From: Caldisericum sp.
GTDB lineage: Bacteria; Caldisericota; Caldisericia; Caldisericales; Caldisericaceae
Reading direction: 5' to 3'
Assembly (NCBI GenBank): GCA_020692945.1
Contig: JAIMJY010000003.1
Location: 1 to 39,977, forward strand
Length of the DNA: 39,977 bases
Under the pieces are notes generated by a model. It was not told the DNA's origin. It searched no databases and saw only the letters and a program-made list of their open reading frames with translations. Positions 1 to 39,977 of the stretch are shown here, one piece after another. Within the stretch, counting starts at the first letter, position 1. Every line of letters begins with the position of its first letter. Made by a program: the position numbers and the translations under genes.

Positions 1-21
1 AAAAGTAATTGCAGTACTTTT
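1..21 (-). terminator. Weak AT-rich hairpin at left edge
   Basis: Bases 1-7 (AAAAGTA) and 15-21 (TACTTTT) form a perfect 7-bp inverted repeat around a 7-nt loop, just past the stop codon of the allantoinase-like gene. On the minus strand it ends in a short T run. The stem is almost GC-free, so terminator function is doubtful and the operon may read through the edge. Confidence 0.25.
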
Positions 22-28
22 TACTTAA

Positions 29-1405
29 TTAAAGCGTGCTTTTAATAAATTTGCCTTGCCCTTTTTTGCATAGGACGCCCGCTACGCTCTTGTATACTAC
101 TACGCCTCGCACTATGGTTTGCTCAACTTTACCACTTAATTCTACCCCAGAAACCACTGAATATTTCCCTTTACTCTCAAGTTTTGCAGGGTCAACTACC
201 CACTTTTTATTGAGGTTAACAATTGTAAAATCTGCATCTGCACCAACTTCAGTAATTCCTTTCTGCGGGTACAGGCCATACCTCTTCGCAGCATTCTCAG
301 ATAGAAGCTTTTGTATCGTTGAGAGGTCGAGCTTTCCAGAATGATACCCGTAGGAAAATATTATTGGCACCATAAGCTGGGTTCCAGGTATTCCTGCATA
401 ATTGTCCCAGAAATTTGGTTTATTTTTCTCGTCAGGGAATTTACCTGCTGCATGGTCAGTAGAAATAAAGTCGATAGAACCATCTTTAATCCCTTCCCAT
501 AACGCAAGTTGATCTTCTTTGCGTCTTACAGGAGGAGCCGTTTTAAGGATAGCCCCAAGCACATTTAAATCATTTACGGTAAATAAGAGGTAGTGAGGGC
601 AAGTTTCTGTGGTAACATCAATGCCTTGGTTCTTGGCCCATTTAATTATTCGCAAGCCTTCGCCCGTTGAAAGATGAACAATATGAAGCTTATTACCGAC
701 TTTTTCTGTTACTCCAATGACAGACCAGATGGCCTCAGGCTCAGCTTCATAAACTCTCCCCTCAAACCAACTTTGAGGATCCGTTTTTCCAATCTCTTGA
801 AGGTATTTTGAATAATAATCAACTAAAAAATTGTCTTCAGCATGAACCGCACAAACAAGGTTCAGTTCCTTTAATTCTCTGAAAGCTTTATCCATAAGAT
901 CAACAGGCATCCTTGGGTATGTTTCCATTCCAGAAACTGTGTAAAATTTGACACCTACGATTCCTCTCTCCTTAAGTTCACGCAAAGATTTCTTGTATTC
1001 ACCGCTTTTTACTTGAAAAGGAGTAACTCCCCCCCAAAAGGCAAAATCAACATAGGCTTTGTCCTTAACTATACTAAATTTTCTATCAAAATTCTCGGCA
1101 GTTGTAATAGGCGGGACAGACGTACAAGGCATATCAATAATCGTTGTTATCCCACCTGCTGCTGCACTCCTTGTGCCAGATTCGAAATCTTCTCTTTCGG
1201 TAAAACCAGGATCATCGAAGTGAACATGAGGATCAATAAATCCAGGAAATATAACATTGTCTTCTGCGTCAATTTCGCATTCAACGGAAAATCCGATGTG
1301 ATCACCCTGGAAAATATGCTTAATTTTCCCGTTCTCTATATAAATCGTTACTTTTTCGATCTCATTTCCTTGCTTAACGATAAATCCATTTTTAAGTCGA
1401 ATCAT
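29..1405 (-). CDS. Allantoinase/dihydroorotase-family cyclic amidohydrolase
   Basis: A 458-aa metal-dependent hydrolase of cyclic amides. The amidohydrolase signature is complete: HVH at residues 60-62 within DPHVHFDDPG, lysine K153 in GVKFY (the usual carboxylated metal bridge), metal histidines H188 (AVHAED) and H244 (HIVHLS), and D317 in STDHA. The GITT-DMP segment at 85-93 and overall length are typical of allantoinases, dihydroorotases and hydantoinases, which are hard to separate by sequence. It is the last visible gene of the run ssnA-ade-this gene; its GAGGAG ribosome site lies in the last codons of ade, and only one base separates the ade stop from this ATG. That context favours a role in purine or hydantoin breakdown over pyrimidine synthesis, since no pyr genes are nearby. 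Family confidence is high; substrate is uncertain. Confidence 0.88.
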   Translation of the reverse strand: MIRLKNGFIVKQGNEIEKVTIYIENGKIKHIFQGDHIGFSVECEIDAEDNVIFPGFIDPHVHFDDPGFTEREDFESGTRSAAAGGITTIIDMPCTSVPPITTAENFDRKFSIVKDKAYVDFAFWGGVTPFQVKSGEYKKSLRELKERGIVGVKFYTVSGMETYPRMPVDLMDKAFRELKELNLVCAVHAEDNFLVDYYSKYLQEIGKTDPQSWFEGRVYEAEPEAIWSVIGVTEKVGNKLHIVHLSTGEGLRIIKWAKNQGIDVTTETCPHYLLFTVNDLNVLGAILKTAPPVRRKEDQLALWEGIKDGSIDFISTDHAAGKFPDEKNKPNFWDNYAGIPGTQLMVPIIFSYGYHSGKLDLSTIQKLLSENAAKRYGLYPQKGITEVGADADFTIVNLNKKWVVDPAKLESKGKYSVVSGVELSGKVEQTIVRGVVVYKSVAGVLCKKGQGKFIKSTL

Positions 1406-1406
1406 A

Positions 1407-3134
1407 TCACTCCTCTACAAACAAGGGCACAAAATCAAATTTATCGACATTCACAAGTCCTCGGTCAGTAATCTTAAGCTGAGGAATTACAGGCAAAGCC
1501 ATGAAAGCAAGAGTCATAAATGGGTCTGAAACTGAAATTTTAATTTCTTCTTTAGCTATTTGATGAAGGACTTTTAATGATTCGGAAACTTCATTTACTG
1601 AAACATTTGTCATTAAGCCTCCATAAGGCAAAGAAAGAGAAGCTATTATCTTTCCGTCTTTTGCAATTGCAATTCCTCCGCCCATAGACTCCAGTTGCGC
1701 TATAGAAAGAAGCATATCACTGTCATTGGCTCCGGCAACAATAATATTATGCGAGTCGTGTGATATGGAAGTTGCAAAAGCTCCGCATTTTAGACCAAGC
1801 CCGTGTAGAAATCCTACAGAAACGTTACCAGTTGCACGATGCCTTTCAAACACTACTATTTTAATGATGTCTTTCTTAGTATCAGAAACGACTAAGCCAT
1901 CTTGAATTTTCGGTTCAACTATGAGTTCCTTGGTTAAAACAGAATCAGGTAATATTCCGATAACCCGCATTTTGTTGCTCTTAGCAGGAACACGAAGATT
2001 ATCAAACGTTGCCTGTTTTAAATTGATAGTATTTTTGACGGCATCTTCGTGGAAGATGGTAACGGTATTAAAAATTGGTCTTCCTTTTCTTGCAACTTCT
2101 TTCCCGTTCTTCAAAACCGACTTGATCTTCAATATATCATTGAAAATAACGATATCTGCAATGAATCCTGGGGCAATACCGCCCTTTTTTCTAAATCCAA
2201 AAAACTGTGCAGGGTTAAGTGTCGCAAGTCTAACTGCAGCCGGAAGTGGGATTCCATTCTTTAGAAGAAGAGAAATGGCAAAATTAATATGCCCTTCGGA
2301 TAGTAAATCTTCGGGGTGTTTGTCATCAGTGCAAAGCAGTATTCTGTGTTTCGTCTTATCCGAAAGGATTGGAAGCAATCGCATAACGTCGCGTGTAATT
2401 GATCCTTCTCTCATCATGATCCACATACCCTTTGAGAGTTTTTCACTGGCTTCAGCAGGCGTTGTACACTCATGGTCGGCTATAACGCCAGCAGAAAGAT
2501 ATGCATTCAAATCGTTTCCGTGAAGTCCAGGCGAATGACCATCAATTATTGAATCGTAAAACATCTGGACCTTGTCCATTACTTCAGGGTCTCGAGATAG
2601 TACTCCAGGGTAATTCATCAGTTCAGCAAGTCCAAGGACTCTGCCGTTTCCCTTCAATATCTGTAAGTCTTCCGCATAAAGATGAGCTCCTGAAGTTTCA
2701 AAGGGCGTTGCAGGAACGCAACTTGAAAGCATGAAATAAATATCGATGGGTAAATTTTTAGAGGAGTTGATCATAAATTGAATACCGGGTATTCCAGAAA
2801 CGTTTGCAATTTCGTGTGGGTCTGCAACAACTGTGGTAGTGCCCAAAGGCAGCACAGCCCTTGCAAATTCAGGAGGGATAAGCATAGAACTTTCTATGTG
2901 GACATGCGAATCAATGAACGAAGGAGAAACGAATGCCCCATCTACATCAATGATTTCTTTCGCGGTTTCGTAATTTCCAACCCCTACGATATGCCCTTTA
3001 TGAATGAGGACGTTCTCTTTCTTAATTTCTTCGTTGAACACATTTATTACATTGCCATTTTCAATAAGCGTGTCTCCTAAGCGTTCACCTCGCGCTGCCT
3101 CAATCATTTCTATTAAGTCTTCTTTTGAAATCAT
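1407..3134 (-). CDS. ade: Adenine deaminase
   Basis: A 575-aa adenine deaminase (adenine to hypoxanthine plus ammonia) of the bacterial Ade/YerA type. It shows HVH at 77-79 followed by the family-typical IESSML, ADPHEIANV near 104-112, H200, H221 in ADHECT and D270 in LCTDDKHPEDLL. The C-terminal half holds the Ade-specific extension with SVGFLHGLGL. I start at ATG 3134 because GAGGA lies just upstream and Ade proteins begin near this point; a 20-residue upstream extension is open but would overlap ssnA and cross the intercistronic hairpin. It sits 31 bp after ssnA and directly before the allantoinase-like gene, so it is likely co-transcribed in a purine-degrading operon. Confidence 0.95.
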   Translation of the reverse strand: MISKEDLIEMIEAARGERLGDTLIENGNVINVFNEEIKKENVLIHKGHIVGVGNYETAKEIIDVDGAFVSPSFIDSHVHIESSMLIPPEFARAVLPLGTTTVVADPHEIANVSGIPGIQFMINSSKNLPIDIYFMLSSCVPATPFETSGAHLYAEDLQILKGNGRVLGLAELMNYPGVLSRDPEVMDKVQMFYDSIIDGHSPGLHGNDLNAYLSAGVIADHECTTPAEASEKLSKGMWIMMREGSITRDVMRLLPILSDKTKHRILLCTDDKHPEDLLSEGHINFAISLLLKNGIPLPAAVRLATLNPAQFFGFRKKGGIAPGFIADIVIFNDILKIKSVLKNGKEVARKGRPIFNTVTIFHEDAVKNTINLKQATFDNLRVPAKSNKMRVIGILPDSVLTKELIVEPKIQDGLVVSDTKKDIIKIVVFERHRATGNVSVGFLHGLGLKCGAFATSISHDSHNIIVAGANDSDMLLSIAQLESMGGGIAIAKDGKIIASLSLPYGGLMTNVSVNEVSESLKVLHQIAKEEIKISVSDPFMTLAFMALPVIPQLKITDRGLVNVDKFDFVPLFVEE

Positions 3135-3145
3135 ACTTATTCCTC

Positions 3146-3170
3146 TGTAATCGCTGTTTTTGCGATTACA
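3146..3170 (-). promoter_or_regulatory. Perfect intercistronic stem-loop between ssnA and ade
   Basis: TGTAATCGC at 3146-3154 and its exact reverse complement GCGATTACA at 3162-3170 enclose a 7-nt loop. The element overlaps the ssnA stop codon (3166-3168) and ends just before the GAGGA ribosome site of ade. No T run follows on either strand, so it is not a simple intrinsic terminator. An mRNA processing or stability hairpin, translational control of ade, or an operator are all possible. Confidence 0.6.
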
Positions 3171-4500
3171 TCTTCTCCCAAAACTTTTTTGCAATTTCTC
3201 TTGCCTTGCTCATCACTTCTTTTTCATCAATTTTTTGAAGCTCGTGATTTTTCATAACTACATCGCCGTTTATAATAACAGTATTTAGCGAATTCTCTCG
3301 TAAACCAAAAATCAAATGCCCAAAAAAATTGTCTTCGTTAATTGGTGTTGGTGGGTAATAATCAAACGCAACTAAGTCGGCATAACTTCCCTTCTTGATA
3401 ATTCCAAGTGGGTGTTCAAAAAAATTTGAAAATATTTTAGAGTTATTTTCAAAAAGCATTCTCTTGGCAAGGTCACCACCTACTCTTGGATCATGATAGT
3501 TAAATTTGGGAAGTATGTATGCAACCTTTATGGATTCAAGCATTGATGGAGTATATCCATCCGTGCCAAGACCTATAGTGATTCCTTCATTATCAATTTC
3601 AATTGTTGGAGGTACGCCAACTGCATTGTTCATATTCGATTCAGGATTATATACTACCATTGTATTTGTTTCTTTAAGCAAATGGATTTCTTTGTCATTA
3701 ACGTGCACGCAGTGAATTGCGAGAGTTTTGTCTCCAAGTATTCCAAAATCGTTCAATCGCTCTAAGACTCTTTTGCCTGACTTCTTCATAGAATCATCAA
3801 CATCTTCGATTCCTTCAGCAACATGAACATGAAAACCCGAGCCAAGTTTATTTTCGTTTTCTGCACAACTATCGAGTGTTTTATCAGAAAGAGTAAGAGA
3901 TGCATGAAGCCCAAATGAAGCAGAGATAAAGTTTTTATTTGGAGAATTTTTTGCCTTCTTTATGAAACGGACATTTTCAGCAATCGATTTTTGAGCAAGG
4001 TCGCTCCCCCATCTGTCAGAGACTTCATATGCCAAAACACCCCTTACTCCTGTTTTAAGCAACGCATTCTCAAGGATATCGAGGCTTCCATCAATTAAAC
4101 CAAACGATGCATGGTGGTCTATGATTGATGTCGTTCCGCTTTTTATCCCTTCAATTAATGGAACAAGTGCACTGAAATAAATTTCTTCTTCTGTCGTAAG
4201 ATTTTTGTCGAGCTTCCACCAAATATTTTTAAGTATCTCAAGGAAGTTGCGAGGAGACGCACCGCCAAACCCAAACCCTCTTGCAAAAGTGCTGTAAAGA
4301 TGCATATGTGCATTTAAAAACCCTGCCAATACAATTTTACCATTCATATTTAGAAACTCTACATGCGGATAAAGTTCCCGTAAAACTTTGGTTTCTCCAA
4401 CTTCAACAATTAGGCCTTCGTCTTCTAAAACAGCGCCGTCCGATACAAAGGGAATAAATTTGTTTAGAGTGATTAAAGTACAGTTGCCAATTATTTTCAT
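3166..4500 (-). CDS. ssnA: SsnA-family aminohydrolase
   Basis: A 444-aa amidohydrolase resembling the SsnA family (putative aminohydrolases/chlorohydrolases often found with molybdenum-hydroxylase purine genes). Visible marks are HMH in FLNAHMHLYSTFARG near residue 65, WWKLDKNLT, the DHHAS motif, the YEVSDRWG stretch, GLHASLTLSD, HVHVAEG, the HC of AIHCVH, NPESNMNNAVG and the metal aspartate in GLGTDGY. These stretches match my memory of SsnA more closely than guanine deaminase or TrzN/AtzA. It starts at ATG 4500 behind AAGGAGG, 16 bp after the DUF503 gene. The exact substrate is not established for the family; the neighbouring adenine deaminase makes a purine-related deamination the best guess. 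Confidence 0.82.
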   Translation of the reverse strand: MKIIGNCTLITLNKFIPFVSDGAVLEDEGLIVEVGETKVLRELYPHVEFLNMNGKIVLAGFLNAHMHLYSTFARGFGFGGASPRNFLEILKNIWWKLDKNLTTEEEIYFSALVPLIEGIKSGTTSIIDHHASFGLIDGSLDILENALLKTGVRGVLAYEVSDRWGSDLAQKSIAENVRFIKKAKNSPNKNFISASFGLHASLTLSDKTLDSCAENENKLGSGFHVHVAEGIEDVDDSMKKSGKRVLERLNDFGILGDKTLAIHCVHVNDKEIHLLKETNTMVVYNPESNMNNAVGVPPTIEIDNEGITIGLGTDGYTPSMLESIKVAYILPKFNYHDPRVGGDLAKRMLFENNSKIFSNFFEHPLGIIKKGSYADLVAFDYYPPTPINEDNFFGHLIFGLRENSLNTVIINGDVVMKNHELQKIDEKEVMSKAREIAKKFWEKM

Positions 4501-4516
4501 TTTCCCTCCTTGCTAT

Positions 4517-4798
4517 CTAAAGGATTTCTATATTGTAATCCTCAATTCTCACTCTCAAATCTTTCTCAATAAATCCTACAACTGCTGACAAGGTAGAGTA
4601 AAGATGAGCATTGTTAGTATTTACGCTTACAATCGCAACCTCAGCCCTCCTAAAAGAATCAAGCGAACCAACTTCAGCAATTGAAACATTAAAATTGCCT
4701 TTTATTTTTGCGAAAATACTTAAACAAATCGCCCTTTTATCTTTCAGAGAAAAGGAATCTGGTATTCCTACTTTAACTGTACACACGCCTATGCGCAT
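4517..4798 (-). CDS. DUF503 (YlxP-like) small protein
   Basis: A 93-aa protein matching the DUF503/YlxP family: the opening strand MRIGVCTVKVGIP is followed by the conserved SLKDKR turn, a helix ending FNVSIAEV, and a second strand (AEVAIVSVNTNNAHL). Members are small ferredoxin-like alpha/beta folds; B. subtilis YlxP lies in the nusA-infB-rbfA region, but function is poorly defined. Here it is translationally coupled to the ABC ATPase: its ATG abuts the preceding TAA with no gap. Placement among transport and purine genes is atypical for the family and gives no clear role. Confidence 0.85.
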   Translation of the reverse strand: MRIGVCTVKVGIPDSFSLKDKRAICLSIFAKIKGNFNVSIAEVGSLDSFRRAEVAIVSVNTNNAHLYSTLSAVVGFIEKDLRVRIEDYNIEIL

Positions 4799-5911
4799 TT
4801 ATAAAATCGCGTTTTCAGTTTCTTTGCCAAAAACGTTAATCTTAGAGATATCTACGAAAATGTCTAATTTTGCACCCATAGCATAATCTTCGTTTGCGCT
4901 CATTCTTGCAACGCAAAGAGCATCGTTAATTCTAAAGTGAATAAATGTTTCTGACCCCATGAGTTCCACAAAGTCAATTGTCACAATTATTTCTTGCATT
5001 GCAGCCTTCTCGTCAGTGCTGATTTCTTTTTCAAGGTAGAAATCTTTTGCTCTCACCCCAAAAATAACATTATTGTTTGAGAGTTTTACCTTGTGAACTT
5101 TTATAGACTGCTCTTTTGTTAGTTTAATTCCAATATCTTTATTTGACAGATATAAATCTCCATTTTTTTCACTAATTTCAGCATCAATAAAGTTCATCGG
5201 AGGAGTTCCAATAAAGCCTGCCACAAACTTATTAACTGGTTTGTTATAAACCCCCTTAGGGGTTCCAATCTGCTGGATTAAGCCCTTATTCATGACAACA
5301 ACTCTGTCGCCAAGGGTCATCGCCTCGGTTTGGTCGTGTGTAACATATATCGTTGTTACGCCAAGCCTCTCGTGTAGTCTGATGAGTTCCCCCCTTGTCT
5401 GTACTCTCAACTTTGCATCAAGGTTAGAAAGTGGTTCATCCATTAAAAAAACCTTAGGGTCTCTTACGATAGCTCGAGCTAACGCTGTTCTCTGTTTTTG
5501 TCCTCCTGAAAGCTCTTTGGGTTTTCTGTAAAGAAGGCTCTCTAATCCAAGCATTCCCGAAACTTCTTTAACCTTTTTGTCAATTACATCCTTTGGGACT
5601 TTTCTCATTGTAAGCCCGAAAGAAATGTTTTGATAAACGTTCATGTGTGGATAAAGAGCATAATTTTGGAAAACCATTGCTATGTTCCTATCTTTTGGAG
5701 GCACATTATTTACAATCTTGTTTCCAATATAAATATTACCGCTTGTTAACTCTTCAAGCCCCGCTATTAGTCTTAGCGTAGTTGTCTTTCCGCAACCTGA
5801 AGGGCCTAATAAGACAAGAAATTCCCCATCTTTGATGTTTAGATTCACGTTATCAACAGCCACAACTGAACCAAACTTCTTTGAAACCTTCTCCAACATC
5901 ACTTCTGCCAT
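4799..5911 (-). CDS. CUT1-type sugar ABC transporter ATP-binding protein (MsmX/UgpC/MalK-like)
   Basis: A 370-aa ABC ATPase energising import of oligosaccharides or similar solutes. The nucleotide-binding domain has Walker A GPSGCGKT (36-43), Q-loop Q82, signature LSGGQ (134-138), Walker B VFLMDEP (154-160) and switch H192. The C-terminal third (about 235-365) is the regulatory OB/TOBE region typical of MalK, UgpC and MsmX. No permease or solute-binding protein gene is beside it, so it may be a shared ATPase serving transporters elsewhere, as known for MsmX. It is the first gene of the minus-strand operon, with AAGGAGG before ATG 5911, and it faces the divergent GH57/glycogen cluster, which suits a maltodextrin role. 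The substrate is inferred from family and context only. Confidence 0.93.
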   Translation of the reverse strand: MAEVMLEKVSKKFGSVVAVDNVNLNIKDGEFLVLLGPSGCGKTTTLRLIAGLEELTSGNIYIGNKIVNNVPPKDRNIAMVFQNYALYPHMNVYQNISFGLTMRKVPKDVIDKKVKEVSGMLGLESLLYRKPKELSGGQKQRTALARAIVRDPKVFLMDEPLSNLDAKLRVQTRGELIRLHERLGVTTIYVTHDQTEAMTLGDRVVVMNKGLIQQIGTPKGVYNKPVNKFVAGFIGTPPMNFIDAEISEKNGDLYLSNKDIGIKLTKEQSIKVHKVKLSNNNVIFGVRAKDFYLEKEISTDEKAAMQEIIVTIDFVELMGSETFIHFRINDALCVARMSANEDYAMGAKLDIFVDISKINVFGKETENAIL

Positions 5912-6081
5912 TTATAGCCTCCTTAATTTCTAATTCAAAGCAATTTAAACTTCTACGACCCGCAATCTTTTTCAGCAGTTTTACTCTTCCGTAACCTGCA
6001 CTCTTTTTCGGCAGGTTAATTTGAAAAAACATTTCTTTTATATAGAATATAATCAAAATCAAAAAAAAATAAAGGAGTTTT
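5912..6081. promoter_or_regulatory. Divergent control region with 36-bp imperfect tandem repeat and inverted repeat
   Basis: This 170-bp spacer separates the ABC/purine operon from the glycogen operon. Two imperfect direct copies lie 36 bp apart, starting GCAATCTTTTTCAGCAG (5962) and GCACTCTTTTTCGGCAG (5998). The second copy is framed by a perfect inverted repeat, AACCTGC (5993-5999) and GCAGGTT (6011-6017), 11 nt apart. On the plus side a TATAAT (6048-6053) and AAAGGAG (6071-6077) precede the GH57 ATG; no well-spaced -35 box is evident. The repeats could bind a regulator of both operons. Confidence 0.45.
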
Positions 6082-7545
6082 ATGATAAAAAATGAAAGAA
6101 AATTTAAATTGATGCTATGGTTTCATATGCATCAACCTGATTATTACGATCCAATAAATAATATTCAGTACTTACCATGGGTTAGAAAGCACGCAATAAA
6201 AGGGTATTATCTTATTCAAAAATTGCTGTTTGATTGTGATGCTCAAATAAATATTAATTTCTCTGGAATCTTATTGGAGCAGTTGATAAAATATGCTTCT
6301 GGGGAGATTAACGATTATTATGGGGTAATTGAAAATAAAAATGCTGACTCCCTTTCTTCTTCGGATTTAGACTTTATGTTAAGTCGCTTTTTGTTCACAA
6401 ATTCCTTTCGAAGCCAGCGATACGACTATTTACTCGAGAAAAAGAGGCATAAAGAAAAATTTAACTTAAAAGAAATGAGGGATGCTCAGGTTCTTTTCAA
6501 ACTACTTTATTTTGCCCCAATTGATGAAGAGGTAGTCGAGTTAATTAAAAAAGGATTTAACTTTACAGAAAAAGATAAAGAGGTATTAGTTGCGCTCGAG
6601 GAAAAAATAATCAAAGAGCTACTTGCCAATTACAGAAAACTTCAAGATACTCAAAAAATTGAAGTTACCTTTACTCCCTATTATCACCCGATTCTACCAC
6701 TGCTTATTAACTCAAATAGTGCGTTGGAAAGCAAAAAAGGCACCACTTTACCAAGTTTTACTTTTTCATATCCTGATGATGCTAAAATGCAAGTTAAAAA
6801 ATCAATTGATATCTATAAGAAGGTTTTTGGGGGTTTACCAAAAGGGATGTGGCCAGCAGAGGGAGGCATTTCTAACGAGTCAATTGATATTGCAAAAGAG
6901 GCAGGCGTTCAATATATTGGAAGTGACGAATTAGTACTTAAAAAATCAACTTCTCTTTCTCAAGGGGTCTATAACGTTAGAGGATTAAAGACTTTTTTTA
7001 GAGACCATTACCTTTCTGACAAAATTGGTTTTATTTACAACAAACAAAACGCTCAGGAAGCTGTTTATAACCTATTTAGTGAAGCCGAACTCAAAAAACA
7101 ATTGATTGTAATTATTGATGGAGAAAACCCTTGGGAGTTTTATCCTAATAGTGGAGTAGACTTTCTAAGTATCCTTTTAAACTCATTGGATTCTAATAAC
7201 TCTATGCTTGGAAGCAAGTCAAACATAGACGGAGAAATCTCCTCAGTTGAACCTGGTTCATGGATTGATGGATTTCTTGATACTTGGATTGGCGATGAAG
7301 AAACAAATACTTCCTGGAACTATCTTTATGAAGCAAGGGAAAAATTAAGCATGCTACCTGAGGCAATGAATGAAATATATAAAGCAGAGTCAAGTGACTT
7401 TTTTTGGTGGTATAGTGATTTTCATAAAAAGGAAGTCAATTTTGATTTTGACCTTCTTTTTAGAGATCACTTAATTAAAGCATATATGCTTGGCAAAGCG
7501 AAGATTCCTGAATATCTGTTTTACCCGATTAAAAATAACCTTTAA
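6082..7545 (+). CDS. Glycoside hydrolase family 57 alpha-glucanase (amylase/amylopullulanase type)
   Basis: A 487-aa GH57 enzyme acting on alpha-1,4 (possibly alpha-1,6) glucans. The five GH57 regions appear in order: HMHQPDY (15-21), HPILP (202-206), GMWPAEGG (255-262) with likely nucleophile E260, IIDGENPWEFYP (344-355) with likely acid/base D346, and GSWIDGFLDTWIGDEETN near 398-415. The DGEN and WPAEGG forms resemble the alpha-amylase/amylopullulanase branch rather than the larger branching enzymes. There is no signal peptide, so it probably works in the cytoplasm on glycogen or imported maltodextrin. It heads the plus-strand cluster, 40 bp before the GalT-like gene. Distinguishing amylase from glucanotransferase activity is not possible by eye. 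Confidence 0.92.
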   Translation: MIKNERKFKLMLWFHMHQPDYYDPINNIQYLPWVRKHAIKGYYLIQKLLFDCDAQININFSGILLEQLIKYASGEINDYYGVIENKNADSLSSSDLDFMLSRFLFTNSFRSQRYDYLLEKKRHKEKFNLKEMRDAQVLFKLLYFAPIDEEVVELIKKGFNFTEKDKEVLVALEEKIIKELLANYRKLQDTQKIEVTFTPYYHPILPLLINSNSALESKKGTTLPSFTFSYPDDAKMQVKKSIDIYKKVFGGLPKGMWPAEGGISNESIDIAKEAGVQYIGSDELVLKKSTSLSQGVYNVRGLKTFFRDHYLSDKIGFIYNKQNAQEAVYNLFSEAELKKQLIVIIDGENPWEFYPNSGVDFLSILLNSLDSNNSMLGSKSNIDGEISSVEPGSWIDGFLDTWIGDEETNTSWNYLYEAREKLSMLPEAMNEIYKAESSDFFWWYSDFHKKEVNFDFDLLFRDHLIKAYMLGKAKIPEYLFYPIKNNL

Positions 7546-7568
7546 AAATTTGAGAAAAGCTATATAAT
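7541..7568 (+). promoter_or_regulatory. Candidate sigma-70-type promoter before galT
   Basis: TTTAAA (7541-7546), a 16-bp spacer and TATAAT (7563-7568) lie between the GH57 stop codon and galT. Transcription would start near 7575, inside or just before the TAGGAGG ribosome site, giving a very short leader. The -35 match is weak, so galT could equally be read through from the GH57 gene. Confidence 0.4.
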
Positions 7569-7585
7569 CAATTAGGAGGAATTAC

Positions 7586-8593
7586 ATGCCAGAACTCAGA
7601 AGAGATCCTACGACTGACAAATGGGTTATTATTGCAACCGAAAGAGCTGCACGACCAAGTGATTTTAAACAAGAGGAAGAAATGCTGGGAGCCCCAGATA
7701 AATGTCCTTTTTGTGAAGGAAACGAGAATAAAACTCCTCCAGAGATAACCTCAATCCGCAAAGAAGGTACTCTGCCAAATTCACCCGGATGGGAAATACG
7801 CGTTATTCCAAATAAATTTCCAGCGCTTACAATTGAAGGAGAAGCAAATAGGCATGGAAAAGGTGTGTACGATGAAATGAACGGAATAGGAGCACATGAA
7901 ATAATCATTGAGTCGCCATTACATAATGCATCTCTTGAAACGTTGCCATTAGAGCATGTTCAAAAAATTCTCTGGACTTTTAAAGAAAGACTGCTTGATT
8001 TAAGAAAAGATCCAAGACTTAAATATATTTTGATTTTTAAAAACAAAGGGAGAAGAGCAGGGGCTTCCCTCGAGCATACCCATTCTCAGCTCATTGCGAC
8101 ACCAATTCTTCCTGATCTTGTAAAAAATGAGCTTAACATCGCTTCTCGCTATTACGAGTTTAAGGACAGATGTCTTTATTGCGACATAATTTCCCAAGAA
8201 AAAGAAGAGAATAAAAGAGTCATTTTGGATAACGAAAAGTTCATTGCAATTACTCCCTTTGCTTCTATTGTACCATTTGAAGTAATGGTTTTACCGAAAA
8301 CGCACCTTTCAGATTACTCACAGATAAAACTTAGTGAGCTAAACGACTTAGCAGAAATCATTCAAGGTACTTTAAAATTGCTCAATAAAGTTGTGCCAAA
8401 TGTCTCTTATAATTTCTATATTCATACTTCTTCTCTTGATGATTTAAGCGTTCCTTTTTATCATTGGCACATAGAAATTCTTCCAAGATTGACACACACA
8501 GCTGGATTTGAATGGGGTTCAGGACTTTATATAAATCCACTTCCTCCTGAAACTGCTGCTATATTTTTAAGTGAAGCCAAAAAGGAGGATTGA
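7586..8593 (+). CDS. galT: GalT-family hexose-1-phosphate nucleotidyltransferase
   Basis: A 335-aa HIT-fold transferase of the galactose-1-phosphate uridylyltransferase family. It shows CPFC (40-43) and CLYC (196-199) cysteine pairs, the catalytic motif HTHSQ (164-168) in which H166 is the expected nucleotidylated histidine, and YHWHIEILPRL near the C terminus. Length fits GalT (about 330-350). Start ATG 7586 follows TAGGAGG. No galK or galE is adjacent; the partners are glycogen synthase and phosphoglucomutase. Besides UDP-glucose/Gal-1-P exchange, GalT homologues acting as ADP-glucose phosphorylases are known, so a role in nucleotide-glucose supply for GlgA is possible. Family confidence is high; acceptor and nucleotide are uncertain. 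Confidence 0.92.
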   Translation: MPELRRDPTTDKWVIIATERAARPSDFKQEEEMLGAPDKCPFCEGNENKTPPEITSIRKEGTLPNSPGWEIRVIPNKFPALTIEGEANRHGKGVYDEMNGIGAHEIIIESPLHNASLETLPLEHVQKILWTFKERLLDLRKDPRLKYILIFKNKGRRAGASLEHTHSQLIATPILPDLVKNELNIASRYYEFKDRCLYCDIISQEKEENKRVILDNEKFIAITPFASIVPFEVMVLPKTHLSDYSQIKLSELNDLAEIIQGTLKLLNKVVPNVSYNFYIHTSSLDDLSVPFYHWHIEILPRLTHTAGFEWGSGLYINPLPPETAAIFLSEAKKED

Positions 8594-8594
8594 A

Positions 8595-10010
8595 ATGAAT
8601 ATCGGAATTGTTGCTAGTGAAGCTTTCCCGTTTGCAAAAACAGGAGGATTAGCTGATGTTGCTGGGGCTTTGTTCAAAAACTTTGGCGAGATGGAGCACA
8701 AAACTTACCTTTTTATGCCTTTGTACAAGATTACTAAAAGCAAATTTTTTGATTTGAAACTTCAAAGGAATTTTAAAGTAAAGATTGGATATAACGAAGT
8801 TGAGGGTCAAATATTAACAAAAGAAGTTTATCCAAATTCTATTGCAGTATTCATTAAGCAAAATAACTATTTTGATAGGGATGAACTGTACGGAGTTAAA
8901 GGAGTTGATTATGCAGACAATGCAGAAAGGTTTGGCTTTTTTGATAAGGCGGTATTGAAGGCAATCGATTTATTGAATCTAAACCTCGACGTTCTGCATT
9001 TGAACGATTGGCAGACTGGCCTTGTTCCATTTTTCGCCAAAGAAAAAGGCATTTCTTCAAAGGTAATCTTTACCATTCACAACCTCGCTTATCAGGGTAA
9101 TTTTGATGTCTCTATTCTTGATACCCTAAACATCGACAAAAGCCATTACAATATGAATGAACTTGAGTTCTATGGAAAGGTAAGCTTTATCAAGGCTGGC
9201 ATTGTTTTTGCAGATTACATAACGACCGTAAGTCCGACTTACGCAAAAGAAATTTTAACTACCGAATTTGGTGAGAGGCTTGAAGGCATACTTAACACAA
9301 AAAAAGATAGACTCTTCGGCATCCTCAACGGAATTGACTATGAAACTTGGGACCCAGCAAAGGATGACCAAGTTTTTATTAAATACGACAAAACAACATT
9401 AGAAAGAAAAAGAGAAAATAAGAAAATGCTTGTAAAAGAATTAGGCCTGAAAGAATATGACTATCCACTCTTTGGAATGGTGTCAAGAATTGTGTCACAG
9501 AAGGGTTTTGACATTCTTATCGATTCTCTTAATGAATTTCTGTCTTGGAAGGTTAACATAGTAATATTGGGAACAGGTGAAAAGAAATATGAAGATGTGT
9601 TAAAAAACTTTGAGGCTCTTTACCCTAATAAAATAAAAATAATCATTGGATTCGATGAAAAAATTGCCCATAAGATCTATGCTGGAAGCGATTTCTTTTT
9701 GATGCCATCTAAATATGAGCCCTGCGGGCTTGGGCAGCTCATTGCTCTTAGGTACGGTACGCTCCCAATCGTACATGAAACCGGAGGACTCAAAGATACT
9801 ATCGATAACTATAACGGTTACACACGATGCGGAAACGGAATCTTGTTTGATGAATATAATAAAGAAGCCCTCAAGAATGCAATCGAAAGGGCTATCATGC
9901 TCTACGAAGACGGCAAAAATTTCAATAAACTACGGAACAATGCAATGAACTGTAATTTTTCTTGGGAAAGTTCCGCAAAAAGATACATTGAACTTTTTAG
10001 CAAAAGGTGA
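8595..10010 (+). CDS. glgA: Glycogen synthase (GT5)
   Basis: A 471-aa GT5 synthase that extends alpha-1,4-glucan from ADP-glucose (or another NDP-glucose). K15-TGGL near the N terminus is the glucosyl-nucleotide loop, HLNDWQTGLVP (135-145) and FTIHNLAYQG with H161 are conserved in GlgA, RIVSQKGFD carries R298 and K303, and E375 in YEPCGLGQ is the retaining-GT glutamate, followed by HETGGLKDT. I start at ATG 8595, one base after the galT stop and 6 nt after AAAGGAGG; an earlier in-frame start lies inside galT and would give an atypical N terminus. Co-transcribed with galT and pgm. No glgC is present in the cluster. Confidence 0.96.
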   Translation: MNIGIVASEAFPFAKTGGLADVAGALFKNFGEMEHKTYLFMPLYKITKSKFFDLKLQRNFKVKIGYNEVEGQILTKEVYPNSIAVFIKQNNYFDRDELYGVKGVDYADNAERFGFFDKAVLKAIDLLNLNLDVLHLNDWQTGLVPFFAKEKGISSKVIFTIHNLAYQGNFDVSILDTLNIDKSHYNMNELEFYGKVSFIKAGIVFADYITTVSPTYAKEILTTEFGERLEGILNTKKDRLFGILNGIDYETWDPAKDDQVFIKYDKTTLERKRENKKMLVKELGLKEYDYPLFGMVSRIVSQKGFDILIDSLNEFLSWKVNIVILGTGEKKYEDVLKNFEALYPNKIKIIIGFDEKIAHKIYAGSDFFLMPSKYEPCGLGQLIALRYGTLPIVHETGGLKDTIDNYNGYTRCGNGILFDEYNKEALKNAIERAIMLYEDGKNFNKLRNNAMNCNFSWESSAKRYIELFSKR

Positions 10011-10016
10011 AGTAAA

Positions 10017-11441
10017 ATGATATCCATTCGCTTTGGTACTTCTGGCTGGAGAGGAGTTATTGCTGATGACTTTACGTTCGCCAACGTAAGAATAGTTGCT
10101 CAAGCTATAGCCGATTTCGTCAAAGAAACAAACGGTAAGTCAATAATTATCGGCTTCGATACAAGATTCCTCTCTGAAGACTTCGCGAATGTCACTGCAG
10201 AAATCTTTGCATATAACCAAATTGCCGTTTTTCTCTCAAAGTACGACTTGCCTACGCCTGTAATAGCATACGAAATTATTAAAAAAGGAACTGACGGTGG
10301 AGTTAATTTTACTGCATCCCATAACGATTACATTTATAATGGACTTAAGTTCTCAACCAAATCGGGAGGTCCTGCACTCCCTGAGGAAACTCAAAAAATT
10401 GAATTCAATATTGATAAAATTATTTCTGAAAAATGCGAAATTAAGGGTATGCCACTTGAAGAAGCTATAAGAAAGTCAATTGTCACGGTTTTTGATAAGA
10501 CGGATTACAGTTCAGAATTAGCAAAACTTATAGATTTTGACATAATAAAGGATAGCCATCTTAAGATTATCTATGAACCTTTTTTTGGGACTGGAAGAAG
10601 ATTCCTTCCGGGAATGCTTCAAAATTTTACTGATTTCAAAATGATTCATGCGACAAGAGATCCTTTGTTTAACAAAATGCACCCAGAACCACTTGAGAAA
10701 AATCTTATCGATTTAAAAAATGAAGTAGTAAAAGCGAGCGCTGATTTGGGAATTTCAACAGATGGCGACGCCGACAGATTCGGTTTCATTGACAGAGATG
10801 GGAGTTTTCTTAGCCCGGATAAGATTCTTTCCATTATCTACTACTACCTTCTATCAGAGAGAAAGCTTTTAGGTAACGTCGTAAGAACACTTGCCACTAC
10901 TCATATGTTAGATAGAATTGCAAAAGATTATGGATTTAAAGCACTTGAAACACCTGTGGGATTTAAATACATTGGGGATGCCCTCATCAAAAAAGAGGCA
11001 ATTTTTGGAGGAGAAGAAAGCGGAGGAGCATCAATTACAGGATGGCTTCCCGAAAAAGATGGGATACTTATAGCTCTTCTTGTCACAGAAATCTTATCAA
11101 AAAGAAAGAAATCTTTAAAAGAACTCCACAAAGAAGTTACTGCTAAATACGGGGAAATGCATTCTGGAAGGTTAGATTTTCCTTTTGTTGGAGACAAATC
11201 CACAATTGAGGATTCAATTAGAAAGAAAATTCACAAATTAATACAAGATAATTACTTAGAAAAGTTTGACGAAGTTGATGGCATAAGAGCAACTTTCAAA
11301 GATGGTGGCTGGATGCTTTTTAGATTTTCTGGCACGGAGCCAAAAATAAGAATTTACTTCGAGTCTCCTTTAAAGAAATCACTTGATAGAATAAAGAATC
11401 TTGGAGAATTGATTTTTGAACAGTCAACTATAGGAGGGTAA
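10017..11441 (+). CDS. Phosphoglucomutase/phosphomannomutase family protein
   Basis: A 474-aa alpha-D-phosphohexomutase interconverting hexose-1-P and hexose-6-P. Motifs in order: RFGTSGWRG at the N terminus, phosphoserine loop TASHN with S101, metal loop DGDADR (249-254), sugar loop GGEESGG (331-337) and the phosphate-binding RFSGTEPKIRIY near the C terminus. Between glgA and pgi it links glucose-1-P from glycogen to glucose-6-P. The start follows AAAGGTGAAG, 6 bp after glgA. Glucose versus mannose preference cannot be read from the sequence, but the context strongly favours glucose. Confidence 0.93.
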   Translation: MISIRFGTSGWRGVIADDFTFANVRIVAQAIADFVKETNGKSIIIGFDTRFLSEDFANVTAEIFAYNQIAVFLSKYDLPTPVIAYEIIKKGTDGGVNFTASHNDYIYNGLKFSTKSGGPALPEETQKIEFNIDKIISEKCEIKGMPLEEAIRKSIVTVFDKTDYSSELAKLIDFDIIKDSHLKIIYEPFFGTGRRFLPGMLQNFTDFKMIHATRDPLFNKMHPEPLEKNLIDLKNEVVKASADLGISTDGDADRFGFIDRDGSFLSPDKILSIIYYYLLSERKLLGNVVRTLATTHMLDRIAKDYGFKALETPVGFKYIGDALIKKEAIFGGEESGGASITGWLPEKDGILIALLVTEILSKRKKSLKELHKEVTAKYGEMHSGRLDFPFVGDKSTIEDSIRKKIHKLIQDNYLEKFDEVDGIRATFKDGGWMLFRFSGTEPKIRIYFESPLKKSLDRIKNLGELIFEQSTIGG

Positions 11442-11442
11442 T

Positions 11443-12828
11443 ATGCAATTTGATTATAGCAATGTCCTTGAGGAAAGAATCGGGCGATTTGGCTTACAGC
11501 AGTCAGAATTAATTAATTCTACTAAAATATTGAAAGATATAAAAGACCAGATTCTTAAACGAAAAACTTATGATTATTTTGCTCTTAACTTGCCAGGTAT
11601 TATGCTAAAAGAAGTTAACGAAATTAACAGTTACGGGGAGTATATAAAAGAAAATTTCGAAAATTTTGTTGTTGTTGGAATGGGAGGGTCATCCCTTGGC
11701 AATAAAATGCTTCATTATGGAATCAACGGTTTGTATTATAACGATAAATCCACAAGAAAAGGGCCAAAAATTTATTTTATGGATAATGTAGACCCAGATT
11801 CAAACACCGAATTGCTAAATTCTCTTGATCTCAAAAAAACGATGTTTAACTTCATTACCAAGTCAGGAAGCACCAGTGAAACAATCGAAAATTTCCTCTT
11901 AATTTTAAAGCTATTTAAACAGTCAAATATAGATTTTATGAAAAATATCACCATAACAACTGATCCAGAGAAAGGTTTTTTGCGTAAGTTTGCTAAAGAA
12001 AATTCTATTAGCTCATTTTCAATTCATCCTCTTGTTGGAGGAAGGTTTTCTGTGTTAACCCCCGTTGGTTTATTGTCAGCAAGTGTCGAAGGAATAGACA
12101 TAGATAAACTCATCTGTGGTGCATTAAAAAAAGAATCCGAAATAAATAATACTGATCCACTTATATCTGAAGCCTTTTTACTTCCATTGATTCAATACAA
12201 TTTGTTTAAAAATAAAAAAATAAACATAAATGTGCTTTTTACTTATTCTGATGGTTTGAGTTATATAGGCGATTGGTACGCGCAACTACTTGCAGAAAGT
12301 ATTGGTAAAGAATACTCGCGGCAAGGTGAGCAAGTTTTTGCAGGAATTACTCCTCTCTCTGCTCGAGGAACATCAGATCAACACTCAATCCTACAACTTT
12401 TTATGGAAGGCCCTTATGATAAACTTATAATTTTTTTATCACCATATAGTTACAGAAACGACGAAAATACTGGAACTGTTTTAAACTCCAGTGATGAAAC
12501 GATATCCTACCTTGAAAACAAAAATTACACGGATCTCATTAAGAGCGAGTTTTTGGCAACGCGTCTTAGTTTGACAAGAAAAGGAAGGCCAAATGCGACT
12601 TTTAAAGTGAACTTATTAGATGAATTTGAACTTGGCAGTTTCATTTACGCTTTGGAATATAGTGTTCTTGTGCTTGGAGAACTTTTCAATATAAACCCGA
12701 TAAATCAGCCTGCAGTTGAGTTAGGTAAACGCTATACATATGGTTTGATGGGAAGAAAAGGCTTTGAAAAGGAGAAAGCAGAATTTTTTCACCTTGCAAA
12801 AGGCAAAGATGGGTTTATAATCAAATAG
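11443..12828 (+). CDS. pgi: Glucose-6-phosphate isomerase
   Basis: A 461-aa PGI interconverting glucose-6-P and fructose-6-P. Two SIS domains are visible: GMGGSSLG (79-86) and TKSGSTSET (139-147) for phosphate binding, VGGRFSVLTPVG (198-209), E285 in LLAESIGK and H314 within ARGTSDQHS, the usual PGI catalytic signature. Length fits the shorter bacterial/Thermotoga-type PGI. It begins one base after the mutase stop, behind TAGGAGGG, so the two are coupled. It completes the glycogen to fructose-6-P route encoded by this cluster. Confidence 0.95.
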   Translation: MQFDYSNVLEERIGRFGLQQSELINSTKILKDIKDQILKRKTYDYFALNLPGIMLKEVNEINSYGEYIKENFENFVVVGMGGSSLGNKMLHYGINGLYYNDKSTRKGPKIYFMDNVDPDSNTELLNSLDLKKTMFNFITKSGSTSETIENFLLILKLFKQSNIDFMKNITITTDPEKGFLRKFAKENSISSFSIHPLVGGRFSVLTPVGLLSASVEGIDIDKLICGALKKESEINNTDPLISEAFLLPLIQYNLFKNKKININVLFTYSDGLSYIGDWYAQLLAESIGKEYSRQGEQVFAGITPLSARGTSDQHSILQLFMEGPYDKLIIFLSPYSYRNDENTGTVLNSSDETISYLENKNYTDLIKSEFLATRLSLTRKGRPNATFKVNLLDEFELGSFIYALEYSVLVLGELFNINPINQPAVELGKRYTYGLMGRKGFEKEKAEFFHLAKGKDGFIIK

Positions 12829-12836
12829 AGGAAAAA

Positions 12837-13985
12837 ATGAAAAAAACAGATAAAATAATTTCGATCGTTCTTTTAATTATTCTATCATTTGCGGCAGGTT
12901 ACTTTGCGGGATACAAATACCCTCCATTTAATATATCTTCTTCAGCTTCTTCTAATGATCATACGCTATTCATCCAAACCGTAAACACAATCGAAAATAA
13001 CTTTTACAAAAACGTTTCAGAGGAAACTCTTATAAAGGGTATGGTGGATTCTTTAAATGACCCCTACACTTCTTTCATGAATCCAGATGAAACAAAGGCC
13101 CTCAATGAAGAAATCAGTGGAACATATGCAGGAGTAGGTGTTGTAATTCAGAATAATGAAAAGAGCCACCTTCCACAAATTGTGACAGTGTTTCCCTCAT
13201 CACCTGCAGAAAAAGCAGGGCTCAAAAAAGGTGATCTCATAGAAAACGCCGACGGAAAGGACTTAATTAGACTTAATCTTGATGAAGTTTCGCTAATTAT
13301 AAAAGGCAAGGTTGGCACAAAAGTGCACCTTACTATTATTAGAGGAACCGAAACTCTAACTTTTGACATAGAAAGAGCTCAAATCGACATTCCACTTACC
13401 GAAATAAAGTACTACGAAAACGACATAATAGGCTATCTGAAGATAAATATGTTTTCTGATGGTTTAGCAACCAATGTAAGTAAAGCACTGAAAGAGCTCA
13501 AAGATAAAAACGTAAAGGGTGTTATCATTGATTTAAGAGATAACCCTGGAGGATTACTTTCTGAATGCCAGAGTGTTGCAGGCAACTTTATGAACTCAGG
13601 AGTACTTCTTTGGACAAAAGATAAGAATGGTAAGGAACAACCATTAGATTTCACGGGTAAAAAATTGAATCTCCCAATCGTTGTGCTTGTTAACGGTGGT
13701 ACTGCAAGTGCTTCCGAAATTTTCACAGGAGCGCTAAAATACTATAAAGAAGGAATAATTATTGGCGAAAAAACCTTTGGAAAGGGAGTTATTCAGCAGA
13801 TTTTCAATTTGCCAGGGGATTATACCGTTAAAATCACAATTGAAGAATACCTATTGCCAGATAAATCGCTAATCAATGGAAAAGGAATTGAGCCAGATAT
13901 CAATATTGAAAACGATCTCAATAAGCCTGACGTAGATTTTCAGCTTGAAAAGGCAATTGATGTTTTGAAGAGTGAAATAAAATGA
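12837..13985 (+). CDS. ctpA: S41 carboxy-terminal processing protease
   Basis: A 382-aa CtpA/Prc-type serine protease. It has an N-terminal membrane anchor/signal (about 7-26), a PDZ domain (about 95-175) containing SSPAEKAGLKKGD, and the S41 core with LRDNPGG (233-239), the nucleophile S291 in NGGTASASE and general base K316 in GEKTFGKG; the 25-residue spacing matches Prc. It would act outside the membrane, trimming C termini of envelope proteins. It follows pgi by 8 bp behind an AGAGGA site, and its last codons overlap gmk by 4 bp (ATGA). The link to carbohydrate genes is probably only transcriptional. Confidence 0.94.
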   Translation: MKKTDKIISIVLLIILSFAAGYFAGYKYPPFNISSSASSNDHTLFIQTVNTIENNFYKNVSEETLIKGMVDSLNDPYTSFMNPDETKALNEEISGTYAGVGVVIQNNEKSHLPQIVTVFPSSPAEKAGLKKGDLIENADGKDLIRLNLDEVSLIIKGKVGTKVHLTIIRGTETLTFDIERAQIDIPLTEIKYYENDIIGYLKINMFSDGLATNVSKALKELKDKNVKGVIIDLRDNPGGLLSECQSVAGNFMNSGVLLWTKDKNGKEQPLDFTGKKLNLPIVVLVNGGTASASEIFTGALKYYKEGIIIGEKTFGKGVIQQIFNLPGDYTVKITIEEYLLPDKSLINGKGIEPDINIENDLNKPDVDFQLEKAIDVLKSEIK

Positions 13986-14533
13986 TAATTATTATATCAG
14001 GGCCATCAGGGGTTGGAAAAGGGACCGTTGTAAAAGAACTTGTCAAGAAAATTAAAACACTTGAAGTTGGGATAACCTATACAACTCGTAAACCTCGAGC
14101 AAATGAAGTGGATGGTGTAGATTATCATTTTGTATCCGAAACCGAGTTTGCTAAATTAATTGTTGAGGGGAAACTCGTTGAAGAATCGATTGTGCATGGA
14201 AACCATTATGGAACACCTAAAGAGCAGTTAGAGGAGGGTCTGCTCGAAAAAGATGTGGTCTTTCAAATCGACGTTCAGGGGGCAAAAAAAATTAAAAGTA
14301 AATACGATAGCGCTCTGCTTATTTTTTTAATGCCACCTGATGTGCCGACTTTGCTTTCAAGGCTCAAGGGAAGAGGAACTGAAACTGAAAAAGAGGAAGA
14401 AAGAAGAATAAAACGCGCAATCGAAGAAATAGAAGAGCGCATCTTCTATGATTACATAGTTATAAATGATGAGTTAGAAAGGGCAGTAAATGAAATTCTT
14501 GACATACTTGCAAAAGAGAGAAAAAAGATTTAA
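13982..14533 (+). CDS. gmk: Guanylate kinase
   Basis: A 183-aa GMP kinase (GMP + ATP to GDP + ADP). P-loop SGPSGVGKG (6-14), TTRKPRANEVDGVDYHF for GMP binding, and the IDVQGAKKI and RLKGRGTE segments are all typical; length is slightly short of the usual 200 but complete. Its ATG overlaps the ctpA stop by 4 bp. It ends the plus-strand run; rpoZ and other common Gmk partners are not downstream. Confidence 0.96.
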   Translation: MIIIISGPSGVGKGTVVKELVKKIKTLEVGITYTTRKPRANEVDGVDYHFVSETEFAKLIVEGKLVEESIVHGNHYGTPKEQLEEGLLEKDVVFQIDVQGAKKIKSKYDSALLIFLMPPDVPTLLSRLKGRGTETEKEEERRIKRAIEEIEERIFYDYIVINDELERAVNEILDILAKERKKI

Positions 14534-14910
14534 TAGCTGAACATACTCTTTCCGTTCTTACTCTATTTGGAACACCTCCTCTATGGAAACTCCGGATAGA
14601 CACCTTTGTAATGAGATACAGTATAATCTTTGGAAGTATTCCCAAAGACATACTTACCAATCTCTGCTCTGTGGACTGTTCTAAACCAGTTGAATGTTGT
14701 TTCAGAGAGGATGTGGTAGAGCTTAAAAACAATTGAAGAATAAGGAAGAGAAGAAAAAGTTTTGAGTTGTGGTATCCTCACTGCATATCACTCCCTTACA
14801 TAGAACTGAAGACCATTGCCTTTTGAGCTTATCCTTAATTTTTTGATATTATACTTTTAAAAGTATACATTAAAATGAAATTCATAAAAATAATTGTTCA
14901 CTCTTAAAAG
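14534..14910. other. 377-bp spacer between converging operons; no convincing gene
   Basis: This gap lies between gmk (plus) and the stalk-domain protein (minus). Short frames exist on both strands. The best is a 66-codon GTG-start minus frame at 14581-14781 with AGGGAG 9 nt upstream, but its product (TTFNWFRTVHRAEIGKYVFG in the middle) matches no family I recognise. An overlapping plus-strand frame is equally open. I read the stretch as decayed sequence. It also contains the palindrome at 14850-14867. No clear intrinsic terminator was found for gmk. Confidence 0.5.
14850..14867. repeat. Perfect 18-bp palindrome
   Basis: TATACTTTTAAAAGTATA reads identically on both strands. It lies in the spacer between gmk and the stalk-domain gene. 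Read on the minus strand, its right end extends into TATAAT, a possible -10 box for the short 66-codon frame downstream. It has no GC-rich core or following T run, so an operator-like site is more plausible than a terminator, though AT-rich palindromes also arise by chance. Confidence 0.5.
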
Positions 14911-16527
14911 TCAATTTTTAACAGTTATGGTAATCTCTTTCGTAGTAGGATTCCAGTTAACAGTCCCGTCTAAAGCCTCACCTATAAATCTTAGAGGAAC
15001 CATTGTTCTGCCAGGTGGAATAATTTGAGGTGAAACATCCATAGTAGTCTCTTGAAGATTGACTCTTGCGGTCATTTTGCCTATCCAAATTTCAATCAAT
15101 TTTGGCGAACTGGTCTCAGTTGCTTCTTTCTTTATTGTAACTTTTTTTTCATTCGAATTCCATTCTATGTTTGCCCCTAAAGCTTGAGATATAAACCTTA
15201 CAGGGACTAAGGTTCTGCCAGACAATTTGTCAATAAATGGTGCTGCATCAAGATTTATGGCTTCTCCATTGACATAAGCAGTCAATGAACCTATTTTTAG
15301 CTTTACTGTCACTCCTCCTTGAGGCATTAACTTGAAGTTGATATAAACTGTTTTATCTCCACCATTCGACGATAGCTTAACTGGGATGGAATAAGAATCT
15401 GGATTAAGAGTTGAAGTATCAATCTCAAATTGAGGTTCAGATTGGTCTGTAAAGGTTGTAGATTTAAATTTCACAAATGATGAAGCAGTCGCTGTTCCGC
15501 TCAAAGAAGTAAGTCCAAGATTTCTGACAGTTATTGTACCTGAGATTTTGATACCCTTTTGAAAGGCTCCAAGGTCGACTTCATCTTTACTTAAAAGAAA
15601 TGGTTTCGATAGATCCACAGAGTACACTTTGCCGGTGCTATCGCCAATAGATAAACTCTTTGTTGCGTTCTCAAGGAAAATCGCTGTTGGAGAAATGATC
15701 AAATCTTTAAAAATCTGAGTAAAATTTACTCCGTCTATCGTAGCAAAAGCACCGAAATCAGATAGGGCGACAAAAAGCCTGTTTGAAAAATATAGCAAAG
15801 TACCAACGTAAGGGTTCCCACCAATAATGTTAAGAGATTTAAAGTTTCCACTCTTAACGTCCCCTACGAATAAACCTGCATTTGTTCCCGAGAAAATATT
15901 GCTTCCAAAATAAGACAGAGATGTTATTGTATAATCTTTGAATATGTTGACCCAGTTGCAGCTTTCACTAAGGTTGTCTGAATAGAAAAGTCCAAAATGA
16001 TCGGTGCCGAGGAAGAATCTTCCGGATGGCGTTTTAATGAATGAAGTCGTCTTAAGTGTCGGTAAGCCGCCATTCCTTTCTACCCAGGTCAAACCTCCAT
16101 CTAAGCTTAAGTGGAAGCCGCTGCAAACCGAAGTAACATAAATTGTATTCTTTTCGGAACTAATAGACGTTACTGTTGGGCAGTCTACCTTGCTCGCTAA
16201 AGAATCCCATTTTTCAGCATCGTAATTCCCGGAATACAGCCCGCCTTCTTTTGTGCCTATAAAAATTATTTCTCCTACCTTAGTGATACCTGTTATTTCA
16301 AGGTCAGAAAGACCTTTATTTTTGGCTAAGAAGTTTTTCCCGCCATCCAGTGAAACATATAATCCTGAACTTGTTCCAATGAAAATCTTTTTATTTTCCG
16401 CAAAAAGTGTGGTAATTGGGTAAGGCAAGTCAATAATTTCACTTGGATTAGTTTCACCAATTGTTTTTAAAAGAAAAAGTTGCAAACTGATTATGATAAC
16501 ACTTACGACAATGATAATTTTTTTCAT
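14911..16527 (-). CDS. Exported BNR/propeller protein with two C-terminal stalk domains
   Basis: A 538-aa secreted or surface protein. Residues 1-24 form a signal peptide or anchor. About 35-305 is a repeat-rich beta-propeller-like region with BNR/Asp-box motifs SLDGGKNF (59-66) and SLDGGLTW (141-148) and repeated FIGT-GLY blocks. An Ig-like section (about 310-402) follows. Two copies of the 'copper amine oxidase N-terminal-like' stalk domain end the protein: RTLVPVRFISQALGA near 438-452 and RTMVPLRFIGEALDG near 507-521. These stalk domains are common in surface proteins of low-GC anaerobes and do not imply amine oxidase activity. It is last in the polA-coaE-nuclease operon, with GGGAGG before ATG 16527. 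Function is unknown; adhesion or envelope sensing is a guess. Confidence 0.85.
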   Translation of the reverse strand: MKKIIIVVSVIIISLQLFLLKTIGETNPSEIIDLPYPITTLFAENKKIFIGTSSGLYVSLDGGKNFLAKNKGLSDLEITGITKVGEIIFIGTKEGGLYSGNYDAEKWDSLASKVDCPTVTSISSEKNTIYVTSVCSGFHLSLDGGLTWVERNGGLPTLKTTSFIKTPSGRFFLGTDHFGLFYSDNLSESCNWVNIFKDYTITSLSYFGSNIFSGTNAGLFVGDVKSGNFKSLNIIGGNPYVGTLLYFSNRLFVALSDFGAFATIDGVNFTQIFKDLIISPTAIFLENATKSLSIGDSTGKVYSVDLSKPFLLSKDEVDLGAFQKGIKISGTITVRNLGLTSLSGTATASSFVKFKSTTFTDQSEPQFEIDTSTLNPDSYSIPVKLSSNGGDKTVYINFKLMPQGGVTVKLKIGSLTAYVNGEAINLDAAPFIDKLSGRTLVPVRFISQALGANIEWNSNEKKVTIKKEATETSSPKLIEIWIGKMTARVNLQETTMDVSPQIIPPGRTMVPLRFIGEALDGTVNWNPTTKEITITVKN

Positions 16528-16529
16528 AA

Positions 16530-17297
16530 TTATACCTCCCTTGTAATTTCTTTTTTAGAAAAGGCCGAACAAATTTCTCTGAAGTCGCAACTAGAGCAGT
16601 ACCCATTTAATTTAGGGTAAAAAACTCCATTTCTAATAAGTGAACCAACTTCAATAATCTTCTGTTTTCCTTTATTCATAAGATGCTCATCAATTTCAAA
16701 GTCTATCATTTTCTGGTGCCTCAAAAAATAAAGAACAACTTTTTCAACTTCAATATCTTTTATAATATAATCAATTGCAATCCTGTAAATGATTGGTTGC
16801 AAAAGTTCGTCTTCCTTGAAGAACTCAGGCAAGAAAGAGGATGTTTTATAATCAATTATTGTGAACTTGCCATTTCGCTCGTCAATTCTGTCTATCCTTC
16901 CTTCTACTTTGAAACCTTCAAGCTCAAAAGAAAAAACTTTTTCAACTGAATAAGCTGGCTTAAAGCCAAAAATATGTTTTCTGTAAAAATCAGTAAGAAT
17001 TTTTTTTGCCTCTCTTTTAGCCCTTAACTCATCACTGAAAGTTGAGTATCCGGCACTTATCCAACTTCTTTCAAGGAGCTCCATAAGGTAGGAATACGGA
17101 TTCTTTTTCAAGTCTTTAAAATTTTTATTGGGGTCGTAGAATTCCTCTAAGGCCTTGTGAATTGAATTACCAAAGCTAAAATAACTTTTTGCTAGTGTTG
17201 GTAAATTGTCAATATACATAAATTTATATTTAAGCGGACACTTTAAATATGTTGAAATTTTTGAATAACTTAGATAGAACTGATTATTTTCTTCCAT
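16530..17297 (-). CDS. RecB-like PD-(D/E)XK nuclease with probable 4Fe-4S cluster
   Basis: A 255-aa stand-alone nuclease resembling the C-terminal domains of AddB/RecB and Cas4. H47, D136 in GRIDRID, D149 and K151 in IIDYKTS and the QPIIYR motif (167-172) make the active site. C20 near the N terminus plus C234, C237 and C243 in the C-terminal CSSCDFREIC block are the four-cysteine pattern of Fe-S nucleases. No helicase domain is attached. It overlaps the end of coaE by 28 bp, but the YSKISTYLKC motif begins so near the N terminus that no later start is reasonable. The polA operon points to a DNA repair or recombination role; no cas genes are near, so it is not annotated as Cas4. Confidence 0.86.
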   Translation of the reverse strand: MEENNQFYLSYSKISTYLKCPLKYKFMYIDNLPTLAKSYFSFGNSIHKALEEFYDPNKNFKDLKKNPYSYLMELLERSWISAGYSTFSDELRAKREAKKILTDFYRKHIFGFKPAYSVEKVFSFELEGFKVEGRIDRIDERNGKFTIIDYKTSSFLPEFFKEDELLQPIIYRIAIDYIIKDIEVEKVVLYFLRHQKMIDFEIDEHLMNKGKQKIIEVGSLIRNGVFYPKLNGYCSSCDFREICSAFSKKEITREV

Positions 17298-17869
17298 AAC
17301 TCTAATACTAATCCTTTAACTTTCTCAAAATCTCTCTCATTATTGATAACAGTATCTGCTCTCCTTATTTTTTCTGAAATATCCATCTGTGAGTTTATAA
17401 TTGTAAGAGCTTCAGTTTCGTTGATTTGCTCTCTGTTCAATAGCCTTTTGAGTTGCACGCTTTTCGGAACATAAACAACCCAAACCTCATCCACAAGTTT
17501 ATCCCATCCCGCTTCAAATAGAGTTGCAGCGTCAACAATTACAACTGGGGTGTTCATCTTTCTGAAGTGATCAATCAAGTAAACCAATTTATCAGTCATT
17601 AGAGGAAACATTATTTTGTTAAGCATCATCATGTTTTCAGGTTTGTTAAATATGGTTTTAGCAAGAGCTTTCCTGTCAATTTTATTGTTCACCACAAAAT
17701 TTGCTCCAAAACATAATGCAATTTTATCCCGTACACCATCGTAATTATCTTCTTGTATTTGCTTGCCTACCTTATCCATATCTATTATTTCAGCTCCAAG
17801 GCTGTTTAGGAAACTGGAAATTGCACTCTTCCCAGAAGCTATGTTACCTGCAAGCCCTATTACTTTCAC
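17270..17869 (-). CDS. coaE: Dephospho-CoA kinase
   Basis: A 199-aa kinase for the last step of coenzyme A synthesis. P-loop GNIASGKS (8-15), the IIDMDKVGK motif with the catalytic-region aspartates, and VVDAATLFEAGWDKLVDEVWVV (read in parts near 111-133) are typical, as is RLLNREQINETEA for the lid. It starts at ATG 17869, overlapping the polA stop by 4 bp; pairing of polA, mutM and coaE is common in bacteria. It ends inside the start of the nuclease gene. Confidence 0.95.
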   Translation of the reverse strand: MKVIGLAGNIASGKSAISSFLNSLGAEIIDMDKVGKQIQEDNYDGVRDKIALCFGANFVVNNKIDRKALAKTIFNKPENMMMLNKIMFPLMTDKLVYLIDHFRKMNTPVVIVDAATLFEAGWDKLVDEVWVVYVPKSVQLKRLLNREQINETEALTIINSQMDISEKIRRADTVINNERDFEKVKGLVLELWKKIISSI

Positions 17870-20385
17870 GCTTTTGCCTCTAACAAATTATAACCATGAG
17901 CTACATTCACCTTCAATGGAACAGATAGACTAACCACATGTTCCATTTCATTTTTAAGGAGACTCTCTGCTGTTGAGAGTGATTCTAGGCTTGATTCTAT
18001 GACAAGCTCGTCATGTACTTGGAGGATTATGTGTGCATCAATATGTTTAAACTTCTCATAAACATTGACCATTGCCAACTTTATTATATCCGCAGCGCTA
18101 CCTTGAATGGGACTATTTATGACAATTCTCTTTGCGTTTTCTCTTACAGAATTATTTTTACTAAAGAGTCCGTTGATTAGACGACGTCTTCCAAGAATAG
18201 TTCTTGTTTCGCCAGTCTCTAAAGATTTTTTAATTGTTTCTTCGATATAATTTTTTACCCCCTGATACTTTGCAAAATAGCCATCGATAATACCCTTTGC
18301 TTCTTGTGTAGAGCAACCAATTTGTTTAGAGAGGCCATAAGCCGAAATCCCATATATTATACCGAAATTGACGACCTTTGCACGATTTCTAATGGCAGCG
18401 GTTACTTCATTCTCTCGAAGATTGAAAACTTCCATTGCAGTGAAAGTATGTATATCCTCATCTTTTTGAAATGCTTTAATTAAGCGTCCATCTCCGCTTA
18501 AGTGGGCAAGGACTCTTAACTCGATTTGTGAATAATCGGCACTTACCAGGACGTGCATTTTGTCTTGCGAAATAAAACCTCTCCTTACCTTCCCTCCCCA
18601 ATCTCCTTTAATCGGTATATTCTGAAGGTTTGGATTAGTACTCCTTAGCCTTCCTGTTGATGTCCCTAAGTGTTGAAAATGAGTGTGTAGCCTCATATCT
18701 TCCTTAGAAATTAAATGAGGGAGCGAGTCGATATAAGATGATTTTAGTTTATTTAAGTGCCTGTACTGTAAAATTAGAGGAACAATAGGGTGCTTATCAA
18801 TTAAATCTCCAAGAACTGCACTGCTTGTGGCAAAGTTGAATTTTCCCATTTTTTGTGGAGAAAGTCCTAACTCATCAAACAGAATAGCGGACAACTGTTT
18901 ATTGGAAAGGATGTTAAACGAAATGCCTGCTAAACTATAGATTTGCTTTTCAATTTCTGAAATTAGTTTAGCAATCTCTTCAGAAAGAAACGAAAAATAT
19001 TCCAGGTCAATTTTTATTCCTCTCTCCTCCATATCAAGAAGTATTGGAGCAAGAGGAATTTCTATTCTGTTGTAAAGATCAAAAAGGTTCAAAGATAGAA
19101 GTCTTTGTTCAATGATGGTTGCAAGATCATATAAAAACTTGGCTTTTGCAGCGAGGCTTTCTGCTTCGTAAGAAACTCCAAACTCATGGGCAAGATATGC
19201 ATTTGAACAATTTAACCTGTCGGGGTCGATCAAGTATGCCCCCAGTAAAACGTCGATATGAATATTGCGTGGAGCAAAACCAAACTGTTTCGCTACCCAA
19301 TACATCTCCTTTATATCATAAATCTCTTTTCTAATACCTGGGTTTTCAAGAATATCTTTCAGGATAGTAAAGGATTTTTCATTTCTGAATAATTCTTGCC
19401 CAGTCGTGTATTCATTGACTGACGAATCGTTTGCAACCGCAAATCCTCTAAGATTGCGGTTATCATTATCAAAAACAATACCAACGGATTTTGTCTGTTC
19501 GTCCAATAGGGATAGAGGTTGAATTTCTTTTTTACTTTCAAACCCAACCAACTTCAGTAAAGTTTTAAATTCCAAACCCTCAAGTACTTTTAAAACGTTG
19601 TCATTTCTGAAGTCGTGAACCCGCAATGCATTAAGGTCAAATGAAACAGGAACATTATTGACAAGGGTACAAAGCTTTTTATTCATTACAATTCTTTCAG
19701 TAAACGGTTTATACTTTCCTTTATCGATTTCGTTGATGTGGTCTATTAAACTTTCGATTGAATTAAAACTGTTTAAAAGTCTCTGAGCAGTTTTAGGCCC
19801 AACTCCTGGAATTCCAGGAATATTATCAGAAGAATCACCACATAATGCCTTATAATCCGGAACTTGTTCTGGGAAAACACCAAGAGTTTTAAGTAGGAAT
19901 TCACGGTCCATCTTTTCTATGACAGTAACCCCTTTCTTTGTAATGAGCACTTTGACGTGATCGTTAATCAATTGCGTTAAATCCATATCACCACTGAGAA
20001 TCAAGACTTGCAAATTTTTGCCGCTTAGCTTATGCACAAATGTAGCAATCAAATCATCTGCCTCATAGCCGTCAAGCTCAAAAAAATTAATGCCGAAAGC
20101 GGCAAGGACCTCTCGAACAATTGAAAACTGCAAAGAAAGCTCATCAGGCATTGGAGGTCTTTGTGATTTATATTCTTTAAATTCAATATGCCTAAAGGTA
20201 GGGGCTTTCTTATCGAAGGCAACTGCAAGATAATCTGGATGCTCGTCTTTTAAAATTCGGATGAGCATCTGTAAAAAGCCATAAATTGCACCCGTCGGTT
20301 CGCCTTTTTTAGTCATAAAATGAGGAAGAGCGAAGAAGGCTCTATAAAGGATGCTGCTTCCATCAATTAGTAAAACTTTTTCCAT
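17866..20385 (-). CDS. polA: DNA polymerase I
   Basis: An 839-aa family A polymerase. The N-terminal 5'-nuclease (1-290) has LLIDGSS, the GYEADDL acidic cluster (106-112) and the H3TH segment GDSSDNIPGIPGVGPKTA (183-200). The middle (about 300-420) sits where the 3'-5' exonuclease belongs but lacks DxE, NxxxD and YxxxD motifs, so proofreading is probably absent, as in Taq polymerase. The polymerase core has motif A SADYSQIELR with D617, motif B RNRAKVVNFGIIYG with R668/K670/F674/Y678, and motif C VHDELVIE with H791-D792. It has its own promoter overlapping the end of comEC and no Shine-Dalgarno sequence. coaE follows with a 4-bp overlap. Confidence 0.97.
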   Translation of the reverse strand: MEKVLLIDGSSILYRAFFALPHFMTKKGEPTGAIYGFLQMLIRILKDEHPDYLAVAFDKKAPTFRHIEFKEYKSQRPPMPDELSLQFSIVREVLAAFGINFFELDGYEADDLIATFVHKLSGKNLQVLILSGDMDLTQLINDHVKVLITKKGVTVIEKMDREFLLKTLGVFPEQVPDYKALCGDSSDNIPGIPGVGPKTAQRLLNSFNSIESLIDHINEIDKGKYKPFTERIVMNKKLCTLVNNVPVSFDLNALRVHDFRNDNVLKVLEGLEFKTLLKLVGFESKKEIQPLSLLDEQTKSVGIVFDNDNRNLRGFAVANDSSVNEYTTGQELFRNEKSFTILKDILENPGIRKEIYDIKEMYWVAKQFGFAPRNIHIDVLLGAYLIDPDRLNCSNAYLAHEFGVSYEAESLAAKAKFLYDLATIIEQRLLSLNLFDLYNRIEIPLAPILLDMEERGIKIDLEYFSFLSEEIAKLISEIEKQIYSLAGISFNILSNKQLSAILFDELGLSPQKMGKFNFATSSAVLGDLIDKHPIVPLILQYRHLNKLKSSYIDSLPHLISKEDMRLHTHFQHLGTSTGRLRSTNPNLQNIPIKGDWGGKVRRGFISQDKMHVLVSADYSQIELRVLAHLSGDGRLIKAFQKDEDIHTFTAMEVFNLRENEVTAAIRNRAKVVNFGIIYGISAYGLSKQIGCSTQEAKGIIDGYFAKYQGVKNYIEETIKKSLETGETRTILGRRRLINGLFSKNNSVRENAKRIVINSPIQGSAADIIKLAMVNVYEKFKHIDAHIILQVHDELVIESSLESLSTAESLLKNEMEHVVSLSVPLKVNVAHGYNLLEAKA

Positions 20386-20397
20386 GATTTATAAGCT

Positions 20398-20427
20398 ATT
20401 ATAATCAATAAACTAAAATTTTGTTAA
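20398..20427 (-). promoter_or_regulatory. polA promoter overlapping the comEC stop
   Basis: On the minus strand TTAACA, an 18-bp spacer and TATAAT (20398-20403) precede polA. The -10 box ends 12 nt before the ATG, so the transcript would have only about 5-6 nt of leader, and no purine-rich ribosome site is present. The promoter partly overlaps the last codons of comEC. Confidence 0.6.
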
Positions 20428-22387
20428 TCAGTGCTGGGTTGATGTCTCTCACACTAAACAACATTTGCGGAACATAGATTGCACTATAATCACTGCAATA
20501 CTGAGGAATTTGGCTAGAATTGGAAATGAAAGCTATTTTTTTGTCAGGTGATTCAATTAAGACAACTGAAGATGACATTATTTTTACCTTTATCGTATGT
20601 AAATTTATAGTATCATTTTCTTTAACAACATTTATTTGAACACTTTTTGGAAGATTAGCATAAAAATCTTGCGAGCCATAAGCAAAAACGTTTTCCACTT
20701 TAAAGGTTCTGTCATTCAGAAGATCTATAGCAAAGGACCATTCGTTAGAGGATAAATTATGAGTTACAATAAGACCGTCAATTATATTTACTCCGTTTTT
20801 TATTAGAGCTTGCCTAAGAAGATTGTAGTCTTTCTCTTCCAATTCTCCTCCATTATTAGAAAGAACGATAATGTTTGTTGATCCTTGGTGAAAAAATAAA
20901 AGATTTTCACCTTGAAAGGAATAAGCGTGAGAAAAAGCACTTCCATAACCAAATGAAACAAGAAAAGTAAAAATGAATACTATTAATGCCACTACTGCAG
21001 TTCTATTATTGCGTTTATACATAGAGAAAATAAATACTCCTGCCACACCGTACTGGATAACCATTTTGAATATATTTGAACTAACGTAAAAATGGCTGAA
21101 ATTAAAATTTGAAACAAAAACAACAAATTTATTCAATATTTCAAAAAGAAAATTTGAAACTGGAGCAAATATTTTTGCCAAATTAATGGTAAAAGCACTA
21201 AATACGATCTGTACAAAGCCCGCTGGAACAAGCACATATAAGAATGGAATTACTATCAAATTAGCAACAAAAGCACTCAGCGAAACTATGTTGAAATAAT
21301 TAGCAATAAGCGGTGAAATAAATAGTTGCACGGAAACTAATTGCGAGAAAAGACTAATCAATTTTCCCTGAGGAAAATTTTTAGAAACCAGCTCTGGGAC
21401 AACGAGCAATGCAAACACTGCCATAAACGAAAGATAGAAACTAAGAGAAAGAATGGATGAAGGAAATACAATTAAGACGAAAAAAGCTGACACAAAAAGA
21501 GAATTGAGAGAATTGTGTCCCGTACCCAAAAACTTAGAAAAAAGAGTAATTGAATACATAATGAAAGCTCTCAAAGCCGATACCTTAAAGCCTATTAGCA
21601 AAAGGTACAAAAGCAAAAAAATAATTGTTATAAAGGGTGAAAATAATGTAAACTTACTCAAAAAACTTCTTAAAGTCTCGCCGAGAATTCCTACATGAAG
21701 CCCTGAAATTGCAAAGATATGAGCCGTACCTGTATTAATATATGGCTCTTTCTCTTCATTGGACATCGAAGATATGCCAAAAATTGAAGAGAGCAATAAA
21801 AAACTCTCTGAGCTTTTCATCGACAGTTTAATATTTTCAATAATACTATTTCGCACTTTAGCAATGAAAGAAAAAAATCGATTTACTTTTACGATTGACA
21901 AAGTGTCCGGGAAAATATAGTAATCATAGCCTACTATGCTCTCAATAAAAGAGCTGTTTTCAGTAAATTTTATTTTTCCTTTAACGATAACGGAGGAATA
22001 GGCCGTTGGCGGTTCGTAATCTATATAAACTTTTAAATTGCCAGCGTATCGCTTCTCCCCAATCCGAATGTTTGCCATTATGAAGCTTTTCGGGTTGTAG
22101 GATTCCGAGGAGAAACCTTCAACCTTGCCATAAATAATTGTCGTACTCTCCTTAGTTTCCGATGGAATTTTATCTATCAAGTAAGGCGAAAAATTAAAAT
22201 ATGAAGTTAAAAGACTAACGATGAAAATGATTACTACATAGATTTTGTATTTTCTCGATGTAAATAAAAAGTTTAAAATTAAAAGAGGAAGCAATATAAT
22301 TACAAGGTCTGGACGTTTTGCACTTAAAGACAAAAAAATAAGAATCCCGCTTATGGTTGAACTAAGAATATTTAGAGAAAGCATCAA
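20405..22387 (-). CDS. comEC: ComEC/Rec2 DNA-uptake channel protein
   Basis: A 660-aa multi-pass membrane protein moving single-stranded DNA across the inner membrane in transformation. Paired hydrophobic helices (about 5-65) lead into an OB-like soluble domain (about 80-165). The Competence domain begins near 195 and holds the hallmark TAHIFAISGLHVGILGE (221-237), followed by many hydrophobic segments to about 490. The C-terminal 150 residues keep the position of the beta-lactamase-like domain, but only VTHNLSSNEW appears where HxHxDH is expected, so metal binding is probably lost. It overlaps comEA by 4 bp. Family identity is strong; nuclease function of the tail is doubtful. Confidence 0.93.
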   Translation of the reverse strand: MMLSLNILSSTISGILIFLSLSAKRPDLVIILLPLLILNFLFTSRKYKIYVVIIFIVSLLTSYFNFSPYLIDKIPSETKESTTIIYGKVEGFSSESYNPKSFIMANIRIGEKRYAGNLKVYIDYEPPTAYSSVIVKGKIKFTENSSFIESIVGYDYYIFPDTLSIVKVNRFFSFIAKVRNSIIENIKLSMKSSESFLLLSSIFGISSMSNEEKEPYINTGTAHIFAISGLHVGILGETLRSFLSKFTLFSPFITIIFLLLYLLLIGFKVSALRAFIMYSITLFSKFLGTGHNSLNSLFVSAFFVLIVFPSSILSLSFYLSFMAVFALLVVPELVSKNFPQGKLISLFSQLVSVQLFISPLIANYFNIVSLSAFVANLIVIPFLYVLVPAGFVQIVFSAFTINLAKIFAPVSNFLFEILNKFVVFVSNFNFSHFYVSSNIFKMVIQYGVAGVFIFSMYKRNNRTAVVALIVFIFTFLVSFGYGSAFSHAYSFQGENLLFFHQGSTNIIVLSNNGGELEEKDYNLLRQALIKNGVNIIDGLIVTHNLSSNEWSFAIDLLNDRTFKVENVFAYGSQDFYANLPKSVQINVVKENDTINLHTIKVKIMSSSVVLIESPDKKIAFISNSSQIPQYCSDYSAIYVPQMLFSVRDINPALINKILVY

Positions 22388-22962
22388 TTGACAGTAATCA
22401 AGTCTTTGAGTGACTCAAATGTCTTCTCTCCAATTCCTGATACGTTAACGATTTCTTCGATTGTTTTAAACTTACCATTTTTATTTCTATAATCAATAAT
22501 TGCCTGCGCTTTCACGTCACCAATTCCTGGTAGGCTTATTAGTGCATCTTTTGATGCAGTATTAATATTAATTTTTTTACTATTGTTCGAGCCCGATGTA
22601 TCGGCAGAGGATGCGGAACCATCTGAGTTTTTAAAAGGTACAATAATTTCTTCTCCGTCCTCAAGCTTTTTAGCAAGGTTAATTGCTATTAAGTCTGCAT
22701 CTGATGTTGCTCCTCCTGATTTCAATATGGCATCCTTCACAATGCTTCCTTCTTCAAAAGTATAGACATCAGGGTTTTTTACGGCACCCGCTACATAAAC
22801 TTTAATAAGCAAAGGAGACTTAGGGATTTCTATCTGTGTTGAAACTACAGGCTGCTCAGGAGTTTTTGGTAATTCTTTTTGAACAAGCATTCCTGCACCA
22901 AAAAATACTATTGCAGAAAGAATTAGGATAATAACCCATTGTTTTATAGAAAATTTTTCCAT
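22384..22962 (-). CDS. comEA: ComEA-type DNA receptor (SLBB + helix-hairpin-helix)
   Basis: A 192-aa membrane-anchored DNA-binding protein for DNA uptake. One transmembrane helix (about 8-26), a proline-rich linker, an SLBB domain (about 52-112, with IKVYVAGAVKNPDVY and an IIVPF end), a Ser/Asp/Asn-rich linker (113-127), then the helix-hairpin-helix pair: ININTASKDALISLPGIG (130-147) and GKFKTIEEIVNVSGIGEKT (163-181). Domain order and length match ComEA. SD GAGG precedes ATG 22962. It overlaps comEC by 4 bp, the usual competence pairing. Confidence 0.95.
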   Translation of the reverse strand: MEKFSIKQWVIILILSAIVFFGAGMLVQKELPKTPEQPVVSTQIEIPKSPLLIKVYVAGAVKNPDVYTFEEGSIVKDAILKSGGATSDADLIAINLAKKLEDGEEIIVPFKNSDGSASSADTSGSNNSKKININTASKDALISLPGIGDVKAQAIIDYRNKNGKFKTIEEIVNVSGIGEKTFESLKDLITVN

Positions 22963-22994
22963 AGTATTTACCTCGTCTTAAAGTTCTTGATTAC

Positions 22995-23813
22995 TTACTT
23001 TTGACATAAAGAACAAAAGTAAGTTTTTCTGCCATCAATTTTAGTCGAAGAAATCAAAGAATCGCAATCATTGCATTTTTGAAACTGTCTTTTGTGCACT
23101 TTGAAATGTTCGTTGAAATGACCTTTTTCTCCATTAAGATGCACGAAAGAAAGTTCACTCTCTCCACCATATGCTCTTGCTTCCTCGAAAACTAAGAAAA
23201 TGCTTTCATAAAGCGCCTTTTCCTCGTAATTAGAAAGCGTTCCACATCTTCTGGTTGGGAGAATTTTTGCTTTAAATAGAATCTCGTCCGAGTATGCATT
23301 TCCTATGCCTGCTATCAAATGCTGGTCGGTCAACGCCTGCTTGATAAATTTCTTGGGATTTAAAAGTATTATTTTCTCAAGTACCTGAAGAGTAAAATCT
23401 GGGCTTAAAGCATCAACTCCTTGAACTTTTAGGTTTCTATCTAAAAAAACTTCGCTGGTTTTGATTAAGCGGACAAAAGCATTGCCCATAAGTCCACCAA
23501 TACATAAGCAATTTCCATCGCTAAAAATAATACCAGCCTGGAGCTTACTTATGTCAAAAGCAGAACTCAACCTCATATATCCAGTCAGCAAAAAATGTAC
23601 TATGATTGATATATTACCTGTAAAATCAAGAATCAAGACTTTGCCTTTCCTTCTGGCACCAATAATTGATTTTCCTCTTAATATACCAGCAAATTCATTC
23701 CTACTTACATTAGATGCCTTCTCTTTGTTTAAAAAAGAATCTGCAACGGTTTTACCTATTAATTGAGAGTTAATCTCTTGCCTAAGAAAATCAATTTCAA
23801 TTATTTCTGGCAT
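22995..23813 (-). CDS. mutM: MutM/Nei-family DNA glycosylase
   Basis: A 272-aa Fpg/Nei-type glycosylase that removes oxidised bases. P2 and E3 (MPE start) are the catalytic pair, K56 in RRKGK matches the conserved beta-hairpin lysine, IGNAYSDEILFKAKILP carries the H2TH signature, and the C terminus is a four-cysteine zinc finger (CNDCD...CSLCQ) with the R of DGRKTYFC. Two oddities: the usual MPELPEVE start is MPEIIEID, and the region that normally reads DxRRFG reads GLMGNAFVRL, so the 8-oxoG 'void-filling' loop is altered and substrate may differ. It follows eno by 3 bp behind AAAGGAG. Family sure; strict Fpg specificity unsure. Confidence 0.88.
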   Translation of the reverse strand: MPEIIEIDFLRQEINSQLIGKTVADSFLNKEKASNVSRNEFAGILRGKSIIGARRKGKVLILDFTGNISIIVHFLLTGYMRLSSAFDISKLQAGIIFSDGNCLCIGGLMGNAFVRLIKTSEVFLDRNLKVQGVDALSPDFTLQVLEKIILLNPKKFIKQALTDQHLIAGIGNAYSDEILFKAKILPTRRCGTLSNYEEKALYESIFLVFEEARAYGGESELSFVHLNGEKGHFNEHFKVHKRQFQKCNDCDSLISSTKIDGRKTYFCSLCQK

Positions 23814-23816
23814 AAA

Positions 23817-25103
23817 TTACTCCTTTAAAAATTTTTCAAAGATAGACAAACCAGCGTATCGAGCCGATTCGCCAAGCTCCTCCTCTATTCTTAAAAGCTC
23901 ATTGTATTTCTCGAGTCTTTCTACTCGGCAAGGAGCGCCGCTTTTCAACTGCCCGGTCCCTAATCCTACGACTAAATGGGAAATAAATGTATCTGCTGTT
24001 TCCCCAGACCTATGAGAAACAATTGAGTTAAAGCCTGCATGCTTCGCCTTGTTCACTGTGTCAATAGTTTCTGTTAGCGTCCCTATCTGATTTAACTTAA
24101 TTAAAATTGAATTAGAAGCAGAAAGTTCTATCCCTTTCTTTAGTCGATTTGGATTAGTAACATATATATCGTCACCAATAATTTGAATACTACTGCCTAA
24201 AGTTTTTTCTAACTCAATCCATCCATCCCAGTCTTCTTCTGCGAGTCCATCTTCAATGGAAATAACTGGGAACATTGAAGCAATTGATTCATAAAACTCA
24301 ATCATCTCTTTTGCGCTTCTTTTTTTCCCTTCAAAATCGTAATAATTTTTCTCATTAAAGAATGAGTTAGCTGCTGAATCAATTCCAATAAGAATATCCG
24401 TGCCAGGAACGTACCCAGCTTCACTTATTGCCTTTACGATGTAGGAAAGAGCTTCTTCTGTATCCTTAAGTCTTGGAGCGAAACCACCTTCGTCACCTAT
24501 ACTAATTGAAAAACCATCTTGCTTAAGAATTGCTGCAAGTTTATGATACACTTCCGATCCAGCACGCAAAGCATCGGTAAATTTATGCATTCCAGCAGGC
24601 ATAATGAGAAACTCTTGGATGTTTAACCCTGAATCGGCATGCTCTCCTCCATTAAGTATGTTAAACTGTGGCACTGGAAGCAGATTCTCAGAGATACCAC
24701 CGATATACCTGTACAGAGGAAGCCCGTATTCATCAGCAGTAGCTCTTGCAATTGCAAGAGAAACACTTAGAATTGCATTTGCACCTAGTTTTTCCTTATT
24801 ATCTGTTCCGTCAAGGTCAATCATCAGGCGATCTATCGAGCCTTGGTCTTCTGAATTCAACCCGATGACATTTTCGGCAATAATTTCATTCACGTTGTTA
24901 ACTGCCTTTAAAACTCCCTTGCCATTAAAACGTGATTTATCATTATCTCTCAACTCCACTGATTCATGTTTTCCTGTAGATTTACCAGATGGAACAGATG
25001 CTTTTGCAATAATACCACTTTCAAGCATTACTTCGGTTTCAATAGTCGGATATCCTCGGGAATCCAAAATTTCTCTTGCTTTTAAAGCTAAAATTTCTCC
25101 CAC
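23817..25103 (-). CDS. eno: Enolase
   Basis: A 428-aa enolase (2-phosphoglycerate to phosphoenolpyruvate). AREILDSRGYPT at the N terminus, substrate loop SGKSTGKHE, E164 and E205 (SIGDEGGFAP), metal ligands D242, E284 (SIEDGLAEEDW) and D311 (GDDIYVTN), catalytic K336 (LIKLNQIGTLTE) and SHRSGET (363-369) are all present. The normally alanine position in NGGxHA is glutamate here. The start codon is GTG at 25103 behind AAGGAGG. It sits between recR and mutM, an unusual place for a glycolytic gene that nonetheless looks part of the same transcript. Confidence 0.97.
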   Translation of the reverse strand: MGEILALKAREILDSRGYPTIETEVMLESGIIAKASVPSGKSTGKHESVELRDNDKSRFNGKGVLKAVNNVNEIIAENVIGLNSEDQGSIDRLMIDLDGTDNKEKLGANAILSVSLAIARATADEYGLPLYRYIGGISENLLPVPQFNILNGGEHADSGLNIQEFLIMPAGMHKFTDALRAGSEVYHKLAAILKQDGFSISIGDEGGFAPRLKDTEEALSYIVKAISEAGYVPGTDILIGIDSAANSFFNEKNYYDFEGKKRSAKEMIEFYESIASMFPVISIEDGLAEEDWDGWIELEKTLGSSIQIIGDDIYVTNPNRLKKGIELSASNSILIKLNQIGTLTETIDTVNKAKHAGFNSIVSHRSGETADTFISHLVVGLGTGQLKSGAPCRVERLEKYNELLRIEEELGESARYAGLSIFEKFLKE

Positions 25104-25119
25104 CCTAATTCACCTCCTT

Positions 25120-25716
25120 CTAAAATTCTTTTCTATCTTTCATTGCCATTGATAGCGTTACAGAATCAACAAAGTCTATTTCGGTTCCCTTTGGGAGTCC
25201 CATAGCAATCCTTGTGATTTTAACCCCAAAAGGCCTCAAAAGCTTTCCAATATAAATGGCAGAAATATCTCCATTAAAATTTGGATTTGTTGCAATAATA
25301 ACTTCTTTAACCTCTCCGTCTCTAAGGCGCTCTAAAAGCTCTTTAATTCGTATATTTTCTGGAGTTAAGTGATTCATCGGGTCAATTCTTCCCTGTAGAA
25401 CGTGATAAACTCCATCGTATTCACCGCTCCTCTCAATTGCAAATAGGTCTCTTACTTCTTCCACAACACAGATCTTACTATGATCCCTATTGGAACTACT
25501 ACAAATATTGCATATTTTGCTATCGGTAATATTGAAACAAACCGGGCATAGGTGAATCTTGGAACGAGCGTCTGAAATTGAACTTAGAAGAACAGACGCT
25601 TCGTTGTCACTCACAGAGAGAATATATAAAGCAATTCTTTCTGCGCTTTTAGGGCCTATACCAGGAAGTTTTGCTATTTCTGTGATTAATTTATTTAACT
25701 TGTTTTCTATTTCCAT
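25120..25716 (-). CDS. recR: Recombination protein RecR
   Basis: A 198-aa RecR, partner of RecF/RecO in loading RecA at gaps. An N-terminal helix-hairpin-helix (LPGIGPKSAERIA, 17-29), a zinc finger of C57, C60, C69 and C72, then a Toprim domain (from about 81, ICVVEEVRDLFAIE) and the C-terminal ATNPNFNGD segment that continues to the Walker-like end. The ATG shares its last base with the ybaB stop codon (TAATG). The order dnaX-ybaB-recR is a widely conserved arrangement. Confidence 0.96.
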   Translation of the reverse strand: MEIENKLNKLITEIAKLPGIGPKSAERIALYILSVSDNEASVLLSSISDARSKIHLCPVCFNITDSKICNICSSSNRDHSKICVVEEVRDLFAIERSGEYDGVYHVLQGRIDPMNHLTPENIRIKELLERLRDGEVKEVIIATNPNFNGDISAIYIGKLLRPFGVKITRIAMGLPKGTEIDFVDSVTLSMAMKDRKEF

Positions 25717-26039
25717 TAGTTAGGGAAACTAAGCCCAGGGAACCCTCCATCAGCAATTCCAAGTGAAGACAGCTTCTCTTGAGCAATCGCTCTTGCCTTC
25801 TCTTGAGCATCTTTTATGGATGCTACTATCATATCTTCAAGCATCTCTTTATCGTTTGATTCAATAAGAGAAGGTGCAATTTCGATTGAAACTACTTCAA
25901 GTTTACCTGTTACCTTGGACTTTACTAAATTCCCGGAAGAAAACCCTTCAACCTCAAGATTGTTTAGCTCTTCTTCAATTTGCTCCATCTTTTCTTGAAG
26001 CTCCCTGGCTTTTCGCATCAATTCATTCATGTTTTTCAT
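25716..26039 (-). CDS. YbaB/EbfC nucleoid-associated protein
   Basis: A 107-aa DNA-binding protein of the YbaB/EbfC family. The N-terminal helix (MNELMRKARELQEKMEQIEE) and the strand-rich centre with GxxVKSKVTGKLEVVSIEIAP (about 37-58) followed by a MLEDMIVASIKDA helix match the family; the tail is Gly/Pro-rich. It acts as a dimer on DNA. Its ATG overlaps the dnaX stop by 4 bp, as expected for the dnaX-ybaB-recR operon. Confidence 0.94.
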   Translation of the reverse strand: MKNMNELMRKARELQEKMEQIEEELNNLEVEGFSSGNLVKSKVTGKLEVVSIEIAPSLIESNDKEMLEDMIVASIKDAQEKARAIAQEKLSSLGIADGGFPGLSFPN

Positions 26040-27619
26040 TTTTCCTCCTTCCGTTCAGCTACATCAGTAACAGCTCCATCAAATAATTTGAGAACTTTCT
26101 TAACTTCGGGCTTTTCCGAAACTTCACGCAAAGCCTCGTCTTTATTGAATGGAGTTGTCTCATTTGGTTCTGTAAAGGAAACCAAAAATTTACTTCCAAC
26201 TATCTGGAAAATTGCTTGTTCAACTATATCAGTGTTTGGCGTCAGCCTTAGCAATGAAAGATAAAACTTCTTTTCAGGCAAAAGAGTGAGTGTACTATTT
26301 TTTAGTTCAACAGGAGTCGCTCGCAAAAGCATAGAATAGAGAGAAATGCTTTTAGATTTAATGACTGCTAAAATTTCATTCCACATTATTTTTATTTTCT
26401 CTATTGAAAGCTCTCCCGTGTCCTTGAGCTCAGTAACTAAAGTGGCAGCAGGTTCAATAAGTTTAGTGAGCGTTTGCACAGAAACCTTGGAAAGCTCTGC
26501 CTGTTTCTGTGCAACAGGTGCTGAAGCAACTTCAACTTCACCAATGAAATTCAATAAGTTAAGCAAAATTGGAAAATAAGGTTCCCTGAAGTTCTTAATC
26601 TTATTAAGCGTATCAATTAAAACACTTGAAAGCTCTATCAGCTTTTTTGGGGAAATAAATTTTGCTTGCTCTTTAATTATATCGATTAGTTCTGAATCCC
26701 TCTTATCAAGGAGAAAATCTGTTCCAGCTATACGAGCAGTAATAATATCTTGAAGGTAATCAAGCAATTCATTTAGGAATACTTTTGAATCTTTACCACC
26801 GTCACGCATTTCATTTATGTATTGTAGCAAATTAGCTTGATTTTTGTTAATAACAGATTCTACAAAATTTGGGAAAACTCTCTCATCGGGAACGTCAAAT
26901 AGATTACGCAAACTCTCCTCGTTAATATCTGACCCATACATTGTAATTGCTTGGTCTAAAAGGCTTAGAGCATTTCTCAAAGAGCCTGATGACAGCCTTG
27001 CGATAAGAAGAGAGGCAGCTTGAGTAACTTTAACATTTTCAGATTCAGAAACAAAAATAATTTTTTTAATTAGGTCCTGTATCGAAATTGGCTTGAAATA
27101 AAACCTTTCACATCTTGAAATGATTGTTGCAGGGATTTTTTCGGGTTCTGTTGTAGCAAGTATGAACAAAACATTTTTAGGTGGCTCTTCGAGAGTCTTT
27201 AATAATGCGTTAAAAGCTTGAGGGGTAAGCATGTGGGCTTCGTCAATTATATAAACTTTATATTTCGAGCTAACGGCAACATACTGAACTTTATCTTTCA
27301 AATCCCTAATTTCGTCAATTCCTCTGTTCGAGGCTGCATCTATTTCAAGAACGTCAAGGTTGTTGCCATTGGTAATGCTTAAACAACTCTTACACTCCAT
27401 ACATGGTTCGTCGGTTGGGCCATTTATACAATTTAAGCCTTTTGCAAAAATTCTTGCTACGGTAGTCTTCCCTGTTCCTTTGGGCCCAGCGAACAAATAG
27501 GCATTAGCAATCTTCGCCTGTTTGAGAGCCTGACGAAGTATTTGTACGGTTGTCTCTTGACCAGCGACCTCCCCAAAAGTGCTTGGTCTGTACTTCCTAT
27601 ACAGTGCAATATAATCCAT
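26036..27619 (-). CDS. dnaX: DNA polymerase III subunit gamma/tau
   Basis: A clamp-loader ATPase of 527 residues from the preferred start. YRKYRPSTFGEVAGQE opens the protein, Walker A is GPKGTGKT, a zinc module uses the CxxxxxxxxCxxCxxC pattern just after GLNC, Walker B is IIDEAHML, sensor 1 follows as LATTEPEKIP, and ISRCERFYF plus SGSLRNALSLLDQ complete the AAA+ core. The C-terminal third is a divergent tau-like extension. I begin at ATG 27619 because the protein family starts MxYxxLYRKYRP; an alternative TTG upstream would lie inside the promoter. No Shine-Dalgarno precedes the ATG. First gene of the dnaX-to-comEC operon. Confidence 0.96.
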   Translation of the reverse strand: MDYIALYRKYRPSTFGEVAGQETTVQILRQALKQAKIANAYLFAGPKGTGKTTVARIFAKGLNCINGPTDEPCMECKSCLSITNGNNLDVLEIDAASNRGIDEIRDLKDKVQYVAVSSKYKVYIIDEAHMLTPQAFNALLKTLEEPPKNVLFILATTEPEKIPATIISRCERFYFKPISIQDLIKKIIFVSESENVKVTQAASLLIARLSSGSLRNALSLLDQAITMYGSDINEESLRNLFDVPDERVFPNFVESVINKNQANLLQYINEMRDGGKDSKVFLNELLDYLQDIITARIAGTDFLLDKRDSELIDIIKEQAKFISPKKLIELSSVLIDTLNKIKNFREPYFPILLNLLNFIGEVEVASAPVAQKQAELSKVSVQTLTKLIEPAATLVTELKDTGELSIEKIKIMWNEILAVIKSKSISLYSMLLRATPVELKNSTLTLLPEKKFYLSLLRLTPNTDIVEQAIFQIVGSKFLVSFTEPNETTPFNKDEALREVSEKPEVKKVLKLFDGAVTDVAERKEEK

Positions 27620-27625
27620 AGATTT

Positions 27626-27653
27626 ATTATACAACAAATTCTTTTAAATTCAA
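27626..27653 (-). promoter_or_regulatory. dnaX promoter implying a leaderless transcript
   Basis: On the minus strand TTGAAT (27648-27653), a 16-bp spacer and TATAAT (27626-27631) stand directly before dnaX. Only 6 nt (27620-27625) separate the -10 box from the ATG, which places the expected transcription start at or next to the A of ATG. No purine-rich ribosome site can fit. Confidence 0.72.
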
Positions 27654-27676
27654 TCAAATGTGAAGGGCAAAACTAA

Positions 27677-28291
27677 TTACCACTTGACAGGCGTTTCTGG
27701 TTCAGTCCCTTTTGTTATACGCTTTATGTTTTCCCTGAGAGCAAAGAGCAAGAAACTTGCACCAATAGCTGCAAACACAACATAACTTACAGGAAATACA
27801 GACGGAGAGATGAGTCTATAAAAAATGAACATAAGGGCAACAAGGACCCATGAGAAAATCATGTTTGTTAAACTCGTTTTCCTTGTTATGAGGAAAAGAA
27901 TAAGAAGTATCGGAAAAAAATAAACGAAGTACTTGGGGCCAATCAAGCCAAGCGTTGCTCCATAGAACGAAGAGGCACCTTTTCCACCTCGGAATTTAAG
28001 AAAAATAGGCATTACCTGTCCCACCATTGGAAGTAGCGCTACAATGATGACTTGCCACTGATTCAAGTGGTTCACTTTCGCAAGATATGCAGGCAAAACA
28101 CCTTTCGAAAAATCCAAGATGGCTGAAACAACCCCCCATCGCCATCCAAGAGCCCTCGAAACATTTGTGGATGAAGCTGATTTCGAACCAATTTTAAGCA
28201 CGTCAACACCATTGATCTTCCCCACCAGATATCCGAACGGAATAGAACCCAAAAGATAAGCAAATATTAAAAGCAAAATAAAATTAATCAT
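27677..28291 (-). CDS. plsY: PlsY-like glycerol-3-phosphate acyltransferase
   Basis: A 204-aa polytopic membrane protein of the PlsY family, which moves acyl groups from acyl-phosphate to glycerol-3-phosphate. Hydrophobic helices, the opening LLGSIPFGYLVGK and the later KFRGGKGASS match PlsY motifs. The first catalytic motif, usually GSGNxGATN, reads GSKSASSTN here, which is a marked change. It overlaps the PanE-like gene by 4 bp and is likely co-transcribed with it. Active PlsY is likely but the altered motif leaves room for a changed donor or activity. Confidence 0.85.
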   Translation of the reverse strand: MINFILLLIFAYLLGSIPFGYLVGKINGVDVLKIGSKSASSTNVSRALGWRWGVVSAILDFSKGVLPAYLAKVNHLNQWQVIIVALLPMVGQVMPIFLKFRGGKGASSFYGATLGLIGPKYFVYFFPILLILFLITRKTSLTNMIFSWVLVALMFIFYRLISPSVFPVSYVVFAAIGASFLLFALRENIKRITKGTEPETPVKW

Positions 28292-29277
28292 AATTTCTCC
28301 TTAATCGCTTGATATATTTTTTTATTCACTGGCGTATCAATGCCAAGTCCTTCGCCAAGTTTAATAACCGCTCCGTTATAGTAATCAATTTCATCGATAT
28401 TGCCCTTCCCCTTGCCACCTCGCCCTTTGATAATTAATTTACCAGTTTGTTTTCTGAAAATTCTAAGGAAATAAATCGGGACAACGCTAATCAAAAAAGC
28501 AAAAAGTTTTATTGGGTAGTGGTTGAAGTTCAAAAAATGCCCACCACTTTTTTTAACGACATTTATGAATTCTCTTAGAGCCATTATTTCCTCAGTAAAT
28601 ACATTTGCGCTTGCAAACCCTTCCTCAATTGTTAAGCCACGTGCGGAAGAAGCAACTCCAATCAAGTTCGTAAAAAGTTTAGAAAATTCCATGTTCTTAA
28701 CATTCTCTGGTGCAACTTCGTAAGCCTCAATGTTTGCAGTCTTGAAAATTTCCCTTATATCATCGAATTCATCGGGTCCTGAGGCAATGCCAAAAGCTAA
28801 TCTTATCGGCAGGAAATAGGAGATCAATGAAATTTCACCATTTTGTTCAATTGACACAGGATTAAACAGGCTCACTCTTATTATCCTTATTTTTTGGGCA
28901 TTAGCACCAAACATTTTCTCAAGTTCACTATGCGCTTCGTCCGCAGCTAAAAAACCATTTTGAGAAAGAATTAAATCTGGCGGATTCTCTCGATCGGCCC
29001 TTTCATAATAGTATTTTATCACTGGGGCAACAGGATTTTTTGTTGCAAGAAAAATATAATCTACCTTTGTATCTGCGCTAAAATAACTCTCGGAAAAAGC
29101 AACGCAATCAATTTGGATCGGCTTGCCTTCCTCTAAAATAAATACTTTACCCGCTTTAATCTTATCTACAGCACTCTTTCTACCAATGCCTAAAATCGAA
29201 GCAACATTTCTCAGTTCATAGGCAAACAAAGTGCCTGTCCTTCCACTGATTCCAATAACAGCAATTTTCTTTGTCAT
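28288..29277 (-). CDS. Ketopantoate reductase (PanE/ApbA)-like oxidoreductase
   Basis: A 329-aa two-domain NAD(P)H reductase of the 2-dehydropantoate reductase family. The Rossmann loop near residues 7-15 reads VIGISGRTG (GxxGxxG rather than strict GxGxxG). K in EFSKLFTNLIGVASSARG corresponds to the usual catalytic lysine, and the C-terminal domain holds DEIDYYNGAVIKLGEGLGI and TPVNKKIY, strongly family-like. No panB, panC or panD is in the window; the partner is PlsY. A hydrophobic stretch (about 255-272) is atypical for soluble PanE. Reaction on ketopantoate is probable but not certain. It has its own promoter and no Shine-Dalgarno. Confidence 0.8.
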   Translation of the reverse strand: MTKKIAVIGISGRTGTLFAYELRNVASILGIGRKSAVDKIKAGKVFILEEGKPIQIDCVAFSESYFSADTKVDYIFLATKNPVAPVIKYYYERADRENPPDLILSQNGFLAADEAHSELEKMFGANAQKIRIIRVSLFNPVSIEQNGEISLISYFLPIRLAFGIASGPDEFDDIREIFKTANIEAYEVAPENVKNMEFSKLFTNLIGVASSARGLTIEEGFASANVFTEEIMALREFINVVKKSGGHFLNFNHYPIKLFAFLISVVPIYFLRIFRKQTGKLIIKGRGGKGKGNIDEIDYYNGAVIKLGEGLGIDTPVNKKIYQAIKEKL

Positions 29278-29283
29278 ATTTTT

Positions 29284-29311
29284 ATTATATCAAATGTTGA
29301 GAATAATCAAA
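29284..29311 (-). promoter_or_regulatory. Promoter of the PanE-like gene implying a leaderless transcript
   Basis: Minus-strand TTTGAT, a 16-bp spacer and TATAAT (29284-29289) precede the ATG at 29277 by exactly 6 nt, the same geometry as at dnaX. No ribosome site lies between. The -35 box is weaker than at dnaX. Confidence 0.6.
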
Positions 29312-29376
29312 CAAATGCAAAACAGCTTTGTCCTTATGTGGTTAATAAAATCCTTTTTTTAGTTTTTTTTAGTCTT

Positions 29377-29409
29377 GAGCCGCTCGGGATATGGCTCTTT
29401 TATTATTTT
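29377..29409 (+). terminator. Terminator-like hairpin in the panE/queD divergent spacer
   Basis: GAGCC (29377-29381) and GGCTC (29393-29397) pair around an 11-nt loop and are followed by TTTTATTATTTT. It looks like a short intrinsic terminator on the plus strand, yet the nearest upstream plus-strand gene is far away, so what it would stop is unclear. An attenuator in a long queD leader or a block to antisense transcripts is possible. Confidence 0.35.
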
Positions 29410-29433
29410 GTCAATTTTTTCCTTTTTTTTATC

Positions 29434-29460
29434 TTGCAGTTTTGACAAAGCATGTATAAT
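29434..29460 (+). promoter_or_regulatory. Candidate promoter of queD-folE2
   Basis: TATAAT at 29455-29460 is a consensus -10 box; TTGCAG at 29434-29439 is 15 bp upstream. A better TTGACA (29442-29447) is too close to pair with it. Transcription from this -10 would begin near 29467, leaving about 12 nt that contain the GGAGG site. Confidence 0.5.
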
Positions 29461-29478
29461 ATTTAATTGGAGGTAAAA

Positions 29479-29832
29479 ATGTTTTATATTGAAAGAGAGT
29501 TTTGGTTTGACGCCGCACATAGAGTGGTAGATTATTCTGGGAAATGTGAGAACCTGCATGGACATACGTATAAACTTGTTGTTACCGTCTCTGGAGACAT
29601 CAAATCAAACGGAATGGTACTCGATTTTGCTATACTAAAAAGAATTGTTGAGGAGAAAATAATTAATTTCCTTGACCATAAATATCTAAATGACCTGTTC
29701 GAAAACCCAACAACAGAACTTATTGCAAGTTGGATTTACAACACACTAACCGCAGAGCTTAAAAAGCTAGATTGCAAAGTTTACAAAATAACTCTATTCG
29801 AAGGACACAACAATCGGGTGATTGTGAGATGA
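29479..29832 (+). CDS. queD: 6-carboxytetrahydropterin synthase (QueD)
   Basis: A 117-aa 6-pyruvoyl-tetrahydropterin synthase fold enzyme, converting dihydroneopterin triphosphate toward 6-carboxytetrahydropterin in the 7-deazaguanine (queuosine) route. Zinc ligands H14 (FDAAHR), H27 and H29 (LHGHTY), catalytic C23 in the CxxxHGH pattern typical of QueD, H67 (LDHKYL) and E108 are present. I start at ATG 29479 because GGAGG is 5 nt upstream; a TTG 12 nt earlier overlaps that site. It overlaps folE2, which makes its substrate, by 4 bp. Confidence 0.94.
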   Translation: MFYIEREFWFDAAHRVVDYSGKCENLHGHTYKLVVTVSGDIKSNGMVLDFAILKRIVEEKIINFLDHKYLNDLFENPTTELIASWIYNTLTAELKKLDCKVYKITLFEGHNNRVIVR

Positions 29833-30599
29833 GAGATATTCAAAGCGAGCATGATCCAAGGAATATACCACTTAGAAAAGTGGGCGTTAGCGATGTAGTT
29901 TATCCTATAAGGGTCATGGACAGGAAAAACGGCTTCCAAAATACCGTTTCAAAGATAAAAATGTTTGTGGACCTCCCGCAGGAATTTCGAGGAACACATA
30001 TGAGCAGGTTTGTAGAGGTACTTAACAAGCATCATTCTAATATGAACATTGGCAATCTTGAAAGCATTCTTGAAGATATGAAAAAGTCCCTTAAAGCTCA
30101 TACCGCTCATATTGAAGTTCGTTTCACTTATTTTATCCTTAAGGAGGCGCCTGTTTCAAGAATTGAGAGCTTTCTGAATTACGAATGCGCCTTCATTGCG
30201 TCAAAGGGAAAAAAATTTGACTTTATACTTGAAGTTAATACTCCCGTTCATAACTTGTGCCCTTGCTCAAAAGAAATAAGCGATTTTGGCGCACATAACC
30301 AACGAGGTAACGTTAAGGTTCAAGTAAGGATGAAAAGGCTCGTCTGGATTGAAGATATTGTGGAGATTTCTGAAAGCTCTGCAAGTGCTCCATTATTTAC
30401 TTTGCTTAAGCGCGAGGACGAAAAGTTCATAACCGAAAAAGCCTATTCAAACCCAAAATTTGTTGAAGATGTAGTTAGAGATGTTTCAAAAGTTCTCGAT
30501 AAAGATGAAAGAATAACCTTTTATACGATTGAAGCAACTAACCATGAAAGCATTCACAATCATAATGCATATGCTTGCACGGAAGTAAATAAAATATAG
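29829..30599 (+). CDS. folE2: GTP cyclohydrolase I type IB
   Basis: A 256-aa FolE2 (COG1469) that turns GTP into 7,8-dihydroneopterin triphosphate, the shared precursor of folate and queuosine. C144 and H156 within HNLCPCSKEISDFGAHNQRG and the glutamates of VEISESSASAPLF (179-191) match the metal/catalytic site; DIQSEHDPRNIPL at the N terminus is the family signature. ATG 29829 overlaps the queD stop by 4 bp; a longer upstream frame would lie wholly inside queD. Its stop abuts the stop of the convergent DUF1461 gene with no spacer. Confidence 0.95.
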   Translation: MRDIQSEHDPRNIPLRKVGVSDVVYPIRVMDRKNGFQNTVSKIKMFVDLPQEFRGTHMSRFVEVLNKHHSNMNIGNLESILEDMKKSLKAHTAHIEVRFTYFILKEAPVSRIESFLNYECAFIASKGKKFDFILEVNTPVHNLCPCSKEISDFGAHNQRGNVKVQVRMKRLVWIEDIVEISESSASAPLFTLLKREDEKFITEKAYSNPKFVEDVVRDVSKVLDKDERITFYTIEATNHESIHNHNAYACTEVNKI

Positions 30600-31225
30600 C
30601 TAAAGTGAATCTGACTTAATTTTACTTCTGAGCGATAGGATTATAATGCTTGCTCCAAATGAAATAATCAACCAGAACTTTGCGTAATCATAAAAAAGGT
30701 TTTCTGGATACATCTTTATGAGCATGTCATCCTCTGGAAGCAGCCAGAAATTATTCCTAAATAATATTTCATGAAAAACATAAAAAGTTCTATCAAAGTT
30801 AAAGAATATGAGCGTCAAGGTAATTCCGTAGAAAATAGTTGTGAATAGTGCAGCATTTTTTAGAATATGCAATTTATCTCTTTGCCTTCTTAAAAAAAGT
30901 GCAGCCAAAACAATCGATATAGCAAGCAATGCGAAGACAACATCAATAAGCACTTTTACATCGTGCATATGTATGACTTCCTCGGTTGTAAAGAAAACGG
31001 GCATGATATTCCCATCGCGATTTTTGATTGAGATATTTCTATCAAAGTTAACAAAATATTTGAAGACCTGACCGTTGTAGAAAAGGTAATCGCTCAAGGT
31101 GAGGACTGTTTGTTTTACAATATCCTGCTTGTTGTATTCATATGTAAAAACAGTCCGTTCATAATCAGAATCAACGGTAAAAATGCAATAATTACTATAA
31201 GTGCAATCGTAAGGACTAATTTCAT
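30600..31225 (-). pseudogene. DUF1461 (TIGR01906-type) membrane protein, frameshifted
   Basis: The intact part (30600-31097 and a little upstream) encodes a 3-helix membrane protein with FTTEEVIHMHDVKVLID and a W-LPEDDML-KMYPE segment, as in DUF1461/TIGR01906. The natural ATG at 31223-31225 overlaps the helicase stop (ATGA) and starts a hydrophobic helix (MKLVLTIALIVIIAFLPL) but hits a stop after 36 codons. The family-like FTYEYNKQDIVKQTV segment lies in another frame. Adding one base to the homopolymer at 31146-31150 would join both parts as a full-length protein. So it is either a recent pseudogene, a programmed slip, or a sequencing/assembly error. Function of the family is unknown. Confidence 0.7.
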
Positions 31226-33480
31226 TTTAAAATATCCTCTAAAAGGATAATCGCTCCTTTTTTACTGAGCGGATTGTTCTCATTGCCACATTTGGGTGAG
31301 TAGATACAGGAAGGACATCCCTCTTTGCATGGACAAGCTACAATGCTGTTGTATGACGAGTCGAGAAGATCCTCTATCCTCTCGTATCCCTTTTCAGAAA
31401 GTCCTACGCCACCTTCAACTCCATCGTAAATAAAAATCGTTGCCTTACCAGTATCGGGGTGCAGGGGATGAGATACTCCGCCAATATCATTTCTGTCACA
31501 GACAACAATTAAAGGCATCATTGCTACAATTGAGTGCTCAACTGCATGAATCGTCCCTCCAATATCTTCTCCTTCTTTAAGTACTCGCTTAAAAAGGGAG
31601 TTGTCAATTGTGAACCAAAACGCCTTTGTGTGAAATTTTATGACGGGGAGTTCGAGTGCTTCGGTACCGATTTTTTTGCCTGTTTCAAACTGCTTTTTAA
31701 CAAAGCCTCTAACTACTTCCTGTACAAGCACATCCCCAAAAAAAATATCAATTATATTGAATTTCTTTTCGCTCAAAACCTGCTCTACCCATATTGAATC
31801 AATTGCAAGAGAGTCGGTGTAATAGTCAGTATCATGCCTTGTAAGAAGTGCATAATTTTCAGAAAGATGAAGCTCGTTAACAATATACGTTTCAGCAAGA
31901 TGAATATACACTGCTCCTTTAAATGTTTCTTCAAGGGCTCTGTTTCGGGGTATTCTTTCCAATACCGTACCTGTCGTCTCTTCAACGAGTTCTATTTGCT
32001 CTTCCCCTGATGTCCTTAAATTCACCTGAGCATGAGGAGAGTCTTTAGATGCATAAAAATATCTCTTCATACGTTTTTCAAAATATCCCTCTTCCTCAAA
32101 CTTGTTTGCATACTTTCTTATGTCAGAGCCAAAGTAATCCACGTCGATATCTGGATCGATAGGAATCTCATAGGCTGCGCATTTAACATGAGGCATTTCA
32201 ATATAGGGATTTGATGGGTTTATTGTTATGCTCTCAATATGATTCGAGAATATGTAATTGGGATCTTTTGAAAAATACTGGTCTATAGGATTAGAGCCTG
32301 TTATAAATACTGTAATGGATTCGCTTTTTCTACCTGAGCGGCCAGATTGTTGCATAATGCTTGAAATACTTCCTGGATAGCCAACTATAACCGTTGCATC
32401 AAGCTCACCTACGTCTATTCCAAGCTCAAGTGCATTGGTTGTAATAACAGTATGTAGCTCTCCTTCTTTCAATTTTTTCTCTATCTCCCTCCGCGTATCA
32501 CTGGTGTACCCAGCCCTGTAAGAAGAAATTAAGCCCTTTTGGGCGGAACCAGTGCTGCTTAAAAGCATTTTTGTGAGGAGTTCTACGCCTCGCCTTGATT
32601 TAACGAAAACAATTGTTTTTAAATTATTTTTCATGAGTCCTTGAATGACCCAGATTGCCTCTTTATACATGCTTTTTCTTAAGTTTGTCGATTGATCGAT
32701 TACAGAGGGATTGAATACTGCAAAAAGCCTTCGATTGGGTAACATTTCAGAACCACTTACCAGAGTAAATCGCTCTCCAACAAGTCTATAAGAAAACTCT
32801 TCGGGGTTTTGAAGCGTTGCTGAGGCAAGGATGAATTGAGGGTAAGCCCCGTAGTAATTGCTTACCCTCCGTAACCTTCGCATCACTTCACTCATATGTG
32901 AACCAAGAACTCCACTATAGTAATGTGCTTCATCAACTACAATGAATTTAAGATGAGAGAAAAACTTACTCCAATTCATATGGTTTGGCAGTATTCCCAG
33001 ATGAAGAATATCAGGGTTTGCAAGAATTATTCTTGCATTTTTTCTTAGATAGGTACGCTCAGTTTTAGGAGTGTCTCCATCATAAACCCCTGAGTTAATA
33101 TGAAGGTCTTTTGAAAAATCAGAAAGTTTTTCAAACTGGTCCTGAGTGAGAGCTTTCGTAGGATAAAGGTAAAGCGCTGTACTTAATGAATTATGTATCA
33201 GTTCGTTAAGAATAGGTACATCAAACGCAATAGTTTTACCAGAAGAGGAAGATGTCGTAATAATTACATTTTCGTTATTTCGAATGTGGTTAATGACTTC
33301 AAGCTGATGGTCATACAGAGATTCAATGCCCAAATTGCTGAGATTATATAATAACTTTTGGTCAACAAAATCGGGGAACGCCTTTCTCTTTGGGATGTTC
33401 CCCTTAATATCAAAAATCTTTACAAACTGCCCATGGTAATTTTCGTCGCGTTTTAAATCATCAATAATTACTTTAAACAC
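31222..33480 (-). CDS. mrfA: DEAD/DEAH helicase with DUF1998-type C terminus (MrfA/Hrq1-like)
   Basis: A 752-aa superfamily 2 DNA helicase. Walker A lies in SSSSGKT (77-83, K82), PTKALTQDQ is motif Ia, VVDEAH (181-186) is motif II, ILASATL motif III and QQSGRSGR motif VI. The C-terminal DUF1998-like region has EGGVGLSEKG and the four-cysteine CPCKEGCPSC-(5)-CGNENNPLSK block found in MrfA (B. subtilis YprA, mitomycin repair) and Hrq1. The exonuclease partner MrfB is not adjacent. GTG 33480 is the only start near the family N terminus; no good ribosome site precedes it. The stop overlaps the DUF1461 ATG. The helicase family is certain; mrfA is the best symbol. Confidence 0.88.
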   Translation of the reverse strand: MFKVIIDDLKRDENYHGQFVKIFDIKGNIPKRKAFPDFVDQKLLYNLSNLGIESLYDHQLEVINHIRNNENVIITTSSSSGKTIAFDVPILNELIHNSLSTALYLYPTKALTQDQFEKLSDFSKDLHINSGVYDGDTPKTERTYLRKNARIILANPDILHLGILPNHMNWSKFFSHLKFIVVDEAHYYSGVLGSHMSEVMRRLRRVSNYYGAYPQFILASATLQNPEEFSYRLVGERFTLVSGSEMLPNRRLFAVFNPSVIDQSTNLRKSMYKEAIWVIQGLMKNNLKTIVFVKSRRGVELLTKMLLSSTGSAQKGLISSYRAGYTSDTRREIEKKLKEGELHTVITTNALELGIDVGELDATVIVGYPGSISSIMQQSGRSGRKSESITVFITGSNPIDQYFSKDPNYIFSNHIESITINPSNPYIEMPHVKCAAYEIPIDPDIDVDYFGSDIRKYANKFEEEGYFEKRMKRYFYASKDSPHAQVNLRTSGEEQIELVEETTGTVLERIPRNRALEETFKGAVYIHLAETYIVNELHLSENYALLTRHDTDYYTDSLAIDSIWVEQVLSEKKFNIIDIFFGDVLVQEVVRGFVKKQFETGKKIGTEALELPVIKFHTKAFWFTIDNSLFKRVLKEGEDIGGTIHAVEHSIVAMMPLIVVCDRNDIGGVSHPLHPDTGKATIFIYDGVEGGVGLSEKGYERIEDLLDSSYNSIVACPCKEGCPSCIYSPKCGNENNPLSKKGAIILLEDILK

Positions 33481-33514
33481 TTTTGCTGAATTAATCTTTT
33501 ATCTTGATTATACT

Positions 33515-33907
33515 TTACTGTTTAGGTTCTTCAGGTTTTGGCTCTGCAGGAGGTTCACCAGGTTTTGGCTCTTCCGGAGCTTTAGCCTCCTGAACATCTT
33601 TATCAGTTGCTCCAACCTTCTTCAAATCTTCGTTAAGCTTCTCGATGTCATTGTTGTTCTTTTCGATTTCTTTATCTACTTCAGCAATAGCATTAATCTC
33701 TACCTTTAAAGTTTCCTGAACATCAGCTGATAGCTTTCCTTCACCTAAAAGTAAATAAACCTTTTTCCCAAAGTCCTCAAATTTACCTCTCTTCCTTGAG
33801 TTCAAATTTACAATCTTTGTTTTTATGCCTCCGATTTTAGCAAGTATTGACGCCTTCTCTCCTGTTTCTTTAGCACCTTTCTTTAATTTGTCAAAAAAAT
33901 CGCTCAT
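33515..33907 (-). CDS. Small helical protein with Pro/Glu/Lys-rich tail
   Basis: A 130-aa cytoplasmic protein I cannot assign. The N terminus MSDFFDKLKKGAKETGEK resembles the start of small Firmicute zinc-ribbon proteins, but there are no cysteines. About 60-108 is predicted coiled coil (VEINAIAEVDKEIEKNNNDI), and 109-130 is a disordered PEEPKPGEP-type repeat. It follows the lysine-rich gene by 16 bp with GAGGAGG before its ATG; both proteins share the short motif AKETGEK, suggesting related or joint function. No signal peptide or membrane helix. Confidence 0.75.
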   Translation of the reverse strand: MSDFFDKLKKGAKETGEKASILAKIGGIKTKIVNLNSRKRGKFEDFGKKVYLLLGEGKLSADVQETLKVEINAIAEVDKEIEKNNNDIEKLNEDLKKVGATDKDVQEAKAPEEPKPGEPPAEPKPEEPKQ

Positions 33908-33923
33908 TTCAAACCTCCTCAGG

Positions 33924-34385
33924 TTATTTTTTAACTTTTTTTACAATTGTTTCTTTAACGTATTTTGCTTCCTTTGCAATCTTCTTTTCAGCTTCTTTTA
34001 CCTTACCTGCAGCTTTTTTTGCCTCTTCTAAACCTTTTTTGCCGGTCTTGGCCAACTCATCAGCTACCTTTTTTGTCTCTTCAACACCCTTTTTGTAAGT
34101 CCTAACCACCCCTTCTCCAGCAATTTTTCCGGTCTTGACAATACTCTCGGCATTTTCTTTTGTATCTTTTATTGCCTTTTTTACAACATTTTTTGAATTA
34201 GAAACAGCTTTTTCTACTTTCTCTTTTCCTAATAATACTGAATTTTTACCCGCTTTCACAAACTTCTCACCAGTTTCTTTCGCATCCCCAAGCGCTCTTT
34301 TACGAGCCTCAGACATTTTCCCAGTAGCATCTTTTGCACTTTTTACGGCTTCGTTGGCTTCTTTCTTAACTTCCTCTTTTTTCAA
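33924..34385 (-). CDS. Lysine/alanine-rich LEA-like or phasin-like helical protein
   Basis: A 153-aa, highly charged protein made almost wholly of Lys, Ala, Glu, Val and Gly in amphipathic-helix spacing, with recurring short units such as AKDATGK, AKETGEKFVKAGK, VKTGKIAGEG and LAKTGKKGLEEAKKAAGK. There are no cysteines, tryptophans or hydrophobic membrane segments. The pattern resembles LEA, apolipoprotein-like or phasin-like proteins, whose roles include desiccation/heat protection or surface coating; this is composition-based only. The start is a TTG at 34385 with GGGAGG 6 nt upstream; an ATG nearby is out of frame. It lies between tpiA and the Pro-rich gene. Confidence 0.78.
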   Translation of the reverse strand: MKKEEVKKEANEAVKSAKDATGKMSEARKRALGDAKETGEKFVKAGKNSVLLGKEKVEKAVSNSKNVVKKAIKDTKENAESIVKTGKIAGEGVVRTYKKGVEETKKVADELAKTGKKGLEEAKKAAGKVKEAEKKIAKEAKYVKETIVKKVKK

Positions 34386-34404
34386 TTCAAGCCTCCCATT
34401 TCAA

Positions 34405-35163
34405 TCAACATATTTTAACACTTTTTAACTTTTTCCACATCAACACAAAAGTATCGCATCTCAAACTCGCTCCACCTACAAGCCCTCCATCAATATCCTC
34501 CATCTTTGCAAGCTCTTCGATATTTTCTGGCTTCACGCTTCCACCATAAAGCACCGTTATCTCGTCACCTGATCCAACCCCATACATAGAACTGATAATC
34601 TCTCTAATGAATTGGTGAACTTTAGAGGCTTGCTCTGGAGTTGCGTTCGCCCCGGTGCCAATTGCCCACACTGGCTCATATGCTATGATTACATTTTTTG
34701 AATAATTTATTTCCGATAGTCCGACTTTAATCTGCCTCTCAATAACTTCCTCGGTCAAATTATTCTGTCGTTCATAAAACGTTTCGCCTACACACAAAAT
34801 AGGGGTTAGCTCACTGCCAGCTGCAGCAATCATTTTCTTGTTTATTAATTCGTCGTCTTCACCAAAAATGTGCCTTCTTTCAGAGTGTCCAATCAGCACA
34901 TAATTCGCTCCTGCATTCTTTACCATGACCGGTGAAATCTCTCCGGTAAACGCTCCCGTAGATTCAAAATGCATATTCTGAGCACCTACCCCAACATCAG
35001 AATCATAAAGTGCATCGCTCAAGGCTTTTATCGCTGTGAATGGTGGAAAAAGAATTACTTCAGGTTTACCGTAAAACATTTTCTTTATGCAAAGACCGAA
35101 AGAAACGCTCTCTTCAATTGTTTTGTTCATTTTCCAATTTCCTGCAATAATAATTCTTCTCAT
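34405..35163 (-). CDS. tpiA: Triosephosphate isomerase
   Basis: A 252-aa TIM-barrel enzyme interconverting dihydroxyacetone phosphate and glyceraldehyde-3-P. N9-K11 in AGNWKMN, H93 in GHSERR, E163 in AYEPVWAIGTG, and the phosphate-binding YGGSVKP and GGLVGGASL complete the active site. Length is normal. It starts 12 bp after cdd behind AAGGGGAT. Its separation from gap/pgk is less usual but seen in small genomes. Confidence 0.97.
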   Translation of the reverse strand: MRRIIIAGNWKMNKTIEESVSFGLCIKKMFYGKPEVILFPPFTAIKALSDALYDSDVGVGAQNMHFESTGAFTGEISPVMVKNAGANYVLIGHSERRHIFGEDDELINKKMIAAAGSELTPILCVGETFYERQNNLTEEVIERQIKVGLSEINYSKNVIIAYEPVWAIGTGANATPEQASKVHQFIREIISSMYGVGSGDEITVLYGGSVKPENIEELAKMEDIDGGLVGGASLRCDTFVLMWKKLKSVKIC

Positions 35164-35175
35164 AACATTATCCCC

Positions 35176-35571
35176 TTATTTGTTTTTAAGGTCCTTCTTT
35201 GTAAAGGCCATTGGCAGTAATTTAGATAGGGAAGTTTCAATTATATCTCCCTTTGTATTTGCTAAAAATACAAAGGCGTCATCTGAGAACTCTGCGATCA
35301 CTTGCCTACAAATACCGCAAGGTGGAGATGGTTCTTCGGTCTCTGTAACCACAGCTATTTCTAAAATTTCACTTTCACCTTCGCTTATCGCTTTAAAGAT
35401 TGCAACTCTCTCGGCACAAACGGTCGCACCGTAAGATGCATTTTCTACATTTGTGCCTGTGTAGATCTTCCCTGATTTCATAAGTACTGCTGCGCCAACT
35501 TTAAAATAAGAGTATGGGGCATAAGCATTTTTTAAAGCTTTTTTTGCTTCGCTTATAAGTACATCTTTCAT
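35176..35571 (-). CDS. cdd: Cytidine deaminase
   Basis: A 131-aa cytidine/deoxycytidine deaminase of the small tetrameric class. Zinc site C52-A-E54 (catalytic E54) and PCGICRQ with C85 and C88; NVENASYG (41-48) binds the ribose. The stop is followed by tpiA. Its ATG overlaps the corC-like stop by 4 bp, and GGAGG precedes it. Placement after ybeY/corC mirrors the conserved ybeY-cdd-era neighbourhood, although era is not here. Confidence 0.96.
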   Translation of the reverse strand: MKDVLISEAKKALKNAYAPYSYFKVGAAVLMKSGKIYTGTNVENASYGATVCAERVAIFKAISEGESEILEIAVVTETEEPSPPCGICRQVIAEFSDDAFVFLANTKGDIIETSLSKLLPMAFTKKDLKNK

Positions 35572-36848
35572 TGTTGCTCCTCCGTTTTTAAAATAATTAC
35601 TTTAATCTTCACAATCCGCCTTTCTCTTATCTTGCTAATGATAAACTTAAATTTTCCGATGTTGACTTCCTCGCCTGGATTTGGAAGTCTGCCAAGATGT
35701 TCAAGAATGATACCACCAATAGTGGAAGCCTCTTCATCTGAAAAATCTGCATTCAAATGTTCGTTAAAATCTTCAACACTCAGAGTGCCCGAAACGAGGT
35801 AAGCATTGTCGCCAATCTTTTCAAAATCCTTCTCTTCGATTTCATGTTCGTCGGCTATCTCTCCAACAATTTCCTCAAGGATATCTTCTAAGGTAATAAG
35901 GCCTGATACTCCACCATATTCGTCAAAAACCATAGCAATTTGTATCTTGTCTTTCTGCATTTCATTAAATAATTCATCTACCCTCTTAGTCTCCGGAACA
36001 AAATGGGCAGGCCTAATTATTTTTCTAAGGTCAAACGCACTGTCTTCAGAAAATATTTTAAGTAAATCCTTAATATAAAGCATTCCTGCTATATTATCAA
36101 TTTGGTCATCATAAACAGGTAGTCTTGAATGACCTGTTGTCACAACACAATTTAAAATTTCTTCCTTGGTAGACTCTGCTGACAACGAAATCATATCGAC
36201 CCTCGGCGTCATTACGTCTCTTACGAGTGTGTCTCCAAATTCAAAAATGCTGTAAATCATTTTTTCTTCAGACTTTTCAATCATACCTTCTTCTTTGCCT
36301 ATTTGAATCATTGTAAGCATTTCTTCTGGAGTATCAAAAACTTTTTTCTCGTGAGGTCTAATGTTAAATAAACGCAAAATCGCCCTTGAAAGAGCAGAAA
36401 TAATAATAACAAAGGGAGAAAACAAGTACCAAACAACTATAAAAAACGGGTAAAGTGAAATGGAAAGTTTTTCAGGACGGTAAGCTCCAATATTCTTTGG
36501 GACTGTTTCTCCAAAAACAACAATCACAAACGTCGCGATAATAGTGGAAAAAAGTATCGCCAGAGAAGAAGAAATTGAAAAACTTGCAGAAATTTTAAGC
36601 GCAAAATATGTAAGTATCGCAGAAAACAAAATGTTAACAAAGTTATTACCCAGAACAACAGTGCTTATAAAACGCTCTGGATTTTTCTTAAAGGCAATTA
36701 TTTTTTTAAAAACAGGCTGCTCTTTTGCTTTACCTTCAAGCTTGACATAAGAAGAATTAAAAATGGAGGCCTCTATAGCAGTAAAAACTGCTGAAAGCAA
36801 AATAAGCAAAAAAAGGATAAAAATCATAACAATTAATGAAATGTCCAT
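35568..36848 (-). CDS. CNNM/CorC-HlyC family transport or magnesium-efflux protein
   Basis: About 426 aa. A DUF21 transmembrane domain with several helices (first 190 residues), a pair of CBS domains (about 205-325, VMTPRVDMISLS and YDQIDNIAGMLY) and a C-terminal CorC_HlyC domain (FDEYGGVSGLITLEDILEEIVGEI then a VSGTLSVEDF core). Such CNNM/CorC proteins export or regulate Mg2+/Co2+; older annotations call them hemolysins. I take ATG 36848, though a TTG three codons earlier overlaps the ybeY stop; AGAGGTG lies 11 nt before the ATG. The run with ybeY upstream and cdd downstream is typical. Confidence 0.92.
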   Translation of the reverse strand: MDISLIVMIFILFLLILLSAVFTAIEASIFNSSYVKLEGKAKEQPVFKKIIAFKKNPERFISTVVLGNNFVNILFSAILTYFALKISASFSISSSLAILFSTIIATFVIVVFGETVPKNIGAYRPEKLSISLYPFFIVVWYLFSPFVIIISALSRAILRLFNIRPHEKKVFDTPEEMLTMIQIGKEEGMIEKSEEKMIYSIFEFGDTLVRDVMTPRVDMISLSAESTKEEILNCVVTTGHSRLPVYDDQIDNIAGMLYIKDLLKIFSEDSAFDLRKIIRPAHFVPETKRVDELFNEMQKDKIQIAMVFDEYGGVSGLITLEDILEEIVGEIADEHEIEEKDFEKIGDNAYLVSGTLSVEDFNEHLNADFSDEEASTIGGIILEHLGRLPNPGEEVNIGKFKFIISKIRERRIVKIKVIILKTEEQQ

Positions 36849-36853
36849 TCTTG

Positions 36854-37327
36854 TCAATTCACCTCTCTCAAAACAAAAATCCTTCGCGGGATTTTACTAA
36901 ATATTTTTTCTTCTAACTTTTCCATTTTACCTCTCTCGCCCGGTGAGACGTGTTCATAACCTAAAATATGCAAAAAACTATGAATAATAAGAAACTCAAT
37001 ATAATCATTAAAATCATTGTCGTATCTTTTAGCTTCACGTTCGGCAACCGAAAGACATATTATAACTTCTCCTGATTTATCAGCTAAATGAGGGTTTTTC
37101 ATTGCACTATTCGAGAAGGAAAGAACATTGGTTACATTATCTTTTTGTCTAAACGTACGATTGAGCCTCTTGATTGTCGCTCTACCAACGAATGCTATGC
37201 CAATATCTAATGACTCCTTAAGTCCATAAGCTTTTGCGATATCTTTCAGAATTATTAAAAGCGTCCTTCTCTTCACTTTATAATTTCTTGTCTTGTTGCT
37301 TATTTTGACCATTATTGGTGTTCTCAT
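36854..37327 (-). CDS. ybeY: Endoribonuclease YbeY
   Basis: A 157-aa metal-dependent RNase that matures rRNA 3' ends and supports ribosome quality control. The zinc motif HSFLHILGYEH gives H116, H120 and H126; LNRTFRQKDNVTNVLSF matches the usual RxKDxxTDVLSF segment, and GEVIICLSVAEREA precedes. It starts at 37327 behind AAGGGAG and overlaps the pgpH end by 50 bp; an internal ATG five codons on is an alternative. pgpH-ybeY pairing is widely conserved (in many genomes phoH lies nearby). Confidence 0.95.
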   Translation of the reverse strand: MRTPIMVKISNKTRNYKVKRRTLLIILKDIAKAYGLKESLDIGIAFVGRATIKRLNRTFRQKDNVTNVLSFSNSAMKNPHLADKSGEVIICLSVAEREAKRYDNDFNDYIEFLIIHSFLHILGYEHVSPGERGKMEKLEEKIFSKIPRRIFVLREVN

Positions 37328-39374
37328 CAGGATACTTCTCCCTTTTATGATACATTGAAACCAGACTTTTTACCAATGAGTCTTTAATTTTTTTCAGGTC
37401 AGAAAAAGTAACGTCAGACTCATCGAGCTGACCATCTTTAACTCTCTCGTCAACAATCGTATTAACCAGCTCCTCGATCTTACGGTAATCAACCACATCA
37501 AGGCTATGCGAGGCAGCTTCTACTGCGTCAGCAAAAAATAAGATTGCTGTTTCTCTCGTCCTCGGCAACGGACCAGGGTAACGGTAATCATCCCTGCTAA
37601 CAGATGATTGAAGCTCTTTTGCTTTGTGGTAAAAATAAGTAACGATTGTTTTGCCATGATGCGTTTCTATACAATCTATTATTTCTTGAGGTAAGCGGAA
37701 ACTCCTTGCCAACACTATTCCATCCTTCACATGGTTAGTAATGACCGTTTTGCTGAGGTTTGGTGAAAGAGAGTTATGTATGTTGGGAATTCCTCCTTGA
37801 TTTTCGGTAAAAAAGTAAGGGTGCGCCATTTTTCCGATATCATGATAATACGATCCTACTTTCGTAAGCAAAGGATCTGCTCCGATACTATCAGCAGCAG
37901 AACCAGCAATATTTGCAACAAGCATGCTATGTTGGTATGTACCAGGGGCTTTCAGGAGTAACTCCCGAAGAAGCGGGTTATTTGTGTCACTCAATTCAAG
38001 CAATCTCATAATTGTAATTTCATTAAAAAGATGCTCCATTATAAACACTATCCCTATTGACGCAACCGTAGAAACAAAAAAGTTTGCAAAGCCATAAGTC
38101 ATGTTACTTAACGAAATAAATATAGTATCTTTGGTGACAATTCCATAGGCAAAAGACATGATCCCAAAAAGGATTCCTCCAATAATGCCAGCATAAACGA
38201 AAGAGATTATTTTGTTGGTTTTTTTAAGCGCATAAAGATTCATTATCACTGAAACAAGAGAAGACAGGATAATGAACGAGGAAACATCCAACGGGAAAGA
38301 GAAAATAAAAGATATGCCAATCGTTAAAGTCAATGCTGTTACAAAATCTGTAAACTCAAAAATAATCATTGCAAATAATGGTATTGGGATAAGATACGCA
38401 GAAATATTCTTTGTAAGATAAAACGTCACGCAAACAATTCCGAATGTAATAATTAACTCTAAGATTTTTTTGCCAAAGCTAAACTGCTTGTAATTTAATA
38501 ATCTTCTTAGCGATAAAATAGAAATTACTGAGAAAAGAGCCACCACAAAAATAAATATCAGCAGTCCTTTCCAATAATCAGAACCTCTTATCAATCCAAG
38601 AGTTGTTAAAATCTGTATTTGTTTGTCTGTTACCTTGTCTCCTTTGATGACTACAATTGACCCTTGAGGAACAGTTACTTTAACTGGTGGAACGGATTTC
38701 ATTGCGTCTTGTTTTGTTTTCTCGGTAGATTCTGCATCGAAGATTAAATTTGGCTGGATATACTTTTTAAAGCAGTAATTAACGAAAGTTTTCTCATTGT
38801 CTGTCAGGTTGGTCTTTTTAATTTGATCATAGCCTTCTTTAATTGCTTGGTCCAGATTGTCGCTTCGAATACCATTTATTAAGAGGTTAAGGGTAATAGA
38901 ACTGAGGTCAGCCTTCATTAATTCTAAACGTTCCGGGGTAGATTTGGAGATAATAAGAGCTAAATCCGTGTTGTTATCAAGATAACTTATAAGAAGTTGA
39001 AGTTTCGTGGCATCGCTTTCATCTTTAGCAAGCACACTTTCTATATTTTTGAAAAATTTGTCTTCATTATTTAGAATTTCATTCTGTTTTTGAGGCTCAA
39101 AATTATAAATTGACTGTGTCGATTCAGCAACTTTCTGTCTTAGTTCGTTGGTCTTGTCTAAATCGGTATAAGTAACTGTTTTGGGAGCAACTATGTTTTC
39201 CGTTGCAATATCTCCTACAGCAATTTTTGGGATTACCAAAGGATAAGTATAGAACAAAAGAAAATATGCAATTATAAATACAGCCAAAAAATACAAGAAA
39301 GGTAATGTCAACTTTTTAGACAAAAATTTTTCTTTCGCATATGAAGAGAACAAATTATCAAATTTTCGGTTCAC
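37278..39374 (-). CDS. pgpH: 7TM-HD cyclic-di-AMP phosphodiesterase (PgpH)
   Basis: A 698-aa membrane phosphodiesterase degrading c-di-AMP. One N-terminal helix (about 24-44), an extracellular 7TMR-HDED region (about 50-260), seven transmembrane helices (about 268-450), then a cytosolic HD domain with H482 (TYQHSML), H511-D512 (YYHDIGKM), H548, H572-H573 (ETHHGKT) and D616 (ADAVEA). The start codon is GTG 39374 with GAGGAG 6 nt upstream. Lys/Gln-rich tail ends the protein. It leads the long minus-strand operon through ybeY, corC-like, cdd and tpiA. Confidence 0.95.
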   Translation of the reverse strand: MNRKFDNLFSSYAKEKFLSKKLTLPFLYFLAVFIIAYFLLFYTYPLVIPKIAVGDIATENIVAPKTVTYTDLDKTNELRQKVAESTQSIYNFEPQKQNEILNNEDKFFKNIESVLAKDESDATKLQLLISYLDNNTDLALIISKSTPERLELMKADLSSITLNLLINGIRSDNLDQAIKEGYDQIKKTNLTDNEKTFVNYCFKKYIQPNLIFDAESTEKTKQDAMKSVPPVKVTVPQGSIVVIKGDKVTDKQIQILTTLGLIRGSDYWKGLLIFIFVVALFSVISILSLRRLLNYKQFSFGKKILELIITFGIVCVTFYLTKNISAYLIPIPLFAMIIFEFTDFVTALTLTIGISFIFSFPLDVSSFIILSSLVSVIMNLYALKKTNKIISFVYAGIIGGILFGIMSFAYGIVTKDTIFISLSNMTYGFANFFVSTVASIGIVFIMEHLFNEITIMRLLELSDTNNPLLRELLLKAPGTYQHSMLVANIAGSAADSIGADPLLTKVGSYYHDIGKMAHPYFFTENQGGIPNIHNSLSPNLSKTVITNHVKDGIVLARSFRLPQEIIDCIETHHGKTIVTYFYHKAKELQSSVSRDDYRYPGPLPRTRETAILFFADAVEAASHSLDVVDYRKIEELVNTIVDERVKDGQLDESDVTFSDLKKIKDSLVKSLVSMYHKREKYPDENTNNGQNKQQDKKL

Positions 39375-39977
39375 AGTACACTCCTCGTACCTTCGGAGGT
39401 ATGCTCTCTATTAAAAAAATCCTTGCCAAACTATGGTAATCACCAATTTTGTCATCCATATTCTATTAATAGGATAGCAGTTTTAAAAAGTTTTTCAAGT
39501 TGATGTATGCATTGCGTACGTTTGAGGCTCAGGTTAATATTTAAATCGCAGAGAAAGCGTTTTTAATCCTTTGGAATCTGTGCTCTTCTCAGCAGATTTA
39601 TTGTTTAGACTTTTGCGAGGTCTTTCTGTGTTGTACCATACAAGATAATCCATCGCAGTTTAATATTGAATTTATTGACATCTTTTAAGAGAAAAAAATG
39701 CTACTGAATTTAAACAAGTTAAGGGTTTCAGGTAGAAATTTCACTAAGTAAAAATTGTACACACAAAAAGTTTATTTTTTAAACTCTAATAATCCAGGTA
39801 ACTCTTTTAATATTCTCGATAGAGTCCCAGTCTTATGGACAAGTATGGTGGAGATAAGGGGGAATATCTTTCGCAGGAAGGAAGTTTAAAAGAGAAATTA
39901 GAATTTTTTTATCTGTCGTGAATAAGGCTGTAAGGTAAATGTAACGAGGTCTCTGAAAAAGTGGTAAAATAACCCAA
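39375..39977. other. 603-bp region upstream of pgpH: leader plus decayed spacer
   Basis: No intact gene is present. Near pgpH the minus strand carries a small hairpin (TACCT-CCGA-AGGTA, 39388-39401) close to the GAGGAG site. Around 39460-39470 lies a CTATTAATAG palindrome, and TTGAAA with a -10-like TATCCT about 16 bp on could be a promoter. Further right is a transposase remnant (39534-39715) and AT-rich sequence with stops in all frames to the window edge. Confidence 0.5.
39534..39715 (-). pseudogene. Decayed integrase-core transposase C-terminus
   Basis: On the minus strand, 39534-39656 encodes AMDYLVWYNTERPRKSLN before its stop, the classic C-terminal end of IS3/IS481-type rve transposases (DYLVWYNTERPHKSL). 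Just upstream, in a shifted frame, HFFLLKDVNKFNIKL (39656-39700) continues the same protein, preceded by a TAG stop. So one frameshift and at least one nonsense change separate the pieces, and no catalytic DDE core remains nearby. It marks an old insertion whose ends I cannot define. Confidence 0.7.

Follow-up and report, generated by a model that had tools for sequence, protein, structure and literature searches.

Bacterial leaderless genes in which a -10 box adjoins the start codon are widely known, as several papers describe (PMC3160421, PMC5397173, PMC12340547), and a survey of those of the TA-led type covered 953 bacterial genomes (Zheng et al. 2011, PMC3160421). PMC9031893 describes bacterial leaderless initiation as a process in which 70S particles bind an AUG located at the 5' end of the mRNA or close to it. 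The word "Caldiserica" is absent from the text of the 2011 survey, which lists bacterial groups that have leaderless genes, both "dnaX" and "Caldiserica" are absent from that of PMC12340547, and we found no literature report of leaderless genes for Caldisericum or Caldiserica, a statement that concerns this lineage and not leaderless dnaX genes elsewhere. In PMC10783764, Caldisericia are listed with a AAGGAGGU-type SD. Here we describe a predicted leaderless promoter at dnaX in a 39,977-nt stretch of DNA from Caldisericum sp. (assembly GCA_020692945.1, contig JAIMJY010000003.1, positions 1 to 39,977), analysed as a whole and hereafter called the window. The genome to which it belongs has 1,505,152 bases in 207 contigs and a GC content of 32%.

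The dnaX ORF of the window scored 465.8 bits against NF004046 (cut-off 400) and 420 bits against TIGR02397 (cut-off 250). Direct reading bore out the original prediction of a TTGAAT/TATAAT pair with a spacer of 16 nt, followed after 6 nt by the dnaX ATG (Table 1); the pair is of the sigma-70 type, with 10/12 consensus matches and a spacer within the range of 15-19 nt, and no SD motif precedes this ATG in the window's genome. A promoter scan of 14.8 kb (14800-29600) found 52 promoter-like pairs against a shuffle mean of 43.8 (sd 6.7), which is near chance, and -35/-10 pairs ranked by consensus showed no excess over shuffles in the scanned stretch, where the best match was the promoter-like site before polA. 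As such pairs occur at close to the chance level, the TTGAAT/TATAAT pair alone proves little, and its position and conservation are what count. With high probability this ATG is the true start of dnaX: the encoded N-terminus aligns with those of 12 relatives (49-62% identity), no further Met occurs before residue 74, and a stop closes the reading frame 27 nt upstream. A start codon further downstream is rejected on account of the conserved N-terminus and the distance to the next Met.

Table 1. Position of the dnaX promoter and of the surrounding genes in the window
Feature	Coordinates	Strand	Remarks
-35 hexamer TTGAAT of dnaX	27648..27653	-	direct reading and promoter scan
-10 hexamer TATAAT of dnaX	27626..27631	-	direct reading and promoter scan; exact in 13/13 family dnaX loci
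Discriminator AAATCT	27620..27625	-	six bases between -10 and ATG, without SD
dnaX ATG	27617..27619	-	its A (27619) is where transcription is predicted to start, inferred from -10 spacing
dnaX, DNA polymerase III gamma/tau subunit	26036..27619	-	527 aa; NF004046, TIGR02397
ebfC/ybaB	25716..26039	-	GGAGG before its ATG
recR	25120..25716	-	one-base overlap with ebfC; no clear SD
eno (enolase)	23817..25103	-	GTG start, AGGAGG upstream
mutM/fpg-like DNA glycosylase	22995..23813	-	AAGGAG; Pfam domains above cut-off, NCBIfam fpg below cut-off
comEA-like	22384..22962	-	HHH and SLBB; below TIGR01259 cut-off
comEC-like	20405..22387	-	Pfam Competence 146.8 bits
plsY-like, upstream of dnaX	27677..28291	-	129.7 bits, just under TIGR00023 cut-off of 137.2
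Second TATAAT-N6-ATG, at panE-like gene	29275..29289 (gene 28288-29277)	-	two genes upstream of dnaX
Promoter-like site before polA, TTAACA-18-TATAAT-N12-ATG	20386..20427	-	11/12 matches; predicted leader ~6 nt

We surveyed 18 genomes of the family, of which 13, over 8 genera, gave a dnaX start; left out were G007, G014, G015 and G017, with only weaker dnaX matches, and G016, cut at a contig end. TATAAT precedes dnaX at all 13 starts, six bases before the ATG (N6) at 12 of them and seven (N7) at one (G013), and the start codon is always ATG, with the N-terminus aligned. Columns of the -10 box are identical in 12-13 of the 13 loci, and those of the six bases after it in 5-10. A -35-like hexamer (4/6 matches each) stands 15-17 nt upstream of TATAAT in every case; it is of the TTGA type, at 16-17 nt, in ten loci and differs from that type in the three genomes of genus g7. 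No SD-like 4-mer was found in the 20 nt upstream of dnaX at 12 of the 13 loci, including that of the window, and L017 has GGTG. The third gene after dnaX, eno, was used as a control and lies on the same contig as dnaX in 11 of the 13 genomes: an SD was present at 14/14 of the eno starts read and TATAAT-N6 at 0/14, a count that leaves out the partial matches L229 and L230 and the weak second match L231. Leaderless genes are often reported to have little structure at the mRNA 5' end. When the first 40 nt were folded, 8 of the 13 family members came out less structured than the shuffle mean; the dnaX of the window, at -6.0 versus a shuffle mean of -4.2, was not among these and so drew no support from the comparison.

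The spacing, the lack of an SD and the recurrence of N6, with a single N7, give good support to the predicted leaderless start of dnaX. We put at about 0.85 the probability that this promoter is leaderless and inherited in the family, as part of a small leaderless gene set beside an SD majority; as judged from the sequence, the dnaX mRNA has with high probability its 5' end at the first codon and lacks a ribosome-binding leader. With the -10 box of a sigma-70-type promoter ending 6 nt before the ATG, RNA polymerase would begin transcription at the A of this ATG, as expected from the spacing typical of -10 boxes and transcription starts, and ribosomes would bind the 5'-terminal AUG directly, like other leaderless bacterial mRNAs. 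The layout would have been inherited in this Caldisericota family, in which dnaX, rdgB and some others would be leaderless and most genes would use an SD.

Less probable, and still to be taken seriously, is a short-leader or mixed start, in which transcription begins 1-3 nt around the ATG, or from upstream promoters too, so that leadered and leaderless mRNAs coexist. Variation of this kind is suggested by the one family dnaX at N7 and by other genes: for rdgB, another N6 gene of the window's genome, 7 of the 11 starts read are at N6 and 4 at N5 (L243, which gave no start, and L244-L246 are left out), and the orthologs of polA, among 16 starts read, show N6 in G002 and G007, N7-N8 in G006, G011 and G015, and N12 in the window's genome, the remaining ten having no box this close and most of them an SD-like motif. 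The spacing at dnaX itself is tight, which argues against such a start. Concerning upstream promoters, plsY is co-directional with dnaX in the window's genome and lies 57 nt upstream, and the scan placed no terminator-like site between the two genes, so that a leadered read-through RNA is possible; across the family, the upstream ORF is co-directional at 10 of the 13 loci, divergent at two (G011 and G013) and not listed at one. However, dnaX needs its own promoter in the two relatives where the nearest upstream ORF is divergent, and a read-through RNA would carry no SD before dnaX.

Far less likely than either a leaderless or a mixed start is that TATAAT serves translation, as an AT-rich signal such as an S1-binding stretch, with the true promoter further upstream. 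In most family members the region upstream of dnaX is indeed rich in AT and in T, and AT-rich bias upstream of starts may also reflect S1 sites, as mentioned in PMC5397173, but an exact hexamer at a fixed distance with varying flanks, together with a -35-like hexamer at all 13 loci, speaks for a promoter. That TATAAT is a chance AT-rich hexamer in a 32% GC genome is rejected as the least credible reading, because the hexamer, common as it is (182 in 337,024 strand bases of the window's genome), lies within 5-7 nt of the ATG at 13/13 family dnaX loci and is absent from eno.

The order dnaX, ebfC, recR, eno, mutM-like, comEA-like, comEC-like, with gaps or overlaps of no more than 32 nt, fits the proposed seven-gene operon; its description as a set of replication, repair and competence genes stood only in part, as eno belongs to glycolysis and the comEC-like gene is closely followed by polA, coaE and others. 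The genes ebfC, eno, mutM and comEA each have their own SD-like motif and may therefore be translated independently of the dnaX start. To make translation of the whole operon dependent on a leaderless start was thus too strong a claim, also considering the possible read-through from plsY; within the operon, only dnaX itself would rely on a leaderless start. On the upstream side, the panE-like gene, at N6 in the window's genome, has N7-N9 to the ATG in the three relatives that have this gene.

A genome-wide scan for TATAAT-N6-ATG, proposed along with the original prediction, was run and gave 40 sites in the window's genome, whereas N9 gave 12 and the reversed pattern 10. Two of the 40, located terminally on contigs C100 and C162, have an identical flank and are probably one site, and 26 of the 40 open an ORF of at least 60 aa. 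This excess is weaker in a sample of 168,512 bases of the same genome, where the N6 layout was found at 6 of 4,625 ATGs versus 2.5 expected from the density of TATAAT. Among sampled ORFs of at least 80 aa, G006 showed a clear peak, with 10 at N6 and 0-5 at other spacings, and the window's genome, with 4 at N6 and 5 at N22, showed none that was clear. Relaxing the box to TA-N3-T gave no spacing peak in these small genome samples. Summed over the 18 family genomes, the counts were 656 at N6 and 413 at N9, with controls of 278 and 289, and N6 exceeded N9 in 17, the exception being G008 (26 vs 44). A spacing tally over the 100 rows listed of 246 gave 5, 10, 13, 18, 14, 13, 4, 7, 8 and 8 for N3 to N12, that is, a broad rise over N5-N8 with its maximum at N6. 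Some surplus of N6 over the reversed pattern was seen outside the family too, for example a sum of 257 versus 106 in the five genomes of family f3, so that the mode is not restricted to the family. The N6 ORFs of G006 include apparent orthologs of N6 genes of the window's genome, namely rdgB, a phosphoesterase and a methyltransferase (names assigned by eye). As a separate observation, rdgB and a phosphoesterase are divergent neighbours at L097 and L098 (G000:C142:1347-2167), and both have TATAAT-N6-ATG.

We estimated the share of leaderless starts from sampled ORFs of at least 120 aa, 119 from the window's genome and 331 from G006, a single contig of 1,558,103 bases of which 400 kb were sampled. 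Exact TATAAT-N6-ATG was found at 4/119 and 8/331 ORFs, respectively; a looser -10 without SD was found at N6 in 5/119 and 13/331, and at N9 in 1 and 5. An SD-like core stood at a candidate start of 85/119 ORFs in the window's genome (33 at decoy positions) and of 224/331 in G006 (81 at decoys). The 16S end of the window's genome bears GGATCACCTCCTTTCT, and its anti-SD CACCTCCTTTCT is intact. The idea that this genome has lost its SD system is rejected, given the intact anti-SD and SD-like cores above decoys, and leaderless initiation appears to be a minor and inherited mode that exists alongside a regular SD system.

Beyond the family, we compared the dnaX loci of named genomes. Among the 80 matches listed, TATAAT-N6 was present in one, L102 (Caldiserica bacterium UBA646), which is a family member and wholly contains L014 (G005), the two being the same DNA and not independent; the layout was thus found at 0/79 loci outside the family among the matches listed, and 71/80 passed a loose SD test. 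Among 12 dnaX loci of the class read outside the family, several with a start codon that is not fixed, none had N6 and L029 had N7; the class or phylum loci L025, L026, L035 and L038 stand outside that comparison. At four loci of genus g11 (L027, L030, L031 and L034), a TATAAT-N6-ATG lies upstream, its ATG not being that of dnaX. The short ORF opened there ends just before, or overruns, the dnaX ATG, and dnaX of this genus may follow a leaderless leader peptide.

The locus offers a conserved and testable case of predicted leaderless expression of a core replication gene, and the comparison of orthologs points to a leaderless state maintained across 8 genera, with a strong SD retained at a neighbour in the gene row. 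For annotation, starts without an SD, like that of dnaX, can be misplaced. It is doubtful that the leaderless set (dnaX, rdgB and others) is kept in the SD-dominated Caldisericaceae genomes for common control; if it were, its translation would, for instance, persist or rise when initiation factors or ribosome subunits change, and the clamp loader and nucleotide-pool cleaning would be tied to the state of the ribosome. Leaderless translation is marked by use of the 70S or initiator-tRNA-loaded ribosome and by resistance to kasugamycin.

With respect to known systems, dnaX resembles the TA-led leaderless genes as presented in PMC3160421, with a TANNNT/TATAAT-type -10 whose first T lies ~12 bp before the start and with no SD; such initiation is a minority mode in many genomes, as it appears to be here. 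Unlike in Actinobacteria and Deinococcus-Thermus, for which the same text gives more than 20%, the share here is small (4/119 ORFs). With the -10 adjoining ORFs of Deinococcus-Thermus (PMC12340547), dnaX shares the layout and the inferred mechanism, whereas the phylum differs. In the mycobacterial leaderless mRNAs (PMC3898074, PMC4633059), the mRNA begins at the start codon, as predicted here; in mycobacteria this comes from 5'-end mapping and ribosome profiling, while in our case it is predicted, and for an SD-rich, AT-rich genome. In conclusion, the observation at dnaX of Caldisericum is correct, and it represents a conserved case, from a little-studied lineage, of an already known way of expressing genes.
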